Below, one piece after another: positions 1 through 64,000 of a DNA stretch of 64,000 nt. Under the pieces are notes generated by a model. That model made no database searches, had not been told where the DNA came from, and worked only from the letters and a program-made list of their open reading frames with translations. The stretch's first letter is position 1; each line of letters starts with the position of its first letter. The position numbers were made by a program, and so were the translations under genes. Source of the DNA: Alphaproteobacteria bacterium (GTDB lineage Bacteria > Pseudomonadota > Alphaproteobacteria > Micropepsales > Micropepsaceae); NCBI GenBank assembly GCA_025350465.1, contig JANXXU010000007.1, positions 1-64,000 on the forward strand, written 5' to 3'.

Positions 1-60
1 GCGAGAACGCAACGTGAGCTATCCAATTTGCTATCGAGGTTGGCCGCGTTTGCTGGTTAG
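1..60 (+). CDS. Possible C-terminal tail of a gene cut by the window edge
   Basis: One forward frame stays open from the first base to a TAG at 58-60 and reads as a plausible hydrophilic-to-amphipathic C-terminus (RTQRELSNLLSRLAAFAG). It would converge on the small minus-strand gene whose stop codon starts at 61. Nineteen codons cannot show a family, and a chance open frame is quite possible. Confidence 0.22.
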   Translation, partial: ARTQRELSNLLSRLAAFAG

Positions 61-297
61 CTAGTGCACGCTGGTGAGGTTCCGCCGAATTATCCAATCG
101 ACGAGGAGCGCAAGAATTAATGGGACAACAGCCCGTCCAAACAACCGCCCAAGATCATCGAAGGGGCCAAATTGAAATAGTTGCCCTCCCTTCTCCGACC
201 AAAAATCGCCATCGGAAGCGACAGGAAGAAAGATCTGACTTAGCCACAGATAGAGCCAAATGAGCCCATTCAGAATTCGCGCGTGATTCCTATTCAT
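61..297 (-). CDS. Small two-pass membrane protein (78 aa), unknown function
   Basis: A 78-residue protein starting MNRNHARILNG. It has two hydrophobic stretches, about residues 8-25 (LNGLIWLYLWLSQIFLPV) and 53-68 (RAVVPLILALLVDWII), joined by a polar loop containing DGDFW and FGPFDDLG, so it is probably an inner-membrane protein with both ends in the cytoplasm. The ATG at 297 is preferred over an upstream TTG because GGAGGG lies about 9 nt before it. Its ATG overlaps the stop codon of an IS1595-like transposase remnant (ATGA, 297-294), as in translationally coupled genes. I do not recognise a family. It could be a passenger gene of the element or simply lie downstream of the insertion. Confidence 0.5.
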   Translation of the reverse strand: MNRNHARILNGLIWLYLWLSQIFLPVASDGDFWSEKGGQLFQFGPFDDLGRLFGRAVVPLILALLVDWIIRRNLTSVH

Positions 298-482
298 GAG
301 CCCAGCTCCCTCCAAATGGCTTCGCCGAAAATATCTGGGTTGTTCCGGTTGTTGTAGCGGAACCGAAACTCAGCGATGTAGAGCGGCAAGTATATGCGGC
401 TGGCCTTGTGGAAAGTCCCGATCCCGCCGCGCTTTACGAGTTCCAGAAACCACGTACTCGCCAGTTGCGCTGGCTCGCGTTG
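294..482 (-). pseudogene. IS1595-family transposase, C-terminal remnant
   Basis: The reverse strand between a TGA at 485-483 and a TGA at 296-294 encodes 62 residues that read as the end of an ISXO2-like (IS1595) transposase: FLELVKRGGIGTFHK, then YLPLYIAEFRFRYNNR and NNPDIFGEAI. The phrases GTFHK, LPLYxAEFxFRYNNR and DIFG are typical of the last 50 residues of this DDE-family transposase. The N-terminal zinc-ribbon and most of the catalytic domain are absent. A stop lies immediately upstream, so this is a truncated, inactive copy. The stop codon overlaps the ATG of the following small membrane gene. No terminal inverted repeats could be recognised. Confidence 0.65.
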
Positions 483-749
483 TCATTTCGTGTCCCTGTT
501 TCTGACGTGGCACACCCTACTCTGCTCGCCTGCGCGAACAAAATAACCGCGGCTACGAGAGTGGTGTGATGGCGAGAACGCCGCAAGAACGCTTTTATGT
601 GCACGCGGCTTGCGAAACTAGGGCCGAAACTAGGGCCGCTACCGATGGGAAGTAAAATATTGTTGGAAATAGGCCTTGACCGGTGGAGCGTGCATCCGCC
701 TGAAAGCCTGCTATGGTCCGAAAGTCGTAGTATTTAGGACCGAGGGATC
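483..749. other. Intergenic region with a 12-bp tandem duplication
   Basis: No convincing gene is present. A perfect tandem duplication of GAAACTAGGGCC occupies 614-625 and 626-637. On the reverse strand a short frame beginning ATGACAACG at 487 overlaps the transposase remnant out of frame and has a weak GGGACA upstream; it may be a leftover of the same insertion. The promoter of the following SDR gene should lie in the right half, but no strong hexamers were seen. Confidence 0.5.
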
Positions 750-1616
750 ATGGGCAGCGTCGTCGTTACAGGTGTGTCGACCGGCATTGGCTGGGGCGCA
801 ACGAAAATTCTCATCAAGAACGGGCATCGCGTGTTCGGCAGTGTGCGCAAGCAGGCCGACGCGGACCGGCTGCAAAAGGAATTCGGCGCGAAATTCGTGC
901 CGCTGATCTTCGACGTCGTCGACCCAAAGGCCGTGCAGGCCGGCGCGGCAGTCGTTCGCGAGGCCATGAAGGGCGAGACGCTGATGGGGCTCGTCAACAA
1001 TGCGGGCATCGCCATCTCCGGCCCGCTCCTTTACCTGCCGCCCGACGAGCTGCGCGACCAGATGGAGGTCAATCTGATCGGCGTGCTCAACGTCACGCAG
1101 GCCTTCGCGCCGCTGCTTGGCGCCGATACGTCGCTCAAAGGGAAGCCCGGACGCATCGTCAATATCTCGTCCGTCGGCGGCAAGCGCGCCTTCCCGTTCA
1201 TAGGACCTTATGCGGCGTCGAAGCACGCGCTCGAAGGATTTTCCGAGGCGCTCCGGCGCGAGCTGATGCTCTTCGGTATCGACGTCATCATTATCGGGCC
1301 CGGCTCGGTAAAGACGGCGATCTGGGACAAGGCCGAGCAAGTCGACATCACGCGCTACGCCAATACGCCCTATGGACGGTCGATCGAGCAGTTCAGCAAA
1401 TTCTTCGTCGAGCAGGGCCGCAAAGGCGGGTTGCCACCGGAGAAGCTGGGCCGCGTCATCTTGCACGCCCTGACAACGGCAAAACCCAAGACGCGCTATG
1501 CCGTAGTGCCGAACTTCGTTCAGGATCGCCTTGTCCCGGCGTTGATGCCGAAGCGCATGCTGGACCGTATCATTGCCGGGCGGCTCGGTTTCACACCGGA
1601 GAAGAAGGCGAGCTAG
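750..1616 (+). CDS. SDR family NAD(P)-dependent oxidoreductase
   Basis: A 288-residue classical short-chain dehydrogenase/reductase, expected to be a soluble NAD(P)(H)-dependent alcohol/ketone oxidoreductase. The cofactor motif TGVSTGIG is at residues 7-14, NNAG at 83-86, the catalytic serine around 140 in VNISSVGG, and the YxxxK pair at Tyr154 and Lys158 (YAASK). The region after the active site contains IGPGSVKT, the usual PG motif. Length fits the family, with a slightly extended C-terminus resembling retinol-dehydrogenase-like SDRs. The ATG at 750 is preceded by GAGGG. It stands alone, followed by a long palindromic repeat. The substrate cannot be inferred. Confidence 0.88.
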   Translation: MGSVVVTGVSTGIGWGATKILIKNGHRVFGSVRKQADADRLQKEFGAKFVPLIFDVVDPKAVQAGAAVVREAMKGETLMGLVNNAGIAISGPLLYLPPDELRDQMEVNLIGVLNVTQAFAPLLGADTSLKGKPGRIVNISSVGGKRAFPFIGPYAASKHALEGFSEALRRELMLFGIDVIIIGPGSVKTAIWDKAEQVDITRYANTPYGRSIEQFSKFFVEQGRKGGLPPEKLGRVILHALTTAKPKTRYAVVPNFVQDRLVPALMPKRMLDRIIAGRLGFTPEKKAS

Positions 1617-1623
1617 CGCATGC

Positions 1624-1764
1624 CTTTCCTCCCCTGCAGTTGCGGGGGAGGTGGCGGAGCAACGCGACGCCGGAGGGGGTAAGTGGGTCCAGCAATTCGC
1701 TTCCCCCCTCCGTCGCCTCGCCTCCGGCTCGCGACACCTCCCCCGCAACCACAGGGGAGGAAAC
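1624..1764. repeat. Intergenic palindromic repeat element (~140 bp)
   Basis: The outer arms, 1624-1659 and roughly 1729-1764, are imperfect inverted copies of each other. Both contain TTTCCTCCCCTG, then GTTGCGGGGGAGGTG, read toward the centre. The inner part also pairs (GACGCCGGAGG against CCTCCGTCGCC). It would fold into a long GC-rich hairpin between the SDR gene and the acyl-CoA ligase gene. It resembles the dispersed extragenic palindromes of alphaproteobacteria. It may act as a transcription boundary for the SDR gene but has no T-tract. Confidence 0.7.
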
Positions 1765-1839
1765 GGTCGTGGCGCTTCACATACCGCGTGCTAAAAAGAG
1801 GCCAACAAGAAAACAGCACAATCCGGAGTGAACGTCCCC

Positions 1840-3591
<1,752 letters not shown>

Positions 3592-3605
3592 CGCCGCCCT
3601 TGGGT

Positions 3606-3658
3606 GTCATCCCCGCCCTCGGGCAAGGCGAAGCCGCGACCCCGGGGGCGGGGATGGC
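3606..3658. repeat. GC-rich extragenic palindrome
   Basis: The left arm GTCATCCCCGCCCTCGGG (3606-3623) pairs with the right arm ending CCCGGGGGCGGGGATGGC (about 3641-3658) with two mismatches, enclosing a loop that is itself partly self-complementary. It sits between the acyl-CoA ligase stop codon and the MetE-like gene. It could serve as a terminator or mRNA-stabilising hairpin. Its ATCCCCGCC core is of the repetitive type seen in alphaproteobacterial spacers. Confidence 0.6.
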
Positions 3659-3684
3659 AGTTTTGGTTTAACAGGGTGGTGCAC

Positions 3685-4851
3685 ATGCAAGTCAGCGAAA
3701 AAAGATTTCTGACGACACATGCGGGCAGTCTGCCGAAACCGAAGGCGCTCGTGCATCTGCATGCCGAGCGCGCCGCCGGCCGAGCGATCGATCTGCCTGA
3801 TCTCGTGGCCCAAACCGAAACGGCCGAGCGCAACGCCGTCGCCAAACAGATCGAGAGCGGCGTCGACATCATCAACGACGGCGAAGTCGGGCGCGAGAGC
3901 TTCTTCACCTATGTGCGCCACCGCATGACGGGCTTTGCCAACCAGTCTCAACGCCCGATCATGCGCGATATCACGATGTATCCGAGCTTTCTCGAGTACA
4001 TCATGAAAACCGCGACGAGCGGAGAGCAAGTGAGCTTGCTAGCGCCGCCTGAAGCCGTCGGTGCGGTCGCCTACCGCGACGCGCCTGCGATTGCGGCTGA
4101 TTGCGAGAGATTGAAGAAGCTCGTCGCGCCGCATGCGGGCAAATTCGCCGAGACGTTCATGACCTCGCCGTCACCGGGCATCATCGCCGCCGCGATGACG
4201 AACAAGCATTACCCAAGCATGGCGGAGTACGTGGCCGCAGTCGGTAATGCGCTTGCGGTCGAATATCGCGCCATCGTCAACGCCGGGTTCGTTCTGCAGA
4301 TCGATGCGCCGGATCTGGCGATGGAGCGCCACACCCTCTTCGCCGACAAACCACTCGGCGAGTTTCTCGATTTCGTGAAACTCGTTGTGGCGGCGATCAA
4401 TCGCGGGCTTGAGGGGCTGCCGAAGGACCGCGTGCGCCTGCACGTTTGCTGGGGCAACTACAACGGGCCGCACGAATGCGATGTGCCGCTCAACGACATT
4501 TGGCCCGAGATCGCGAAGGCCCATGTCGGCGGCTATCTCCTGAGCCTCGCCAATCCGCGCCACGAGCATGAGGTGGCGCTGTTCGAGAAAGGAATATTGC
4601 CCAAGGACACTGTGCTAATTGCAGGTGCCATCGACACCACATCGAACTATGTCGAGCATCCGCAAGTGGTTGCCACCCGCATCGAGCGGGCTGCGAAAGC
4701 GGTTGGCGATCCGCACCGCGTGATGGCCGGTACGGATTGCGGATTCGAAACGTCGGCGGGCTTCGTGATGGTCGTCGAAGACGTCGTGTGGGCGAAACTC
4801 CGTGCTCTGCGCGACGGCGCGGCGATCGCGTCGCAGCGGGTGTTTGGGTAG
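3685..4851 (+). CDS. Cobalamin-independent methionine synthase (MetE) C-terminal-domain-like protein
   Basis: A 388-residue stand-alone version of the MetE catalytic barrel, far shorter than true MetE (about 750 residues) because the N-terminal half is missing. The N-terminus carries THAGSLPKP and later DGEVGRESFFTYV. The expected zinc ligands are visible as His and Cys in LHVCWG, Glu in PRHEHE and Cys in GTDCGF. Such short forms are often annotated as methyltransferases acting on small thiols or in xenobiotic breakdown; homocysteine is not assured. The ATG at 3685 was chosen because the longer open frame runs back through the upstream hairpin. The next gene starts 12 nt later. The fold is clear; the substrate is unknown. 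Confidence 0.85.
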   Translation: MQVSEKRFLTTHAGSLPKPKALVHLHAERAAGRAIDLPDLVAQTETAERNAVAKQIESGVDIINDGEVGRESFFTYVRHRMTGFANQSQRPIMRDITMYPSFLEYIMKTATSGEQVSLLAPPEAVGAVAYRDAPAIAADCERLKKLVAPHAGKFAETFMTSPSPGIIAAAMTNKHYPSMAEYVAAVGNALAVEYRAIVNAGFVLQIDAPDLAMERHTLFADKPLGEFLDFVKLVVAAINRGLEGLPKDRVRLHVCWGNYNGPHECDVPLNDIWPEIAKAHVGGYLLSLANPRHEHEVALFEKGILPKDTVLIAGAIDTTSNYVEHPQVVATRIERAAKAVGDPHRVMAGTDCGFETSAGFVMVVEDVVWAKLRALRDGAAIASQRVFG

Positions 4852-4863
4852 GGCTGTCGAGCT

Positions 4864-5271
4864 ATGACCGAAGCCGAGCGTCTTGCCGAGATTGTGCGTC
4901 GCTTGCCGCAGACGAAATCGGGGACGTTGCGATTCTGGGGGATCTGGTTCGGCAAGCCTTATGACAATCATCATAGAATTACTGGAAGTGAGGCCGAGCG
5001 CGATTTCGTGCAATTCCGTTTCGACGCAAACGAACGACTCTCGGTCTGGTCACCCGAAGATTTTGAAGCCGGCGAAGCGATGTTCCGCATTGCGCGAGCA
5101 GCTCGCGTTCGCTGGGAATGGTATTACTATGGACGCCCGCAAACGGACGAAAACTTCTGCTTCATGGATTTCATTGTGACGCCTGCGGGGTTCGACGTGC
5201 GCCAAGGCCCGCTTCTCGCCGAACCTAACCTTCAGCCAGACGCGACCGAAGCTGCTGTGGAAATGCTCTAG
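4864..5271 (+). CDS. Hypothetical protein (135 aa)
   Basis: A 135-residue soluble protein with no signal peptide or membrane segment. It has an aromatic core (LRFWGIWFGKPYD, VRWEWYYYG, ENFCFMDFIV) suggesting a compact beta-rich fold. It follows the MetE-like gene by 12 nt on the same strand and may be co-transcribed. The start ATG at 4864 has only a weak ribosome site. Base composition is lower in GC than in the neighbours, so it may be a later acquisition. I do not recognise a family. Confidence 0.65.
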   Translation: MTEAERLAEIVRRLPQTKSGTLRFWGIWFGKPYDNHHRITGSEAERDFVQFRFDANERLSVWSPEDFEAGEAMFRIARAARVRWEWYYYGRPQTDENFCFMDFIVTPAGFDVRQGPLLAEPNLQPDATEAAVEML

Positions 5272-5299
5272 TTGGTCAGAGAAATGCGAGACTGGCCGG

Positions 5300-5917
5300 T
5301 TACTTCTTCTTCGCCGCTTTCTTCTGCTTCACGTAGTGGCGGTGGGCCTTGGCGCGGTTGCCGCAGGCCGACATGGCGCACCAGCGGCGCGTGCCGCTCT
5401 TCGAATCGTCGAGGAAGAGCCAGACGCACTCGTCGTTGGCGCAGCGGCGCACTTTTACGCGCGCCGGTTCGATCAATAAATCACCGGCGGCCCAGATGAC
5501 CGGCGTGAGCAGCGAGGTCACTTCGAGCTTGAGGTCGGGCAACGCCCAGGCATAGGCACCGTTCGAGCGCTCGAGTTGTGCGCGGGGCGGCGCAGATCTG
5601 AGAGCGCCGTTCAAGGTCTGAAGGTCGGCTTGGGTCGGCTCTGCGTTCTCCGCGATTGCGCGGAAGATGCGATAGAGCGCCTCGCGTAATTCGATCGCCT
5701 CGTCGAGGGCTTGCGTGGCTTTGCGCGGATGCGCGAGCCACCAAGTGTGCAGTCGACCGATCGCGGTTGGCCCGACGCCGCCCGTCTCCGCACTCCATTT
5801 CAGCAAATCGTCGAGCGAATTGAGCGTCTCAGTGTGGGCCTCGCGGCCCCGCCAAAAGCGAGTGTTGGCGAATTCAAGCGCCAGATCGGCGCGAGCGGCG
5901 GGAACCAGAACGGTCAT
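5300..5917 (-). CDS. CGNR zinc-finger / ABATE-domain transcriptional regulator
   Basis: A 205-residue protein of the ABATE plus CGNR family, described as stress-induced DNA-binding regulators. The N-terminal ABATE-type region (LALEFANTRFW, then SLDDLLKW) leads into a C-terminal zinc finger of the form CANDECVWLF, followed by RRWCAMSACGNRAKAHRHY. All four cysteines and the signature CGNR with the following RHY are present. The tail is lysine-rich (KQKKAAKKK). It is divergent from the VOC gene at 6004, and two matching inverted repeats lie between them. The ATG at 5917 sits about where its own predicted promoter would initiate, suggesting a leaderless or very short-leader mRNA. It probably represses itself and the VOC gene. 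Confidence 0.88.
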   Translation of the reverse strand: MTVLVPAARADLALEFANTRFWRGREAHTETLNSLDDLLKWSAETGGVGPTAIGRLHTWWLAHPRKATQALDEAIELREALYRIFRAIAENAEPTQADLQTLNGALRSAPPRAQLERSNGAYAWALPDLKLEVTSLLTPVIWAAGDLLIEPARVKVRRCANDECVWLFLDDSKSGTRRWCAMSACGNRAKAHRHYVKQKKAAKKK

Positions 5918-5923
5918 GACCCG

Positions 5924-5952
5924 GACATACTAACCCTCTTGCCGGTTGACAA
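5924..5952 (-). promoter_or_regulatory. Predicted sigma-70 promoter of the CGNR regulator
   Basis: Reading the minus strand, TTGTCA (5952-5947), a 17-bp spacer and TATGTC (5929-5924) form a promoter whose start would fall near the ATG at 5917. Its -35 overlaps the -35 of the divergent VOC promoter almost base for base. Confidence 0.5.
5930..5949. promoter_or_regulatory. Putative CGNR operator 1 (CTAACC-N8-GGTTGA)
   Basis: An inverted repeat, CTAACC at 5930-5935 and GGTTGA at 5944-5949 with an 8-bp spacer. It covers the spacer of the regulator's own promoter and the start of both -35 elements. It matches operator 2 in arm sequence and spacer length. Confidence 0.55.
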
Positions 5953-5974
5953 GGCGCGAGGTCGTTGATATAGT
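5946..5974 (+). promoter_or_regulatory. Near-consensus sigma-70 promoter of the VOC gene
   Basis: TTGACA (5946-5951), a 17-bp spacer and TATAGT (5969-5974) make one of the best promoter matches in the window. The VOC start codon is at 6004, after TTAGGAGAT. Confidence 0.75.
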
Positions 5975-5994
5975 CTAACCATCATCACGGTTAG
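5975..5994. promoter_or_regulatory. Putative CGNR operator 2 (CTAACC-N8-GGTTAG)
   Basis: A perfect inverted repeat, CTAACC at 5975-5980 and GGTTAG at 5989-5994 with an 8-bp spacer. It lies immediately after the -10 of the VOC promoter, where a bound protein would block initiation. It is 45 bp from operator 1. Confidence 0.65.
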
Positions 5995-6003
5995 GAGATT
6001 TCG

Positions 6004-6381
6004 ATGCTCGATCATGTGTCCATTGGGGTGAAAAGCGTCCCGGCTTCGCGCAAGTTCTATGACGCGGCGCTGAAGCCGCTCGGCTATGAGTGCCTGGACG
6101 CCGGCGACACGTCCGCCGGTTACGGGCGCAAGGCGGTCCAGCTGTGGCTCGGGCAGACCGATCATCCCGTCAAAGCCGATGAGCGTTCGGGCCTGCATTT
6201 CTGCTTCTCGGCAGACTCACGTGAAGCTGTCGACGCATTTCATAAAGCAGCGCTGAGAGCAGGTGGGCGCGACAACGGCAAGCCCGGCATTCGCCCCGAC
6301 TATACGCAACCCTATTACGCGGCCTTCGTCGTCGATCCGGACGGCTATCGCCTCGAAGCCTATTGCGGCAAGAAGGCTTGA
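6004..6381 (+). CDS. VOC family protein (glyoxalase/bleomycin-resistance fold)
   Basis: A 125-residue single-chain VOC protein. It opens LDHVSIGVKSVPASRKFYDAA, the usual first beta-alpha-beta unit with the metal-ligand histidine. The later motifs HFCFSADS and FVVDPDGYRLEAY give the second half, with a terminal metal-ligand glutamate. Such proteins act as dioxygenases, isomerases or drug-binding proteins; the substrate is not evident. It has a near-consensus promoter and an AGGAG ribosome site, and it is transcribed away from a CGNR regulator with paired operators, so it is probably the regulated target in a stress or xenobiotic response. Confidence 0.88.
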   Translation: MLDHVSIGVKSVPASRKFYDAALKPLGYECLDAGDTSAGYGRKAVQLWLGQTDHPVKADERSGLHFCFSADSREAVDAFHKAALRAGGRDNGKPGIRPDYTQPYYAAFVVDPDGYRLEAYCGKKA

Positions 6382-6451
6382 GGCCTGACTCGTCACGTTC
6401 ACTCCTGAACGCTAGTCTGATCCGATCTCACCATTGGAAGGGCTAGCGTTC

Positions 6452-7405
6452 ATGCGTTTCAAGAACCGCATCACCGAGATGCTTGGCGTCGACTATCCCA
6501 TCGTGCAGGCGCCGATGGGGTGGATCGCGCGGGCACAATTGGCGTCCGCCGTCTCGAATGCCGGCGGGCTTGGCATCATCGAAACGTCGTCGGGGGAGCT
6601 CGATGCCATCCGCGGCGAAATCCGCAAGATGCGCGAGCTGACGACGAAGCCCTTCGGCGTCAATATCGCGCAGGCCTTTGTGCGCGATCCCAATATCGTG
6701 CAATTCGTGATCGACCAGGGTGTCAAATTCGTCACGACCTCGGCAGGCGACCCGGCGAAATATTGCCGCGACTTGAAGGCGGCGGGCCTCATCGTCTTTC
6801 ACGTTGTACCGACCTTGAAGGCGGCGCTCAAGGCGGTCGAGGCCGGCGTCGATGGCTTGGTCGTCGAGGGCGCGGAAGGCGGCGGTTTCAAGAATCCGCA
6901 GCCGGTATCGACCATGGTGCTGCTGCCGCTCGTGCGCGAGAAGACGAACGTGCCGATCATCGCGGCTGGCGGCATCACCGACGGGCGCACAATGGCGGCG
7001 GCCTTTGCGCTTGGCGCGGAAGGCGTGCAGATGGGAACGCGCATGGTCTCGGCGACCGAATCGCCCGTGCATCAGAATTGGAAGAACGCGATCATCGAGG
7101 CCGAGGAGACGGGCACCGTGTTCCTCAATCAATTCTCGCGACCCGCGCTGCGGGCGCTGCGCACACAGAAGACGGCGCGGCTCGAGCGCGAATTGGTGCC
7201 CGACTATCAAGGCCCGCCGGTGATGGGCGAATTCGCGAACGCAAAGGCGCTTTATTTCGGAGGCGATATGGAAGCGTCGATCGCGCTCTCAGGTCAAGTC
7301 GCGGGGCGCATCGATTCGATCAAACCCGTGAAACAAATCATCCGCGAAACGGTCGACGAGTTCTATGCGACCGTGCAGGGGCTAGCTTCAAAATATGCGG
7401 CATGA
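6452..7405 (+). CDS. Nitronate monooxygenase / FMN-dependent 2-nitropropane dioxygenase-like protein
   Basis: A 317-residue TIM-barrel flavoprotein of the NMO/FabK family. The N-terminus VDYPIVQAPMGWIA and the FMN-binding region IIAAGGITDGRTMAAAFALGAEGVQMGTR are typical. The usual catalytic histidine of the family (ExGGH) is not present: the matching segment reads EGAEGGGFKN, with Phe in that position. It may therefore act on another substrate or not be a nitronate oxidase. The ATG at 6452 is preferred to an upstream TTG. Its stop overlaps the first possible start of the following cupin gene, so the two are coupled. Confidence 0.85.
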   Translation: MRFKNRITEMLGVDYPIVQAPMGWIARAQLASAVSNAGGLGIIETSSGELDAIRGEIRKMRELTTKPFGVNIAQAFVRDPNIVQFVIDQGVKFVTTSAGDPAKYCRDLKAAGLIVFHVVPTLKAALKAVEAGVDGLVVEGAEGGGFKNPQPVSTMVLLPLVREKTNVPIIAAGGITDGRTMAAAFALGAEGVQMGTRMVSATESPVHQNWKNAIIEAEETGTVFLNQFSRPALRALRTQKTARLERELVPDYQGPPVMGEFANAKALYFGGDMEASIALSGQVAGRIDSIKPVKQIIRETVDEFYATVQGLASKYAA

Positions 7406-7413
7406 GGGAAGCA

Positions 7414-7782
7414 ATGAGCCCCACCAAAATCAATCTTGCCGAGAAGCTGACGAAATTCGCCGACACTTGGAATCCGCGCGTCGTCGGCAGCTATAACGGA
7501 AACGAGCTACGCGTCGTCAAAGTGGACGGCGAATTCGTGTGGCACAATCACGCCGACACGGACGAACTGTTCCTTGTGCTCTCGGGCGAATTGACGATGC
7601 ATTTCCGCGATCGGGCGGAAGTGCTCAAGCCCGGCGAGCTGATCGTCGTGCCGCGCGGCACCGAACACAAGCCGAGCGCAATTGGGGAATGCCATTTGCT
7701 CGTCATCGATGCCGAGGGCACGGTCAACACGGGCGAGGTCAAGGATACAATTCTCACCCGGGCAGCGCTCGAACGGATTTGA
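7414..7782 (+). CDS. Cupin domain-containing protein
   Basis: A 122-residue single-domain cupin. The first motif is seen as VWHNHADTDELFLVLSGEL, with two histidines and a glutamate as metal ligands, and the second as PGELIVVPRGTEHKPSA, with the last histidine. It is therefore a likely metal-binding small-molecule enzyme or sensor. I chose ATG 7414, 5 nt after GAGGGA, rather than ATG 7402, which overlaps the stop of the flavoprotein gene. The frame remains open backward through the upstream gene, which is a coincidence of GC-rich DNA. It probably works with the adjacent flavoprotein. Confidence 0.85.
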   Translation: MSPTKINLAEKLTKFADTWNPRVVGSYNGNELRVVKVDGEFVWHNHADTDELFLVLSGELTMHFRDRAEVLKPGELIVVPRGTEHKPSAIGECHLLVIDAEGTVNTGEVKDTILTRAALERI

Positions 7783-7788
7783 CGCTGC

Positions 7789-8646
7789 TTAGAACAGGCC
7801 GCGCTGAAAGTCGTTGACGGCTTGGCGTAGTTCGTTCTGCGTGTTCATGACGAAGGGGCCGTATTTGGCGACCGGCTCACGCAGCGGTTTGCCGGCGACG
7901 AGCAGGAAGCGCCCGCCTTGTGCGGCGGCGGCGCTGGTCAAGGCGCCGGTGTCGCTAAGCACCGCGAGTTCGCCGGTCTCAACGATGCGGCGATCGTCGC
8001 CGAGCGAGAGCGCGCCTTCGAAGACATAGAGAAACGCGTTGTGACCGTCGGGAATGGGCAGGCTCAACGTCGCGTTCGCCGGGACGGCGACGTCTGCGAT
8101 CAGCGGCGTGGTCGCGCGCTCGGGTCCGGGCCCTTTTGTGTCGCCGACTTGACCGACGATGAGCTTCACGCTTGCACCGCCCGAGAGGGCGACATTCGGA
8201 ATTTCCTCGGCGCGGATGTCGCGGTACCACGGTGCAGTCATTTTTTCGCGCGCGGGCAAGTTCACCCACAGTTGAAAGCCGAACATCGCGCCGCCGGTCT
8301 GCGCCGGCATCTCGGAATGGACGACGCCCTTGCCGGCCGTCATCCATTGCACGCCGCCGTCGGTGATGAGGCCCTCGCCCCCTTTGTTGTCGCGATGCTG
8401 GAGGCGGCCCTTGATCATGTAGGAAACGGTCTCGAAGCCGCGATGGGGATGCGGGGGAAAGCCGGCGATGTAGTCGTTCGGGTCGTCCGAGCGAAAGGTA
8501 TCGAGCATCAGCATCGGGTCGAGGTCGGGAAGCTCGGGCGTGCCGACAAGGCGCGTCAACTTCACGCCGGCACCGTCTTCGGTCGGCATGCCTTGTGTCA
8601 CGTAGACGACGCGGCGCGATGTTTTGGTTTCGACAATTGTGCTCAT
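7789..8646 (-). CDS. Pirin family protein
   Basis: A 285-residue bicupin of the pirin family. The N-terminal cupin carries the metal-binding signature PPHPHRGFET, followed by QHRDNKG, ITDGGVQWMTAGKGVVHSE and the partner residues of the second metal motif (HSE). The C-terminal pirin domain ends near GKPLREPVAKYGPFVMN, the conserved family tail. Bacterial pirins include quercetin 2,3-dioxygenases and redox sensors. The ATG at 8646 was chosen because the longer frame enters the MFS gene. It has GGGAAG before it. It lies 20 bp downstream of the MFS transporter gene on the same strand, so it is likely co-transcribed. Confidence 0.9.
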   Translation of the reverse strand: MSTIVETKTSRRVVYVTQGMPTEDGAGVKLTRLVGTPELPDLDPMLMLDTFRSDDPNDYIAGFPPHPHRGFETVSYMIKGRLQHRDNKGGEGLITDGGVQWMTAGKGVVHSEMPAQTGGAMFGFQLWVNLPAREKMTAPWYRDIRAEEIPNVALSGGASVKLIVGQVGDTKGPGPERATTPLIADVAVPANATLSLPIPDGHNAFLYVFEGALSLGDDRRIVETGELAVLSDTGALTSAAAAQGGRFLLVAGKPLREPVAKYGPFVMNTQNELRQAVNDFQRGLF

Positions 8647-8666
8647 GGCTTCCCTTTCCCGATTTT

Positions 8667-9926
8667 CTACACGACATCCGTTTGCGGGCGAGGTGCAGTA
8701 CTGCCGCGCCGGCCGATCCAAAGAACGAACAACGCTGCCGCAAGACAGGCCACCCCGGCAACCAAGAATGCCGGAAGATAGGTGTCGAATATGGTTCGGA
8801 AGACCCCCGCGCCAAGGGCCGCGGTGCCCGCGCCCAATTGGTGACCGGCCGAGATCCAGCCGAATACGACCGGCGCATCGCCTTTGCCAAAGATGTCGGC
8901 GGTCAGACGCGACGTCGGCGGTACGGTCGCGAGCCAATCGAGGCCGTAGAACACGGCGAAGAGCGATAGCCCGTAAAGACCGTATCCCGAATACGGCAGG
9001 AACATCAGCGAGACACCGCGCAGGCCGTAATACCAGAAGAGCAACCAGCGATTGTCATAACGGTCGGAGAGCCAGCCGGACGCCGTCGTCCCGATCAGAT
9101 CGAAAACGCCCATCATGGCGAGCAGGCTTGCGGCACGGACTTCCGGAATGCCGTTGTCGAGGCAGTTCGAAATCAAATGCGTGCCGATGAGGCCGTTGGT
9201 CGAGAGGCCGCAGATGAAAAAGGTGCCGAACAGCAGCCAGAAGTCGCGCGAGCGGCCGACGCGCACAAGCGTGTCGATGGCGTTGGTGAACGGATTGCCG
9301 CTCGGTATCTCGGTGGGCTCGTCCTCGGTGGCGCCGTAAGGTCGAAGACCGACGTCGGCGGGATGCTCAGGCACCAGGAAGAAGATGAGGGGCACGAGCG
9401 CGGCGGCGGCGCCGGCGACGATCAGCACGACGGGCTGCCAGCCGTAGTTTTGCGCGACGGCAGCGAGCAACGGCAGGAAGACGAGCTGGCCGCTCGCCGT
9501 CGAAGCGGAGAGCAAGCCCATCGCAAGGCCGCGATTGGTCTTAAACCAACGCCCGACGACGGTCACGCCCAATACCATCGCGATGACGCCGGTGCCGAGC
9601 CCGACGAGCAAGCCCCACGTCGCGATCAGTTGCCACGGCGTGCTCATCTGGGTGGAGAGAAGCAGTCCTCCGACGATCAGGGCGAGCGCGCTCAGCACGG
9701 TGCGCCTTATGCCGAAGCGTTGCATCAGCGATGCGGCGAATGGGCCGACGGCACCGTAGAGCACGATATTGATCGAAATCGCCGCCGAGATCGTCGTACG
9801 GCTCCAGCCGAAAGCTTGCTCGAGCGGCACGATCAGCACGCTCGGACTCGAGCGCACGCCTGCAGCGACGAGCAGGCTCAAAAAAATCGCCCCCACCACG
9901 ATCCATGCGTAGTGAGGGCGGGTCAT
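8667..9926 (-). CDS. MFS transporter (oxalate/formate- or monocarboxylate-type)
   Basis: A 419-residue, 12-helix major facilitator. It starts MTRPHYAWIVVGAIF, as many OFA/monocarboxylate-type MFS proteins do. It contains a loop motif after helix 2 (LMQRFGIRRTVLSA), a central hydrophilic loop around residues 195-215 (GATEDEPTEIPSG) and a second-half motif GWLSDRYDNRW equivalent to the A-type loop. It is an inner-membrane secondary transporter, probably for an organic anion. It is followed 20 bp later by the pirin gene, and the DUF1993 gene precedes it by 18 bp on the same strand, suggesting a three-gene operon. Confidence 0.88.
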   Translation of the reverse strand: MTRPHYAWIVVGAIFLSLLVAAGVRSSPSVLIVPLEQAFGWSRTTISAAISINIVLYGAVGPFAASLMQRFGIRRTVLSALALIVGGLLLSTQMSTPWQLIATWGLLVGLGTGVIAMVLGVTVVGRWFKTNRGLAMGLLSASTASGQLVFLPLLAAVAQNYGWQPVVLIVAGAAAALVPLIFFLVPEHPADVGLRPYGATEDEPTEIPSGNPFTNAIDTLVRVGRSRDFWLLFGTFFICGLSTNGLIGTHLISNCLDNGIPEVRAASLLAMMGVFDLIGTTASGWLSDRYDNRWLLFWYYGLRGVSLMFLPYSGYGLYGLSLFAVFYGLDWLATVPPTSRLTADIFGKGDAPVVFGWISAGHQLGAGTAALGAGVFRTIFDTYLPAFLVAGVACLAAALFVLWIGRRGSTAPRPQTDVV

Positions 9927-9944
9927 AGGTCGGCGATCTGCTTC

Positions 9945-10451
9945 TTAGAACGAGCCGATGAAATCGCGCTTGCCGACCTCGACGCCGTTGTGGCGCAGAA
10001 TGTCGTAGGCGGTCGTGGCGTGGAAGAAGAAATTCGGAAACGCGCCGTGGAAGAGATATTTTTGGCCGGTGAAGGTGAGTTCGTTGCCGCCGATCTTCAG
10101 CTTCACTTCGCGCGTTTCGGCGCCGTCAAACTGAGCCGGCTTCAAGTTCTTGATGAAGTCGAGCGTCTTGGTGATGCGCGTTTGCAGTTCGGCGAAGGTC
10201 GTCTCGGTGTCGGGAAAACTTGGAATCTCGACGCCGGCCAAACGCGCGCAGGCGCCCTTGGCATGGTCGGCTGCGATCTGTATCTGGCGCGACAAGGGAA
10301 ACATGTCGGGCGCGAGGCGCGCGGCGATAAACACCGCGGGATCGATCTTCTTGGTTTCGGCGTGCGCGGCAGCCTTGGTCAAAATGCTGGAGAGGCTGGT
10401 GAGGATTTGCTGAAATACCGGAACGGATGCTTGGTAGATCGTGAGTGACAT
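9945..10451 (-). CDS. DUF1993 family protein
   Basis: A 168-residue all-helical protein matching the DUF1993 family (DinB-like four-helix bundle). It begins MSLTIYQASVPVFQQIL and has RLAPDMFPLSRQIQIAADHAKG and FHATTAYDILRHNGVEVGKRDFIG at the end, the usual family landmarks. The activity is unknown; the DinB-like fold often binds a metal through histidines. The ribosome site AGGGG precedes ATG 10451. It leads a minus-strand run with the MFS and pirin genes. Confidence 0.85.
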   Translation of the reverse strand: MSLTIYQASVPVFQQILTSLSSILTKAAAHAETKKIDPAVFIAARLAPDMFPLSRQIQIAADHAKGACARLAGVEIPSFPDTETTFAELQTRITKTLDFIKNLKPAQFDGAETREVKLKIGGNELTFTGQKYLFHGAFPNFFFHATTAYDILRHNGVEVGKRDFIGSF

Positions 10452-10574
10452 GAATTACCCCTGAGCTGTTGTTGAATTCGTGTGTGAACGAGCGACGAGC
10501 CCGTTGGCGGCAGAGATAGTCGTTCACCCGCGCATATGCGAGGGTGGGATGCGAAATTGACGTGGGAGTGCGGC

Positions 10575-11360
10575 TTAAGCGGCCACCATCTGCGGCACGT
10601 CGCTATTGCGGATTTCGGCGGGTACGCTTTGGTAAGTCGCGGGCCGCGAGATGTTCAAGCGCTGGCGCGCGCGCTCCAGCGGCTCGGACAACAGCGCAAC
10701 ATAATCCTCGCCGGGCAACCAAGCGGCCCTGCGGCCGTTGCGATAGGCCTCCCACACCGCGCGCAGCATCGGCTGATCGGGGCATTCGCGCTTCAGCTTC
10801 AAGGCGCCGGCAATGGCTATCAAGCCGAAGCCGAGCGAATTTGTTTGCGCATAGGAAAAGGCGACGAGGCACGCCTCGCCCATGCCGTCGCGGCCATAGC
10901 CTGAGAGCACATGCCAGAGATCGTGGATGTCGCGCAGGCGCCGGCCGTACCAGGCGAGCGGGTGCTCGCGGTCGATATCTTGGTCGACGCCCTTGCGGCT
11001 TTCTTCGACCAGGCCCTGGGCGGAAATGTTTTCGCTCGAGGTAAATTTGAGATAGGCGCGGCCGACCGAGCCTTCGGGCAAGCGCTTCAGGAATTCACTG
11101 TCCGACAAGATCGTTGCCAGCTCTTCGTGGCGATAGGCGATGCGCCCACCCTTGGCCGTGCGCAGGAGTTTGGCGTAGCCCTTCGGCACCGAGCGGCCGG
11201 ACAATGCGCGCATGATGACGAAGACCTGGCCGGTGTCTTCTTTATTCTTGAGCAGCTCGCTCAGCGCGCGCAACGCCGTCAACGGCTTGAGCCCAATGGG
11301 CTTCAGGGGCGTGTCCGAAGTGGAAATATCACTGGGATTGTTGAGGTCGGCGACAGACAT
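10575..11360 (-). CDS. Coq4 family ubiquinone-biosynthesis-like protein
   Basis: A 261-residue Coq4-type protein. Eukaryotic Coq4 helps ubiquinone synthesis, and a role in C1 decarboxylation/hydroxylation of the ring has been described. The signature zinc-binding motif is complete: HDLWH followed by VLSGYGRDGMGE, equivalent to HDxxH-x11-E. Other family features are VFIMRALSG and HPLAWYGRRLRDIH. ATG 11360 was chosen because upstream sequence looks non-coding. The region just upstream holds two palindromes typical of TetR-type operators, but no regulator gene is adjacent. In alphaproteobacteria Coq4 often travels with lipid or steroid catabolic genes. Confidence 0.88.
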   Translation of the reverse strand: MSVADLNNPSDISTSDTPLKPIGLKPLTALRALSELLKNKEDTGQVFVIMRALSGRSVPKGYAKLLRTAKGGRIAYRHEELATILSDSEFLKRLPEGSVGRAYLKFTSSENISAQGLVEESRKGVDQDIDREHPLAWYGRRLRDIHDLWHVLSGYGRDGMGEACLVAFSYAQTNSLGFGLIAIAGALKLKRECPDQPMLRAVWEAYRNGRRAAWLPGEDYVALLSEPLERARQRLNISRPATYQSVPAEIRNSDVPQMVAA

Positions 11361-11405
11361 GCACGGTCTCCCAAGGCTTTGGGCTTGCCGCCCTCTGACC
11401 ATAAC

Positions 11406-11439
11406 TGACAAATTGTCATTTACGTGACTTGAGTCAAGT
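11406..11439. promoter_or_regulatory. Two 13-bp palindromes upstream of coq4-like gene
   Basis: TGACAAATTGTCA (11406-11418) and ACTTGAGTCAAGT (11427-11439) are each symmetric around a central base and lie 46-79 bp upstream of the Coq4 start. They look like binding sites for a dimeric repressor. Their arms differ, so they may belong to different proteins. Confidence 0.5.
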
Positions 11440-11959
11440 GTGGCACCGGTGCCGCGATCGGGTTGTCGGGTTGTCACGCGCGCCGGCTGCCGATTTCGGG
11501 TTCGTCAATTCGGCGACGGTTTGGGCCGCGGCGTCGAGGTGCTCGGGACCGAGCGGCCGCGGTCCGAAACTTTTTCCGCGATGTGAGTCTTGGATGCCGC
11601 ACTCGCCTTGAGACCGAGCGCGTCGAGGTCAGGCTTCGCGCGTCACGGCGCACAACGTAGAAATCCACAGTAAACCCACTTCCATGCCGCAATTCTCAAC
11701 CGCGAGAATCTTGTGCTCTCGTTGTTCGTGTGGGCCGTGCGTTGCGAATCATGCAACCAGAATGCGGGCAACTCGCGTGCTGCACCAACGAGAAGCGCAC
11801 GCCGTTTGAATCATGCGACGTGGTCCTCAAGTTCCGCGCGTAACCCGACAGCGAGTCGCGCACCTAGACTCGAAGCAAGGTGATTCGCGGAGACTGAAGG
11901 CACGCCTTCACCACCCGACTCATAAGAAAACGTTAATCGGAAGAGAATGGGGTGCTGGG
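11440..11959. other. Intergenic region without a convincing gene
   Basis: About 520 bp between two divergently transcribed genes. Short frames on both strands are arginine-rich and lack ribosome sites. AGGCTTCGCG and related GC-rich words occur. Nothing resembling a tRNA or a strong terminator was seen. The promoter of the OmpA-type gene is expected in the last 150 bp. Confidence 0.4.
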
Positions 11960-13021
11960 ATGACGACTGCGCGCGTTTTGGCGGGAGCTTTGCTGTCATT
12001 GTTTTTCGCAGCTGCAGCTCACAGCAGCGAAGGCCTCTATCTCAGCGTTGAAGGAGGGGGCGGCATCGTCGCCGATTGGGATCATACGCGAACGAAATGG
12101 ACGCCGTGCGGGCCTCACACTACGGAAGCGCGCGCAACCTTCGACGCCAACATGGCGGCGTTCGCCGCGGTCGGCTATGCGTTCGATCCTTGGCGCGTCG
12201 AGTTTGAAGGCGGCTACCGGCGAAACAAGATCGATTCCTACAGCATGGAAGACTTGAGCTGGCGTTGGGACCGCGAAGAGGAGTCCCGACCTTCGGGGGA
12301 ACTCAGCGAAGCCTCGCTGATGGCGAACTTCATCTACGATGTCCACTTGTTCGAGCGGTTTTCGCTGGCGATCGGGGTCGGCGCTGGCGGCGACTATACC
12401 CGCTTCAAGCTCGACACGGAGTGGGCGCCGGTCAACCAGGGCGATTGGCATTTTGCCTATCAAGGCCTCGCCGGCGTGAACTATGCCTTGACCCAGGCGA
12501 CGGCGTTGTTCGTGAACTACCGCTACAGCGACGTGCGCAACATCAACTTCGATCCGACGCCGCGTCTGCATCTCTCGGGGCGGGATTTCGAAAAGCAAGC
12601 CGTGACCGGCGGCGTGCGCTTTGCCTTGTTCGTGCCGGCGCCCGCGGTGGCGCCGTCCGCGCCGCCTCCGACGACGCCGGCCGCCGCGCCGCTGGTGCGC
12701 GAGTTCATGGTGTTCTTCGGTTTCAACCAATCGAGCCTGAGCGACGAAGCGCTGGCCACGATAAGGCAGGTCGTCGCCGCGCTGCACGAGTCCGGCAGTG
12801 CCAAGATCCGCGTCGTCGGCCACGCCGACCGGGCGGGATCGATCGCCTACAACAAAGCGCTGTCGCTGCGCCGCGCGAAGTCGGTGCAGAAGGTGCTGAT
12901 CACGCAGGGCATCTCGGCCGAACTGATTTCGATCGCGGGGCGCGGCGAGAGCGAACCGTTGGTGCCAACCGCCGACGGTGTGCGCGAGCCGCAAAACCGG
13001 CGGGTGCATATTTCGTTTTGA
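11960..13021 (+). CDS. Outer-membrane beta-barrel protein with C-terminal OmpA domain
   Basis: A 353-residue OmpA-type porin-like protein. Residues 1-22 form a signal peptide (VLAGALLSLFFAAAAHS). The next 200 residues alternate polar and aromatic residues as in an 8-stranded barrel (GLYLSVEGGGG, VEFEGGYR, ALFVNYRYSDV). A proline/alanine-rich linker follows at about 230-250. The OmpA/MotB peptidoglycan-binding domain comprises FMVFFGFNQSSLSDEA, VVGHADRAGS and the terminal NRRVHISF. Linkage to peptidoglycan through the D...R pair of this domain is expected. The ATG at 11960 was chosen at the signal peptide because upstream in-frame residues are hydrophilic and unlike a leader. Confidence 0.88.
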   Translation: MTTARVLAGALLSLFFAAAAHSSEGLYLSVEGGGGIVADWDHTRTKWTPCGPHTTEARATFDANMAAFAAVGYAFDPWRVEFEGGYRRNKIDSYSMEDLSWRWDREEESRPSGELSEASLMANFIYDVHLFERFSLAIGVGAGGDYTRFKLDTEWAPVNQGDWHFAYQGLAGVNYALTQATALFVNYRYSDVRNINFDPTPRLHLSGRDFEKQAVTGGVRFALFVPAPAVAPSAPPPTTPAAAPLVREFMVFFGFNQSSLSDEALATIRQVVAALHESGSAKIRVVGHADRAGSIAYNKALSLRRAKSVQKVLITQGISAELISIAGRGESEPLVPTADGVREPQNRRVHISF

Positions 13022-13119
13022 TGTGAAGCGAAATAGCGCGACGCAGCGGCTTTCAATCAGACCGTCTTAGGCCCTTTCCTGACATTGCTACTTGTGGCCA
13101 ATTAGGCTCGGAGGCAGGG

Positions 13120-13875
13120 ATGGGGACGCACATTTATTCTGGTTCGCTTGTTCGCTACTACACCAACGAGTGGGAAAACGAAATCCAGCGCGTCGCGCGC
13201 GAAAACGGTCATACGTACAAAACGTCTTGGGAAGGCGAGGAGCCCAATTGGCCGACACGAGATGAAGCGGTCACGAGATTAGGGCGGATGCGCTCCGATT
13301 TGCTTCATTCACTCGCCCTCAATCGCCAGAGCGTGTTGTGGCGGGACGATATTGCTGACTATCACACAATAAAGCTCCACGCCGAAGCGCGCGAGGCAAT
13401 CAAGATCGCGGCAGCCCACCTCCATCGACCAGATTTGCCGTTTCCGAAGAGAATGCCGCGAGATCCCGGACTTGATCCCGCCTACGCGGAAGCAGCGGAC
13501 AAAGGCTACCTAATTGGACCGATAGCAGCGTTCGATTGCGCACTGATTGTCCATGGCGATTTCGGAGGCGTGAGATTTGTGACATCGCCGATCGACGAGC
13601 GAGTACTCTTGTGTTCGATCGAATTTCTACGCGCAGCATTGAATTTCGTCGCAACGGGCTTCTGGAACGATGCAACCAAGCCCAAGGAGTGGCGGGAGCG
13701 AGGGCTCATATTTGCGCGGGACAGCGGGAGCATATCGGCGGCTGACGGCCTCACGGAGCAATGGGATGAGGAGCCGGAAGAAAGCCTGAGGGGGAATGCG
13801 GAGTTCGCTTTTGGGGTGTACTCCGAAATTGTCGAATTTGCAGACGCGCACGAGACGGCGATTGCGATTTGGTAA
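13120..13875 (+). CDS. Hypothetical protein (251 aa)
   Basis: A 251-residue soluble protein with no signal or membrane segment. It is rich in Trp and charged residues (YYTNEWENEIQRVARENGH, then WEGEEPNWPTRDEA). A more conserved-looking core LIGPIAAFDCALIVHGDFGG precedes LRAALNFVATGFW, and the C-terminus is acidic. GGAGG ends 7 nt before ATG 13120. Codon use is more AT-tolerant than in the neighbours, hinting at horizontal origin. I do not recognise a family. The small globular form and orphan position would suit an immunity-type or stress protein, but that is speculation. Confidence 0.7.
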   Translation: MGTHIYSGSLVRYYTNEWENEIQRVARENGHTYKTSWEGEEPNWPTRDEAVTRLGRMRSDLLHSLALNRQSVLWRDDIADYHTIKLHAEAREAIKIAAAHLHRPDLPFPKRMPRDPGLDPAYAEAADKGYLIGPIAAFDCALIVHGDFGGVRFVTSPIDERVLLCSIEFLRAALNFVATGFWNDATKPKEWRERGLIFARDSGSISAADGLTEQWDEEPEESLRGNAEFAFGVYSEIVEFADAHETAIAIW

Positions 13876-13940
13876 GGTCGGTCTTCCGCGAAATTGGCCC
13901 GCATTGCTGAACTTGGCAGGCCCGCAAGCGGGGGGATGTG

Positions 13941-15179
13941 CTAGGACGTGCTCTGATTGACTTGCGCCTTCGCCACTGAGGCTTTGACGACCGGGATCTC
14001 GTGATCGGCGAGAGGCTTCATCCACTGCTTGCGTTTCAGCGCCGCTTCGATGAACGGCGCCAATTCGCGCGCTTTGCGCTCTTCGCGCGCGGCGGCTTCC
14101 TTCTTGAACTCAGGCATCACTTCGCGCGCGAAGAGTTCGAGCGAGGCGCAGATGTGGTCGTGGCGGTTCTTGCCCGCCTGCTGCATGAAGATCACCTGGT
14201 CGACGCCGGCCGCTTGAAAGGCACGCAGATGAGCGCGCATGTCGTCGGGCGTGCCGATGCCGGCGGCTTGGGGGCCTGAGCCCGCCGCGGCGATGATTTC
14301 CTCGGTGCGGTTGCCGCGCGCTTTGAGATAATCGCCCCACATGTTGGTGCGGCCGGGGACCGTGTCGCGTGCCACCAGCGCGTTCAGTGCGTAGCCGAAG
14401 AACTCGAAGCCTTCGTGGCCGCGGCGGATCGCTTCGGCGCGGTCGTGATGGATCGAGAACGACGAGACCATCGCAAGGTTGGCGTTGACGGTGTGGCCGA
14501 GCGGCACGCACGCCTCCGACTTGATGATGCCGTAGTAGATGTCCGACCAGGCGCGCGCTTCCTCTGGATTGACGAAGGCAAAGGCAAGTGCGCCGACGCC
14601 GAGAGAGGCCGCAACCTTGATCGTGTCGCGATTGGTGCAGGCCATCCAAATCGGCGGATGCGGTTTCTGCACCGGCTTCGGCAGCACGTTGCGGCAGGGC
14701 ATGGTGAAGTACTTGCCCTCGAACCCCGGATAGGGATCGAGCACCATCATGTTGGCGATCTGCTCGCCGGCCTCGATCGCCATGGCGCGTTTTTCTTTGG
14801 CCGGAATGTGAAAGCCGCCGAGCTCAAGGCGCGTCGCGCCTTCGCCGATGCCGAAGTCGACGCGGCCATCGGAGACGATGTCGAGTGTCGCAAGACCTTC
14901 GGCGGTGCGGGCAGGGTGATTGTAATTCGGAATGACTTGGCGAATGCCGTGGCCCAAGCGTATCGCCTTCGTGCGCGAGGCGGCCGCGGCGAGAAACACC
15001 TCCGGTGCCGAGGAATGCGAATATTCGTCGAGGAAGTGATGCTCGACCTCCCAGGCGTAATCGTATCCAAGGCGATCAGCGAGTTCGACTTGATCGAGTG
15101 CTTCGTGGAAGAGGCGCCGTTCGTCGCCCGGCGCCCATGGCTTTGGCAGCTGCAACTCGTAGAAGACACCGAATCTCAT
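13941..15179 (-). CDS. LLM class flavin-dependent oxidoreductase (bacterial luciferase-like)
   Basis: A 412-residue luciferase-like monooxygenase that would use reduced flavin or F420. The N-terminus MRFGVFYELQLPKPW leads to EQVELADRLGYDYAWEVEHHF, the hallmark of the family. Further landmarks are HGIRQVIPNYNHPARTAEGLATLDIVSDGRVDFGIGEG and a C-terminal GTPDDMRAHL region that caps the barrel. It most likely oxidises a small organic substrate such as an alkanal, ketone or sulfonate. It is followed after about 100 bp by nothing on the same strand, and is preceded 99 bp away by the PfkB kinase on the same strand. Confidence 0.88.
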   Translation of the reverse strand: MRFGVFYELQLPKPWAPGDERRLFHEALDQVELADRLGYDYAWEVEHHFLDEYSHSSAPEVFLAAAASRTKAIRLGHGIRQVIPNYNHPARTAEGLATLDIVSDGRVDFGIGEGATRLELGGFHIPAKEKRAMAIEAGEQIANMMVLDPYPGFEGKYFTMPCRNVLPKPVQKPHPPIWMACTNRDTIKVAASLGVGALAFAFVNPEEARAWSDIYYGIIKSEACVPLGHTVNANLAMVSSFSIHHDRAEAIRRGHEGFEFFGYALNALVARDTVPGRTNMWGDYLKARGNRTEEIIAAAGSGPQAAGIGTPDDMRAHLRAFQAAGVDQVIFMQQAGKNRHDHICASLELFAREVMPEFKKEAAAREERKARELAPFIEAALKRKQWMKPLADHEIPVVKASVAKAQVNQSTS

Positions 15180-15278
15180 GACGCATGCCCTTCAATATCG
15201 CGATGCGTCAGTATGGGCACGCGAAGGGCCGCGAGCGCAATCTCCGCGGCCAGGGTCTAGCGCGCTAAACTTGGCAAC

Positions 15279-16175
15279 TTATTGCAGCGGATCGCCGTAG
15301 GCGGCGGCGGCCGCGATGACGTCGCCGGGCGAGGGCAGGCGCGCTTCGTTGCCGAGATGCTGTACCCCGTAAGCGGACGCGGCGCGGGCGAAGCGGAAAT
15401 GCGTCTCCCACGAGCTGCTTGGATTTTTCAAGTAGGAATAGACATAGGCGCCGTGGAAGAGGTCGCCGGCGCCGTTGGTGTCGATGACACGGTCATCGGG
15501 CACGTGGAGCGCGTCGAGTTGGCGCACCGGACTGTCGCCTTCGAACCAGGTCATGCCGCGCTCGCCTTGGGTGATGCCGCCCACCTTGGCGCCTTTGTCT
15601 TTGAGGAGCTTCAGGACTTGCTCGTTCGACATTGCGAGCTGGCCGCAGAAGCGTTCGCTGACGATGGCGATGTCGATGAACGACAAAAGCTCCATCGTAT
15701 TGGAACGCACGCCGCCACCGTCGAGCGAGGTGAGGATGCCGCGCTCGCGGCAAGCCTTGGCGTAATAGAGGGCGGCGTCAGGTTGATGGCCGTCGATGTG
15801 CAGGGCGCGGCATCCTTCCAGATTTAAGATCGGGAAGGGGTGCAAATAATGATCGTCGCGACAACGGACGATGGCGCGTTGGCGATCATGCGGCATGATG
15901 AAGGAGAGGGACGAGCGCGCAACTTTGCGCCCGTGAATCGAGATGCGATAGCTCATCGCCATGTCGATGAACATGCGCCCCAGCCAGTCGTCGGCGACGG
16001 TCGTCAAGAGATCAGGGATGACGCCGAGCTTGGCGCAGGCAAACGCCGCCGTCACAGCGTTGCCGCCGAAGGAGACCGCGTAGTCTCGCGCCACAGCCTT
16101 TTCGTCACCGGTTGGGATTTCGTCGGTGATGAAGGTGACGTCGATGTAGCTCTGGCCGATGAAAAGCGCCTGCAC
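15279..16175 (-). CDS. PfkB family carbohydrate kinase
   Basis: A 298-residue ribokinase-fold kinase that phosphorylates a sugar or nucleoside with ATP. The N-terminal glycine-rich substrate lid region contains DEKAVARDYAVSFGGNAVTAAFACAKLG, and the C-terminal PfkB signature with the catalytic base is DTNGAGDLFHGAY. GGNA and GAGD motifs are both intact. A GTG start at 16175 is preceded by AGGGTG. Sequence details resemble sulfofructose kinase-like or 2-keto-3-deoxygluconate kinase-like enzymes, but the substrate cannot be assigned from this context. Confidence 0.87.
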   Translation of the reverse strand: MQALFIGQSYIDVTFITDEIPTGDEKAVARDYAVSFGGNAVTAAFACAKLGVIPDLLTTVADDWLGRMFIDMAMSYRISIHGRKVARSSLSFIMPHDRQRAIVRCRDDHYLHPFPILNLEGCRALHIDGHQPDAALYYAKACRERGILTSLDGGGVRSNTMELLSFIDIAIVSERFCGQLAMSNEQVLKLLKDKGAKVGGITQGERGMTWFEGDSPVRQLDALHVPDDRVIDTNGAGDLFHGAYVYSYLKNPSSSWETHFRFARAASAYGVQHLGNEARLPSPGDVIAAAAAYGDPLQ

Positions 16176-16343
16176 GGGTCACCCTAGTTCAGCTATTGGA
16201 GCAGGAAGATTAAGGCAGACGAACTTGAAGAAACGCAAATGACCGTCCGCTTGCTCCGGAACGGTGGGAGTCTGAGCTTGACGGGACGTGGCGCGACGCG
16301 CTGATCTTGGCCACCCCTCTTGCTCAGCGAAAAGCTCAATTCG

Positions 16344-17843
16344 ATGTCCTTGGCCGCCAATAATGCCCCCGTCCGGAACTCGATTCATGCACCGCGCGTC
16401 GCCATTATCGGCGCCGGCGTGGCCGGCTTATGCACAGGTATTCAGCTTAAGAAGGCGGGGGCAGGCAATTTCACGATCTTCGAGAAGTCGGAGGGCGTGG
16501 GCGGTACGTGGCGCGACAATTCCTATCCCGGGTGCGCGTGCGACGTGCCTTCGCATCTCTATTCCTATTCCTTCGGCATCAATCCGGAATGGACGCACAA
16601 ATACTCACCCCAAAGCGAGATCCTGCAATATCTTGAGCATTGCACCGATAAGTTCGGCTTGCGGCCTCATGTGAGGACGAAGACGGGCATCGCTTCGGCG
16701 CGCTTCGATTCGACGGCCGGCACGTGGAAGCTGAAGACGGACAAAGGCGAGGATTTTGAAGCGGAGATCCTGGTCTCCGGTGTCGGTCAACTCAACCGGC
16801 CGCAGATTCCGCCGCTGCCGGGACTTTCGGATTTCGCGGGCCGCACGTTTCACTCGGCGCGCTGGGATCATTCGGTGGATCTGATGGGCAAGCGGGTCGC
16901 GGTCGTCGGCAACGGTGCCAGCGCCATTCAATTCATCCCGCAGATCGCGCCGAAGGTCGGCCAACTGACCGTCTTCCAGCGCAGCGCCAATTGGATCGTG
17001 CCGCGCAACGACTACGCCTATCCGAAATGGGCGCGCGAGATGTTTCATGAGATGCCTTTCATGTCGCGCATCTATCGCAGCTATCTCTATTGGCTGCTTG
17101 AGAAGAACTTCATGGCGTTCATAAAGGACCATTGGTTCGGCAAGCTGTTCGAGAAGGCCGCGCGCCAGCATCTCCAGACGCAAGTTCCTGACGCCGTATT
17201 GCGTGCGAAACTCACTCCGGACTACACGATCGGCTGCAAGCGAATTTTGATCGCGGACGATTACTATCCCGTGTTCTCGCGGCCGAATGTCGAACTCGTC
17301 ACCGAGCCGCTGGCGCGCGTCACGGCGCACGGCATCGAGACGAAGGACGGCAAGGCGCGGGACTTCGACGTCATCATCTTCGCGACCGGCTTCGAGACGA
17401 CGGCGTTCCTCGCGCCGATCGACATTCGCGGCTTGAACGGCCGCGCCCTTGCCGACGCCTGGGCGCAAGGACCTGAGGCCTATATGGGCGTGACGGTGCC
17501 GAGCTTTCCGAACTTCTTCCTGCTTTACGGGCCGAACACAAATCTCGGACACAACTCCATCATCTTCATGATCGAGGCGCAGGTTCGCTATGTCCTGCAG
17601 TGCATCAAGGAGATGATCGGCCGCGATCTTGCATTTCTCGATGTGAAGCCGCAGGCGCTGGCGGCGTTCAGTTCGCGCGTGCAAGCCGAGTTGAAGAAGA
17701 CGGTTTGGCAGGCCGGCTGTACCAGCTGGTACAAGACCGCGGACGGCCGGGTGACGAACAACTGGTCGGGCCCGACCATCAAATATTGGCAAATGCTGCG
17801 GCGTCCAGACTTCAGCGCCTATGACGCGCAGGCGCGGGTGTGA
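16344..17843 (+). CDS. Flavin-containing monooxygenase, Baeyer-Villiger type
   Basis: A 499-residue class B flavoprotein monooxygenase. The FAD Rossmann motif GAGVAG lies near residue 22, the NADPH motif GNGASA follows later, and the Baeyer-Villiger fingerprint FAGRTFHSARWD lies at about 166-177 (FxGxxxHxxxW). The ATG motif of these enzymes is seen as FATGFETT. It should insert an oxygen atom next to a carbonyl, or oxidise a heteroatom, with NADPH and O2. ATG 16344 is used in preference to a TTG at 16320. It is followed 45 bp later by another FAD enzyme and then RidA, suggesting a catabolic or tailoring operon. Confidence 0.9.
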   Translation: MSLAANNAPVRNSIHAPRVAIIGAGVAGLCTGIQLKKAGAGNFTIFEKSEGVGGTWRDNSYPGCACDVPSHLYSYSFGINPEWTHKYSPQSEILQYLEHCTDKFGLRPHVRTKTGIASARFDSTAGTWKLKTDKGEDFEAEILVSGVGQLNRPQIPPLPGLSDFAGRTFHSARWDHSVDLMGKRVAVVGNGASAIQFIPQIAPKVGQLTVFQRSANWIVPRNDYAYPKWAREMFHEMPFMSRIYRSYLYWLLEKNFMAFIKDHWFGKLFEKAARQHLQTQVPDAVLRAKLTPDYTIGCKRILIADDYYPVFSRPNVELVTEPLARVTAHGIETKDGKARDFDVIIFATGFETTAFLAPIDIRGLNGRALADAWAQGPEAYMGVTVPSFPNFFLLYGPNTNLGHNSIIFMIEAQVRYVLQCIKEMIGRDLAFLDVKPQALAAFSSRVQAELKKTVWQAGCTSWYKTADGRVTNNWSGPTIKYWQMLRRPDFSAYDAQARV

Positions 17844-17888
17844 TCGACGCCGCTAGCGCGCATCGCCAAATGCGAGTCAAATGGCGGA

Positions 17889-19028
17889 ATGTCCGGGCCT
17901 CGGCACTACGATCTAATCATTGTCGGCGCGAGCTTCGCGGGGCTTGCGTGCGCGCGAACGGCTGCGTTGCGCGGCCTGAAGGTCGCCGTCGTCGAGCGCA
18001 AGAGCGATCCGGGCGAGCAGGTTCGCACGACCGGCATTCTCGTCAAGGAAGCGGCAGAGGATACCGACATACCGTCGGAGCTGACGCGGCGGATCCGCGG
18101 CGTTAGGCTCCACGCGCCGAACGGATCGCATTCGGACCATTGGGCGCCCGGTTATTATTTTCTGGCGACCGATACACCGGGCTTGCTCAGATGGATGGCA
18201 CAGGAGGCCTGGCGGGCAGGCGCCAAGCTGCACTTCGGCGGGCGCTTCGGCGAGGCATCGCAAGATGCGCGCGCGGTCCATGTCGCGGGTCTCGGCAGTG
18301 CGTCACTGCTGGTCGGCGCGGATGGCGCAAACTCTGCCGTGGCGCGCACGTTCGGGCTCGATCGCAACACTCGGTTTCTCGGCGGTGTCGAGCTTGAGCT
18401 AGCGCCCGATGCGGGGGCCGACCCGCGATTCCTTCATTGTTTCTTGGACAGTAAGCTTGCGCCCGGCTATCTCGCGTGGGCGCTTGGCGGCGTCAATGTC
18501 ACCCAAGTGGGCGTGGCGGTGCGGCAAAGCTCAAAACCCGACATGGACGCCGTGCTTGAGCGTGTACGCGCGAGGCTCGGGCTGAAGCACATCGAAATCG
18601 TCGGCCGGCGCAACGGCCTCATTCCCGTCGGCGGTGTGCTGCGCCGCCGCTCAACGGGTCGGGTCATGCTGATCGGCGATGCGGCGGGTCATTGTTCGCC
18701 GACGACCGGCGGCGGTATTGCTCTGGCGTTGCGGCTCGGGCGGCGCACGGCGCAAGCGGCGAGCGACTGGCTCGACGCGGGCGGTGAGCATCCGGCGGCC
18801 GTGATCGCACGCGAGGCGCCGCGCTTCGGGACCAAGCTGGTGATGCGGCGAATGCTCGATCTCGCGCCGCCGAATTGGGTGTGGAACTCGATCTTCGGCA
18901 CGACAGCCTTTCGCCATCTCGCGCACGCCGTTTACTTTCACCGCCGTGGCTCGGAAAGCGGGCTCCCACCGCTTGACGACCCTCGACAATCGGCCCCAAT
19001 CCAACGCGAAAAGGATCTTGCGATATGA
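17889..19028 (+). CDS. FAD-dependent oxidoreductase, geranylgeranyl reductase / PHBH-like
   Basis: A 379-residue protein of the group A flavoprotein/geranylgeranyl-reductase type. It has the N-terminal dinucleotide motif VGASFAGLACA with ERKSDPG following, a middle LVGADGANSAVAR (the DG motif), and a late FAD-ribityl motif LIGDAAGHCSPTTGGG. These indicate a soluble or membrane-associated FAD enzyme acting on a lipophilic substrate. It lies 45 bp after the Baeyer-Villiger monooxygenase. Its last four bases overlap the RidA start codon (ATGA), so the genes are translationally coupled. Confidence 0.87.
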   Translation: MSGPRHYDLIIVGASFAGLACARTAALRGLKVAVVERKSDPGEQVRTTGILVKEAAEDTDIPSELTRRIRGVRLHAPNGSHSDHWAPGYYFLATDTPGLLRWMAQEAWRAGAKLHFGGRFGEASQDARAVHVAGLGSASLLVGADGANSAVARTFGLDRNTRFLGGVELELAPDAGADPRFLHCFLDSKLAPGYLAWALGGVNVTQVGVAVRQSSKPDMDAVLERVRARLGLKHIEIVGRRNGLIPVGGVLRRRSTGRVMLIGDAAGHCSPTTGGGIALALRLGRRTAQAASDWLDAGGEHPAAVIAREAPRFGTKLVMRRMLDLAPPNWVWNSIFGTTAFRHLAHAVYFHRRGSESGLPPLDDPRQSAPIQREKDLAI

Positions 19029-19414
19029 GCGCACCGGAATTGTTCAACCCAGCGACGGTATCACCGCCGGTCGGCGCGTACAGTCATGGTGCATTCGTCA
19101 AGGCGAACTCCGACCTGTTGTTCCTGGCAGGTCAGGTCGGCGTGCGACCGGACGGAACACTGCCGGCGTCATGCGCCGATCAAGCGGAAGAGGTGCTCGC
19201 CAACATCATGCGCATCCTCAAAGCCAAGGATATGACTGCGGCAAATCTGGTGAAGCTCACCCTCTACGTCGTCTCTGGGCAACCGCTCAGTGAGGTGCGG
19301 GCCGCGCGCTTGCGCCACCTCGGCGACCACAAGCCCGCTTCGACTTTGATCTTTGTTCCGCAACTCGCGGAGCCGAGGTATCTGATCGAGGTCGAGGCGG
19401 TTGCCGCGCGCTGA
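19025..19414 (+). CDS. RidA family protein (YjgF/YER057c/UK114)
   Basis: A 129-residue RidA-family protein, a trimeric enamine/imine deaminase in its best-known members. The family landmarks are GAYSHGAFVKA near the start, LFLAGQVGVRPDG, and the closing RYLIEVEAVAAR. The usual catalytic arginine region near the C-terminus (IEVE preceded by a short loop) is of the Rid subgroup type, and without the canonical RVxVE arrangement I cannot say whether it is a true 2-aminoacrylate deaminase. It overlaps the upstream FAD enzyme by four bases, so it probably removes reactive imines or acts in the same pathway. Confidence 0.87.
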   Translation: MSAPELFNPATVSPPVGAYSHGAFVKANSDLLFLAGQVGVRPDGTLPASCADQAEEVLANIMRILKAKDMTAANLVKLTLYVVSGQPLSEVRAARLRHLGDHKPASTLIFVPQLAEPRYLIEVEAVAAR

Positions 19415-19427
19415 CGGTTTCGAACGG

Positions 19428-19739
19428 CTAACTTGGCGTTGAGGTTGAGGTTGTTGCAGTGGCGGCAGGGCCGGCGCCAAGTTTCTCGTGAATTTCAAAG
19501 ATGGCCAGGGTGACCTCGGCGCTAATTCTCAGCCCCAAGATGCCGACTACCGCGAAGAAGACGGCATAGACCATCATCCACACGCCCCAGAAGAAATTCG
19601 AGAGCATGCTGCCGAAGCCCCACCAGATAAAAATGTAGAAGGCGGAGAGGACGATCAGCACGCTGCCGATCCAGTAGATCGGCTTGATGAGCTGAGGCGC
19701 GAGTTTCTTGTCGAAGCTGAAAAGGTCGCCGAAGTCCAT
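19428..19739 (-). CDS. DUF4282 domain-containing membrane protein
   Basis: A 103-residue inner-membrane protein. It opens MDFGDLFSFDKKLAPQLIK, then two strongly hydrophobic segments (IYWIGSVLIVLSAFYIFIWW and VWMMVYAVFFAVVGILGLR), and a helical cytoplasmic tail EVTLAIFEIHEKLG. This FSFDKxxxxxLI layout matches DUF4282. The C-terminus is a low-complexity Ala/Thr/Ser tail. ATG 19739 is preferred because AAGGGGA precedes it, although a longer frame exists. It converges with the RidA gene, with 13 bp between the stops. Function unknown. Confidence 0.8.
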   Translation of the reverse strand: MDFGDLFSFDKKLAPQLIKPIYWIGSVLIVLSAFYIFIWWGFGSMLSNFFWGVWMMVYAVFFAVVGILGLRISAEVTLAIFEIHEKLGAGPAATATTSTSTPS

Positions 19740-19978
19740 GGATATCCCCTTGCTGACACGGGCCGGGCGGGGCCGGCGAATCACGAAGCACTAGAATAAC
19801 CTGCAAGATCAATGGGCAAGTCGCCAAAACGCCACGCTCGAACGCGATTATCGCCTCGCGACGAGGAGCGTCAAATAGCCGATTTGTGAAGGCGCGCTAG
19901 CTCTGGAACCGGGCGCGGCCACGTGCTTTAAGGGCGCCGCACTGTCCCTTTGGTCTTCTTTCTTCGCACCGAGGTTCC

Positions 19979-20962
19979 ATGCTCCGGGCCTTTGGCACGC
20001 GCGGCAATTGTCTGCGCCGAACTCTCACTTGCACGGGCGAGTCCGCGGACCCGGTCATGATCCCGGCCGAGTCGCTGTGGATCGACCTCTACGACCCGAC
20101 GGCGCAGGAGCGCGAGGCGGTCAAGGCGTTGTTCGGCTTCGATCCGCCGACGCGCGAGGACATGGAAGAGATCGAGATCTCGAGCCGGCTTTATCAAGAG
20201 GACGGCGCGATCTTCATGACGGCGCTGATCCTGTCGAAGGCCGAGACGGATATGCCGGAATCGAAAAGCGTGAGCTTCATTCTGGCCGGCGATCGATTGC
20301 TCACGGTGCGCTATTCCGATCCGCAGCCGTTCAACACATTTGCCAATCGCGCCGAGCGCCAGGCGAACCAATGGCCGCGCGGCGAGCTGATCCTCGCCGG
20401 GTTACTCGAGGCGATCATCGATCGAACGGCGGACGTGCTGGAGAAAGTGGGGGCGGAAGTCGACAATCTATCGAAAGCGATCTTTGCCGGCAACGGCCCG
20501 GGCCCTTCGCGCGATTTCCAGAAGATCTTGCTGCGCCTCGGCAATCGCAACGATTTGACGTCGAAGTCGCGCGAAAGCCTGATCAGCATGGGACGCATGC
20601 TGGCGTTCATGTCGGTCGTCACGGACACCAAGACGTCGAAGGACATGAAAGGCCATATCAAAGTGATGACGCGCGACGTCCAATCGCTGGCCGATCACAC
20701 GACGTTTTTGTCGAGCACGATTACGTTCCTGCTCGATGCGGTGCTCGGCGTCGTCAACATCGAGCAGAGTCGGATCATCAAGATATTTTCCGTCGTCGCG
20801 GTCGTGTTCCTGCCGCCGACCTTGGTCGCCAGCATCTACGGCATGAATTTTCACGTTATGCCGGAACTCGGCTGGAGTGTCGGGTATCCGTTCTCGTTGG
20901 TTCTGATGGTCGTATCGGCGGTCGTGCCCTACCTCTATTTCAAGTGGCGCGGTTGGATGTGA
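19979..20962 (+). CDS. corA: CorA family magnesium/divalent cation transporter
   Basis: A 327-residue CorA-type channel. The long cytoplasmic N-terminal domain includes WIDLYDPTAQEREAVKALFGF and a coiled helical stalk (VLEKVGAEVDNLSKAIF). Two C-terminal membrane helices are joined by the signature YGMNF at about 287-291, which forms the pore entrance. Homopentameric Mg2+ (or Co2+/Ni2+) uptake is the family role. ATG 19979 with GAGGT before it seems right. The stop TGA overlaps a GTG that starts the next transporter gene (GTGA), so the two are probably co-translated. Confidence 0.9.
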   Translation: MLRAFGTRGNCLRRTLTCTGESADPVMIPAESLWIDLYDPTAQEREAVKALFGFDPPTREDMEEIEISSRLYQEDGAIFMTALILSKAETDMPESKSVSFILAGDRLLTVRYSDPQPFNTFANRAERQANQWPRGELILAGLLEAIIDRTADVLEKVGAEVDNLSKAIFAGNGPGPSRDFQKILLRLGNRNDLTSKSRESLISMGRMLAFMSVVTDTKTSKDMKGHIKVMTRDVQSLADHTTFLSSTITFLLDAVLGVVNIEQSRIIKIFSVVAVVFLPPTLVASIYGMNFHVMPELGWSVGYPFSLVLMVVSAVVPYLYFKWRGWM

Positions 20963-21900
20963 CGGGGGCGCAGGTCGCGCGCGACAGCGGAGCGGCACGG
21001 CCGTTTGTCGGCATCGCGCTTAAGATCGCGGCGACGTTTTCCTTTAGTTTGATGGCGGCGATCGCCCGCGGACTCGGCGATGCCTATCCGCTCGGCCAGA
21101 TCGTGTTCTTTCGCGCGAGCTTCGCACTGGTGCCGATCGCCGCTCTGATGTTCTTTTCCAGAACGAGCCTTGCGGAACTCACGACAGAACGGCCGCTGGC
21201 CCATGTTCTGCGCTCGATCGCCGGCATCGGGGCCATGTTCAGCTATTTCGCGGCGCTGGCCTATCTGCCACTCGCCGACGTGACGGCCATCGGGTTTGCC
21301 TCGCCGCTCTTTGTCGTCGCGCTTGCCGCTATCGTTCTGGGCGAACATGTCCACGTTTATCGCTGGAGCGCGGTCGCGGTCGGTTTCGTCGGCGTCCTCA
21401 TCATGGTTTCGCCCCATTTGCAGCAGAGCGAAGCCGGCACGCCGATGATCGGGCTGATCTGTGCGTTTGCCGCGGCGATTTTCACAGCTTTCGCCATGGT
21501 TGCGATCAGACGTATGAGCGCGACGGAGTCGGCGATCGCCATCGCGCTCTATTTTCAGTTGACGTGCATGGCAGTCAGCCTCGCCACATTGCCCTTTGCT
21601 TGGGTCGCGCCCAACGCGCGCGACCTGACGCTGTTGGTTCTTATGGGCATCATGGGCGGATTCGGTCAGCTTTTTATGACCAACGGCTTCCGCTTTGCTC
21701 AGGCCTCGGTGCTCGCCAATTTCGACTATGCGGCCATGGTTTGGGCCATACTTTTCGGTTGGCTGTTTTTCAGCGAATTGCCGGCGCGGGCGGTCTACGT
21801 TGGCGCCGCGATCGTTATCGCGTCGGGCGTGTTCATCGCATGGCGCGAACGGCAACTTGGTATCGAACGCGCGGCCGAGCGGGTGGTGAAGCCGATTTAG
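20959..21900 (+). CDS. EamA/DMT superfamily transporter
   Basis: A 313-residue drug/metabolite transporter with ten predicted membrane segments in two EamA repeats. The repeats are visible as MAAIARGLGDAYPLGQIVFFR with ALAYLPLADVTAIGFASPLF, and in the second half TNGFRFAQASVLANFDYAAMVWAILFGW. It is an inner-membrane exporter of small metabolites or amino acids. The GTG start at 20959 overlaps the CorA stop codon. A TTG at 20953 is the alternative. Its stop overlaps by four bases the convergent stop region of the cysteine-cluster gene at 21897. Confidence 0.86.
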   Translation: MTGAQVARDSGAARPFVGIALKIAATFSFSLMAAIARGLGDAYPLGQIVFFRASFALVPIAALMFFSRTSLAELTTERPLAHVLRSIAGIGAMFSYFAALAYLPLADVTAIGFASPLFVVALAAIVLGEHVHVYRWSAVAVGFVGVLIMVSPHLQQSEAGTPMIGLICAFAAAIFTAFAMVAIRRMSATESAIAIALYFQLTCMAVSLATLPFAWVAPNARDLTLLVLMGIMGGFGQLFMTNGFRFAQASVLANFDYAAMVWAILFGWLFFSELPARAVYVGAAIVIASGVFIAWRERQLGIERAAERVVKPI

Positions 21901-22526
21901 GCCGTATTGCGATGATCGCCTTGCCGAGCTTCGATTTCATCGAGCTCGCCCACGAACGCGGGGCCGAAATAATACTCGAGCTCCGAGCGGACGCCGCGAT
22001 AGAGCGTCGGCCCCTCGCCCAGGCATACCAACGTGCGATCGTCGACCTCGTCCATCACGTGCAGGACCCCGTCATCGAAGGTCAGCGGGAACATGGTCGA
22101 GAGGACCGGCTTCAGGTCGTGGTAATCGAGACCCTTTTCGAGGGCAAAGGCATGCAGGTGACAACCGCGCCGGCGCCGATCGAGGAATACGCACTTGCCG
22201 TCGACCGTGTTCGTTCGAACGCTGGCGCCGCCGGGGTAATCGGGATGCTCCTCCCGTTCGGCCAAAAACCAATCGGCCGCGGGCACTTTGATCCGCGCCT
22301 CGAGCTCCTCCTTGTATTTCAGCACGCGCGTGACGTTCTCGACATCGATGTCGACGCCGAATGAGCAGCACCAATCGCCGCAAAATTTGCAGCTCATGCA
22401 GTGGGTGAAATAGCGCAAATTGAAGATTTCGACCGCGACCTTGGCGATCGCGGGGGCACCGTAGCGGGCGGTGTAGGCCCGGCTGAGGTCGACAATAGGC
22501 GGTTGGGCCCGCGTGACGATGTTCAT
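21897..22526 (-). CDS. Cysteine-cluster protein (YkgJ/DUF3109-like)
   Basis: A 209-residue soluble protein with a cysteine cluster near residues 43-54: HCMSCKFCGDWCCSFGVDI. Further cysteines occur in DGKCVFLD and RRGCHLH, as in the YkgJ-type putative iron- or zinc-chelating families. The segment LKPVLSTMFPLTFDDGVL matches the family tail. The cluster suggests a metal or Fe-S centre. It is the third gene of a minus-strand operon after the lysine 2,3-aminomutase and the ATP-grasp ligase, starting 7 bp after the ligase. An accessory redox or metal-supply role for those enzymes is plausible but unproven. Confidence 0.8.
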   Translation of the reverse strand: MNIVTRAQPPIVDLSRAYTARYGAPAIAKVAVEIFNLRYFTHCMSCKFCGDWCCSFGVDIDVENVTRVLKYKEELEARIKVPAADWFLAEREEHPDYPGGASVRTNTVDGKCVFLDRRRRGCHLHAFALEKGLDYHDLKPVLSTMFPLTFDDGVLHVMDEVDDRTLVCLGEGPTLYRGVRSELEYYFGPAFVGELDEIEARQGDHRNTA

Positions 22527-22533
22527 GAGCCGA

Positions 22534-23523
22534 TCAGCGTGCCTGCGCCGCGCGAAGCGCCGCCGAGGTCATGAGGTCGATCGCAGCAGGCGGGCCGATG
22601 CCGGCCTGATCGGCCGCTGCCATGAAGCCTGCGTCGAGCGAGAGGTCGGGGTTGGCGTTGATGTCGACCACGTAGGGCGCCCCATCCTTTGAAACGCGGA
22701 AATCGAGGCGCGCCCAACCGCCGAGACCAAAGCCATCCCACACTTTCAAGCTGAGATCCGACATCGCCTCGATCAAGCGGCTGTCACGGGCGGCGTGATC
22801 GTAGTGGCGGATGGTGTTGGTCGATTCGAAGCTCTGACTGTCCCACTTTGCCTTGTAGTCGACGATCTTGTGCATGCCGCTCGCATATTCGCGGAACTCG
22901 ATCTCCGCGATCGGCAGAACCTTAGGACCGCTGGGCGTTTCGATGATCGAGGAATTGAATTCGCGGCCGTCGACATAGCTTTCCATCACCCATTCGATGT
23001 CGTGCTGGCGCGTCAGTCTGTCCGCGAGATCGCAAGCCGCCGCGCTGCCGTCAACGACATTTTCCTGGGTGATGCCGAACGAGGCATGCTCGTGGCGGGC
23101 CTTGACGATCCATTGTCCGCCGGCGAGCGAAGCCCCGCGTTCGAAGAGGACCGGCGACGGTACACCCAAGATGCGCAAAATGCGCTTTGCCAGCACCTTG
23201 TCGTTGGTCATGAAGATCGCCTGCGCGTCGCAGCCGGTGTAGGGCAGGCGCAATTCCTCAAGATAGACCGGCGGCAAGTGGATCAAGCGGCTGCGGGCAT
23301 AGACCGATTCCACGAGATTGAAGACGCAGTCGGCCTTCGCCGTCTTCATCGTCGCTTGAAACGTGGCGGGGTCGAACTCGAAATGCTCGATCGCGGTCGA
23401 ATAGCCAAGTGCGGCGTAGTGCTTGGCGACCTCGTGTGCCGTCGACAGGGTGGCGAGATCGTCGTCGGCCGCCACTTCGCGCAGCTCCGGTACCAGGATG
23501 ACGATGTGGAGCTTTTGTTTCAT
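22534..23523 (-). CDS. ATP-grasp ligase, D-alanine-D-alanine ligase-like
   Basis: A 329-residue ATP-grasp enzyme. The Ddl-like parts are an N-terminal domain with CVFNLVES and LEELRLPYTGCDAQ, a middle domain with the substrate/ATP part WIVKARHEHASFGI, and a C-terminal domain with WVMESYVDGREFNSS, IVDYKAKW and the Mg-binding region RLDFRVSKDG with VVDINANPDLS. All expected ATP and Mg residues appear present. Ddl enzymes join two amino acids. In this operon a beta-amino acid such as beta-lysine is a possible substrate. It is not the cell-wall Ddl by context, since no murein genes are near. ATG 23523 is chosen over GTG 23529. Confidence 0.83.
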   Translation of the reverse strand: MKQKLHIVILVPELREVAADDDLATLSTAHEVAKHYAALGYSTAIEHFEFDPATFQATMKTAKADCVFNLVESVYARSRLIHLPPVYLEELRLPYTGCDAQAIFMTNDKVLAKRILRILGVPSPVLFERGASLAGGQWIVKARHEHASFGITQENVVDGSAAACDLADRLTRQHDIEWVMESYVDGREFNSSIIETPSGPKVLPIAEIEFREYASGMHKIVDYKAKWDSQSFESTNTIRHYDHAARDSRLIEAMSDLSLKVWDGFGLGGWARLDFRVSKDGAPYVVDINANPDLSLDAGFMAAADQAGIGPPAAIDLMTSAALRAAQAR

Positions 23524-23543
23524 GTCCACTCAACAAACGTTCA

Positions 23544-23565
23544 GGGCGGCAGTTGTCTGCCGCCC
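23544..23565. terminator. Perfect 9-bp hairpin between kamA-like and ATP-grasp genes
   Basis: GGGCGGCAG (23544-23552), loop TTGT and CTGCCGCCC (23557-23565) form a perfect stem with a tetraloop. Reading the plus strand, three T follow; reading the minus strand, where the genes lie, no T-run follows. It is therefore more likely an mRNA processing or attenuation element within the operon than a full terminator. Confidence 0.5.
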
Positions 23566-23585
23566 TTTAGCCGTCTAGCCGAAGC

Positions 23586-24971
23586 TTACTCCGCTGCCAA
23601 GCGGGGGCGCGGTCTTGGCGCACCCAGCTTGCCGCCGGGATCGGGATAGCGATGAACCTTGCCCTCGAAGTTCCGAAGCAAGAGATCGTCGCCGTCTCGA
23701 CCGACCACCGGGTCGGGTGCGAGTTGAATTTTACCGCCACCACCGGGAGCATCGATCACGAACATCGGGCAGGCATAGCCGGAGGTGTGGCCGCGCAGCG
23801 CCTTGATGATCTCGAGCCCTTTTTCGACCGGCGTGCGGAAGTGACCGGAGCCTTTGATCGGGTCGCATTGATAAAGGTAATAGGGCTTGACGCGACGGAC
23901 GAGCAGTCCGTGCATCAATTCGGTCATAACCTTTGTGTCGTCGTTGATATCCTTCAACAAAACGGTCTGGCTACCCAGGGGGATGCCGGCGTCGGCGAGG
24001 CGCGCCGTGGCTTCCGTCACTTCGGGCGTGAGCTCGGTCGGATGAGTGAAATGTAGGCTCATCCACAGCGGATGGTGCTTGCGCAGCATCTTGACGAAGT
24101 CGCGTGTGATGCGCATCGGCAACACCGCCGGGATCTTGGTCCCGATGCGCAAGAATTCGATGTGCTTGATCTTCCGCAGGCGCGTGAGCAGCCAGTCGAG
24201 CTTTTCATCGCCGATCGACAATGGATCGCCGCCTGAAAGCAGAACGTCACGAACCTCGTCATGCTCCTCCAGATAGGCGAGGGCCTTTTCCCACTGCGAC
24301 GTGGAGAAATTGTATTCGCCACCCGGATTGCCGACCATGCGCGAACGGGTGCAATAGCGACAATAGGTCGAACAAAATCCCGTCGTCAGGAACAAAACGC
24401 GATCAGGATAGCGATGAACGAGTCCCGGAACGACAGTGTCATGGTCTTCGCCGAGGGGGTCGTCTTCCTCACCCGGTAGGCGAACATATTCTTCGGGCAC
24501 CATGATGTGTGTGCGGCGCAGCGGCTCGGACGCGTCGGTCCGGCTCATCAGACTGGCATAGTAAGGAGTGATGCCGACCGGCAGCGAACCTTTGTGTTGC
24601 AAGGCCGCAGCTCGCTCGTCCTTCGACAGATCGAAGATGCGCTCAAGCTCTTCAAGCGTGCGGACACGGGTGCGTGCCTGCCAGCGCCAATCATTCCATT
24701 CGTCTGCAGAAGTGCCAGGGTAGTAGGAGCGGTAGAAGTCGCGGGCAGCGGCGCTGATCGGGAAGCGGTTGACCTTACGCTGCTGATGTCCTGGCTGGGG
24801 GGGCTTGTTCGGGAAGGCTGCTGCGGATGGGGGAAGGCGAAGGCTACGGGGTACCGGTTCGGCCGTGGACGGCGCGGCCGCGCTCCGACTTCGTTCGACC
24901 AGTTTGCGTTTGGCAGGGGATCTCAGATGGGCCGCCGTGTTGGCGCCCTTCACGAAGCTATGCACGGTCAT
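23586..24971 (-). CDS. kamA: Lysine 2,3-aminomutase family radical SAM enzyme (KamA-like)
   Basis: A 461-residue radical SAM, PLP-dependent aminomutase. The [4Fe-4S] motif CSTYCRYC is at Cys200, 204 and 207. The substrate aspartates of lysine aminomutase are conserved, Asp370 in YQCDPIKGSGHFRT and Asp407 in FVIDAPGGGGK. The PLP lysine is Lys414. It should interconvert L-alpha-lysine and L-beta-lysine, unlike EpmB, which works on the EF-P pathway. An N-terminal extension of about 60-80 residues rich in Pro, Ser and Arg precedes the core and could be a spurious early start. It leads an operon with the ATP-grasp and cysteine-cluster genes; no EF-P gene is nearby. Why lysine is rearranged here is unknown. 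Confidence 0.88.
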   Translation of the reverse strand: MTVHSFVKGANTAAHLRSPAKRKLVERSRSAAAPSTAEPVPRSLRLPPSAAAFPNKPPQPGHQQRKVNRFPISAAARDFYRSYYPGTSADEWNDWRWQARTRVRTLEELERIFDLSKDERAAALQHKGSLPVGITPYYASLMSRTDASEPLRRTHIMVPEEYVRLPGEEDDPLGEDHDTVVPGLVHRYPDRVLFLTTGFCSTYCRYCTRSRMVGNPGGEYNFSTSQWEKALAYLEEHDEVRDVLLSGGDPLSIGDEKLDWLLTRLRKIKHIEFLRIGTKIPAVLPMRITRDFVKMLRKHHPLWMSLHFTHPTELTPEVTEATARLADAGIPLGSQTVLLKDINDDTKVMTELMHGLLVRRVKPYYLYQCDPIKGSGHFRTPVEKGLEIIKALRGHTSGYACPMFVIDAPGGGGKIQLAPDPVVGRDGDDLLLRNFEGKVHRYPDPGGKLGAPRPRPRLAAE

Positions 24972-25671
24972 TATCCGTCTGGTGCCTCTTGGTTTCAGGC
25001 CAGGGTCCCCAAGGCGCGGTGCTCACGCTCTCCCCCAATTTGCGAATCATGCATGACGGATGGTTAAAGGTCAAATAAAACGCGCAATGGAATGGGAGTG
25101 AGGTCAGGTCTTCGCGAGCGATTCGAATGTATTCGATCGTGATCTCACTGAAGTAATCGCATATTGACAGGCATAATCAGAATGAAGGTGCCTAGTTTTT
25201 CTGGAACAGAGACGCGGTAATCGTTTGCTCTCTTGAAGCATCGACCCTCGCGGATATTAGCGCGGAGACTTCCGCGAATCGGAGCAACACCACGCGACTC
25301 TCGCCAGCACTTCGCGAGTACGGGAGCGAATCACTTCGACCGCGATCACGCTTGTCGCGAAGATTTCGGCGACGAAGCTGTTAGTCTGTATACGGATGAT
25401 TAGAATTTTGTGGATTGTGGAGCGCGACGACGGCTCTCGAGAGTGTATCAAGACAAAAAAACAGCATCCGCTCCGCAATCGAGTCGGGTCGAAAGAGATC
25501 GCGATCGGCTCCGCGTGCGTGAACACCTTGAGAACATCGCTCGCGTCGGCGCGTCGTCCGATGAACGAAACGCGAGAGCTTCTTCTGGATGCGATGGTCG
25601 CCCGGCGGTGGCACGTTGCGCGGTCGGGAACTCGAAATTCTTAGCGAGACCTCAACGCGAGGACGCTTCGC
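24972..25671. other. 700-bp region without a convincing gene
   Basis: Both flanking genes run on the minus strand, so the region should hold the kamA promoter and the 3' end of the glycosyltransferase transcript. Base composition is lower in GC than around it. Open frames exist on both strands (for example 25257-25526 minus, 25396-25644 plus), but they lack ribosome sites and protein-like composition. Words such as TTCGCGAG and CGCGAGCG recur. A short inverted repeat, AGCGAGACC against GGACGCTTCGCT, lies at its right end. A small RNA or decayed gene cannot be excluded. Confidence 0.4.
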
Positions 25672-27375
25672 TCATGGCCCCTTGCGTAGGCGGTAGAGCG
25701 TCAGCGTCACCTCTTTGCCCCTCGAGTAGTTCAGTCCGCTGATCGGCTGGCCCAATTGCTCGACCTGCAAGAGTTGCTGGTTCAAGCGCTGATGGAAGCT
25801 CGGCTCGTCGCCCTTCTCGATCAAGACCACGGCATTGGGCGTTGTCGCCAAGAAATCGGCGGCGTCGGCGCCGTCCTTTGCGAGTTTCATCTTGGTTCCA
25901 ACTTGAAAAACCAAGCTTGGTTCATGGAAGCCGGCTGAAGCTACCGCCTTGGGATCAGCGCCTGTGCTCGCGACAAGCTGAGCCGCTCGCTTTGACACCA
26001 TGAGGTGATCGAGCGTTGGCAAAACCCCGGCAAGGGCGATGACGGCGAGAAGACCGCCCGCGGCGATCGCCGCGGCGGCGGCCTTCTCGCCTTCAAGCCT
26101 CACCAAAAAAACGAGAGCGAAGCCCGCCGCGATCACAACCGGAACCGCGAGGATCCAGAGCAAGGGCGACGCTCCGGAGCCATAAGTGCCCGGCACATAG
26201 ACCATAAGGGCGCCGAGGAGGGCGAACGTCATCAGCAGCCATAACGCGGCGCCCAATTTGACCGACATCGAATCCAAGAAATTCCTAGACTCGCGTGTCG
26301 CCGCCATGATCGCCGCGGCGCAGAGCAAAGCGATCGCCGGATAAAGGGGCAGCGGATAGTGCGGTAGTTTGGTCGGTGCGAACTCGATCAAGATCCATGC
26401 CGGCACCAACCAAGAAACCAAGAACCGGACGGCGCCTTCATGTCGACGCGACCAGGCATAAAGACCGGCCGGGACGAGGAACAGCCAACCGGGCCAAAAG
26501 CCGACGAGCAGGGACACGAGATAATACCCCGGCGGCCCCCAATGACTTTCCTCGGCACCCACGAGCTTGCCAACGAAATCCTGGCCAAATGCGTCGGCCA
26601 TGAAATGGCCGTTGGTTATGAGCATGATCGCCACGAGCCACGGCACGTTCATCAAGATCACGACGTAGAAGGCGAGGATCGGGCGCATGCTCCAGAACCA
26701 GCCCCAGCGAGCTTCCCAAAGCGACACGCCAATGATCGTCAGTCCACATACGAGGGGACCGATCGGGCCTTTGACCAGAATCGACAACCCGAGAGCGATG
26801 CCCAGCAGGATCGAATAACGAAGCGCCGGGCGGGGCGCGCCTTGTCGCGCGGCAACGAAAAAATGGGCAATCATCAACTGCGCGGCCGTGGTGCAGGCGA
26901 CGAGCACGGCGTCAGTCTTGGCAATATGGGCCTCGCCTATCAACAGGAGGGATGACGCCATCAGGCCGCCCGCCACCAAGCCCGTCTCCTTGTCGTAGAG
27001 TTTGGCGCCGAGGCCGTAGACAAAGAGCACGGCGAAGAGCGCGCCGAGAACCGAAGGGATGCGATAGGCCCAGACGGTGTTGTACGGCGGAGAGGAAAAA
27101 ACCTCAGCCGTGATCGCCTGCATCCAATAGATGCCGATGGGCTTCTTGTTGCGTGCCTCATCCTGCAGGCGCGGCTGAACGAAGTCGCCCGTTTCGATCA
27201 TTTGCTTGGTCGATTGCGTAAAGCGCGATTCGTCGCGATCGAGCGGCGGCAATGCGCCGAGACCCGGCAAATAAAGCAGGAGGCAAAGGATCGAAAGCAC
27301 GATTCGCGGATGGGCGAGCGCGAGCGACCAGGGGTTCGACAAATCGAAAGACAGAGCGGATGAGCGAGAAGCCAT
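25672..27375 (-). CDS. GT39/ArnT-like glycosyltransferase (PMT family membrane protein)
   Basis: A 567-residue integral membrane glycosyltransferase of the GT-C (PMT/ArnT) class. After an N-terminal helix (IVLSILCLLLYLPGL) comes DRDESRF, the catalytic acidic loop found in ArnT-like enzymes. About ten further membrane segments and a C-terminal periplasmic domain follow. These enzymes move a sugar from undecaprenyl phosphate to lipid A or to a protein in the periplasm. It is transcribed divergently from the GT2 gene at 27602. With the LAB_N protein at 28337, it forms the three parts of an ArnC/ArnT-like pathway. Confidence 0.87.
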   Translation of the reverse strand: MASRSSALSFDLSNPWSLALAHPRIVLSILCLLLYLPGLGALPPLDRDESRFTQSTKQMIETGDFVQPRLQDEARNKKPIGIYWMQAITAEVFSSPPYNTVWAYRIPSVLGALFAVLFVYGLGAKLYDKETGLVAGGLMASSLLLIGEAHIAKTDAVLVACTTAAQLMIAHFFVAARQGAPRPALRYSILLGIALGLSILVKGPIGPLVCGLTIIGVSLWEARWGWFWSMRPILAFYVVILMNVPWLVAIMLITNGHFMADAFGQDFVGKLVGAEESHWGPPGYYLVSLLVGFWPGWLFLVPAGLYAWSRRHEGAVRFLVSWLVPAWILIEFAPTKLPHYPLPLYPAIALLCAAAIMAATRESRNFLDSMSVKLGAALWLLMTFALLGALMVYVPGTYGSGASPLLWILAVPVVIAAGFALVFLVRLEGEKAAAAAIAAGGLLAVIALAGVLPTLDHLMVSKRAAQLVASTGADPKAVASAGFHEPSLVFQVGTKMKLAKDGADAADFLATTPNAVVLIEKGDEPSFHQRLNQQLLQVEQLGQPISGLNYSRGKEVTLTLYRLRKGP

Positions 27376-27601
27376 GGGAATCAGTTAACCACGCGCTGGG
27401 TGTCGTCGTCAGCTGCCTCAAGCAAGACGCTTGTGCGGGGCTAGGCGCGACCGGGTTTGCGCCTGTATAAAGCGCGCGGCCTCTTTCGTGGAGTCCTTGA
27501 CCTTTGGCCCGGCTTCTGGCTGGCCCGACGCCGTGACGGTTCGCCGACCCTTGTGGCGATCGGGTATCAGGCGCCCTTCAATCCGGAGCATCTAGCCAAC
27601 T

Positions 27602-28333
27602 GTGCCGCCAGATCTTTCCGTCGTGGTTCCCGTCAAAGACGAAGCCGAGAACGCGGTGCCGCTGCTCGAAGAGATTGCGGCCGCGTTGCGCGGGCGCGTC
27701 GCCTTCGAGGTGATTTTCATCGATGACGGGTCAAAGGACGGCACTGCGGAGCGGCTGCTCGCGGCGCGAGCACAGAATCCGGAACTGCGCGTTCTGCGGC
27801 ACCTCGCGAATTCAGGGCAAAGCCGCGGCGTTCGCAGCGGCGTCCTTGCCGCGCGCGCAGCGCTCGTTGCGACGCTCGATGGCGATGGGCAGAACGATCC
27901 GGCCGACATTCCCAATCTTCTCGCCGAGTGGCGCCGCCAAGAAGGGTCCACGCCACCATTGGGCCTGATAGCGGGTCAGCGGCGCAAACGAGAAGACAGT
28001 GCCGTCAAGCGCATGTCGTCGCGTGTCGGAAACGGTGTTCGACAATGGCTGCTGAACGACGGCACGCGCGACACCGGTTGCGGCCTCAAGCTCTTTTCGC
28101 GGGAGGCGTTCTTAGCGTTGCCTTATTTCGATCACATTCACCGCTTCTTGCCTGCGCTGATGCTGCGCGAAGGCTTTCGCATCGGCCATGTCGACGTGAA
28201 TCACCGCCCGCGCACGCGCGGGGTTTCGAAATACGGCGTGTTCGATCGGCTTTTGGTGTCGCTCTTGGACCTTTATGGCGTGCTGTGGCTCAAACACCGC
28301 GCGCGTAACCCTCAACGTGTGGACGAGCTCTAG
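27602..28333 (+). CDS. Family 2 glycosyltransferase, dolichyl/undecaprenyl-phosphate sugar synthase-like
   Basis: A 243-residue GT2 enzyme. It opens PPDLSVVVPVKDEAENAVPLLEEI. The nucleotide-sugar and metal region follows with FIDDGSKDGT, VATLDGDGQNDPADI and GDGTRDTGCG-like sequence NDGTRDTGCGLK. It lacks membrane helices, so it is the DPM1-short or ArnC-like catalytic domain that loads a sugar on a polyprenyl phosphate at the inner membrane. GTG 27602 is used as start, with GGAG about 14 nt before. It is followed 3 bp later by the LAB_N gene, forming an operon. Confidence 0.85.
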   Translation: MPPDLSVVVPVKDEAENAVPLLEEIAAALRGRVAFEVIFIDDGSKDGTAERLLAARAQNPELRVLRHLANSGQSRGVRSGVLAARAALVATLDGDGQNDPADIPNLLAEWRRQEGSTPPLGLIAGQRRKREDSAVKRMSSRVGNGVRQWLLNDGTRDTGCGLKLFSREAFLALPYFDHIHRFLPALMLREGFRIGHVDVNHRPRTRGVSKYGVFDRLLVSLLDLYGVLWLKHRARNPQRVDEL

Positions 28334-28336
28334 ACC

Positions 28337-28663
28337 ATGCAAGCGATCGTCAATTGGATAACGGTGGAGCACGTGTGGCTCACCATCGGATTGTTGGGGC
28401 AAGGGCTCTTCGCGTCGCGCTTCCTGGTGCAATGGTGGGCGAGCGAGCGGGCGCGCCGCAGCGTCGTCCCGGTGATGTTTTGGTATTTTTCCCTCGGCGG
28501 CGGGGTCATTCTGCTCGCCTATTCCATCTACAAGATGGATCCGGTCTTCATACTCGGGCAGGGCCTGGGCTTGGTCGTCTACCTCCGCAACCTCTATTTG
28601 ATCTTCGTCGAGCATTCGGCGGCGGGTGAGGAAAACCCCGCTCAGCCGAAGGGGGGATCGTAG
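28337..28663 (+). CDS. Lipid A biosynthesis N-terminal domain (LAB_N) membrane protein
   Basis: A 108-residue three- to four-helix membrane protein of the LAB_N type. It has VWLTIGLLGQGLFASRFLVQWWASERARRSVVP, then FWYFSLGGGVILLAYSIYKMDPVFILGQGLGLVVYLRNLYLI. The phrases FxxRFLVQWxxSE and FWxxSxxGxxxLxxYxxxxxDPVxxxGQ are the family pattern. Comparable proteins sit near GT2/GT39 enzymes and may act like a small flippase for the lipid-linked sugar. It begins 3 bp after the GT2 gene. With the divergent ArnT-like gene it makes a complete sugar-transfer set. Confidence 0.86.
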   Translation: MQAIVNWITVEHVWLTIGLLGQGLFASRFLVQWWASERARRSVVPVMFWYFSLGGGVILLAYSIYKMDPVFILGQGLGLVVYLRNLYLIFVEHSAAGEENPAQPKGGS

Positions 28664-28743
28664 CGACTCCAAGCCAACTTGGCTGGGGCGCCGTCCCCTG
28701 GTATCCTTAAACTTGGTGGTTTTTTGGGGGCTTGGAGGATTTT

Positions 28744-29199
28744 ATGAGGGGTTCTGGTTTTACCGCGTTGATTGTGTTGCCGTTGTTGATGTTTTCGCTG
28801 ATCGTCTACAATTTGGTTGCGATCATCGGCTTCAGCGGCTCGCCGGATACGATCGACGCCTGGATGACGTCGCCGATCTTCACGATCAGCATGTTTTCAG
28901 GCGATAAATGGGACGTGTCGTTCTCCGACGTGTTCCTTGGGCTCAGCCTGATGTTGCTCTTCGTCGAAATGACGAAGGCGACGCGCACGGACTCGCTCGC
29001 CATCATCAATCACGGACTGTCGATGTTGGTGGCAGTGATCTGCATCGTCGAGTTCGTCGCCGTTCGCGGCTTTTCGAATTCGACCTTCTTCATGCTGTTG
29101 TTGATGACAATCTTCGATGTCATCGCCGGGTTCACGATCACGATCGTGGCGGCGAAGCGCGACTTCGGCTCTTCAACCGGCATCGTCGGTACGAACTAA
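28744..29199 (+). CDS. Four-helix membrane protein, unknown function
   Basis: A 151-residue inner-membrane protein with four hydrophobic segments, near residues 7-27, 52-75, 82-104 and 113-137. It has a conserved-looking loop GDKWDVSFSDVFLGLSLMLLFVE and the tail KRDFGSSTGIVGTN. The ATG at 28744 follows GGAGG by about 6 nt. A strong rho-independent terminator follows at 29219. Similar small four-helix proteins are common in alphaproteobacteria, but I cannot name the family. It may be transcribed separately from the upstream LAB_N gene, given the 80-bp gap. Confidence 0.8.
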   Translation: MRGSGFTALIVLPLLMFSLIVYNLVAIIGFSGSPDTIDAWMTSPIFTISMFSGDKWDVSFSDVFLGLSLMLLFVEMTKATRTDSLAIINHGLSMLVAVICIVEFVAVRGFSNSTFFMLLLMTIFDVIAGFTITIVAAKRDFGSSTGIVGTN

Positions 29200-29218
29200 G
29201 AGCGTGGATTTTTATGCG

Positions 29219-29252
29219 GGCGCGCCTGGGAAACCGGGCGCGCTTTCCTTTT
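29219..29252 (+). terminator. Rho-independent terminator
   Basis: GCGCGCC (29220-29226) pairs with GGCGCGC (29237-29243) and the stem extends inward through T-G, G-C and G-C to a GAAA loop, giving ten pairs. TTTCCTTTT follows directly. It ends the plus-strand membrane protein gene. Confidence 0.75.
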
Positions 29253-29256
29253 GCCG

Positions 29257-29406
29257 TTACATCAAGAGGAAGAAGATAAAGGTGACGATGACGGCGCCGC
29301 CGATCGTTCTGCGCCAGACGACCGGCATGCGCCGGCGACGAACCCTGAGTTCGGTCGAGAGCACAGTGAAAGCGAAACGAAGTTCGCCCAATGGCGGCGG
29401 CGACAT
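29257..29406 (-). CDS. Putative 49-residue single-pass membrane protein
   Basis: On the minus strand an ATG at 29406 opens 49 codons to a TAA at 29259-29257. The product is MSPPPLGELRFAFTVL, then a basic stretch RVRRRRMPVVWRRT and a hydrophobic helix GGAVIVTFIFFLLM at the very end. A positive patch followed by a terminal helix is the form of a small tail-anchored membrane protein. ACGGGG lies about 6 nt upstream. It occupies the space between the terminator and the Rieske oxygenase gene. The frame is short and could be chance. Confidence 0.35.
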   Translation of the reverse strand: MSPPPLGELRFAFTVLSTELRVRRRRMPVVWRRTIGGAVIVTFIFFLLM

Positions 29407-29498
29407 GTTGACCCCGTGGCCGCGCAACTGTCCCGGAATGAGACAGAGTTCAGCCTTTCAGGGATCAAAGGGGCAATCGCCGTGCCGAAGCGCGAGGC

Positions 29499-30539
29499 TT
29501 AGCTGCGCCAACGCAACGTGGTTTCAGGGACCGGATTGACGAAGTCGCGAGCTTCGCGCTGCGAGGTCGTCCATTCCTTCTTGAGCCGGTGATACCACAT
29601 GGCCGGAACGTCGGCGTCTTGGATCAGCATTAGTCGCGGATCGAATTTCAACCCTTGGGCCTGGATGGTTACCATGGTGCGGTCCTGACCTAGGAATGTC
29701 CGCGCAATGTGGCGAACGATCGGCTTGAATGGCGCTACCCAATTCATCGTCCAGAAAAAAGTTTGGGTAACTTCCGTTTCGTCGTCGGTGATCGGGGTGC
29801 ATGTCGTGAGCCCGACGACCTCATGAATTCCGGCTCTGATGTGCTCGACGCGGACGCTCGGCAGTTCAAACGAGATTTCGGTGGTGACGTCGCCGCCGAG
29901 CAATTTGTAGAGAAACGAATTGCTCGACGGTTTGTGACTCACCATCGTGAAGCCGCGCGGAATGGGCGCGTATTTCTTGGCCTTGGCATGAATCGACTTG
30001 GCGCTGCGCCACCACCAAACCTTGTGCACAAACGGTCCGTGGGCGGGGTCCATCAAGCCCATTACCGCGTGATCGATCTCGCAGGGAAACATCTGCGCCT
30101 CGATTAAGCGCGGCTTGGCGTCGGCGCCGATTGGCAGTGTCGGAATTTCGGAGGTGGGCGCCGCGCCGGACGCCGGATCCTGCGCCATGTAAACCCAGAT
30201 CAAGCCGTTGCGTTCGATCAACGGATAGGAGCGCACGCGTATCTTCGAAGGCTCAACGCCTTCCTCGCCGACAAGAGAAGGAATGAAGGCACATTGACCT
30301 GAAGGCTTGAAGCGCCAACCGTGATAGGCGCACTCAACGGTACCGTCCAATATTCGCCCGGCGGTCAGCGGCACGCCGCGATGAGGACAAAGATCGCGCA
30401 AGGCGAACGCGTCGCCGGCTTCCGTGCGCCCCAAGAGGATCGGCTCGCCGAGCATCAGCTTGTGGACGAGTTGCTTCTTGCGCAGAGCCCTTGCGGGCAG
30501 CGCGAAATACCACAAATTGCGCAGGAACTCGACGGACAT
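29499..30539 (-). CDS. Rieske [2Fe-2S] aromatic-ring/steroid-type oxygenase
   Basis: A 346-residue Rieske oxygenase component. The [2Fe-2S] ligands are in CPHRGVPL and, after a spacer, CAYHGWRF. The C-terminal catalytic domain carries the mononuclear iron region with DHAVMGLMDPAHGPFVH. This family includes vanillate-demethylase-type, phenylpropionate-dioxygenase-type and 3-ketosteroid-hydroxylase-like enzymes; it needs separate electron carriers, which are not in the neighbourhood. ATG 30539 is used because upstream residues are not conserved-looking. It is divergent from the enoyl-CoA hydratase gene at 30624, with a short shared promoter region of about 85 bp. Confidence 0.87.
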   Translation of the reverse strand: MSVEFLRNLWYFALPARALRKKQLVHKLMLGEPILLGRTEAGDAFALRDLCPHRGVPLTAGRILDGTVECAYHGWRFKPSGQCAFIPSLVGEEGVEPSKIRVRSYPLIERNGLIWVYMAQDPASGAAPTSEIPTLPIGADAKPRLIEAQMFPCEIDHAVMGLMDPAHGPFVHKVWWWRSAKSIHAKAKKYAPIPRGFTMVSHKPSSNSFLYKLLGGDVTTEISFELPSVRVEHIRAGIHEVVGLTTCTPITDDETEVTQTFFWTMNWVAPFKPIVRHIARTFLGQDRTMVTIQAQGLKFDPRLMLIQDADVPAMWYHRLKKEWTTSQREARDFVNPVPETTLRWRS

Positions 30540-30623
30540 CGGCGATACCTTGCCAAAGCGCGACCCTTCCTGCAAAGGCGGCAAATCGCGCTAGAATGCA
30601 CTGCCTTAACCGCAGGAACGACG

Positions 30624-31436
30624 ATGAGCGATATTGTGCCCGCCGACTTCGTCCACATTAAGTATGAGATTGCCGATCATGTCGCGCGGGTGACGTTGGA
30701 TCGGCCGGAAGTCCGCAACGCTCTGAATGCCCGCGCCTATGCCGAGCTTGAAGTCGCGTTCCGGCAAATTCAACGCGATCCGGAGGTACGTTGCGTCGTT
30801 CTTACCGGCTCGGATCCGGCGTTCTGTTCCGGCGAAGACGTGAAACAGATGATGACCGGGCCGGCGCGCGAGCAAAGCCAAGCGCGTCTGACGGCGGTCA
30901 GGCCGCATATCACGCCGGCGGCGGAGGCCGTTCTTGCCTGCGATCGGCCCGTCATCGCGGCCGTCAATGGCGTTGCCGTCGGTTGGGGCATGGAGCTCAC
31001 GCTCTTTGCCGACATTCGCATCGCGTCCGATCGGGCGCAGTTCGGCGAAATCTTCATCAAGCGCGGACTGGTGACCGATGTCGGCGGCATGATGATCTTG
31101 CCGCGTCTCGTCGGACCGCAGAAAGCAGCCGAACTGCTGTTTACCGGCGACATCATCGGCGCGGAGGAAGCGCATCGCATCGGACTTGTCTCGCGTACGG
31201 TCGCGCACGCGAGGTTGTTGCCGGAGGCGGTGGATCTTGCGCATCGAATTGCGGTCAACGCGCCGCTGGCTTTGCGCTTCTTGAAGGAAGGATTGCGGCG
31301 CGCGGCCGGACAAGACATCGGCGAATTCGGCAGCTGGGTGTCAGGCACGCTCGGACGGTTGTTTCAAACCGAGGATCACAAAGAAGGTGTTGCCAGTTTC
31401 CTCGAAAAGCGCGCGCCCGTCTTCAAGGGTCGATAG
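30624..31436 (+). CDS. Enoyl-CoA hydratase/isomerase family protein
   Basis: A 270-residue crotonase-fold protein. It begins with VARVTLDRPEVRNALNARAY and continues with CSGEDVKQMM. The oxyanion-hole segment is AAVNGVAVGWGMELTLFADIRIA, and GRLFQTEDHKEGVASFLEKR ends the protein. The E/E pair of true enoyl hydratases is not clear (GEIFIKRGLVTDVGG sits at the second glutamate region), so isomerase or hydrolase activity is possible. ATG 30624 follows AGGA. It is divergent from the Rieske oxygenase and is followed 2 bp later by a small helix-turn-helix protein. Confidence 0.88.
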   Translation: MSDIVPADFVHIKYEIADHVARVTLDRPEVRNALNARAYAELEVAFRQIQRDPEVRCVVLTGSDPAFCSGEDVKQMMTGPAREQSQARLTAVRPHITPAAEAVLACDRPVIAAVNGVAVGWGMELTLFADIRIASDRAQFGEIFIKRGLVTDVGGMMILPRLVGPQKAAELLFTGDIIGAEEAHRIGLVSRTVAHARLLPEAVDLAHRIAVNAPLALRFLKEGLRRAAGQDIGEFGSWVSGTLGRLFQTEDHKEGVASFLEKRAPVFKGR

Positions 31437-31438
31437 CG

Positions 31439-31783
31439 ATGGCATTGTTTTTCGACGCCGACTGGTTCGATGCGAAACTCAAAGCGAGGGGCGCTACGCG
31501 CGACGAGCTGGCGCGTGTATTGCGGCTATCGCTCGCGGAACTCGGGGAGCTGTGGAAGGACCAGCGCGAATTGAAATCGCACGAAGTGCTCGCGATGGCG
31601 CAGTTTCTCGAAGTGCGGCCGGCGGAGGTAGCCGATCGGGCCGGTATCTCTACGCCTGTTCCGCAAGCACCTGCCGATGCGGGCGTGACGGCCTCAAAAC
31701 TCGAAGAACTAAACGGACGCTTGATCAAGCTCGAACGGATGATGGTGGAGTTGAAGACTCTGCTGCTTGAGCGCAAATCCTAA
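31439..31783 (+). CDS. Small protein with helix-turn-helix N-terminus and coiled-coil C-terminus
   Basis: A 114-residue protein. Residues 5-60 (WFDAKLKARGATRDELARVLRLSLAELGELW) look like a Cro/C1-type helix-turn-helix domain, with the later EVLAMAQFLEVRPAEVADRAG as the expected fifth helix. Residues 80-114 (ASKLEELNGRLIKLERMMVELKTLLLERK) have heptad leucines and would form a coiled coil for dimerisation. ATG 31439 is 2 bp after the enoyl-CoA hydratase stop, so it is co-transcribed and might regulate that pathway. Its stop overlaps the stop of the convergent gene. Confidence 0.78.
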   Translation: MALFFDADWFDAKLKARGATRDELARVLRLSLAELGELWKDQRELKSHEVLAMAQFLEVRPAEVADRAGISTPVPQAPADAGVTASKLEELNGRLIKLERMMVELKTLLLERKS

Positions 31784-32112
31784 AGCGTTGCGACGCACAC
31801 GCGTTGTGGTTCGGCCGTCAGCGCGGCTGCTGCCTCATAACGATCCGCACCTTCCGCCGTCGTGAACTCTGTGTCACGCCCTTGCGCCAGAAGTTGCGCC
31901 AGAAACGGCGCCATCGGTGCGCCCGCGCGGATCAATCGTATCGTTTCGCCGTCGTGGCCTTCGGCGTGGCGGTGCGCCGGCCGCAGAATCTCGACCACAG
32001 GCCGTGCTCCCCCAGCCTTGACGTGGGAGATTGCTGCGACCGGCGCTATTCGACGCGATCCGAAATACGCCGGACGCGCCGAAATGGAACAAGTGGTTGT
32101 CGAGCCGTTCAT
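31780..32112 (-). CDS. Possible small conserved protein (110 aa)
   Basis: A reverse-strand frame from ATG 32112 (or GTG 32115) to a TAG at 31782-31780. The C-terminal half GETIRLIRAGAPMAPFLAQLLAQGRD resembles the closing part of small alphaproteobacterial proteins with a xPxxAPFLAQxIAQ tail. The first 45 residues are low in structure. The ribosome site is poor and the frame is GC-rich, so a shadow frame is possible. It would converge on the helix-turn-helix gene, with stops overlapping by four bases. Confidence 0.4.
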   Translation of the reverse strand: MNGSTTTCSISARPAYFGSRRIAPVAAISHVKAGGARPVVEILRPAHRHAEGHDGETIRLIRAGAPMAPFLAQLLAQGRDTEFTTAEGADRYEAAAALTAEPQRVCVATL

Positions 32113-32311
32113 CACGGGAGGTCACAACGCAAAGGCTTTGCCAGCTTCGTGCGCCAATTCTTTAATCTTAACAACGACTTCGCCATGTGCTGGCGCGTGT
32201 GCGAGGTAGTGGAATTTCGCTTTTATTAAATCTTGGCGGCCTACAGTCACACGACGCCCAGAAGAGACAAAGTCTCCGGGCGATCGTCGTGGGTCGTGGG
32301 GTATTTCCGAC

Positions 32312-34003
32312 GTGTTCGGTCGTCGACAAGCTCAGTCCGTGCGTTTGCTCGCCGATCTCAGCGAAGCCGAACGCTTGCGTCTCGCGATCTCGGCAGCCGG
32401 CGATCTCGTCTACGATTGGACACCGGGCGATGGCCGTATGGTGTGGAGCGGCGATCCGGCCGCGCATCTGGGCTTGGCGGAAGCGACCCAATTTCTCAAC
32501 GACAACGAGTTTCACGCGCTGATCGATCATGCGGCAGCGGAAGCGCGCATGCGTCTGGTGCTGTCGCCACCTGCGGACGGCGGTCCCTTCCATCTTGAGT
32601 ATTCGATGCAAACGGGCGGCGCACCTGTTTGGGTCGAGGAGCGCGGCGTTTGTCTGCTGGGCGAAGACGGTCAAGCGGAACGCATCGTCGGCCTGGTGCG
32701 AAACATTACTGAACGTAAGTTGCGCGAGGCGCATTTGGCGTGGGCCGCCAGCTATGACGAGATGACGGGCCATTTGAACCGTCTGCGGTTGCGCGAGAGG
32801 CTGGCGCAACACCTCGAGCTCAACACCGGCAAACCAAAAGCGGTTGCTTATTTCGTGGCTGCAATCGACGACCTTGCGGTCATCAATGAGACTTACGGCT
32901 TCGACGCGGCGGACGAGGTTATCGTCGCCGTCGGACGGCGATTGTCTGAAGTCGCGGGCGCGAACGGGGTGATCGGCCGCACCGCCGGCAACAAATTCGG
33001 CATCATCTTGGAAGGTTGCGGCGCGCCGGAGATGTCCGAACGCGCGGCATCGCTGCGTACCGCGGTGCGCACGCGCGTGATTCCGACGCGCGCGGGCACG
33101 GTCTCGGCAACCGTCTCCTTAGGTGGGGTCGCGCTCACCAACGATGCGCGCAGCAGCCAGGAAGCCATGGCGCGCGCCGAAGAGGCTCTCGACCGGTCGA
33201 AATCGACTGGCCGCGACACCTTCGCCGCCTACACCCATTCGCCGCAGCGCGAGTCGTTGCGCAAGCGCACTGTGTCGATCGGCGACCAAATCGTCACCGC
33301 GCTCGCGGAAAATCGTATCGTGCTCGCCTATCAGCCGATCGTCGAGGCGAAGACCGGCGATATAGCGGGGCACGAATGTCTGGTGCGCATCCAGCGGCCT
33401 GAGGGTGAAATCATCGGTGCCGCGGACTTTGTTCCGGTCGCCGAGCAATTGGGATTGGTGCGGCGACTCGACCGGCGCGTTCTCGAATTGACCGTTGCGG
33501 CGCTTGAAGAATACCGCGGTGCGTCATTGTCGCTGAACGTGTCCGGGATGACCGCCAGCGATGGGCCGACGCTGGAGTCATACGTCGCCTATATCGAGGC
33601 GCACGCCGACGTAGCATCGCGCCTTGTCGTCGAATTGACGGAAACCGCGGCGCTGCTCGACATGGAAGAGAGCATGCGCTTCGTGAGCCGCGTGCGCGCG
33701 TTGGGCGCCAAGGTCGCGATTGACGATTTCGGCGCGGGCTATACCTCGTTCCGCAATCTGCAATCGCTCCACGTCGACATGGTCAAGATCGACGGGTCGT
33801 TCGTCAAAGGCCTCGCGGCATCGCGCGACAATCAGATATTCGTTCGCACGCTCGTCGACTTGGCGCGCAACTTCAATCTCTCGACGGTTGCCGAATGGGT
33901 GTCCGACGCACGCGAAGCCGACATTCTGCGTGCCTTCGGCGTCGACTATTTGCAGGGCTTTTATTTCGGCAAGCCTGAGATCGAGAAGCCCTGGAAGAAA
34001 TAG
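32312..34003 (+). CDS. PAS-like/degenerate GGDEF/EAL domain cyclic-di-GMP protein
   Basis: A 563-residue signalling protein with no membrane segment. Residues 20-130 form a PAS-like sensor (WVEERGVCLLGEDGQAERIVGLVRNITE). Residues 145-300 form a GGDEF fold whose signature is lost (GRTAGNKFGIIL in place of GGDEF), so diguanylate cyclase activity is unlikely. Residues 330-563 form an EAL domain, with ECLVR in place of EALVR, NVSG, ELTE, IDDFGAGYTSF, VKIDGSFVKG, AEWV and YLQGFYFG. Most metal and base residues are retained, so phosphodiesterase activity is likely. It starts with GTG. It converges with the hydrolase gene. Confidence 0.87.
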   Translation: MFGRRQAQSVRLLADLSEAERLRLAISAAGDLVYDWTPGDGRMVWSGDPAAHLGLAEATQFLNDNEFHALIDHAAAEARMRLVLSPPADGGPFHLEYSMQTGGAPVWVEERGVCLLGEDGQAERIVGLVRNITERKLREAHLAWAASYDEMTGHLNRLRLRERLAQHLELNTGKPKAVAYFVAAIDDLAVINETYGFDAADEVIVAVGRRLSEVAGANGVIGRTAGNKFGIILEGCGAPEMSERAASLRTAVRTRVIPTRAGTVSATVSLGGVALTNDARSSQEAMARAEEALDRSKSTGRDTFAAYTHSPQRESLRKRTVSIGDQIVTALAENRIVLAYQPIVEAKTGDIAGHECLVRIQRPEGEIIGAADFVPVAEQLGLVRRLDRRVLELTVAALEEYRGASLSLNVSGMTASDGPTLESYVAYIEAHADVASRLVVELTETAALLDMEESMRFVSRVRALGAKVAIDDFGAGYTSFRNLQSLHVDMVKIDGSFVKGLAASRDNQIFVRTLVDLARNFNLSTVAEWVSDAREADILRAFGVDYLQGFYFGKPEIEKPWKK

Positions 34004-34004
34004 T

Positions 34005-34775
34005 TCAGGTTGACGATTTCTGCGCCGGTTTGAACACCAGGCCGCGCAAGCCCTTGCGATCGAAGGGCGCCCATTTCGCCTCGCCCTGTGCCAAGCGATC
34101 GGCAATCGCATAAAGTGCGACCGGGTTGACACCCAAGCCAACGTGACTGCCTTCCACCTCGATGTTTTCCGTCTGCGGGGCGTCCGGCTCCAGGCAGCTC
34201 TGCCAGGCGACAACGCCGTCGCTCTTGCTGAAGATCGCCGTCGAGGGGACGGGCGGCGGCATTTGAAAGCGTTTGAAATCTGCGTCGGCCGCGATCGGCT
34301 TTCCACGTATGGCTTCGTAGATCCTGCGCACGGCCGTGGCGCCCGGATTGGCGAAAGGACTTCCCAATGTGATGACAAGGCGGACGCTTTCCGGCATTCG
34401 TTTGGCGATCTCGCGCGCATAGATGCCGCCCAAGCTCCAGCCGATCAAGCTGACCTTGCGCTTTGACTCTTTGTGCAGGCTTGCCAACCGCTCGGCGAGC
34501 GCTTCGCGCTGCCCCTCGCGCGGCCCGACATTGCGACCAAGACTCCAGCCATGTGGATCGTAACCGCGGTCTTTAAGAAAAGCCCGAAGCGGACCGGTTG
34601 AACGGTCGCTGGCGCCGAGCCCGGGCAATACCAAGACGCTGTGGCCGTCGCCGCGCCGGACGCGGCGCAATATGGGATAGCTCGCGATCAGTGCCGCAAA
34701 TTCGAGCACTGCCCGGCCTTCGATCAAGGTCAGAATGGGAGAGGGCGCGCGAGCAGCGTCGGCAAGGTGCGGCAT
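34005..34775 (-). CDS. Alpha/beta-hydrolase (lipase/esterase-like)
   Basis: A 256-residue alpha/beta-hydrolase. The nucleophile elbow GWSLGG contains the catalytic Ser (residue about 118). The likely acid Asp is in SKSDGVV and the His in EGSHVGLG, so the triad appears complete. The phrase SVLVLPGLGASDRST with PHGWSLGRNVGP resembles the poly-hydroxyalkanoate/lipase-like alpha/beta group. No signal peptide is evident. It ends two bases after the EAL gene stop on the opposite strand, so the genes converge tail to tail. Confidence 0.85.
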   Translation of the reverse strand: MPHLADAARAPSPILTLIEGRAVLEFAALIASYPILRRVRRGDGHSVLVLPGLGASDRSTGPLRAFLKDRGYDPHGWSLGRNVGPREGQREALAERLASLHKESKRKVSLIGWSLGGIYAREIAKRMPESVRLVITLGSPFANPGATAVRRIYEAIRGKPIAADADFKRFQMPPPVPSTAIFSKSDGVVAWQSCLEPDAPQTENIEVEGSHVGLGVNPVALYAIADRLAQGEAKWAPFDRKGLRGLVFKPAQKSST

Positions 34776-34889
34776 GGTTACGGGATTTCACCCCAAGTTG
34801 TGTTTGCGGTCGCAGAGTTCCAGATACCGCAATCCGTCGGTCTGCGTTTAATCTAGTGCTCGGGTGGCGCCAGTCCCAGGGAGATTTGC

Positions 34890-35321
34890 ATGAAATTCTC
34901 GACTTTGCTCATGAGCACGGTGGTGGGCGCACTTACCGTAGGGACTGCGGTCGCTGCAGGATATGAGCGCCTTCCGGACGACGAACCGATTAGGGTCAAC
35001 GGCGTCGATGTCGCGTGCACCGGGGTTGGCGACGAGGCCAAGGAGAATCCCCACTGGCTGGATTATTCGGTTCGGCTCGAGTTCGCCGGCGGCGAACGCC
35101 AATATCTGGCCGATCTCGATGTGTCTCTCGCGACGGCAGACGGCAAGGAGTTCTTGGCGGTGCGTTGCGGCGGCCCCTGGTTGCTCGTGAATCTTGTTCC
35201 CGGCAAATACCGCGTGCGCGCCGAGTTCGAGCATCGCTTGGTGAAGACGACAACGTTCATGGCGCCGGCTCACGGCCAAAAACGCGTCGTCGTCGCGTTC
35301 CCTGAGGTCGTCGGCGACTAA
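34890..35321 (+). CDS. Secreted hypothetical protein
   Basis: A 143-residue protein with a typical signal peptide (MKFSTLLMSTVVGALTVGTAVAAGY), cleavage near residue 23. The mature part has a beta-sandwich-like pattern ending LVNLVPGKYRVRAEFEHRLVKTTTFMAP, like carboxypeptidase-regulatory or transthyretin-like domains seen in small periplasmic proteins. A pair of cysteines (VACTG and VRCGG) could form a disulfide. The ATG at 34890 has GGGAG about 10 nt upstream. No partner gene is obvious. Confidence 0.82.
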   Translation: MKFSTLLMSTVVGALTVGTAVAAGYERLPDDEPIRVNGVDVACTGVGDEAKENPHWLDYSVRLEFAGGERQYLADLDVSLATADGKEFLAVRCGGPWLLVNLVPGKYRVRAEFEHRLVKTTTFMAPAHGQKRVVVAFPEVVGD

Positions 35322-35374
35322 CTAGCGCGGCTGCTGTGCAATTGTCGCGGCGGCGCGCCAGACCGGTTCACTGA

Positions 35375-36106
35375 CTAGAAGGATTCGACCCAAGGTCTGA
35401 GATCGATTTCCTGCGTCCAGGCGCTGCGATGTTGCGTGTGCAGGTACCAGAACGCGTCGGCGATCGCCTCGATTGAGAGCATGCCGTCGGCGCCGCGCTG
35501 CGCTTTCATGTCCGGAAAGCGCGACAAGAGCCTGGCGCCTTCGATGCCGCCGTCGATGATCACGTGGCCGACATGGATGCCCTTCGGGCCGAACTCGCGG
35601 GCCATGCTCTGCGAGACGGCGCGAAGCCCGGCCTTGGCGGCGGCGAAGGCGGCGAAGCCTGCCTTGCCGCGCAATGATCCCGAGGCGCCAGTGAACAGAA
35701 TCGTACCCTGACCGCGCGGCAGCATGCGGCGGGCGACCTCGCGTCCGATGAGGAAGCCACCGAGCGTGTGTTCGCGCCAAAGCTGCTCGAATCCCTCGCG
35801 CGGCAAGTCGAGAAAAGCGTCGAAGCGATTGCCGCCGGCGTTGTGGAGGGCGAGCGTCAATGCGCCATTCTTATCAGCGTGCGCGACGACACGCTCGGCG
35901 TCGTCCTCCACGCTCGCGTCGGCCACGAGCGCTTCAATCGAGCCGCCGGCGCTTTTGATTTCGTGAACGACTTCGTCGAGTTTGCCCTGTGTGCGTCCAA
36001 CAACGACGACATGCAAGCCCTCACGCGCGAAGCGGCGCGCGGAGGCCGCGCCCAATCCTTGCCTCGCGCCGACGCCTACCACCAGTGCCGTCTTGCGTTC
36101 CGTCAT
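35375..36106 (-). CDS. SDR-fold protein lacking the catalytic tyrosine (copy 1)
   Basis: A 243-residue SDR-fold protein. The nucleotide motif VGVGARQGLG and the NAG-like HNAGG are present, and ILFTGASGSLRG holds the serine. The YxxxK position reads FAAAK (AAFAAAKAGLR), with Phe for Tyr; otherwise the fold looks normal. Its ATG overlaps the HxlR stop codon (ATGA), so it is the second gene of that operon. It is similar throughout to the divergent gene at 36681, with the shared phrases ARRMLPRG, TILFTGA, QSMARE and GPKGIHV. The replacement probably abolishes classical reductase chemistry. Confidence 0.86.
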   Translation of the reverse strand: MTERKTALVVGVGARQGLGAASARRFAREGLHVVVVGRTQGKLDEVVHEIKSAGGSIEALVADASVEDDAERVVAHADKNGALTLALHNAGGNRFDAFLDLPREGFEQLWREHTLGGFLIGREVARRMLPRGQGTILFTGASGSLRGKAGFAAFAAAKAGLRAVSQSMAREFGPKGIHVGHVIIDGGIEGARLLSRFPDMKAQRGADGMLSIEAIADAFWYLHTQHRSAWTQEIDLRPWVESF

Positions 36107-36585
36107 GACGATAGCTCCTTGGGTAAAATGTCCGACGAGGCACCCGGCCCTGGCCGGACGCGGACGTCCTTGGCGGTCACGGCCTCGCCGCATTCAGAGC
36201 AGGCGAGGACGGGATCGAAGTCGTGTGCGCAGCGCGTATGCCTGTGAAGCACGGGACGGCCGTTGCGTCCCGCCATGTGCAGATCGCCCCAATGAACGAG
36301 GCTCATCAGCACGGGGTGCAGGTCGAGGCCTTTCGGCGTGAGACGATATTCATAGCGGCGCGGGCGCGATTGATATTGCGCCCTGGCGAGCACGCCGGAT
36401 TTCACGAGCTTGCGCAGACGGTCAGCGAGTATGTGACGAGTGATGCCAAGGCGATCTTGAAAAACCTCGAAGCGGCGGACGCGCAAGAAACAATCGCGCA
36501 GAATTAACAGGGTCCAGCGGTCGCCGATCACCGAGACCGCGCGCGCGACGGAACACGTCTCTTTTGAAAGCGCATCCCAACGCAT
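36103..36585 (-). CDS. HxlR family transcriptional regulator
   Basis: A 160-residue winged-helix regulator of the HxlR type. It has GDRWTLLILRDCFLRVRRF followed by the recognition part LGITRHILADRLRKLVKSGVL and the wing RYEYRLTPKG. The C-terminal third contains two CxxC-like or Cys-His elements (RCAHDFDPVLACSECGEA) that may bind a metal. It lies head-to-head with the SDR gene at 36681 and upstream of SDR copy 1, which it overlaps. Two matching 20-bp sites between the divergent starts are likely operators. Confidence 0.9.
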   Translation of the reverse strand: MRWDALSKETCSVARAVSVIGDRWTLLILRDCFLRVRRFEVFQDRLGITRHILADRLRKLVKSGVLARAQYQSRPRRYEYRLTPKGLDLHPVLMSLVHWGDLHMAGRNGRPVLHRHTRCAHDFDPVLACSECGEAVTAKDVRVRPGPGASSDILPKELSS

Positions 36586-36612
36586 TCGCTTCGATCCTTT
36601 GCGATCTTCATT

Positions 36613-36660
36613 GACAAGGTTCTATTTTAGAATGCACAGTGTCAAGGTTCTATTTTGGAA
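36613..36660. promoter_or_regulatory. Duplicated 20-bp sites in the HxlR/SDR promoter region
   Basis: Two copies with 18 of 20 bases in common, at 36613-36632 and 36641-36660, 28 bp apart, share the core CAAGGTTCTATTTT. Each holds a short dyad: GTTC-N7-GAAT in the left copy and GTTC-N7-GAAC in the right. They lie between the divergent HxlR gene (start 36585) and the SDR gene (start 36681) and fit a dimeric winged-helix regulator. Confidence 0.6.
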
Positions 36661-36680
36661 CTGACGACGGAGCGAGCGCC

Positions 36681-37409
36681 ATGGCGCAAAGCAAGGCCGT
36701 TCTGGTAATGGGGGCGGGCGATGCAACCGGCGGCGCGATCGCCAAGCGCTTTGCGCGCGAGGGCTATGTCGCGTGCGTGGCGCGGCGGAGCGCGGAAAAA
36801 CTCACGCCGTTGGTCGACGCGATTGAAGCCGCCGGCGGCACGGCACGCGCCTTCGGTTGTGACGCGCGCAAAGAAGAAGAGGTTGCGGCGCTCGTCGAAA
36901 CGATCGAGCATGAGATCGGGCCGCTCGAGGTCGCGGTCTTCAATATCGGCGCCAACGTGCCGTCACCGATCATCGAGGAAACGGCGCGCAAATATTTCAA
37001 GATCTGGGAGATGGCCTGCTTCGGCGGCTTTCTTGTCGGGCGCGAAGCGGCGCGGCGCATGCTGCCACGCGGGCGCGGCACCATTCTCTTCACGGGAGCT
37101 ACCGCCTCGGTGCGAGGGCGCGCCAATTTCGCGGCGTTTGCGGGCGCAAAACACGCGCTTCGGGCGCTGGCGCAAAGCATGGCGCGCGAGCTTGGGCCCA
37201 AAGGCATTCACGTTGCGCATACGATCATCGACGGGGCGATCGATACGGAGTTCATCCGCACCAATTTTCCGCAAACCTACGCGCGCAAGGATGAGGATGG
37301 CATCCTCAACCCCGATCATATCGCCGAGCACTATTGGATGCTGCACAAACAGCCGCGCGATACCTGGACACATGAACTCGATCTTCGCCCCTGGTCTGAG
37401 AATTGGTGA
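36681..37409 (+). CDS. SDR-fold protein lacking the catalytic tyrosine (copy 2)
   Basis: A 242-residue SDR-fold protein paralogous to the gene at 35375. The N-terminal motif VMGAGDATGGAIA is a variant of GxxxGxG. The later ILFTGATASVRG supplies the serine, and FAGAK (AAFAGAKHALR) puts Phe where Tyr is expected. LGPKGIHVAHTIIDGAIDT ends the core. It starts a plus-strand run of SDR, HCCA isomerase, NMO and VOC genes and is divergent from the HxlR regulator. GGAG lies about 9 nt before ATG 36681. Both copies may be binding or isomerase proteins rather than dehydrogenases. Confidence 0.87.
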   Translation: MAQSKAVLVMGAGDATGGAIAKRFAREGYVACVARRSAEKLTPLVDAIEAAGGTARAFGCDARKEEEVAALVETIEHEIGPLEVAVFNIGANVPSPIIEETARKYFKIWEMACFGGFLVGREAARRMLPRGRGTILFTGATASVRGRANFAAFAGAKHALRALAQSMARELGPKGIHVAHTIIDGAIDTEFIRTNFPQTYARKDEDGILNPDHIAEHYWMLHKQPRDTWTHELDLRPWSENW

Positions 37410-37414
37410 TCCCC

Positions 37415-38026
37415 ATGACGCTTGAATTTCTGTTCGATTTCGGCAGCCCGAACGCCTATTTCGCCCACAAAGTCATCCCCGACATCGAGAAGCGGACAGG
37501 GCGAAAATTCACCTACGTGCCCGTGTTGCTCGGCGGCATTTTCAAGGCGACGAACAACAAGCCGCCGATGATCGCTTTCGGCGGCATCAAAAACAAAATG
37601 GAATACGAGATGCTGGAGACGAAGCGCTTCATCAAGCATCACGGCCTGACGAAATTTCAATTCAACCCGAACTTCCCGGTCAACACGCTGCTCGTCATGC
37701 GCGGCGCGGTCGCCGCATTGCTCGACGGCAATTTGCCCAAATACGTCGATGCCGTGATGCGGCACATGTGGGAGGACGGAAAAAAGATGGACGATCCGGA
37801 GGTCGCAAGCGCGGCACTCGACGCCGCGGGCCTCGACGGTGCGCGCGTCATCGCTCGAACTCAAGACGGCGACGTCAAACAACGGCTTGCGGACAACACG
37901 GCAAACGCGGTCGAGCGCGGGGCCTTCGGCATTCCAACATTCTTCGTCGGCACGGAAATCTATTTCGGCAAGAACACGCTGCGCGAGGTCGAGGACGAGA
38001 TCCTCCGCGTCAAATCGGCCGCGTAA
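37415..38026 (+). CDS. 2-hydroxychromene-2-carboxylate isomerase (DsbA-fold)
   Basis: A 203-residue kappa-class glutathione transferase-like protein. It has LEFLFDFGSPNAYFAH at the N-terminus, where the catalytic Ser aligns with FDFGSPNAY. The HCCA isomerase phrases VPVLLGGIFKATNNKPP and GAFGIPTFFVGTEIYFGKNTL follow. It should need glutathione and is known from naphthalene and related aromatic catabolism, though paralogues have other substrates. ATG 37415 starts 5 bp after the SDR stop; an overlapping GTG at 37406 is the alternative. It is in the presumed HxlR-controlled run. Confidence 0.9.
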   Translation: MTLEFLFDFGSPNAYFAHKVIPDIEKRTGRKFTYVPVLLGGIFKATNNKPPMIAFGGIKNKMEYEMLETKRFIKHHGLTKFQFNPNFPVNTLLVMRGAVAALLDGNLPKYVDAVMRHMWEDGKKMDDPEVASAALDAAGLDGARVIARTQDGDVKQRLADNTANAVERGAFGIPTFFVGTEIYFGKNTLREVEDEILRVKSAA

Positions 38027-38105
38027 GCGGATTCACCATTGCCAAAAGCGGCGGGCGCTTGCGAACAATGGCGCATCGCTATTGATCTTGATGGAGATTG
38101 CCCCC

Positions 38106-39080
38106 GTGTCGCTGCCCGCCGCGTTGAAGGACCGTTTGTCGATTCCCGTAATCGGCTCGCCCTTGTTCATCATCTCGAACCCCGATCTCGTCATCGCGCA
38201 ATGCAAGGCGGGGATCGTCGGTTCGTTTCCGTCACTGAACGCGCGGCCGGGTCCGGTGCTGGAGGATTGGTTCAAGCGCATTCGCGACGAATTGGCCGAA
38301 CACGATGCGAAACATCCCGACCGTCCCTCGGCGCCCTATGCCGTCAATCAGATCGTCCATACGTCGAACGACCGGCTGCAGCACGACCTCGACCTTTGCG
38401 TAAAATACCAGGCGCCGATCGTCATCACGTCGCTGGGCGCGCGGGAGGATTTGAACGCGGCTGTGCATTCCTACGGCGGCATCGTGCTGCACGACATCAT
38501 CAACAATACCTATGCAAAGAAGGCGATCGACAAGGGCGCCGACGGCCTGATTGCGGTTGCTGCCGGCGCCGGCGGACACGCGGGCACGATCTCGCCGATC
38601 GCGCTCATCCAAGACATTCGCGAATGGTTCTCCGGGCCGCTGGCTTTGTCGGGCGCGATCGCAACGGGGCGCGCTGTATTGGCCGCACAGGCGATGGGCG
38701 CGGACCTCGCTTATATCGGCTCGGCCTTCATCGCGACGACAGAGGCGCATGCCGACGAGCGTTACAAACAGGCGATCGTCGACGGGACGGCCTCGGATAT
38801 CGTCTACACAAACCTCTTCACCGGCGTGCATGGCAATTATTTGAAATCGTCGATCGTGGGGGCCGGCCTCGATCCGGAGAACTTGCCCTCAAGCGATCCC
38901 TCGAAAATGAATTTCGGTTCGGGCGGCAACACCAAGGTAAAGGCCTGGAAGGATATTTGGGGCTCGGGGCAAGGCATCGGCGCGATGAAGTCGGTGATCA
39001 GCGCCGGCGACTATATCGCCCGGCTGAAGCGGGAATACGACGCGGCTCTCAGCGAGATGCGCACGCTCAAATCGGCTTGA
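38106..39080 (+). CDS. Nitronate monooxygenase (NMO)
   Basis: A 324-residue FMN-dependent nitronate monooxygenase. It begins SLPAALKDRLSIPVIGSPLF. It has PIVITSLGA in the middle and the catalytic-histidine loop AGAGGHAGTISP, which is intact here. GAIATGRAVLAAQAMGADLAYIGS is the phosphate-binding region. It would oxidise propionate 3-nitronate or alkyl nitronates, detoxifying them. I chose the GTG at 38106 because GGAG lies 9 nt upstream; the ATG at 38091 is also in frame. It follows the HCCA isomerase by 79 bp and precedes the VOC gene by 24 bp. Confidence 0.88.
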   Translation: MSLPAALKDRLSIPVIGSPLFIISNPDLVIAQCKAGIVGSFPSLNARPGPVLEDWFKRIRDELAEHDAKHPDRPSAPYAVNQIVHTSNDRLQHDLDLCVKYQAPIVITSLGAREDLNAAVHSYGGIVLHDIINNTYAKKAIDKGADGLIAVAAGAGGHAGTISPIALIQDIREWFSGPLALSGAIATGRAVLAAQAMGADLAYIGSAFIATTEAHADERYKQAIVDGTASDIVYTNLFTGVHGNYLKSSIVGAGLDPENLPSSDPSKMNFGSGGNTKVKAWKDIWGSGQGIGAMKSVISAGDYIARLKREYDAALSEMRTLKSA

Positions 39081-39104
39081 ATCAAAAAGAGAGGGAGAGA
39101 GATC

Positions 39105-39491
39105 ATGATTGGATACATCACCATTGGTACGAACGATTTGGCGCGGGCGGCCAAATTCTACGACGCGGTCTTGGGCGAAATGGGCGCCAAGCAGCAATGG
39201 AGCAACGAGCGTATGGTGTCTTGGGGCGCGGCGCCGCGCACGCCGAGCGTCATCGTCACCAAACCTTACGACGGCCAAAACGCCTATCACGGCAACGGCA
39301 CAATGGTTGCCCTGCTGGCGTCTTCACCCGATGTCGTCGGTCGCGTTTATCAAATGGCGCTGAGCATGGGCGCCAAGGACGAAGGCGCACCGGGCTATCG
39401 CGGACCCGAAGCACAGGGCTTTTACGGCGCCTATTTCCGGGACCTTGACGGCAACAAATTTGCCGCTTTCTGCATGGCGCCGAAAAAGTAA
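39105..39491 (+). CDS. VOC family protein
   Basis: A 128-residue vicinal-oxygen-chelate fold protein. It starts MIGYITIGTNDLARAAKFYDAVLGEMGAK, the usual first module with the hydrophobic-GTNDLxRxxxFY pattern. It closes with YFRDLDGNKFAAFCM, where the last metal ligand is often a Glu and here is replaced by Ala/Phe region residues. The function may be a lyase or a binding protein. GAGAGA lies just before ATG 39105. It is the last gene of the 36681-39491 run, after the nitronate monooxygenase. Confidence 0.87.
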   Translation: MIGYITIGTNDLARAAKFYDAVLGEMGAKQQWSNERMVSWGAAPRTPSVIVTKPYDGQNAYHGNGTMVALLASSPDVVGRVYQMALSMGAKDEGAPGYRGPEAQGFYGAYFRDLDGNKFAAFCMAPKK

Positions 39492-39511
39492 TTGGCGGTA
39501 GTGCTTAATGG

Positions 39512-39528
39512 GCCCGCGATTCGCGGGC
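39512..39528. terminator. Hairpin after the VOC gene
   Basis: GCCCGCG (39512-39518), loop ATT and CGCGGGC (39522-39528) form a perfect 7-bp stem 21 bp after the VOC stop. No T-run follows, so it is at most a weak rho-independent terminator. Confidence 0.4.
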
Positions 39529-39653
39529 GGAAATGCGCGGCGGGCGGCCGGCCCAGGTTGTGGCAGTCCGCCTTTTCAATTCGCCGGGCAGTTGGCGGAG
39601 GGGTAGCTTTCGCCGCAATATTGCGCATCGGCGATTCGTGTCGGAGGCGGGCG

Positions 39654-40289
39654 ATGACGAAGTTTGTCATGCTTGCGCTCGTGGCGTTCAGTCTAGCCGC
39701 GTGCGAGACGGCAACTAAAGACGACGTGGCGTTGCGGAGCGATGTTGGTCCCGCGACGAGCCACGACAGACCCGTGGTGCGCGGGCCCGTCGTTCCCGAT
39801 CGCGTCGAGCCGGCCGGCCGGCCGGTTACGGCGCCGCGCGTGGCGCGCGTTGTGCCAAACCCGCTGAGCCAAACCACGACAAGCGGGTCTGCCGCCACTG
39901 CATCTGTTGCCGCACCTGCCCGTGCGCCGCAAGTTGCTCCCGCCACGCAGGCGCCGGCGGCCTCGACGGCGACAGAAGAACTTCAACCGAGTGATGCAGC
40001 ACCGGCCCCAATCGCCCCGGTCGACGCAGTACTCATGCAGGACAACGCGCGTACGGCTGAACCGCAACCAAGCGCGCCCATCGAATTCCTGCCCAAGGAC
40101 CTGACACCGCAAAAGATCGAAGCCATGTTTGGCGGCATGCCGTTTTTGCTGCTCGCCGCGATTGCCGCGGCGCTGGTGGCGTCGTTCGGCTTGGCGCTAC
40201 GCCGGCCGAACAGCGCCCGCAACGAATATGCGGGCCACCGCGACAACGTGGATCACCTTGACGATCACAGGGAGCCGTACGCCGCATAA
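39654..40289 (+). CDS. Lipoprotein-like protein with a C-terminal membrane segment
   Basis: A 211-residue protein with a lipobox signal (MTKFVMLALVAFSLAAC, Cys17), so the mature N-terminus would be lipid-modified. Residues 40-140 are a Pro/Ala/Thr-rich low-complexity stretch (VAAPARAPQVAPATQAPAA). Near the C-terminus a hydrophobic helix (MPFLLLAAIAAALVASFGLALR) and a polar tail follow. Two anchors suggest a spacer protein in the envelope. ATG 39654 has GGAGG about 6 nt upstream. Function unknown; no partner is evident. Confidence 0.72.
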   Translation: MTKFVMLALVAFSLAACETATKDDVALRSDVGPATSHDRPVVRGPVVPDRVEPAGRPVTAPRVARVVPNPLSQTTTSGSAATASVAAPARAPQVAPATQAPAASTATEELQPSDAAPAPIAPVDAVLMQDNARTAEPQPSAPIEFLPKDLTPQKIEAMFGGMPFLLLAAIAAALVASFGLALRRPNSARNEYAGHRDNVDHLDDHREPYAA

Positions 40290-40341
40290 CTCGGCACATT
40301 AACTCCCCGAGCAAAGATTCCTGGAGTCATCTAGAACCTGT

Positions 40342-40396
40342 GCGCGGGCGTCTCGCCCGCTAGTTCACAAAAAAAGAGCGGGCGGGACGCCTGCGC
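40342..40396. repeat. Large extragenic hairpin
   Basis: The left arm GCGCGGGCGTCTCGCCCGCT (40342-40361) and right arm AGCGGGCGGGACGCCTGCGC (40377-40396) match at 18 of 20 positions around a 15-nt loop containing AAAAAAA. It separates the convergent lipoprotein and pentapeptide-repeat genes. The arms match a GC-rich repeat type found scattered in many bacterial genomes; a bidirectional terminator role is likely. Confidence 0.65.
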
Positions 40397-40403
40397 TCCC
40401 AGG

Positions 40404-40955
40404 CTAAAACACGACGCAGGCCGGCACGCGCAAGCCCGGCGGCAGCAGCGTCGAGGCGTCGCCGCAGGCGTGCTCAAGCTGGTCTTGCGTTAGACCCACC
40501 GCTTTCGACAAATCGGTGTTGTAGAGCTGGGTGCCGGGCATGCGGGCACCGGCGAAGTTCGCGCCCTCGAGCTTTGCGCCGGCAAACCAGGTCCAATTGA
40601 GCCAGGCATTCGCGAAATTCGCGCCGCGCATATCCGCACCGGTCAACTTGGTGCCGGAAAAATTCGTGTAGACGAACGAGGCGTTCACCGCTTTGGCGTC
40701 GTCGAGCTGTGCCCCTGCCAAATTAGCGCCGTCGAAATTGGCGCCTGAGAGGTCGGCGGAGACCATGTTCGCCAACTGAAAAAAGCCGCCGGTCATTTTC
40801 GCATTCGTCAGATCGCAATGCGTGCACTCGGACATGTTGCTCACGTTGCGGGCGCGGGCGACGTCTTGCGGTTTGGCGGCGTGGGCGACCGGAACCGCAC
40901 ATGCTGCGGCCAAGGTCAAACACACCGCCGCTGTGCGGAGTTCATGCATGGTCAT
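40404..40955 (-). CDS. Secreted pentapeptide-repeat protein
   Basis: A 183-residue protein with a signal peptide (LRTAAVCLTLAAACAVPVAHA, cleavage near residue 28). A pentapeptide-repeat helix follows, about 20 units of the A(D/N)LxG type seen in SADLSGANFDGANLAGAQL and again in TGADMRGANFANAWL. The N-terminal CTHC and the C-terminal cysteines (HACGDAS, VPACVVF) could form disulfides. The right-handed quadrilateral helix is a scaffold; a periplasmic place is expected. The ATG at 40955 was preferred over 40949, with GAGATAT before it. Confidence 0.85.
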   Translation of the reverse strand: MTMHELRTAAVCLTLAAACAVPVAHAAKPQDVARARNVSNMSECTHCDLTNAKMTGGFFQLANMVSADLSGANFDGANLAGAQLDDAKAVNASFVYTNFSGTKLTGADMRGANFANAWLNWTWFAGAKLEGANFAGARMPGTQLYNTDLSKAVGLTQDQLEHACGDASTLLPPGLRVPACVVF

Positions 40956-41048
40956 GTCGGATATCTCAGTGTCGCGCGATGGGCGGAGTCTCCGGCCCCG
41001 TTCGGCGCCGGTCAAGACCGCCGGTAGTCAAGTTCGCGTCAGGTGAGG

Positions 41049-41684
41049 CTATTTGCGGCTGGCGGCGAGGTCGTCGAGCTGGCGCTTCATCGCCTCGATC
41101 TGACCTTTGAGGTCGGCGATCTCTTCGTCGGGGGCCCGGCCGGGTTGCTGTGCCGCAGCCGGATCAGGCGTCGCAGAGGGATCGCCGGGCGCGCCGTTCG
41201 GCGCTCCGCGCCCGCCCATCAGCGCGCCGAAGGGCGTGAACATGCGCATTGCGCGCTCGAAGATCGCCATGTTTTGGCGGGTGATCTGCTCGATCTCCTT
41301 CATCATTGTCTTGCCGCCGAAGGCCGTCGCGAATTGCTCGCGCATGCGCTCCTGATTGCGCGAGAAGCTTTCCATGCTGATTTCGAGATAGCCGGGGACC
41401 AGCGCTTGCATGCTGTCGCCGTAGAAGCGGATGAGTTGGCGCAGGAACTGGATCGGCAACATGCTCTGCTGACCGACCTTGCCCTCTTCCTCGAAGATGA
41501 TCTGGGCGAGCACCGAGCGGGTGATGTCGTCGCCCGACTTCGCGTCGTAGACGTTGAATTCCTGGCCGCGCTTGACCATGTCGGCGAGGTGCTCGAGCGT
41601 CACGTAGGACGAGGTTGCGGTGTTGTAGAGGCGGCGGTTTGCGTACTTTTTGATCGTCACCGGGCCTTCGGTTTGGCTTGCCAT
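41049..41684 (-). CDS. phaR: Polyhydroxyalkanoate synthesis repressor PhaR
   Basis: A 211-residue PhaR. Its N-terminal DNA-binding domain reads VTIKKYANRRLYNTATSSYVTLE (residues 9-31) and continues VKRGQEFNVYDAKSGDDIT, the usual family signature. The PHB-granule associated part has QSMLPIQFLRQLIRFYGDSM and a Pro/Ala-rich, coiled C-terminus (DEEIADLKGQIEAMKRQLDDL). PhaR represses phasin and its own synthesis, and leaves DNA on binding nascent PHB. It is divergent from phaA. A perfect inverted repeat sits 45-78 bp upstream of its ATG, probably its own operator. Confidence 0.93.
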   Translation of the reverse strand: MASQTEGPVTIKKYANRRLYNTATSSYVTLEHLADMVKRGQEFNVYDAKSGDDITRSVLAQIIFEEEGKVGQQSMLPIQFLRQLIRFYGDSMQALVPGYLEISMESFSRNQERMREQFATAFGGKTMMKEIEQITRQNMAIFERAMRMFTPFGALMGGRGAPNGAPGDPSATPDPAAAQQPGRAPDEEIADLKGQIEAMKRQLDDLAASRK

Positions 41685-41728
41685 TTTGTCCGATTTTCCC
41701 TTGTCGGGTGCGGGCGCGAAGACCCGAT

Positions 41729-41762
41729 TGCTGCGCAACATTGTATTCGATTTTGCGCAGCA
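41729..41762. promoter_or_regulatory. Inverted repeat upstream of phaR (likely PhaR autoregulatory site)
   Basis: TGCTGCGCAA (41729-41738) and TTGCGCAGCA (41753-41762) are perfect inverted copies separated by 14 bp. On the minus strand a -10-like TACAAT (41745-41740) lies between the arms. The TGC/GCA-rich arms suit PhaR, which in related bacteria binds TGC-rich sites. Confidence 0.6.
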
Positions 41763-41903
41763 TTCCTATCGCAGTTGCGTTAAGAGTTTGGCGAAAGCGA
41801 ACGCCACCACTGGGACAGCACGCCCAGCAAAAAGCCGGGCAAAGCCTTGGCTTCGCATCCGCCCACGTGCCATTGTCAGCGTTAACAGGCAGGAGAACTC
41901 GCG

Positions 41904-43079
41904 ATGACTGATGTCGCTATTGTTGCGGGCGCACGCACGCCCGTCGGTTCGTTCAACGGTGTTTTCGGCTCTTTGCCGGCGCATGAATTGGGCAGGATCG
42001 CGATCAAGGAGGCGCTGAAGCGCGCCAAGGTCGAGCCCAAGGAAGTCTCCGAGGTTATTCTCGGCCAGATACTATCGGCTGGCCAAGGTCAGAACCCGGC
42101 GCGCCAGGCTTCGATCAATTCCGGCGTGCCGGTCGAGGTCCCCGCTTGGGGCGTCAACCAGCTTTGCGGTTCGGGATTGCGCTCGGTGGCGCTTGGGTTT
42201 CAGGCGATCGTCAATGGCGACTCGTCGATCGTCGTCGCTGGCGGTCAGGAGTCTATGTCGATGGCACCGCACGCGGCCTATCTGCGTGCCGGCCAGAAAA
42301 TGGGCAATCTCGAATTCATCGACACGATGATCAAGGACGGGCTGTGGGACGCCTTCAACGGCTATCACATGGGCAACACGGCCGAGAACGTGGCGCGCGA
42401 GTGGCAGATTACGCGCGAGCAGCAAGACCATTTCGCGGTCGCCTCGCAGAACAAGGCCGAAGCCGCGCGCAAGTCGGGTCGCTTCAAGGACGAGATCGTG
42501 GCCGTCACGATCAAAGAACGCAAAGGCGAGAAGATCGTCGAGAACGACGAATATATCCGCGACGGGGTGACCTACGAGTCGATCAAGGATCTGCGCGCTG
42601 CGTTCCTGAAAGACGGCGGGACGGTGACGGCGGCGAACGCCTCGGGGATCAACGACGGCGCGGCGGCGCTCGTGTTGATGAGCGCCAAGGAAGCCGACAA
42701 GCGTGGGCTGAAGCCACTCGCGCACATCAAATCGTGGGCGCAGGCGGGTGTCGACCCGAAGGTCATGGGCTCAGGGCCCATTCCGGCATCGCGTGCAGCA
42801 TTGAAAAAGGCGGGATGGTCGGCGGCCGATCTCGATCTCATCGAAGCGAACGAGGCGTTCGCGGCGCAAGCTTGCGCGGTGAACAAAGACATGGGCTGGG
42901 ACACGGCAAAGGTAAACGTGAACGGCGGCGCGATCGCGATCGGACATCCGATCGGCGCGTCGGGCGCGCGCGTGCTGACGACGCTGCTCTTCGAGATGCA
43001 GAAGCGTAATTCCAAGAAGGGCCTTGCGACGCTCTGCATCGGCGGCGGCATGGGAATTGCCATGTGCGTCGAGCGGTAG
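41904..43079 (+). CDS. phaA: Acetyl-CoA acetyltransferase (beta-ketothiolase)
   Basis: A 391-residue thiolase that condenses two acetyl-CoA to acetoacetyl-CoA, the first step to polyhydroxybutyrate. The acyl-enzyme Cys88 lies in [12 protein letters not shown]. His348 (GHPIGASG) and Cys378 (CIGGGMGIA) complete the catalytic set. Length and motifs are typical of PhaA. The ribosome site AGGAG precedes ATG 41904. It is 33 bp ahead of phaB and divergent from phaR, the standard alphaproteobacterial arrangement; a phaC synthase is not in this window. Confidence 0.95.
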
Positions 43080-43112
43080 ACAACGCAAAAGAAAAACACG
43101 GAGGAAAAACAA

Positions 43113-43835
43113 ATGGCCAGGGTAGCGGTGGTGACCGGCGGTACGCGCGGCATCGGTGAAGCGATTTCGGTAATGCTGAAGAAAGCAGGCTACAAGGTTG
43201 CGGCCGTCTATGCCGGAAATGACGACCGGGCGAAGGCCTGCGCCGAGAAACACGGGATCGCCGTGTTCAAGTGGAACGTCGCCGACTACGATCAATGCAT
43301 GAAGGGCATTGCGGAAGTCGCGGCGAAGCTCGGGCCCGTCGAGGTGCTGGTCAACAATGCGGGCATCACACGCGACGCGACCTTGAAGAAGCAATCGCGC
43401 GCCCAGTGGGATGACGTGCTCGACACCAATCTCGGCGGCTGCTTCAACATGTGCAAAGCGGTGTGGGACGGGATGCTGGAGCGCAACTTCGGCCGTATCG
43501 TCAATATCGGCTCGATCAACGGACAGGCCGGACAATATGGGCAAGTGAACTATGCCGCCGCCAAGTCGGGTATTCACGGCTTCACGAAGGCGCTGGCGCA
43601 AGAGGGCGCACCCAAAGGCATCACCGTCAATGCGATCGCGCCGGGCTATATCGACACGGACATGGTGGCCGCTGTCCCCGCCAACGTGCTTGAAAAAATC
43701 GTTGCGAAGATTCCGGTCGGGCGCCTCGGCAAAGCCGACGAAATCGCGCGCGGCGTCTTGTTTCTGGTCGGCGACGACGCGGGCTTCGTCACCGGCTCGA
43801 CCATGTCGATCAACGGCGGGCAGCATATGTATTGA
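43113..43835 (+). CDS. phaB: Acetoacetyl-CoA reductase
   Basis: A 240-residue SDR that reduces acetoacetyl-CoA to (R)-3-hydroxybutyryl-CoA with NADPH. TGGTRGIG lies at residues 8-15, NNAG near 86, and Tyr147/Lys151 in YAAAK. The PhaB-specific phrases NQCMKGIAEV-like (DQCMKGIAEV) and VNIGSINGQAGQYGQVNY are present. GGAGG ends 9 nt before ATG 43113. It is immediately followed by a hairpin terminator, so phaA and phaB make a two-gene operon. Confidence 0.95.
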   Translation: MARVAVVTGGTRGIGEAISVMLKKAGYKVAAVYAGNDDRAKACAEKHGIAVFKWNVADYDQCMKGIAEVAAKLGPVEVLVNNAGITRDATLKKQSRAQWDDVLDTNLGGCFNMCKAVWDGMLERNFGRIVNIGSINGQAGQYGQVNYAAAKSGIHGFTKALAQEGAPKGITVNAIAPGYIDTDMVAAVPANVLEKIVAKIPVGRLGKADEIARGVLFLVGDDAGFVTGSTMSINGGQHMY

Positions 43836-43845
43836 GGCGTTGGAG

Positions 43846-43865
43846 GGCGGCTTTGGCCGCCTTTC
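43846..43865 (+). terminator. Hairpin terminator after phaB
   Basis: GGCGGC (43846-43851), loop TTTG and GCCGCC (43856-43861) form a 6-bp stem followed by TTTC. It ends the phaAB operon just before the ArsR operator region. Confidence 0.6.
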
Positions 43866-43878
43866 ATATGGGTCAAGG

Positions 43879-43931
43879 CGTAAGTGTTGACTTACCGAAA
43901 ATCCAAAGGTACACGTAAGCCATGACTTACG
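43879..43931. promoter_or_regulatory. Paired ArsR operators (CGTAAG-N6-CTTACS)
   Basis: Two inverted repeats of the same form lie in front of and across the ArsR start codon: CGTAAG-N6-CTTACC at 43879-43896 and CGTAAG-N6-CTTACG at 43914-43931, 35 bp apart. The first overlaps a TTGACT (-35, 43887-43892) and the second covers ATG 43922. The same motif occurs once before the GST gene at 60306. Confidence 0.7.
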
Positions 43932-44257
43932 CGAACGCTCTTGCAGCTCTTGCCGATCCCACGCGGCGCACCGTGTTCGAGCGATTGCGCGGCGGGGCGA
44001 AGCCGGTCGGCGCAATCGCCAAGGGTTTGCCGGTCAGCCGGCCCGCGGTGTCGCAACATCTCAAAGTTTTGAAGGAGGCGCGCCTCGTGACGGAGTATCG
44101 CGACGGCACCCGGCGGTTCTACGCCATCGACACGCAAGGGTTAGAGGCGGTGCGCAAATATCTCGACGGATTTTGGGACGAGGCGCTTGAGCGCTTCAAA
44201 GCATTTGCCGAAGCGGATGAAGTACGTCCGCGCAGGCGCAAGAGGAAAGCGAAATGA
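43922..44257 (+). CDS. ArsR family winged-helix transcriptional regulator
   Basis: A 111-residue ArsR/SmtB-fold repressor. It has ALADPTRRTVFERLRGGAKPVGAIAKGL, then the recognition helix VSRPAVSQHLKVLKEARLV and the wing RRFYAIDTQGLEAV. The C-terminus is highly basic (RPRRRKRKAK). No metal-binding cysteines are present, so it is of the SRPBCC-linked type that senses an organic ligand or operates by partner. It overlaps the SRPBCC gene by four bases and has its own paired operators, which implies autorepression. Confidence 0.92.
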   Translation: MTYANALAALADPTRRTVFERLRGGAKPVGAIAKGLPVSRPAVSQHLKVLKEARLVTEYRDGTRRFYAIDTQGLEAVRKYLDGFWDEALERFKAFAEADEVRPRRRKRKAK

Positions 44258-44730
44258 ACAAACCCGTCAATCTCATTCCGCCGGTCGTGAAAAGCGTGCG
44301 CGTCGCACGTGCCCAAGCCGATGCCTTCCGGCTTTACACCGAAGGGCTCGGGCAATGGTGGCCGCTGAAGACGCATTCCATCGGCGGCGAGAAGGCCAAG
44401 ACCGCAGTGATGGAGCCGCGCAAGGGCGGACGGCTTTACGAGGTCTGGCACGACGGCTCCATCAACCCTTACGGCGAAGTGTTGGTATGGGATCCGCCGC
44501 ATCGCGTCGTGCACTCCTGGCATGTCGGCCATCCGCCCAATGAAAGCTCCGAGGTGGAGTTGCGCTTCGTTGCAATCAGCTCGCGCGAGACGCGGGTCGA
44601 ACTCGAGCACCGCAATTGGGAGAGCATGTCGGGCGACAAGGCCGCCGAGGCGCGCGAGCGCTACAACAACGGCTGGGTAACGGTCTTTATCAAATCGTTC
44701 GGTAACTTTGCCGGCATAGCGGAGGGCTAA
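44254..44730 (+). CDS. SRPBCC (AHSA1/START-like) domain protein
   Basis: A 158-residue SRPBCC ligand-binding protein. The typical order is a first strand with VVKSVRVARAQADAFRLYTEGLGQWWPLKTHS, then GGRLYEVWHDGS, VLVWDPPHRVVHSWH and a C-terminal helix (NGWVTVFIKSFGNFA). The fold has a deep hydrophobic cavity, so binding of a lipid or aromatic compound is likely. It overlaps ArsR (ATGA) and is followed without gap by a GST gene. ArsR-SRPBCC pairs are a known arrangement in which the regulator controls the partner. Confidence 0.88.
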   Translation: MNKPVNLIPPVVKSVRVARAQADAFRLYTEGLGQWWPLKTHSIGGEKAKTAVMEPRKGGRLYEVWHDGSINPYGEVLVWDPPHRVVHSWHVGHPPNESSEVELRFVAISSRETRVELEHRNWESMSGDKAAEARERYNNGWVTVFIKSFGNFAGIAEG

Positions 44731-45399
44731 ATGGTTACGATTTACGTTGCGCATAACGTTCCGCCGTTCCTGCCACGCCACGTCCTGCGTGATCTACGCG
44801 CGCTGTGGGCGGCGGAGGAGGCGGGCGTTCCCTACGAGATTCATTGGCTCGATTCCATCGGCGGCGACACAAAGGCTGCCGCCTATCTTTCGGTGCACCC
44901 GTTCGGAATCGTCCCGGCGCTCAGCGACGGAGATTTTAAGTTGTTCGAATCCGGCGCCATTGTCGGTTATCTCTGCGACAAGACCGGTAAATGCATCCCC
45001 GCGCCGCGGACGAAAGAGCGCGCGCTCTACGATCAGTGGTGCTTCGCGACGCTCAACACCGTCGAGCCGGCACTGTTGCAATTGTTCATCGCGAGCGTGA
45101 TCGCCAAGGACGCGGCGTGGGCGAAGGAACGCGCGCCGCAACTGCGCGATCTTAGCGCCGCAAGGCTCGCGGTGCTCGATGCGCACCTGGCGAATCGGGC
45201 ATATCTCTTGGGTCAAGATTTTTCCGGCGCCGATGTCTTGATGGGCCAAGTGCTCAACTTCATCGTCGACTCCACGCTGATCGACGGCGCTCCACATGTG
45301 AAGGCTTATCAAACTCGCGTGAGGTCACGCCCTGGCTATGTTCGCGCGGCGGCTGTCCAGGCGGCGGGACCAAAATCGGCGGCGGCGGCGGCGCGCTGA
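44731..45399 (+). CDS. Glutathione S-transferase family protein
   Basis: A 222-residue GST with an N-terminal thioredoxin-fold domain (RALWAAEEAGVPYEIHWLD, HPFGIVPALSDGDFKLFESGAIVGYL) and an all-helical C-terminal domain (LLGQDFSGADVLMGQVLNF). The SGAI phrase is the glutathione-binding ES-type motif of the family. It begins directly after the SRPBCC stop and is the third gene of the ArsR operon. The tail is Ala-rich. It probably detoxifies a hydrophobic electrophile in the same response. Confidence 0.9.
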   Translation: MVTIYVAHNVPPFLPRHVLRDLRALWAAEEAGVPYEIHWLDSIGGDTKAAAYLSVHPFGIVPALSDGDFKLFESGAIVGYLCDKTGKCIPAPRTKERALYDQWCFATLNTVEPALLQLFIASVIAKDAAWAKERAPQLRDLSAARLAVLDAHLANRAYLLGQDFSGADVLMGQVLNFIVDSTLIDGAPHVKAYQTRVRSRPGYVRAAAVQAAGPKSAAAAAR

Positions 45400-45480
45400 G
45401 ATCCTCGCGCATTAATGCAACAGCAACCACGTTCTTAACCGAACCACATTGTTGCCATCATCGCGCGCTACCCCACTCGC

Positions 45481-46287
45481 ATGTTTTGGCGGGTGGGACG
45501 AGGGCGGCTTGAAGGGCCGGGCCCTGCTCGCCCCTTTGGAGCGTTGCGCGTGGCCGCGATCGTTCGGCGAGGGCTGGCATCACTGGCGTTGATCGGAGCG
45601 CTGCTCTTGATCTGCGTCGGAAGCGGCCCGGCGATGGATCGCGCCGAGCCGCGCATCGGTCACTACGTCTCGGAAGATACCGGCATCGGCTTTGTGCTGG
45701 ACCGATCGAGCGAACTCGCGAAACTGAAGTTCGATAGCTCGGAGGAAATCTTCGCGCTGCGCTGGCAACTTGCGGCCGGCGGCGACAGGCTTTTGGTGCG
45801 CGACGACGACGTCGATTTATTGCGGCTCTCGGGTCTCGGCGGCATCACATTGTTCACGCAAGGCAATTTGCGCGGCATTCCCGTGGCGTTCGACCGCCCC
45901 GCCGCGCCGCTCGTCTCCATGCCGCCGTCGATCGAGGTCGTTCGCGATATCGCGGGCCAAATCATGTCGCGCCTGCGGGCCGAGGTCGGCCGAGACGTTG
46001 TCTTCGAGGCCGATTGGGGTCGTGCCGCGATGGACGGCGGGGCGCGCGCTATTCTGTTCGACGCCATCCGCAACGCCGGAACCGCGCTCTACAACGTCGC
46101 AAGCACAACGGTTGGGCGCGCCGGCATCGAACGCAACCTCCAACGCGTGCGCTTCATGCAGGCGCGGGCGGCAGGTGTGTCGGTCAGCGGCAATATGCTG
46201 ATCGTGTCCTATAGCGTGGAACAGGGGTTGGCCGGCCGGCCGTCGTCCTTTGCCATCATGCGCGCGCTCGCCCCGTTCATGCACTGA
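45481..46287 (+). CDS. Hypothetical protein, possibly DUF4908-like
   Basis: A 268-residue protein with an N-terminal hydrophobic segment (ASLALIGALLLICVGSG, about residues 33-49), acting as signal or anchor. The rest is soluble and has GHYVSEDTGIGFVLDRSSELAKLKFDSSEEIFALRW and AVFDRP-type blocks, resembling proteins labelled DUF4908 in Caulobacterales-like genomes. The C-terminal FMQARAAGVSVSGNMLIVSYS seems to be a beta hairpin. The name is uncertain. It stands alone between the ArsR operon and the oxidoreductase gene. Confidence 0.68.
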   Translation: MFWRVGRGRLEGPGPARPFGALRVAAIVRRGLASLALIGALLLICVGSGPAMDRAEPRIGHYVSEDTGIGFVLDRSSELAKLKFDSSEEIFALRWQLAAGGDRLLVRDDDVDLLRLSGLGGITLFTQGNLRGIPVAFDRPAAPLVSMPPSIEVVRDIAGQIMSRLRAEVGRDVVFEADWGRAAMDGGARAILFDAIRNAGTALYNVASTTVGRAGIERNLQRVRFMQARAAGVSVSGNMLIVSYSVEQGLAGRPSSFAIMRALAPFMH

Positions 46288-46361
46288 CCCCGGCTCGAGC
46301 GACTCCGCGACGGGCGCAAAGAGGTCTAGTGTCGGCGGCGATCAACCTCGGAGCGCTCGCT

Positions 46362-47363
46362 ATGGCCGCCGTCAATCGTCAAATCCAACTCGCGGAACTG
46401 CCCAAGGATAAACTGGGGCTGGAGCATTTTCGTTTGGGCGAAGGGGCGATGCCGCACGCCAAGGACGGCGAGCTTCTGCTGCGCGTGCGCTACATTTCGC
46501 TGGATGCGGCGAACCGGGCGTGGATGCAAGGTGCGACCTATCGCTCCGCGCTCGAAGCCGGGCAAGTGATGGCGGGCGGCGCGCTCGCCGAAGTGGTCGA
46601 AGCGAAGGCACCCGGGTTTGCGTCAGGCGATCTCGTGTTCGCCGATACCGGTTGGCAGGAGTACGCCGTGCTGCCGGCCAAGCGCGTGCAGAAACTCGAA
46701 AAGCGCGAGCCGTTGACGCATCTTCTTTCCGTTTATGGCGTCGCGGGACTTACAGCTTATTTCGGTTTGCTCAATGTCGGGCAGCCGAAAGCCGGCGAGA
46801 CCGTCGTCGTTTCCGCCGCCGCCGGCTCGGTCGGTTCGTTCGTCGGCCAGATCGCGAAGATCAAGGGCTGTCGTGTCGTCGGTATTGCCGGCGGTGCCAA
46901 GAAATGCGCGTGGCTGAAGAGCGAACTCGGCTTCGATGAGGCGATCGACTACAAGGCCGTCGCGGTCGGCGGCGCGCTCAAGGACGCCGCACCTAAGGGC
47001 ATCGACGTCTATTTCGACAATGTCGGCGGCGATATTCTGGAGGCTTGTCTCTTCCGGATGAGCAATCACGGCCGGATCGCTTGCTGCGGTGCGGTTTCGC
47101 AATATGACGGTGTGGCGCCGCGCCACGGGCCGCGCGGTATCCCGGGCCTGATCGTGACGAAGCGGCTGACGATGAAGGGCTTCGTCGTCATGGATTTCGA
47201 CGATGAGCGTGCGAAAGCGCTCAGCGATCTCGAGGGTTGGGTCAAAGCCGGCAAGTTGAAAGTGCCGGAAGATGTGATGAACGGGCTGGAGAACACACCG
47301 AAAGCACTGATTGGTCTTCTCGCGGGTGACAATATCGGCAAGCGAATGGTGAAGGTGGTGTGA
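46362..47363 (+). CDS. NADP-dependent medium-chain oxidoreductase (leukotriene B4 dehydrogenase-like)
   Basis: A 333-residue zinc-free medium-chain dehydrogenase/reductase of the PTGR/LTB4DH type. It has the catalytic-domain start NRQIQLAELPKDKLG, the nucleotide-binding VVVSAAAGSVGSFVGQIAKIKGCRVVGIAGG and the family tyrosine in VYGVAGLTAYFGL. Later DVYFDNVGGDILEACLFRM is diagnostic. It reduces alkenals and enones with NADPH. ATG 46362 is preferred over GTG 46329, with GGAG at the right distance. It is separated by 74 bp from the gene upstream. Confidence 0.9.
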   Translation: MAAVNRQIQLAELPKDKLGLEHFRLGEGAMPHAKDGELLLRVRYISLDAANRAWMQGATYRSALEAGQVMAGGALAEVVEAKAPGFASGDLVFADTGWQEYAVLPAKRVQKLEKREPLTHLLSVYGVAGLTAYFGLLNVGQPKAGETVVVSAAAGSVGSFVGQIAKIKGCRVVGIAGGAKKCAWLKSELGFDEAIDYKAVAVGGALKDAAPKGIDVYFDNVGGDILEACLFRMSNHGRIACCGAVSQYDGVAPRHGPRGIPGLIVTKRLTMKGFVVMDFDDERAKALSDLEGWVKAGKLKVPEDVMNGLENTPKALIGLLAGDNIGKRMVKVV

Positions 47364-47440
47364 CGGCTGGCGCAGCGATGGGTCGCGCTAAAGCCCTAGA
47401 GTCACCACGACTGAGGGCATTGCGGACGCGGGAGAAATTC

Positions 47441-47995
47441 ATGTTCAGAAGACTGCTGGGCGTGATCATTGCAATTACGATCGCCGGTGCCGTCTCGCCG
47501 GCGGAGGCGGCGGGCATTTCGCGCTGCGATGCGCGCGCAACTATGCTGTGGATGCCGGCGCAGGGGCAGGTTGTCGTTGCCGAGGCGGTATCGGATGGAC
47601 CGACGTGCGCGCTCGCGGTCGTCACGCTCGTTTTGAGAGGGCCGTCGGGTCAACCGCTGTGGGTCGACTCGCGCGTCGCGTCGCAAGTCATGACGTTCGG
47701 CGGCGTCAAGACGCTTGCGGCGATGAACAAGGCGCTCAACGAGTGGATCGCCCAACGCACCTCGATTTTGGCGCGCAGCGATAAGCTACCTGATTGGCAG
47801 AGAGGCGCCACAGCTCCGCAAGCAGGTGAGTTTCCCTTTCTGCCGGATGCCGATATCGATCGCGAGGCGTATATGAAAATACGTGCCGCGAAGGTGCCGG
47901 TGTTTTGCTATGTGCAGGGGATGGAGAGCATGACGTGCGTCGCGCTCACCGCGGACGGAATCATGAAAGTCGGCGTGCAGACGTTTCCGGGATAG
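47441..47995 (+). CDS. Secreted hypothetical protein
   Basis: A 184-residue protein with a signal peptide (MFRRLLGVIIAITIAGAVSPAEA, cleavage near 23). The mature protein has a cysteine pair early (SRCDARATMLW and PTCALAVV) and another late (PVFCYVQGMESMTCVAL), likely two disulfides in the periplasm. No domain is recognised. GGAGAA precedes ATG 47441. An earlier in-frame start overlapping the previous stop gives an unlikely leader, so it was not used. Confidence 0.75.
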   Translation: MFRRLLGVIIAITIAGAVSPAEAAGISRCDARATMLWMPAQGQVVVAEAVSDGPTCALAVVTLVLRGPSGQPLWVDSRVASQVMTFGGVKTLAAMNKALNEWIAQRTSILARSDKLPDWQRGATAPQAGEFPFLPDADIDREAYMKIRAAKVPVFCYVQGMESMTCVALTADGIMKVGVQTFPG

Positions 47996-48004
47996 CGGAC
48001 AGAA

Positions 48005-48433
48005 TCAGCGCCGCGGGCCGGGCGTCCAGTCGGGCGGCGCCATTTCGAATCCCGCGAATTCAAAGCCCGGCGCGACGGTGCAGCCGACCAGCGTGTAAGC
48101 GCCGAGAGGTCGCGCGCTCTGCCACACATGGGCCGGCACGACGATCTGCATGCGCGCGCCGCGCGCCAGATCGAGACCCAAGACGTGGCGTTCGGTCAGG
48201 ACGCCGTCGGGCGAGAGTGACAGCTCCAATGGATCGCCGCCGTAGAAGTGCCAGACCTCGGCGGCGTCGACGCGATGCCAATGACTCGTCTCGCCCGCTT
48301 TCAGAAGATAAAAGATCGCAGTCGACGCGGCGCGCCCGTCGTGCGTGCGCGCGTCGCGAAACGTCTCGCGAAAATGCCCGCCTTCGGAATGGGGCTGCAG
48401 GTTTAGGGCGCGGATGATCTCGTCAGCGGTCAT
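48005..48433 (-). CDS. Cupin DUF985 family protein
   Basis: A 142-residue cupin. It starts MTADEIIRALNLQPHSEGGHFRETFRD, the hallmark of DUF985, with the phrase AIFYLLKAGETSHWHRVDAAEVWHFYGGDPLELSL later. His residues in SHWHR and the E in AEVWHF are probable metal ligands. The C-terminus GCTVAPGFEFAGFEMA is the usual end. Activity unknown; some members act on sugars or on prenyl compounds. It converges with the secreted-protein gene, ending 9 bp from it. Confidence 0.88.
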   Translation of the reverse strand: MTADEIIRALNLQPHSEGGHFRETFRDARTHDGRAASTAIFYLLKAGETSHWHRVDAAEVWHFYGGDPLELSLSPDGVLTERHVLGLDLARGARMQIVVPAHVWQSARPLGAYTLVGCTVAPGFEFAGFEMAPPDWTPGPRR

Positions 48434-48490
48434 GATTGCTTGCTCTCGTCATGCCCGACCATGACAGCGAGAAGGACCCTTCCGCGGCGG

Positions 48491-49255
48491 TTAGAACGCG
48501 TCCTTGCGCCTTCGTGTCTCGGCAAAAACATCGACGTCGCTGGCGTTCGGCATGGCGAGCGCTGTGCGCAGGTCGCGGGAAGCGGCGCGCAGGAAGGGGT
48601 TCGTTTCACGCTCCAGCGCGATGGTCGACGGGATCGTCGGTTGACCTTCGGCGCGCAGGCGCTCGACTTCGGTGACGCGCGAGCGCAAGGCCTTGTTGTT
48701 GGGCTCGACCGTCAGCGCGAATTTGCCGTTCGAGAGTGTGTATTCGTGGCCGCAATAGACCCGCGTCTCGCCCGGAAGCGCCGCGAGTTTGTTGAGCGAG
48801 GTCCACATCTGTGCCGGTGTGCCTTCGAACAGGCGGCCACAGCCCATGGCAAACATCGTATCGCCGGTGAAGACGGCATTGTCCGCGCCGAACCAAAAGG
48901 CGATGTGCGCGCGGGTGTGCGCGGGAATCTCCAGCACTTGCGCCCGTGACTTGCCGAGTTCGACCGTGTCGCCTTCGGTGACGCCAATATCGATACCCGG
49001 AATGCGGTCGGCATCGTTCTTCGGTCCGGTGATCTTGGCGCCCGTGAGCTTCTTGAGTTCGACATTGCCGCCGGTGTGGTCGAAGTGATGATGCGTATTG
49101 AAGATGTGGGTGAGTTTGAGGTCGTGCGCTTTCAGTGCTGCAAGAACGGGCGGCGCCTCGGAAGGGTCGACGACCCCGACCGCGTTGGTCACGAGATCGT
49201 GGACAATGTAGGCGTAGTTGTCTTTGAGACAGGGTACGAGATAAATTTTCAGCAT
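48491..49255 (-). CDS. gloB: Hydroxyacylglutathione hydrolase (glyoxalase II)
   Basis: A 254-residue metallo-beta-lactamase-fold enzyme that hydrolyses S-lactoylglutathione to lactate in methylglyoxal detoxification. The binuclear metal motif THHHFDH is at residues 54-60. Further ligands are the His in IPAHTRAH and the Asp in VFTGDTMFA, and YCGHEYTLSN gives the last His. The glutathione-binding C-terminal domain (NPFLRA) is present. It is encoded 4 bp after the malic enzyme gene on the same strand, so it may be read through from it. Confidence 0.93.
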   Translation of the reverse strand: MLKIYLVPCLKDNYAYIVHDLVTNAVGVVDPSEAPPVLAALKAHDLKLTHIFNTHHHFDHTGGNVELKKLTGAKITGPKNDADRIPGIDIGVTEGDTVELGKSRAQVLEIPAHTRAHIAFWFGADNAVFTGDTMFAMGCGRLFEGTPAQMWTSLNKLAALPGETRVYCGHEYTLSNGKFALTVEPNNKALRSRVTEVERLRAEGQPTIPSTIALERETNPFLRAASRDLRTALAMPNASDVDVFAETRRRKDAF

Positions 49256-49259
49256 TGGC

Positions 49260-51521
49260 TCAACTATTGATGTTGTAGGCGGCGAGTGCCGCAGTGTTCA
49301 TGATATCCGACATCTTGGCACCAAGCGGCGCGATCTGAACTGATTTGGACATACCAACAAGTAGCGGCCCGATGACAGTCGCGCCGCCGATCACTTGCGT
49401 CAACGTCGTCGAGATCGACGCCGAGTGGATCGCCGGCATGATGAGCACGTTTGCAGGCTCTTTCAGGCGGCAGAACGGATAGAGCGCCATGCGTTCGCGA
49501 TCGAGCGCAACGTCGGCATTCATTTCGCCGTCATACTCGAAATCGACGCTGCGCTTATCCAGGATGTCGACGGCTTCGCGCACGCGCTGCGAGCGTTCGC
49601 CCCATGGTTGACCGAAGGTGGAATACGCGAGCAGCGCGACCTTCGGCTCAAAACCGAAACGGCGTGCGACGGCGGCCGCTTGCACCGTGATATCGGCGAG
49701 TTCCTCTGGGGTCGGCATTTCGTGCACCGTGGTGTCGGCGACGAACACCGTGCGCCCGCCATGAACCAGAATCGAAACACCGATGGCGCGCTCGCCCGGC
49801 TTTGGATCCAGGACGTGGCGCACGTCGGCGAGCGCTACCGAATAATTGCGCGTGACTCCTGTGATCATCGCGTCCGCATGACCGGCGGCAACGATGGAGG
49901 CTGCAAAAATATTGCGGTCGTACGTCACCTGACGGACGCAATCACGGTGGAGTGCACCTTGCCGTTGCCAGCGACGGTAAAGCGCTTCGGCATATTCCGG
50001 CGTGCGTGGGCTTTCGGGCGCGAACTGAATGTTCAGCTCATCGAGTCCTTCGATGCCGCCGCGGCGTGCCGTATCGCGAATGCGCTCAGGGTTGCCGACA
50101 AGGATCGCTTGGCCGAGGCCGTTGTTTTGATACGAAATCGCGGCGCGGATGACCGCTTCTTCTTCGCCCTCTGCAAACACGACGCGCTTGGGCGCGGCGC
50201 GCACGCGTGCCACGACGCGCTGAACGATCGAGGCGACCGGATCTAGGCGCTGTGCCAACTCGTTCCTGTAACGATCGAGATCGGCGATCGGGCGGCGGGC
50301 GACGCCGGATGCCATCGCCGCTTTGGCGACTGCGACAGAGACGGTCGAGATCAGCCTCGGATCGAATGGCACCGGAATGATGTAGCCGGGGCCGAATTTG
50401 GGGCGCGCGGTGTGATAGGCAGCCGCGACTTCGTCGGGCACGTCCTCGCGCGCCAATTCGGCAAGCGCGTTGGCGGCCGCGATCTTCATGTCTTCATTGA
50501 TCGTGCGCGCGCGCACGTCGAGCGCGCCGCGAAAGATATAGGGGAAGCCCAGGACGTTGTTGATTTGGTTCGGATAGTCGGAGCGTCCGGTGGCGACAAT
50601 GGCGTCGGGGCGAACGGCCAGCACATCTTCGGGCGCGATTTCGGGATCGGGATTGGCGCAGGCGAAGATGATCGGCTTGTCGGCCATCACTCTGACCATG
50701 TCTTGGGTCATCGCGTCCTTGACCGACAGGCCCAGAAATACGTCCGCACCGACGAGCGCCTCGGCGAGGGAGCGCGCCTTCGTGGTGGTGGCATGCGCCG
50801 ACTTCCACTGATTCATGCCCTCGGCGCGGCCTTTGTAGATCACGCCCTTGGTGTCGCAGAGCGTTGCGTTTTCGCCCGGCATGCCCATCGCTTTGATAAG
50901 CTCCAAGCAAGCGATGCCGGCGGAGCCTGCGCCGTTCACCACCATCTTGGTCGTCTTGATGTCACGACCGGTTAGACGCAGCGCGTTGATCAGACCCGCC
51001 GCGGTGATGATCGCAGTGCCATGCTGGTCGTCATGAAAGACCGGGATCGACATCATTTCGCGCAGGCGTTGTTCGATGATGAAACAGTCGGGCGCCTTGA
51101 TGTCTTCCAGATTGATGCCGCCGAAGGTCGCGCCCAGAAAGCGCACGCAATTGACGAACTCGTCGACGTCGGACGTTTCGACTTCGAGATCGATGGCGTC
51201 GACGTCGGCAAAACGCTTGAAGAGAACGGCTTTACCCTCCATCACCGGCTTCGATGCGAGAGCGCCCAAATCGCCGAGCCCTAGAATCGCCGTGCCGTTC
51301 GAGATGACGGCGACGAGATTGCCTTTGGCGGTGTAGTCAAAGACGGTGTTCGGATCCTCGGCAATCGCGCGCACCGGCGCGGCCACGCCTGGGGAATAGG
51401 CAAGCGAAAGGTCGCGTTGCGTGGCCATCGGCTTCGTCGCGCGGATTTCGATCTTGCCAGGCCTGGGGTGGGCGTGAAAAACAAGCGCTTCTTCGTCGGT
51501 GAACGGGCGTTTTTTTGACAT
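49260..51521 (-). CDS. maeB: NADP-dependent malic enzyme with C-terminal phosphotransacetylase domain
   Basis: A 753-residue MaeB-type multimodular malic enzyme, decarboxylating malate to pyruvate. The malic N-terminal part has YSPGVAAPV and FHDDQHGTAIITAAG, with the NADP-binding KMVVNGAGSAGIACLELI following. Residues beyond about 430 are a phosphotransacetylase-like domain (GVARRPIADLDRYRNELAQRL, ending QVIGGATVIGPLLVGMSK), used for regulation rather than catalysis in related proteins. ATG 51521 was selected because upstream residues are not MaeB-like. It is divergent from mutS, with about 110 bp between starts. Confidence 0.94.
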   Translation of the reverse strand: MSKKRPFTDEEALVFHAHPRPGKIEIRATKPMATQRDLSLAYSPGVAAPVRAIAEDPNTVFDYTAKGNLVAVISNGTAILGLGDLGALASKPVMEGKAVLFKRFADVDAIDLEVETSDVDEFVNCVRFLGATFGGINLEDIKAPDCFIIEQRLREMMSIPVFHDDQHGTAIITAAGLINALRLTGRDIKTTKMVVNGAGSAGIACLELIKAMGMPGENATLCDTKGVIYKGRAEGMNQWKSAHATTTKARSLAEALVGADVFLGLSVKDAMTQDMVRVMADKPIIFACANPDPEIAPEDVLAVRPDAIVATGRSDYPNQINNVLGFPYIFRGALDVRARTINEDMKIAAANALAELAREDVPDEVAAAYHTARPKFGPGYIIPVPFDPRLISTVSVAVAKAAMASGVARRPIADLDRYRNELAQRLDPVASIVQRVVARVRAAPKRVVFAEGEEEAVIRAAISYQNNGLGQAILVGNPERIRDTARRGGIEGLDELNIQFAPESPRTPEYAEALYRRWQRQGALHRDCVRQVTYDRNIFAASIVAAGHADAMITGVTRNYSVALADVRHVLDPKPGERAIGVSILVHGGRTVFVADTTVHEMPTPEELADITVQAAAVARRFGFEPKVALLAYSTFGQPWGERSQRVREAVDILDKRSVDFEYDGEMNADVALDRERMALYPFCRLKEPANVLIMPAIHSASISTTLTQVIGGATVIGPLLVGMSKSVQIAPLGAKMSDIMNTAALAAYNINS

Positions 51522-51631
51522 GTGTCTCGCAGGGCCGCATTCGGGGCTATTGCCGGGCGTGGGGCCGCTTTCCTCTATAGGTTGAATACAAGCGCATCCC
51601 CTAGCCACACAAGGGTTGAACTGCCGCCGCC

Positions 51632-54355
51632 ATGACGCTTGTGCGAAATGAACAAGGACTTCGAGAGGACGACGGCGCGCCGGCTGTCGGCGAGCGCTCG
51701 ACGCCGATGATGACCCAATATCTCGCCATCAAGCGCGAGCATGACGGTTATCTGCTCTTTTATCGCATGGGCGATTTCTATGAGCTGTTCTTCGATGACG
51801 CTGTGAAAGCATCGGCGGCGCTCGACATCGCGCTTACCAAACGCGGCAAACATCAAGGCGCCGACATCGCGATGTGCGGCGTGCCGGTGCATGCGGCGGA
51901 CAGCTACCTTCATACGCTGATTGCCAAGGGCTTCAAGGTCGCCGTCTGCGAGCAGATCGAGGATCCGGCCGAAGCGAAACGGCGCGGCGCGAAATCGGTT
52001 GTCGCGCGCGAGGTTGTCCGCCTGGTGACGCCGGGGACGCTGACCGAGGATCAGCTGCTTGACGCGCGGCGCCACAATTATCTGGCGGCGTTGGCGCGGG
52101 CCGGCGGCGCGACAGCGCTCGCTTGGGCCGACATGTCGGATGGCGGATTTCATGTGAGCGCGATCGACGGCGGGGCGCTGTCCCACGCATTGGCGCGCAT
52201 AGAGCCTGCCGAGTTGCTCGTTCCGGATTCTCTGGCAGGCGATGAGGGCATCGCGCTGCTCCTGAAGGAATTGGGTCCGCGCGCGACGTTGTGGCCGGCG
52301 ATCAAGTTCGACTCCGGCTCCGGCGAGCGCGCGCTGAAGGCGCAGTTCAAGGTCGCCGCGCTCGATGCGTTCGGCAATTTCTCGCGGGCCGAACTTGCCG
52401 CCGCCGGCGCGGTGCTTGCCTATCTCGAACTCACGCAGAAGGGAAAACTGCCTGCGCTTTCGCCGCCGCGCCAAGAGACCGAGCAGCGATTCATGGCGAT
52501 CGACGGCGCGACGCGGCGCAACCTGGAGCTTGTCGAAACGTTGTCGGGCGAGCGTGCGGGAAGTTTGCTGGCGTCGATCGATCGTACGGTGACCTCGGCG
52601 GGCGGGCGCGAACTTGGCGAGCGACTCCTGGCGCCGCTGACCGAGCCCGAGGCGATCGCCGCACGGCTCGACGGCATCGGCTATTTCGTGGCGAACACAA
52701 TTGCGCGCGATACGCTGCGCGGTGCATTGCGCCGCGCGCCGGATATGGCACGCGCGCTGGCGCGCCTTTCGGTCGGACGTGGAGGTCCGCGAGATCTGGG
52801 GGCGCTGCGCGATGCGCTTGGTGTTGCCCTGAGTCTTGACGATGTAGTGCGGCGTGGCGCCAGTCCGTTGGCGCCGCCGGGCGGCGAAGTCGCGGTGGTG
52901 CTTGGTGCGCTGAAGGCGCAGATAGTTGAAGCGAAGCCGCTCTGCGAGAAGCTTGCGCGATTACTTGGGCCTGATCTGCCGTTGCTTGCGCGCGATGGCG
53001 GGTTTATCGCCACAGGGCAGCATCCTAGGCTCGACGAGCTGCGCGGTTTGCGCGACGACGCGCGGCGGATCATCGTCGAGCTTGAGACGCGATTGAAGAG
53101 CGAGACTGGGATCGGCTCGCTTAAAGTTCGGCACAACAATGTGCTCGGCTATCACATCGAGATCACGACTTCGAACGGCGAGAAGCTGAAGTCGACCGAC
53201 GCCGGCCGTGCCTTCATCCATCGCCAAACGACGGCCCAGGCCCAGCGCTACACCAACGGCGAGCTTGCGGACCTGGCCTCGCGCATCGTGGATGCGGCGG
53301 GCGCGGCGCTGGCGCTCGAGACCCAACTCTTCGAGGAATTGGCCGGCGACGTTACCGCGGTCGCCGCCGCGTTGAGTGCGGTTGCTCAAGCCATGGCGCA
53401 GCTCGACGTCGCGTCGGCGCTTGCTGAGCTTGCCGTCGAGACGCGCTGCGTGCGGCCGGAGGTCGACTCAAGTTTCGCATTTGGTATCGAACGCGGGCGA
53501 CACCCCGTCGTCGAGGACGCCTTGCGCGCCGCGAACGAAGGCTTCGTCGCCAACGATTGCGATCTGTCGCCGGACGGCCCCGGGCGACTTTGGCTCGTCA
53601 CCGGACCGAACATGGCGGGCAAATCGACGTTTCTGCGGCAGAACGCGCTGATCGCGATCCTGGCGCAGATGGGCGCCTTCGTGCCGGCAGCCTCGGCTCG
53701 GATCGGCGTCGTCGACCGGCTGTTCAGCCGCGTCGGCGCGGCGGACGATCTCGCACGCGGGCGCTCGACATTCATGGTCGAGATGGTGGAGACGGCCGTC
53801 ATCCTCAATCAAGCGACGGAGCGTTCGCTCGTCATCCTCGACGAGATCGGGCGCGGCACGGCGACGTTCGACGGCTTGTCGATCGCCTGGGCGGCGGCCG
53901 AACATTTGCACGGGCGGACGAGATCGCGCGCTTTGTTCGCGACGCATTATCACGAACTGACAGCGCTTGCGGTGCGCCACGCCGGCATTGCCAACGTCAC
54001 GGTGCGGGTGAAGGAGTGGCACGGGGGGATCGTGTTTCTTCATGAAGTTGTCCCCGGCGCTGCCGACCGCTCCTACGGAATTCAAGTGGCAAAGCTTGCC
54101 GGTTTGCCGGCCGAAGTCCTGGTGCGGGCGCAAGAAGTGCTGGATGCGCTGGAGCGCGGCGACATGGGGCGGCGAACGCAGACGCTGATCGACGAATTGC
54201 CGCTGTTCTCGGCCGCGCGGAAAACGTCGGCTGTTCAACCGGTTTCCGCCGTCGAAACTGAGTTGCGCGTCCTCGCGCTCGACGAATTGACGCCGCGACA
54301 AGCCCTGGAGGCGCTTTACCGGCTCAAAGCGCTGGCGCACGGCGGTAATGGTTAG
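51632..54355 (+). CDS. mutS: DNA mismatch repair protein MutS
   Basis: A 907-residue MutS that recognises mismatches and recruits MutL. The N-terminal mismatch-reading motif FYELF lies at about residues 50-54 ([10 protein letters not shown]). The Walker A motif GPNMAGKST lies near 657-665, and [12 protein letters not shown] (Walker B region) near 737-748. The C-terminal helix-turn-helix and short tail are of normal length. It is divergent from maeB. The glnD gene follows by 48 bp on the same strand, an arrangement common in Rhizobiales. Confidence 0.96.
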
Positions 54356-54403
54356 TCGCCTTCGCGGAACAAACGCCTATTTACCGGCCCAGCTACCCAA
54401 CGC

Positions 54404-57232
54404 ATGCTGGCGACCGGTCGGCGAAGCAAGGCGGTCTCGCTCGTGGTTGCAACCCTTATACTGGCGTCTGAAGCATTCGACGGCGACGCGCTGCGGCGCG
54501 CGCTGACGGCGCTCGCGCACGAGCAGCGGGAGCCTGCCAAGCTCAAGGCGGCGGTTCTGGCGACGCTGAAGCAAACGCTTGGGAACGCGCGGGGCGACAT
54601 CAAGGCCAAGTTCGAGACTGGCGGCACGGGCCTCTCTGCGGCGCAGGCTTTGTCGCGGGTCGAGGACCAGTTGATTGGCGTGCTCTACGACTTCACGGTC
54701 AAGCACGTTTTCTACGCGCAGAATCCGACCGACTCCGAGCATCTGTGCATTGTCGCGGTCGGCGGCTATGGGCGAGGGGCGCTGGCACCTGGGTCCGACA
54801 TCGACCTTTTGTTCCTGCTGCCGTTCAAGCAGACGGCGTGGGGCGAGAGCGTCGTCGAATACATGCTCTATATGCTTTGGGATTTGGGGCTGAAGGTCGG
54901 TCACGCGACACGCTCGGTCGCCGAGTGCATCCGCTTAGCCAAGTCCGACATGACGATCCGCACCGCCGTGCTCGAGTCGCGCTACGTCTGGGGCGAGCGC
55001 AATTTGTTCGACACGCTGAAGGTGCGGTTTGCCAAGGAAGTCGTGACGGGCTCGGGCGTCGATTTCGTCGATGCAAAGCTTGCCGAGCGCAGGGCGCGCC
55101 ACATAGCAGCCGGCGAAAGCCGCTATCTCGTCGAGCCCAACGTCAAGGACGGCAAGGGCGGCATGCGCGATCTGCATACGCTCTTTTGGATCGCCAAATA
55201 TCTCTATCGCGTCGAGGATGGGAGCGACCTCGTCACCGCGGGCCTCCTCACCGAAGACGAATACCGAACCTTCGTCGAGGCGGAGGCCTTCCTGTGGGAC
55301 GTGCGCTGTCATCTCCATTATTTGACCGGGCGCGCCGAGGAGCGGCTCAGCTTCGACGTGCAGCTCGAGATGGCGCGGCGCATGGGCTTTACGGACGAAG
55401 GGCGCATGCGCGGTGTCGAACGCTTCATGAAGCAATATTTCTTGACGGCGAAATCGGTCGGCGACCTGACACGCATTTTCTGCGCGACTCTGGAAGCGCA
55501 ACAAAAGAAGAGCTGGCCGATGCTCGGCCGGCTTATTCCGGGTCTTGCACGACGTAAGCTCGACGTCGAGGGCTTTGTCATCGAGCAGGGGCGCATCAAT
55601 GTCGACGGGCCCGAGGTCTTTCAGAAGACGCCGGTCAATCTGCTGCGGCTGTTTCATCTGGCCGACCAAAAAGGTGTCGATGTTCATCCCGACGCTTTGA
55701 AGTTCGTGACGCGCGCGTTGCCGCTGGTCGATGACGGGTTGCGCAACGACCGTGAGGCCAACCGGTTGTTCCTGGAAATTCTTTGCTCGCGCAAGGATCC
55801 GGAGCGAGCGCTGCGGATGATGAACGAATCGGGATTGTTCGGGGCCTTCGTGCCGGATTTCGGACGCGTCGTCGCCCAAATGCAATTCAACATGTACCAC
55901 CACTATACGACGGACGAGCATTTGATCCGCGCCATCGGTCATCTCTCGAAGATCGAACGCGGCGAATATGCCCAAGACCATCCGCTTGCGAACGAGATCA
56001 TTCACAAGGTGCTGTCGCGGGAAGTGCTCTATGTGGCGCTCTTGCTGCACGATATCGCCAAAGGGCGCGAGGGCGATCACTCGACGGTCGGGGAAGAGGT
56101 TGCGCTCAAGCTTTGTCCGCGGCTGGGCCTCAAGCCGGACGAAACCGAGACGGTCGCTTGGCTCGTGCTCAACCATCTGGTGATGAGCGATGTCGCGCAA
56201 AAGCGCGATGTGTCCGACCCGAAAACAATCCGTGATTTCGTCACCGTAGTGCAATCGCCGGAGCGTTTGCGGCTGCTCTTGTGCCTGACGGTCGCTGATA
56301 TTCGTGCGGTCGGCCCGGGCGTCTGGAACGGCTGGAAAGGGCAGTTGCTGCGCCAACTTTACTATGAAGCCGAAGCGCAGATGCTAGGCGGGTTCAGCGC
56401 AACGGCGCGGCCGACGCTCGTCGCCGAAGCGAAAGCCGAGCTCGAGAAACGGCTCGCTGACTGGACGCCGGAAGAGCGCACGCGGGCCGTTGCCGGACAC
56501 TATGATCCCTATTGGCTGACGCTTAGCGCCGACGTACATGAGGCGCTCGCACGCCAAATGCGTGTGGCGGAAGAAGGCGGCGAGAAGCTGACGCTCGTGG
56601 CGCAGACGGACGCGTTCCGCTCGGTCACCGAGGTCACGATCTTCACGGCCGATCATCCCGGCCTCTTCTCGCAGCTTGCAGGCGCGGTGGCGATGAGCGG
56701 CGCCAACATCGTCGACGCTAAGATCTTCACGACCTCGGACGGCATGGCGCTCGACATTTTTTCGCTGCAAGATTCCGAAGGCCGGCCGCTCAGTGACACT
56801 CGCCGTATCGACCGCTTGCGCGAGACGATCAAGCGCGTGTTGGGCGGGGAAATCGTGCCGCGCACCGTCATCGACGCGCGTCACGTGCGCCGGCGCGAGG
56901 AAGCGTTTCGCGTCGAGCCGCGGGTTCTGATCGACAACAACGCGTCAGATACCTACACCGTGATCGAGGTCAACGGGCGGGACCGGCCGGGACTTCTGCA
57001 CGACCTGACGCGCGCGTTGTTCGTGGCGGGCTTGTCGATTCATTCGGCCCAGATCGCGACGTACGGCGAACGGGCGGTCGACGTTTTCTACGTCAAGGAT
57101 GGATTCGGCCTGAAGGTGATGCAGACGCAGCGCCTCGACGCGATCCGCGCTCGCATACTCGAAGCCTTGGGCGACGGCGGGGTGCGGGCGCAGCGTCGCG
57201 CGCGCGAGACGGGGCAAATTGCCAAGGGCTGA
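54404..57232 (+). CDS. glnD: Bifunctional [protein-PII] uridylyltransferase/uridylyl-removing enzyme
   Basis: A 942-residue GlnD, the nitrogen sensor that uridylylates PII when glutamine is low. The nucleotidyltransferase motif VGGYGRGALAPGSDIDLLF lies at about residues 118-136. The HD uridylyl-removing domain (LLLHDIAKGREGDHS) is near 548-562. Two ACT domains end the protein (VTIFTADHPGLFSQLAGAVAMSG and VNGRDRPGLLHDLTRALFVAG). All domains are intact. It may be expressed with mutS, whose stop lies 48 bp upstream; the first ATG is used as the start, though the first 20 residues look poorly conserved. Confidence 0.95.
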   Translation: MLATGRRSKAVSLVVATLILASEAFDGDALRRALTALAHEQREPAKLKAAVLATLKQTLGNARGDIKAKFETGGTGLSAAQALSRVEDQLIGVLYDFTVKHVFYAQNPTDSEHLCIVAVGGYGRGALAPGSDIDLLFLLPFKQTAWGESVVEYMLYMLWDLGLKVGHATRSVAECIRLAKSDMTIRTAVLESRYVWGERNLFDTLKVRFAKEVVTGSGVDFVDAKLAERRARHIAAGESRYLVEPNVKDGKGGMRDLHTLFWIAKYLYRVEDGSDLVTAGLLTEDEYRTFVEAEAFLWDVRCHLHYLTGRAEERLSFDVQLEMARRMGFTDEGRMRGVERFMKQYFLTAKSVGDLTRIFCATLEAQQKKSWPMLGRLIPGLARRKLDVEGFVIEQGRINVDGPEVFQKTPVNLLRLFHLADQKGVDVHPDALKFVTRALPLVDDGLRNDREANRLFLEILCSRKDPERALRMMNESGLFGAFVPDFGRVVAQMQFNMYHHYTTDEHLIRAIGHLSKIERGEYAQDHPLANEIIHKVLSREVLYVALLLHDIAKGREGDHSTVGEEVALKLCPRLGLKPDETETVAWLVLNHLVMSDVAQKRDVSDPKTIRDFVTVVQSPERLRLLLCLTVADIRAVGPGVWNGWKGQLLRQLYYEAEAQMLGGFSATARPTLVAEAKAELEKRLADWTPEERTRAVAGHYDPYWLTLSADVHEALARQMRVAEEGGEKLTLVAQTDAFRSVTEVTIFTADHPGLFSQLAGAVAMSGANIVDAKIFTTSDGMALDIFSLQDSEGRPLSDTRRIDRLRETIKRVLGGEIVPRTVIDARHVRRREEAFRVEPRVLIDNNASDTYTVIEVNGRDRPGLLHDLTRALFVAGLSIHSAQIATYGERAVDVFYVKDGFGLKVMQTQRLDAIRARILEALGDGGVRAQRRARETGQIAKG

Positions 57233-57323
57233 GGCGCAGGCGCCACTTGATGTGGGCTACAGCTTCGTCGCATAACCCCCGCTCTTTTGTCGCGACCCAA
57301 CAAGGCTCCCTACGGTCCAAACG

Positions 57324-58340
57324 ATGAGCGCCACGCACAAACCCCTCGTGTTCTCGGGCATGCAGCCGACGGGAAATATCCACCTCGGCAACTATCTGGG
57401 CGCGATCAAGAACTGGATCCCGATGCAGCGGCAGATGCCCTGCATCTTCTGCGTCGTCGACATGCATTCGCTGACGATTTGGGTCGAGCCGAACGAGCTG
57501 CGCGAAAACACCCGCAAGATCGCGGCGGCCTATATCGCCGGCGGCATCGATCCGAAACTTTCGGCGATCTTTCCGCAAAGCGGCGTACCGGCGCATGCGG
57601 AGCTCGCCTGGATTTTGAGTTGCGTCGCACGCATCGGCTGGCTCAACCGGATGACGCAGTTCAAGGAGAAGGCCGGCAAGAATCGCGAGGCGATGAGCGT
57701 CGGCCTTTACGCCTATCCGGTGCTGATGGCCGCCGACATCTTGGCCTATAAGGGCACGCATGTGCCGGTCGGCGACGACCAGAAGCAGCATGTCGAGCTC
57801 GCACGCGACATCGCGCAGAAATTCAACAACGATTTCGGCGTGCCGGATTTCTTTCCGCTACCGGAGCCCATGATCATGGGGCCTGCCGCGCGCGTCATGT
57901 CGTTACGCGACGGCCAAGCGAAGATGTCGAAATCCGATCCGTCGGACAATTCGCGCATCAACCTGACCGACGACAACGACATGATCGTCCAGAAGATCAA
58001 GAAGGCGCGCACCGATCCCGAACCGCTGCCCACGAGCCTTGAGGGTCTGGACGGCCGGCCGGAGGCGTCGAACTTGCTCGGCATCTTCGCGGCGTTGTCC
58101 GACATCACGAAGGAACAGGCGCTGATGCGCTTCGGCAATCAGCAATTCTTGGCCTTCAAGAACGAGCTTGCCGAGCTGATGGTCGAAAAGATCGGCCCGA
58201 TCCGCGACGAGATGGCCCGCCTGATGTCGGATGCGGCGGAACTCGACCGCCTGCTTCGCGATGGAGCGCGGCAGGCCGAAGCGATCGCCGAGCCGATCGT
58301 GGCGGAGGTCCGGCGCATTGTCGGCCTCGTCGCGCGCTGA
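57324..58340 (+). CDS. trpS: Tryptophanyl-tRNA synthetase
   Basis: A 338-residue class Ic aminoacyl-tRNA synthetase that charges tRNA-Trp. The HIGH-type motif is GNIHLGN (residues 17-23), following SGMQPT. The KMSKS motif is intact in [11 protein letters not shown] (about 199-209). Length is right for the bacterial enzyme. The gene has a 91-bp upstream gap after glnD and is followed after 49 bp by the universal stress protein gene. No riboswitch or leader peptide was recognised in front of it. Confidence 0.96.
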
Positions 58341-58389
58341 GCCCCAGTTGCTTGTGACCCATGCCTCGCCCATGGCATTCTAAGGCGCC

Positions 58390-58875
58390 ATGTCCGACTC
58401 AGCGCAAAACGCGCGCCGCCGCAAATTTCTCGTCGTGGTCGACAAGTCACCCGAGTGCAAGGTTGCCTTGCGCTTTGCCGCGCGGCGCGCCGAACATACA
58501 GGCGGCATCGTCACGCTCCTGACTGTCGTTGCGCCCGCCGATTTTCAGCATTGGCGTTCGGTCGAAGAAGCCATGCGCGAAGAAGCCCTGGAGGAGGCGG
58601 AGAAGTTGCTCCACGACGCAGCGCGCGACGTTAACCGGATCGGTGGCCTCTTCCCGGAATACATCGTGCGGGAGGGCAAGACCCGCGACACCATCCTGGC
58701 GCTGCTCAATGAAGACCCCGACATCTCGATCCTGGTGCTGGGCGCGGGCACGGGCCGCGAGGGCCCGGGGCCACTCGTTTCGCTCGTCGCACAAGAGGCG
58801 ACGAATGCCTATCCTATTCCGGTGACGATCGTGCCGGGCAGCCTGAGCGACGAGGCGGTCGACGCCTTGGCGTGA
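58390..58875 (+). CDS. Universal stress protein (UspA family)
   Basis: A 161-residue Usp. It has KFLVVVDKSPECKVALRFAARRA at the N-terminus, the first strand and helix of the fold. The ATP-binding loop near the end reads LVLGAGTGREGPGPLVSLVAQEA, the glycine-rich G-2x-G-9x-G(S/T)-like pattern; an ATP-binding form is thus possible. It is often found after trpS in alphaproteobacteria. ATG 58390 has a weak ribosome site. It is followed 33 bp later by the YARHG gene. Confidence 0.9.
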   Translation: MSDSAQNARRRKFLVVVDKSPECKVALRFAARRAEHTGGIVTLLTVVAPADFQHWRSVEEAMREEALEEAEKLLHDAARDVNRIGGLFPEYIVREGKTRDTILALLNEDPDISILVLGAGTGREGPGPLVSLVAQEATNAYPIPVTIVPGSLSDEAVDALA

Positions 58876-58908
58876 GGTGCTAGGTTCCGCGCTGATCGCG
58901 GGGGGACT

Positions 58909-59415
58909 ATGCCGCAGAGCGAGACACAACCAACCGAACAGCCGCCATGGCGCCGCGCGTTGCCTTATTTGGCGGTCTACGGCGCCGTGGTCGTCCTCGC
59001 CCTCGTGGCCTTCGGGCCGGGCCTTTATGAGCGCTGGCTGATCGCCTGCGTCGATGATCCCAAGGCGCCGTTTTGCGGTTTCATTCTCGATGTGGTCGGC
59101 ATCGACTCCGCGCAAATCCCGGCCTCTCCGTTTTCGACTGGCGCACTCGGCGTCGGGCGGTTTCCGCAGACCTCGCTGCATGTGCTGAACGAGGGTGATT
59201 TTGCCGGGCTGACGTGCCCCGACCTTCGCTTGATGCGCAACGAAATCTATGCGCGCCACGGACACATCTTCGTGTCGCCGGACATGCGCGATCATTTCGC
59301 GGCGCAGCCTTGGTACACTCCGCAGGTCGCCGACGCGACCGGCCTGCTGACGCCGGTCGAAAAGGAAAACATCGCGCTCGTCATGAAGCACGAGATGCAG
59401 AGCAAATGCCGATGA
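58909..59415 (+). CDS. YARHG domain-containing membrane-anchored protein
   Basis: A 168-residue protein with one N-terminal membrane segment (YLAVYGAVVVLALVAFGPGLY, about residues 19-39). A C-terminal YARHG domain follows: LRLMRNEIYARHGHIFVSPDMRDHFAAQPWY. It is likely to face the periplasm, with two conserved cysteines there. YARHG domains are small extracellular modules of unknown function found with peptidases. It overlaps by a few bases the start of the M15 peptidase gene that follows, so the two are translationally linked and may act together at the cell wall. Confidence 0.88.
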   Translation: MPQSETQPTEQPPWRRALPYLAVYGAVVVLALVAFGPGLYERWLIACVDDPKAPFCGFILDVVGIDSAQIPASPFSTGALGVGRFPQTSLHVLNEGDFAGLTCPDLRLMRNEIYARHGHIFVSPDMRDHFAAQPWYTPQVADATGLLTPVEKENIALVMKHEMQSKCR

Positions 59416-60212
59416 GGCGAACGATATCGTGGGGCGCTGTTTTGGCCGCTGCCATTGCCGCGGCGTTCGTCCTTGCTCTTGGAGCCGACGCGACGCCGAA
59501 AACTTCGTCGGACATTCCTGCGGATCTGCAACGGCTGGCCCGCGCTTATCCCGAGCAGATCATGCGCGCGGAAAGCGATGGCGTGGTGATGAAATCGGGC
59601 GCGACGATATCCTTCGGCGTCAGCGACGAGGCCGAGTCCTATGAGCAGCGCCTCGCGCACGCTTCGCTCAGTGATCAGATGTCCGTCCCGTATCCCGCGG
59701 GGGCGCATTACGCGACGCCGATCGGCAATGACGATCCGGGCCGCTTGCGGGACATTCCTTTCTTCCAAGCGATGTACGGCGCAAGCGAGGCAGAGGTGCG
59801 AAGGCGCCTCGTGCCGGTGCGCTGGCTTGGGCGCGAGGCCTTATTGATGACGTCGGTGAACGGGGTCGACAAAGCGCTGGGGCGCGTCTCGGCGGCGCTC
59901 ATGCGTTTGCCGTCCGAGCGGCTTCGGTGCGCGTACCCGAGCGCCGGGACTTTCACCTATCGCATCGTCGCGGGCACGAATTATTTGAGCGCCCACAGCT
60001 TCGGCATCGCCATCGATCTCAATCTTGCGTGCTCGGACTATTGGTATTGGGATCAACAGCGCAGCGCCAACGGCGCGTTCGCGTACAAGAACCGCATGCC
60101 GCTCGAAATCGTCGAGGCCTTCGAGCACGAAGGCTTCATCTGGGGCGGCAAGTGGGCGCATTACGACACCATGCATTTCGAATACCGGCCGGAGTTGCTT
60201 GCGGTCCGCTGA
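59412..60212 (+). CDS. M15-family D-Ala-D-Ala carboxypeptidase-like protein
   Basis: A 266-residue protein with a signal peptide (MRRTISWGAVLAAAIAAAFVLALGADA). The zinc peptidase domain has LSAHSFGIAIDLN with the first His and the Asp. The later WGGKWAHYDTMHFEY gives the HxxH ligands of M15 (VanY/L-alanyl-D-glutamate peptidase-like) enzymes. It should cleave peptidoglycan stems in the periplasm. ATG 59412 overlaps the YARHG stop (ATGA); ATG 59406 is in frame and equally possible. Confidence 0.88.
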   Translation: MRRTISWGAVLAAAIAAAFVLALGADATPKTSSDIPADLQRLARAYPEQIMRAESDGVVMKSGATISFGVSDEAESYEQRLAHASLSDQMSVPYPAGAHYATPIGNDDPGRLRDIPFFQAMYGASEAEVRRRLVPVRWLGREALLMTSVNGVDKALGRVSAALMRLPSERLRCAYPSAGTFTYRIVAGTNYLSAHSFGIAIDLNLACSDYWYWDQQRSANGAFAYKNRMPLEIVEAFEHEGFIWGGKWAHYDTMHFEYRPELLAVR

Positions 60213-60242
60213 ACGGGCGGATCCGAAGCATAAGGTTCTGGC

Positions 60243-60271
60243 TTGACAATCGGTAAGTATGTGCTTACGGT
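60243..60271 (+). promoter_or_regulatory. Promoter and ArsR-type operator before the GST gene
   Basis: TTGACA (60243-60248), a 17-bp spacer and TACGGT (60266-60271) form a plausible promoter. The inverted repeat GGTAAG-N6-CTTACG (60252-60269) fills its spacer and -10. It matches the two sites at 43879-43931, suggesting control by the ArsR protein encoded there. Confidence 0.65.
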
Positions 60272-60305
60272 AAGGGATGGCTTATTTTTCAACGGAGGAC
60301 CGATC

Positions 60306-60959
60306 ATGAGCCTCAAGATCTATGCGTTTCCGCCCAGCCCACGTTCGTTCAAGGTCTTGTGGGCGGCCAATCATTTGGGCGTCGACTATGAGTTCCGGCT
60401 CGTGGACTTCACCAAGAACGGGCAGCGGGCACCTGAATTCCTCGCGCTCAATCCGAACCACAAGTCGCCCGTGATCGATGACGGCGGCTATCTGCTGTGG
60501 GAGTCGAATGCGATCGTGGAGTATCTTGCTTCGCTCGCGGCGCAGTCGGGTGTTCTGCCGCAAGAGACGCGCGCACAACTGGCTGTTCGCAAATGGCTGT
60601 TCTGGGAGAGTGCGCATTGGGACCCGGCCTGCGCGGTGTTCGCGGTCGAACGCGTTGTGAAGCCGCTCTTTGGTCTCGGCGAGACGAACCAATCGGAAAT
60701 CGAGCGCGGCACGCTACTCTTCGAGCGCGTCGGCAGCGTGCTCGAAGGTGAGCTCAAGAAGCACCGCTATGTCGCGGGAGAGACGCTGACGGTCGCGGAT
60801 CTGTCGATCGGCGCTGTGATGTCGATCGCCGAACAGGCGCGCTTTCCCATCGAAAACTTCCGCGCCATCCAACGCTGGCACAACGATCTGAAATCACTGC
60901 CGTCTTGGGCGAAGACCGTGGCGATGCAGACGGTGCCCAAGACGAGCGCGGCTGCGTAA
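60306..60959 (+). CDS. Glutathione S-transferase family protein
   Basis: A 217-residue GST. The thioredoxin-like domain has AFPPSPRSFKVLWAANHLGVDYEF and ALNPNHKSPVIDDGGYLLWESNAIVEYLA, with the conserved ES pair that binds glutathione. The C-terminal helical domain ends RFPIENFRAIQRWHNDLKSLPSW. GGAGGA is well placed before ATG 60306. It is monocistronic. The promoter carries the same operator as the ArsR-SRPBCC-GST operon 16 kb away, so it likely answers the same signal. Confidence 0.92.
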   Translation: MSLKIYAFPPSPRSFKVLWAANHLGVDYEFRLVDFTKNGQRAPEFLALNPNHKSPVIDDGGYLLWESNAIVEYLASLAAQSGVLPQETRAQLAVRKWLFWESAHWDPACAVFAVERVVKPLFGLGETNQSEIERGTLLFERVGSVLEGELKKHRYVAGETLTVADLSIGAVMSIAEQARFPIENFRAIQRWHNDLKSLPSWAKTVAMQTVPKTSAAA

Positions 60960-61265
60960 AGAGAGAACGCAGGCCGTCCGCGCGTACGCGTTCCGACACG
61001 TTCTTAACGATGTCCTCGATGACCAGCGGTTGGCCGCGGTAATCGGCTAGCCAACGGGCGGCGGCGGAGACGGCCAACGCACGGAACTGCGACTTTCCTT
61101 GACTTTCGTCGGCGACGGTCAAATCTCTTACCTCAAGATGATTGGCCCCTGCCTCCGCTAATGTTTCGGCGGGCGAGTAGTGTACACATGGGCCGGCGGA
61201 GCTTAAGCGAAGACGGCTATGTGGGCGCGTCGCCGGTGCGATGCCAAACGGCCTGGAGACATCCC
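60960..61265. other. Intergenic region with a doubtful minus-strand frame
   Basis: About 300 bp between the GST and NifU-like genes. A minus-strand frame from TTG 61122 to 60754 has a protein-like first half (SQFRALAVSAAARWLADYRG, then PLVIEDIVKNVSERVRADGL) with GAGG upstream. Its second half lies inside the GST gene and is only a shadow. A gene of about 55 codons, perhaps broken, is possible. No hairpin terminator was seen. Confidence 0.3.
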
Positions 61266-61835
61266 ATGTTCATTCAAACAGAATCGACCCCCAATCCGGC
61301 GTCGCTCAAATTCCTGCCGGGGCGTGACGTGCTCGGCGCCGGCACGGCGGACTTCCCGACGCGCGAGGCGGCGGCGAAGTCGCCTCTGGCAGAACGCCTC
61401 TTCGAGATCGACGGGGTGAGCGGCGTCTTCTTCGGCTCCGACTTCATCACGGTGAGCAAATCGACCGGCGATTGGCCGCAGCTGAAGCCCATGATCCTTG
61501 GCGCGATCATGGAGCACTTCACCCACGACTTGCCGGTAATGGGTGGCGATGCTGCAAAACCGACCGGGTTTGAAGAAACCTACGACGCGGCGGACGAAGA
61601 GATCGTGGTGCAGATCAAAGATCTTCTCGACACGCGGGTGCGACCGGCGGTTGCGCAGGATGGCGGCGACATCATCTTCCGCGGCTTCGAAAGCAAATCG
61701 GGGACGGTATTCTTGAACCTGCGCGGCTCGTGCGCGGGCTGCCCCTCATCGACCGCGACCTTGAAGAACGGCATCGAGAATATGCTGCGGCACTATATCC
61801 CCGAAGTGAATGCGGTTGAGGCGGTGGCGGTCTAG
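61266..61835 (+). CDS. NifU-like Fe-S cluster scaffold/carrier protein
   Basis: A 189-residue NifU/NFU1-type protein. The N-terminal NFU domain has MFIQTESTPNPASLKFLPG and GVSGVFFGSDFITVSK. The C-terminal NifU domain carries the cluster motif CAGC (Cys157, Cys160) in NLRGSCAGCPSSTATLK, after PAVAQDGGDIIFRGF. It assembles or delivers [4Fe-4S] clusters in the cytoplasm, in the manner of NfuA. GGAG precedes ATG 61266. It lies before the nitroreductase, tsaB and rimI genes, a conserved order in alphaproteobacteria. Confidence 0.93.
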   Translation: MFIQTESTPNPASLKFLPGRDVLGAGTADFPTREAAAKSPLAERLFEIDGVSGVFFGSDFITVSKSTGDWPQLKPMILGAIMEHFTHDLPVMGGDAAKPTGFEETYDAADEEIVVQIKDLLDTRVRPAVAQDGGDIIFRGFESKSGTVFLNLRGSCAGCPSSTATLKNGIENMLRHYIPEVNAVEAVAV

Positions 61836-61899
61836 CCTTTCGAGGCTTGGGCGTTCTTGGTACAAGCGCGGCTCGTGACCTTTCGCGCGGGAGCCCACT

Positions 61900-62490
61900 T
61901 TGCAGCACGCCATCAACGACGAAGCGCTCGACCAACTATTCCGGTCGGCGCGGTCTCAAAATAAGTGGCAGAACACGCCGGTCAGCGCGACGATCCTGGA
62001 GGCAATTTACGATCTCATGCGCTGGGGTCCGACGAGCGCGAATTGCTCGCCCGCGCGCTTCGTCTTCGTGACGACGCCGGAAGCCAAGGAGCGGTTGAAG
62101 CCGCATCTCCTGCCGGGAAACGTGGCCAAGGTGATGACAGCGCCGGTGACCGCGATCATCGGCTACGATCTGCATTTCTACGAAAAGCTTCCTCATTTGT
62201 TTCCGCATACGGACGCGAAGAGCTGGTTCTTCGGTAATCACCCGCTGATCCAGACGACGGCGTTTCGCAACGGCACGCTGCAGGGCGCCTATTTCATGAT
62301 GGCGGCGCGCTCGCTTGGACTCGATTGCGGTCCGATGTCGGGCTTCAACAACGAAGAGGTCGACAAGGCGTTCTTTCCCGAAGGTCACGTGAAGTCGAAC
62401 TTCATCTGCGCCATCGGCACTGGCGACCCCTCCGGACTCTTCGGCCGCAGCCCGCGCCTGCCGTTCGATGAGGCATGCCGAGTCGTATGA
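61900..62490 (+). CDS. Malonic semialdehyde reductase RutE-like nitroreductase
   Basis: A 196-residue FMN-dependent nitroreductase-fold enzyme, closest in form to RutE/malonic semialdehyde reductase. It has RWGPTSANCSPARFVFV near residues 41-57 and RSLGLDCGPMSGFNNEEVDKAFF later, with GTGDPSGLFGRSPRLPFDEA closing. It would reduce 3-oxopropanoate or a nitro compound using NAD(P)H. A TTG start at 61900 has GGGAG at a proper distance. Its stop overlaps the tsaB start (ATGA), so the genes are coupled. Confidence 0.88.
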   Translation: MQHAINDEALDQLFRSARSQNKWQNTPVSATILEAIYDLMRWGPTSANCSPARFVFVTTPEAKERLKPHLLPGNVAKVMTAPVTAIIGYDLHFYEKLPHLFPHTDAKSWFFGNHPLIQTTAFRNGTLQGAYFMMAARSLGLDCGPMSGFNNEEVDKAFFPEGHVKSNFICAIGTGDPSGLFGRSPRLPFDEACRVV

Positions 62491-63158
62491 GTGAAGGTGC
62501 GGTCCTTGCGATCGACACAGCGTTCGGCCCGATCGGCATTGCGCTCTGTTCGAGCACCGGGGAGATGATCGCGAGCGAAATCGTGGCTGACGCGCTCGGC
62601 ACCCAGGCCGAGAAGCTGCCGCCCCTGGTCGAGCAGATGTTCGCCAAAGCCCGGTTTGCGCCGAAGGGTCTGGCGCGGATCGCCGTGACCGTCGGTCCTG
62701 GCGCTTTTACCGGCGTGCGCGTGGGGCTCGCGTTCGCTAAGGGCCTGGCCTTGGCGCTCAAGATTCCGCTGCTCGGCTTCACCACGCTCGAATGTCTGGC
62801 GGCCCAGGCGCGTGCCGTGAAAGAGGGTGCAACAACCTACGCGAGCGTGATCGACGCGCGACGCGGCGAGTTTTACGCGCAAGGATTTGACGGGACGTTG
62901 AAGACAGTTTTTGGTCCCAGCGTTATGAAGGCGAATGATTTGGCATTAGAGCTGGTGCGAGAACCGGGATCGCTGGTCGTCGCGGGAAGCGGTGCAGCGA
63001 TGATCGCCGATGATCTGAAGGGGCGGGAAGTGGAAGTGCTGGCGATAGAAATAGTTGACGCCCGTTTGCTTGTGCTCGCGGCTCGCGGCGCCGATCCGAG
63101 TGCTCATCCGCCTGTTCCATGTTATCTGCGCGTGCCGGATGCACGATTGCCGTCATGA
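62487..63158 (+). CDS. tsaB: tRNA threonylcarbamoyladenosine biosynthesis protein TsaB
   Basis: A 223-residue TsaB, the partner of TsaD in making the universal t6A modification of tRNA. It has the ASKHA fold start VLAIDTAFGPIGIALCS. The diagnostic segment TVGPGAFTGVRVGLAFAKGLALA lies at about 71-93, and IDARRGEFYAQGF follows. ATG 62487 overlaps the previous stop; ATG 62475 is less likely because GAGG would be too close. It overlaps rimI by four bases. The set tsaB-rimI-fur is conserved in Rhizobiales. Confidence 0.94.
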   Translation: MSEGAVLAIDTAFGPIGIALCSSTGEMIASEIVADALGTQAEKLPPLVEQMFAKARFAPKGLARIAVTVGPGAFTGVRVGLAFAKGLALALKIPLLGFTTLECLAAQARAVKEGATTYASVIDARRGEFYAQGFDGTLKTVFGPSVMKANDLALELVREPGSLVVAGSGAAMIADDLKGREVEVLAIEIVDARLLVLAARGADPSAHPPVPCYLRVPDARLPS

Positions 63159-63634
63159 GCACTCACAGACTTTGGCTCGCAACGCCCCTTGACGCAGCAA
63201 CGATGGCGGAGTTGCACAGGCCGGCGTTCGAAGACGCGTGGCCCGAGGAGGCGTTCGCGTCGCTTCTCTCGCGCGAGGAAGTGTTTGCGATCTTGGGGGC
63301 GGCCGGCAACGACCGCATGGCGCAAGGATTGGTCCTGATGCGCGCGGTTGCGGGGGAAGCGGAGGTCTTGACGATCTGTGTCGCCAACGACGCGCGGCGC
63401 GAGGGGATTGGCCAATCGTTGCTGATCGAAGCATGCAAGATTGCGCTGGCCCGTGGAGCCGATCATTTGTTTTTGGAGGTGGCTGACACCAATTTACCGG
63501 CAACGCGACTTTACCATAAGCTCGGTTTCAAGACCATCGGCCGGCGTGCCGCCTATTACCGGCAAGCGGATAACGCAGCGGACGCATTGGTGATGCGGCG
63601 TGAACTTGGACAGGCAAGACCCGAGGAAAATTAG
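63155..63634 (+). CDS. rimI: Ribosomal-protein-alanine N-acetyltransferase RimI
   Basis: A 159-residue GNAT enzyme that acetylates the N-terminal alanine of ribosomal protein S18. The acetyl-CoA binding motif A is ANDARREGIGQSLL, and LFLEVADTNLPATRLYHKLGFKTIGRR is the RimI-specific continuation. YYRQADNAADALVMRREL ends the core. The ATG at 63155 overlaps the tsaB stop (ATGA), so the pair is co-translated. It is followed by fur after 51 bp. Confidence 0.92.
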   Translation: MSTHRLWLATPLDAATMAELHRPAFEDAWPEEAFASLLSREEVFAILGAAGNDRMAQGLVLMRAVAGEAEVLTICVANDARREGIGQSLLIEACKIALARGADHLFLEVADTNLPATRLYHKLGFKTIGRRAAYYRQADNAADALVMRRELGQARPEEN

Positions 63635-63685
63635 GGCCTTCGTGCGCGCCTTTCGGCGGCTCGAGGAATCGACTAGAACAGGCGC

Positions 63686-64000
63686 ATGGATCGCATCGAG
63701 AAACTCTGCATCGAGAGAGGTTTAAGAATGACGGGACAGCGGCGCGTCATCGCGCGCGTGCTGTCGGAGTCGCATGACCATCCCGATGCCGAAGAAATGC
63801 ATCGCCGCGCCGCCGCGATCGATCCGCATATTTCGATCGCCACCGTCTATCGAACGGTCCGGTTACTCGAAGAAGCCGGCATCCTCGAGCGGCACGATTT
63901 CCGCGACGGCCGGGCGCGCTTCGAAGAGATGCGCGACGAGCACCACGACCACCTCATCGATGTTCAAAGCGGCAAGGTGATCGAGTTTCATAACGAGCAA
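63686..64000 (+). CDS. fur: Fur family metal-responsive regulator (N-terminal part, cut by window end)
   Basis: The first 105 codons of a Fur-family protein run to the end of the window. It starts MDRIEKLCIERGLRMTGQRRVI. The winged-helix part includes HPDAEEMHRRAAAIDPHISIATVYRTVRLLEEAGIL. The metal-binding end of the domain begins HDFRDGRARFEEMRDEHHDHLIDV. The sequence fits alphaproteobacterial Fur/Mur, which senses iron or manganese. The position after tsaB-rimI is the usual one in Rhizobiales. The C-terminal dimerisation region is outside the window, so Fur and Mur cannot be told apart. Confidence 0.92.
   Translation, partial: MDRIEKLCIERGLRMTGQRRVIARVLSESHDHPDAEEMHRRAAAIDPHISIATVYRTVRLLEEAGILERHDFRDGRARFEEMRDEHHDHLIDVQSGKVIEFHNEQ

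Follow-up and report, generated by a model that had tools for sequence, protein, structure and literature searches.

Which product requires a lysine 2,3-aminomutase, an ATP-grasp ligase and a cysteine-rich protein encoded side by side? This is the question raised by a locus in the window (the whole stretch of 64,000 nucleotides analysed here), where the original prediction had claimed an operon of three genes. All three open reading frames are present on the minus strand: a KamA-type lysine 2,3-aminomutase of the radical SAM/PLP kind (23586..24971, 461 aa); ATPA, an ATP-grasp ligase with the D-Ala-D-Ala ligase (Ddl) fold (22534..23529, 331 aa from a GTG start or 329 aa from the ATG at 23523); and a Cys-cluster protein (21897..22526, 209 aa). 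The intergenic gaps are 62 nt (KamA/ATPA) and 7 nt (ATPA/Cys protein), and promoter and terminator scans gave nothing better than shuffled sequences. An EamA-family transporter gene adjoins the cluster on the opposite strand. On balance, the trio is best regarded as the local form, altered by rearrangement, of a conserved biosynthetic set composed of KamA, a second Ddl-like ligase (ATPB), ATPA and a small GNAT acetyltransferase.

A Four-Gene Set Conserved in Several Phyla

The neighborhood was scanned with ATPA alone, taking the best 80 of at least 569 relatives, and its ratios describe the nearest relatives of ATPA. Loci were eligible when they held at least 2.6 kb upstream (KamA and ATPB, n = 61, with 19 loci of shorter flank excluded) or at least 2.6 kb downstream (GNAT and deacetylase, n = 63, with 17 excluded); gene calls were made by a simple script, and the key ratios come from tblastn. 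Within these best 80 of at least 569 relatives, KamA lies no more than 5 kb from ATPA in 58 of 61 eligible loci, ATPB stands beside ATPA in 56 of 61 and the GNAT in 62 of 63, while a deacetylase fusion protein accompanies 17 of 63. Three of the 80 loci (L037, L038 and L039) belong to the window's own genus; without them, the same sample of the best 80 of at least 569 gives 56/59 for KamA, 56/59 for ATPB and 59/60 for the GNAT, with all four genes inside the fetched stretch in 57 of the 77 remaining loci. The linkage between KamA and the ligase is kept across several phylum labels among the scan loci.

A second sample, an even draw of 289 genomes of the class, contained 15 loci scoring above 240 bits outside the window's family, with KamA adjacent in 14, ATPB in 15 and the GNAT in 14. 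Class hits of 200 bits or less (5 of 15 inspected) showed no KamA or GNAT in the stretch fetched, and one of them held an ATPB-like match only. The synteny search suggested with the original prediction is thus strongly positive for KamA and the ligase, and the gene set stays linked across several bacterial phyla. Chance adjacency of KamA and ATPA, considered as a separate explanation, is ruled out by the synteny of the scan together with the even class draw.

The pairwise distances of the four proteins in 35 sets are also correlated, with rho values of 0.55–0.83 against permutation maxima of 0.30–0.39 (500 permutations per pair). Correlations involving KamA (0.55–0.62) fall short of those that link the remaining three proteins (0.79–0.83), suggesting that KamA may be swapped more freely. 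ATPA occurs without KamA in L155 of the class draw, and in L060, L101 and L112 among the 61 scan loci; the L060 contig starts about 3.1 kb upstream of ATPA. Conversely, genome G060 holds a cluster-like KamA and no ATPA match.

The window's genome encodes all four members of the set. KamA and ATPA lie in the window, ATPB on contig C1 (64568-65539; 54% to a deltaproteobacterial ATPB) and the GNAT on contig C11 (61.5% to a cluster GNAT). The suggestion that partners are missing is thus not supported: the usual ones are the second ligase and the GNAT, which adjoin KamA in relatives and are found on other contigs here. No GNAT remnant was detected in the window by tblastn; the top GNAT-like match was an ORF near 63.3 kb, which its position and appearance suggest to be RimI.

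The Aminomutase

The window KamA matches the solved lysine 2,3-aminomutase (LAM) 2a5h with an E-value of 1.6e-122 and 50.3% identity over 358 residues, retaining the cluster cysteines, the PLP lysine and both substrate aspartates, as had been claimed. C200, C204 and C207 are the cluster ligands, and R209, D370, D407 and K414 align with LAM R134, D293, D330 and K337. The positions aligned to these residues of LAM, including C125, C129 and C132, are kept in 66 of 66 cluster KamAs (64 distinct sequences, window included). These positions comprise the CxxxCxxC motif, the PLP lysine and the equivalents of Arg134, Asp293 and Asp330. Conservation of the lysine-binding residues in all 66 proteins backs the earlier suggestion of lysine as the likely substrate, and KamA probably converts lysine to beta-lysine.

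Despite these similarities, the cluster KamAs differ from LAM and AblA. The best NCBIfam equivalog of the window protein is AblA, with a score below the cut-off (455.6 versus 525.4 bits), and LAM L294 is replaced by proline in 66 of 66 and T338 by isoleucine in 65 of 66 cluster KamAs. The window protein also holds an N-terminal extension of 85 aa.

The Two Ligases

The assignment of ATPA to the Ddl type of ATP-grasp enzymes is borne out by both domain and fold. It matches Pfam Dala_Dala_lig_C with 58.2 bits (cut-off 24), and its closest solved folds are the Ddl structures 8evv (Z 33.2 over 297 residues, rmsd 2.3) and 8evy (Z 31.7). However, it matches 23 NCBIfam Ddl/Van models and reaches the cut-off of none, TIGR01205 being one example (67.5 versus 245.65). 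In the numbering of E. coli DdlB, the window enzyme keeps the ATP/Mg residues, with E270 changed to D, and replaces S150 by A, Y216 by W, S281 by A and L282 by G.

Both families resemble DdlB in their ATP/Mg site, where K97, K144, E180, K215, R255, D257 and N272 are invariant in 84 of 84 ATPA (81 distinct sequences) and 70 of 70 ATPB proteins; at position 270, 62 of the 84 ATPA have E and 22 have D. By contrast, at S150/Y216/L282 each family presents its own signature, namely A or G/W/G in ATPA, and T or S/mostly E/D in ATPB. Accordingly, none of these three D-Ala residues is found in any of the 84 ATPA. E15 occurs in four, in a stretch that aligns poorly. S281 is retained in 15 of the 84 ATPA and in all 70 ATPB, so the residues of the D-Ala site are not all lost. 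This sequence signature argues against D-Ala specificity in the two ligases, in line with the original prediction for ATPA. We infer that the ligases may join beta-lysine to another amino acid.

The Acetyltransferase and the Deacetylase

The cluster GNAT sequences amount to 70 (67 distinct). The only solved match of the own-genome GNAT at an E-value of 0.001 or better is 2r7h (2.5e-29), to which its depositors gave the name "putative D-alanine N-acetyltransferase". The GNAT is fused to ATPA in 9 of 92 loci; one such fusion, L085, was compared with NCBIfam, and its 24 matches at 1e-3 included no model named for the N-acetylglutaminylglutamine amide pathway, with its Ngg-type GNAT/ATP-grasp and amidotransferase, or for an N-acetyl-beta-lysine route.

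In some lineages, a deacetylase-like protein is also present. Its nearest solved relatives are the acetylpolyamine amidohydrolases 9gkz and 6phr, which the histone-deacetylase domain of L083 matches with 256 and 251.5 bits, respectively. Unlike those enzymes, proteins of the L083 type hold an N-terminal GNAT-like domain, with fusion to the cluster GNAT in 6 of 92 loci.

The Cys-Cluster Protein

The label "YkgJ/DUF3109-like" originally given to this protein captures a fair resemblance, but one that remains below threshold, with 20.3 bits against Pfam CxxCxxCC (cut-off 23) and, for its relative in L034, 28.2 bits against DUF3109 (cut-off 33.5). Eight cysteines (C43, C46, C49, C53, C54, C112, C122 and C168) are invariant in seven aligned sequences, from the eight members at hand once L035, called short, was left out. 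A single-sequence structure prediction was useless (pLDDT 35), and a sequence search for solved relatives yielded none (best E-value 0.51).

Synteny is negative for this protein as a conserved member of the trio, as it was found in none of the 63 loci eligible in the scan (best 80 of at least 569 relatives) and is carried by 4 of the 289 class genomes. The Cys protein is a lineage-specific accessory outside the general system. Overall, the original reading of the trio stands for lysine as the likely substrate, a ligase that seems not to be specific for D-Ala and the linkage of both genes; it is not supported for the missing partners or for the Cys protein as a general member.

Alternative Explanations

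The cluster could instead make a secreted peptide natural product of the beta-lysine antibiotic or metallophore type, with the Cys protein of the alphaproteobacterial lineage handling its metal. Beta-lysine side chains do occur in antibiotics, the cluster is compact, and the adjoining EamA-family gene encodes a transporter. However, that gene lies on the opposite strand and was tagged in 4 of 80 scan loci (best 80 of at least 569 relatives), three of them from the window's genus. Moreover, no NRPS, PKS or resistance gene was recognized among the neighbor groups common to at least 3 of the 92 loci, as assessed visually from their lengths and opening residues, and the presence of both KamA and ATPA in 33 of 37 genomes of the family is more like core metabolism. 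This explanation is considered unlikely.

A quite unlikely alternative is the AblA/AblB route, in which KamA would feed the osmolyte N-epsilon-acetyl-beta-lysine, the GNAT would replace AblB and the ligases would serve something else. AblA being the best equivalog of KamA, and the acetyltransferase that accompanies KamA in relatives, would fit this route; the score of KamA under the AblA cut-off does not. A search for AblB (TIGR03827) was negative both in the own genome, which is 98.3% complete (E-value limit 0.001), and in a sample of 299 genomes from the phylum (limit 1e-30); the same model matched 5 of 14 control genomes, 3 above cut-off. Furthermore, the fusions of GNAT to ATPA indicate that the ligase is no bystander.

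It is very improbable that ATPA is the peptidoglycan D-Ala-D-Ala ligase in an incidental neighborhood, a proposal that its Ddl-like fold would favor and that its sequence already contradicts. A true Ddl (267.9 versus the cut-off of 245.65 that the window enzyme misses) is encoded on contig C29, in a cluster of what we take from sequence to be cell-division/peptidoglycan genes; the window enzyme and its relatives lack S150, Y216 and L282, and the KamA linkage is kept across phylum labels. The supply of beta-lysine to EF-P, as performed by KamA-family enzymes in other bacteria, has a negligible probability here and is already contradicted, with the window KamA below the cut-offs of EpmB (246.8 versus 369.3) and AblA_like_2 (302.5 versus 396.25) and a separate kit on contig C6, where an AblA_like_2 (523 bits, cut-off 396.25) is encoded beside EpmA (374.2, cut-off 286.9) and EF-P. 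Thus, with a separate EF-P kit, a true Ddl of its own and no detectable AblB, none of the last three explanations accounts for the trio.

Proposed Pathway and Its Implications

The favored explanation, although by no great measure, is that the conserved set makes an N-acetylated beta-lysyl peptide. KamA, with its conserved substrate residues, would isomerize L-lysine to beta-lysine, and ATPA and ATPB would spend ATP on linking beta-lysine to other amino acids through one or two amide bonds. This ligation is expected to proceed via acyl-phosphates as in Ddl, given the fold of ATPA and the ATP/Mg site of both enzymes. The GNAT, in keeping with its fusions to ATPA, would then acetylate a free amine of the peptide, giving an N-acetylated beta-lysyl di- or tripeptide as the end product. 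In some lineages, the acetylpolyamine-amidohydrolase-like protein fused to the GNAT may strip the acetyl group or degrade the product. The organism of the window encodes ATPB and the GNAT on contigs apart from KamA and ATPA, and these two have been joined by a Cys-rich protein of metal-binding type.

N-acetyl-beta-lysine and N-acetylglutaminylglutamine amide are compatible solutes, and by analogy the peptide is perhaps, and most simply, one as well. The former is made by an aminomutase and an acetyltransferase, and the latter by an acetyltransferase and an ATP-grasp ligase, each route leading to an acetylated small solute. Unlike either of them, the present set combines all of these enzyme types, with two Ddl-like ligases and no AblB found in the window's genome.

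A beta-lysine peptide route appears to be undescribed, as had been suspected. No description turned up in searches of PMC papers, subscription papers and preprints lying outside this scope, and neither of the two papers there that contain both "aminomutase" and "ATP-grasp" concerns such a cluster by its title or abstract opening. Neighborhoods of ATP-grasp and GNAT genes have been treated by comparative genomics (PMC4431377, PMC2922099), where a word search found no occurrence of "aminomutase". The usual annotations would be "lysine 2,3-aminomutase", "D-alanine-D-alanine ligase" and "GNAT acetyltransferase", generic names under which the whole pathway would stay hidden.

More broadly, the locus may point to a new class of small molecules, N-acetylated beta-lysyl peptides, whose synthesis by four conserved enzymes would extend over many bacterial phyla and, in part of these bacteria, be controlled by reversible acetylation through a GNAT/acetylpolyamine-deacetylase pair; to this set the window's family would have added a Cys-rich metal protein that serves KamA or modifies the product. 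This wider proposal is tentative and given somewhat less than even confidence. It predicts that kamA or ligase mutants would be devoid of a lysine-derived acetylated peptide. If true, beta-amino-acid metabolism would reach past the osmolytes of methanogens, antibiotics and EF-P.

Gene content of the cluster in the window

The window holds three neighbouring ORFs on the minus strand, arranged as the original prediction had placed them and separated by gaps of 62 and 7 nt: a lysine 2,3-aminomutase (KamA, 23586–24971), a ligase of the Ddl-fold ATP-grasp type (ATPA, 22534–23529), and a cysteine-rich protein (21897–22526). KamA matches the solved lysine 2,3-aminomutase 2a5h (E 1.6e-122), and ATPA belongs to the Ddl family (Pfam, 58.2 bits). 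The third protein has 209 residues, with eight cysteines invariant across seven aligned sequences; its earlier YkgJ/DUF3109-like label is reasonable, although the CxxCxxCC score lies just below the Pfam threshold and a relative scores below that for DUF3109.

Upstream of kamA, most of a lipid- or sugar-glycosylation-like module is retained at 25672–29199. Relatives carry the same module adjoining the KamA cluster, comprising two PMT/ArnT-type proteins, a DPM1-like glycosyltransferase, and a small LAB_N-like protein (apart from the PMT Pfam match, these names are our assumption). A short match at 25500–25595 to the second PMT-type protein of the relative G001 (53% over 32 residues, E 2.7e-4) suggests that a decayed copy of this gene lies in the gap of 700 bases preceding kamA.

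Conservation within the family and beyond

Among 20 neighbourhoods sampled from genomes of the Micropepsaceae, KamA adjoins the ligase in 19; the remaining locus (L036) lies near a contig end, and KamA and the other ligase are found on another contig (L134). A second Ddl-like ligase (ATPB) sits between KamA and ATPA in 10/11 loci from other genera and in 0/9 from the genus of the window, while a small GNAT acetyltransferase is present in 15/20 neighbourhoods and the cysteine protein in 7/20. Of 37 family genomes, that of the window among them, 34 encode ATPA (E 2.4e-40 or better); all but one of these, G024 (74% complete), also have cluster-type KamA (33/34). Neither protein was found in G016 and G028, and G003 (64% complete) holds only a KamA fragment.

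A further scan, of GTDB species genomes, used only the ATPA alignment as query. It yielded at least 569 relatives, of which the 80 best were retained; ratios refer to loci with enough flank. Among these best 80, KamA lies within 5 kb of ATPA in 58/61 loci, with ATPB nearby in 56/61, GNAT in 62/63, and a GNAT/histone-deacetylase-domain fusion protein in 17/63; leaving out three loci of the window genus, the values are 56/59, 56/59, 59/60, and 17/60, respectively. KamA, ATPB, ATPA, and GNAT occur together in 57 of the 77 loci from other genera, among them loci labelled as Alpha-, Gamma-, and Deltaproteobacteria, Bacteroidetes, Planctomycetes groups, Acidobacteria, Aminicenantes, Fibrobacter, and UBP1, labels that may err because most records are MAGs. 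Betaproteobacteria, Kiritimatiellae, and Sumerlaeota are also represented among the best 80, with fewer than four of the genes in the stretch. An even draw of 289 alphaproteobacterial genomes gives the same picture: in the 15 loci outside the family scoring above 240 bits, KamA adjoins in 14, ATPB in 15, GNAT in 14, and the deacetylase protein in 3. The association of aminomutase and ligase is thus conserved, as anticipated.

A 635-residue ORF of the class genome G194 (L161, 6113–8020) shows a distant ATPA-like match, and eight other low-scoring matches lie in open frames of 646–707 residues, possibly representing a different ATP-grasp family; no KamA was seen in the single locus inspected. 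A cluster-like KamA (65% identity; L135, 4589–5770) occurs in the class genome G060 (86% complete), where no ATPA match was found.

The cysteine protein, grouped with KamA and ATPA in the original prediction, is not a general member of the cluster. It is absent from all 63 loci with enough flank in the ATPA scan (80 best out of at least 569 relatives), and at E 1e-8 it appears in 4/289 class genomes, all from the family and all with the gene beside ATPA, making it an addition specific to the family. As a guess, it may provide KamA with a metal or Fe-S cluster, or may modify the product; single-sequence structure prediction gave no usable fold for it.

Fusions, co-inheritance, and additional neighbours

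Across 92 loci, ATPA and GNAT form a single protein in nine, and the deacetylase protein and GNAT in six. Pairwise distances of KamA, ATPB, ATPA, and GNAT correlate (rho 0.55–0.83, 35 sets; maxima of 500 permutations, 0.30–0.39), the weakest correlations being those of KamA.

Deacetylase proteins of ~580–640 residues adjoin KamA/ligase genes in L056, L063, L074, L083, L086, L103, and L109. The members scanned (L083 and L103) combine a GNAT-like N-terminus with a histone-deacetylase domain, and the L083 protein has no NCBIfam match.

A decarboxylase-type gene follows the cluster in nine loci labelled Syntrophaceae, Smithella, Smithellaceae, or Deltaproteobacteria; the one tested, from L048, reaches 284 bits, short of the 297.9 required for the diaminopimelate decarboxylase LysA. 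Such a gene would provide lysine, although it may belong to a separate operon. In the Syntrophaceae-type loci L040, L043, L048, L059, L075, and L081, the cluster is followed by genes that we take to encode a PhoU-like protein and a PiT-type phosphate transporter, and by a LysA-type gene.

Residue patterns of the aminomutase and the ligases

The substrate residues of lysine 2,3-aminomutase are all kept in the 66 cluster KamAs (66/66), consistent with the lysine specificity originally predicted. For the ATPA model (pLDDT 92.5), the best structural matches are DdlA 8evv (Z 33.2, 297 residues, rmsd 2.3) and DdlB 8evy (Z 31.7). In E. coli DdlB numbering, K97, K144, E180, K215, R255, D257, and N272 are invariant in 84 ATPA and 70 ATPB rows, and E270 is replaced by Asp in 22/84 ATPA, including that of the window. 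Thus, ATPA keeps the fold and the presumed ATP/Mg residues of DdlB, whereas positions presumably involved in D-Ala recognition are replaced: S150 by Ala or Gly and Y216 by Trp (84/84), and L282 by Gly (84/84), with S281 retained in 15/84. ATPB, on the other hand, keeps S281 (70/70) but carries Asp in place of L282 (70/70). The true Ddl of the window's genome retains E15, S150, Y216, S281, and L282 in this alignment, nothing being drawn from the E15-equivalent position because the N-terminal stretch aligns poorly.

The complete set in the genome of the window

The original prediction saw no partners in the window for the known uses of beta-lysine. The usual partners of KamA and ATPA are encoded elsewhere in the same genome: ATPB on contig C1 (64568–65539; 54% identity to ATPB of a deltaproteobacterial record) and GNAT on contig C11 (61.5% identity to its counterpart in the G011 cluster). 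Therefore, the genome holds the complete four-enzyme set, half of it in the window. The same separation of ATPB and KamA onto different contigs was seen in all five further members of the genus in which the surroundings of ATPB were inspected.

The genome also encodes a true Ddl (267.9 bits; cut-off 245.65), located among cell-division/peptidoglycan genes, and a separate EF-P kit: AblA_like_2 (523 bits), EpmA (374.2 bits), and EF-P are together on contig C6 (L127, 5617–9205), with what looks like a short-chain-dehydrogenase gene between the first two. No AblB match was found in this genome.

Proposed pathway

The genes of the set, their linkage and fusions, and the residue patterns are observed, whereas the individual reactions, the amino acid partner, the end product, and its physiological role are inferred. 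KamA would convert lysine into beta-lysine, ATPA and ATPB would form one or two ATP-driven amide bonds, and GNAT would N-acetylate the ligase product; where present, the deacetylase protein would remove the acetyl group or degrade the product. The enzyme families are all known, but their combination appears undescribed, in agreement with the original suggestion: titles and abstract openings of the open-access (PMC) literature searched did not describe a cluster of this kind. The main rival reading of the product is a secreted peptide. N-acetyl-beta-lysine and N-acetylglutaminylglutamine amide are compatible solutes, and by analogy with them our first guess is that the acetylated product may serve these bacteria as a compatible solute.
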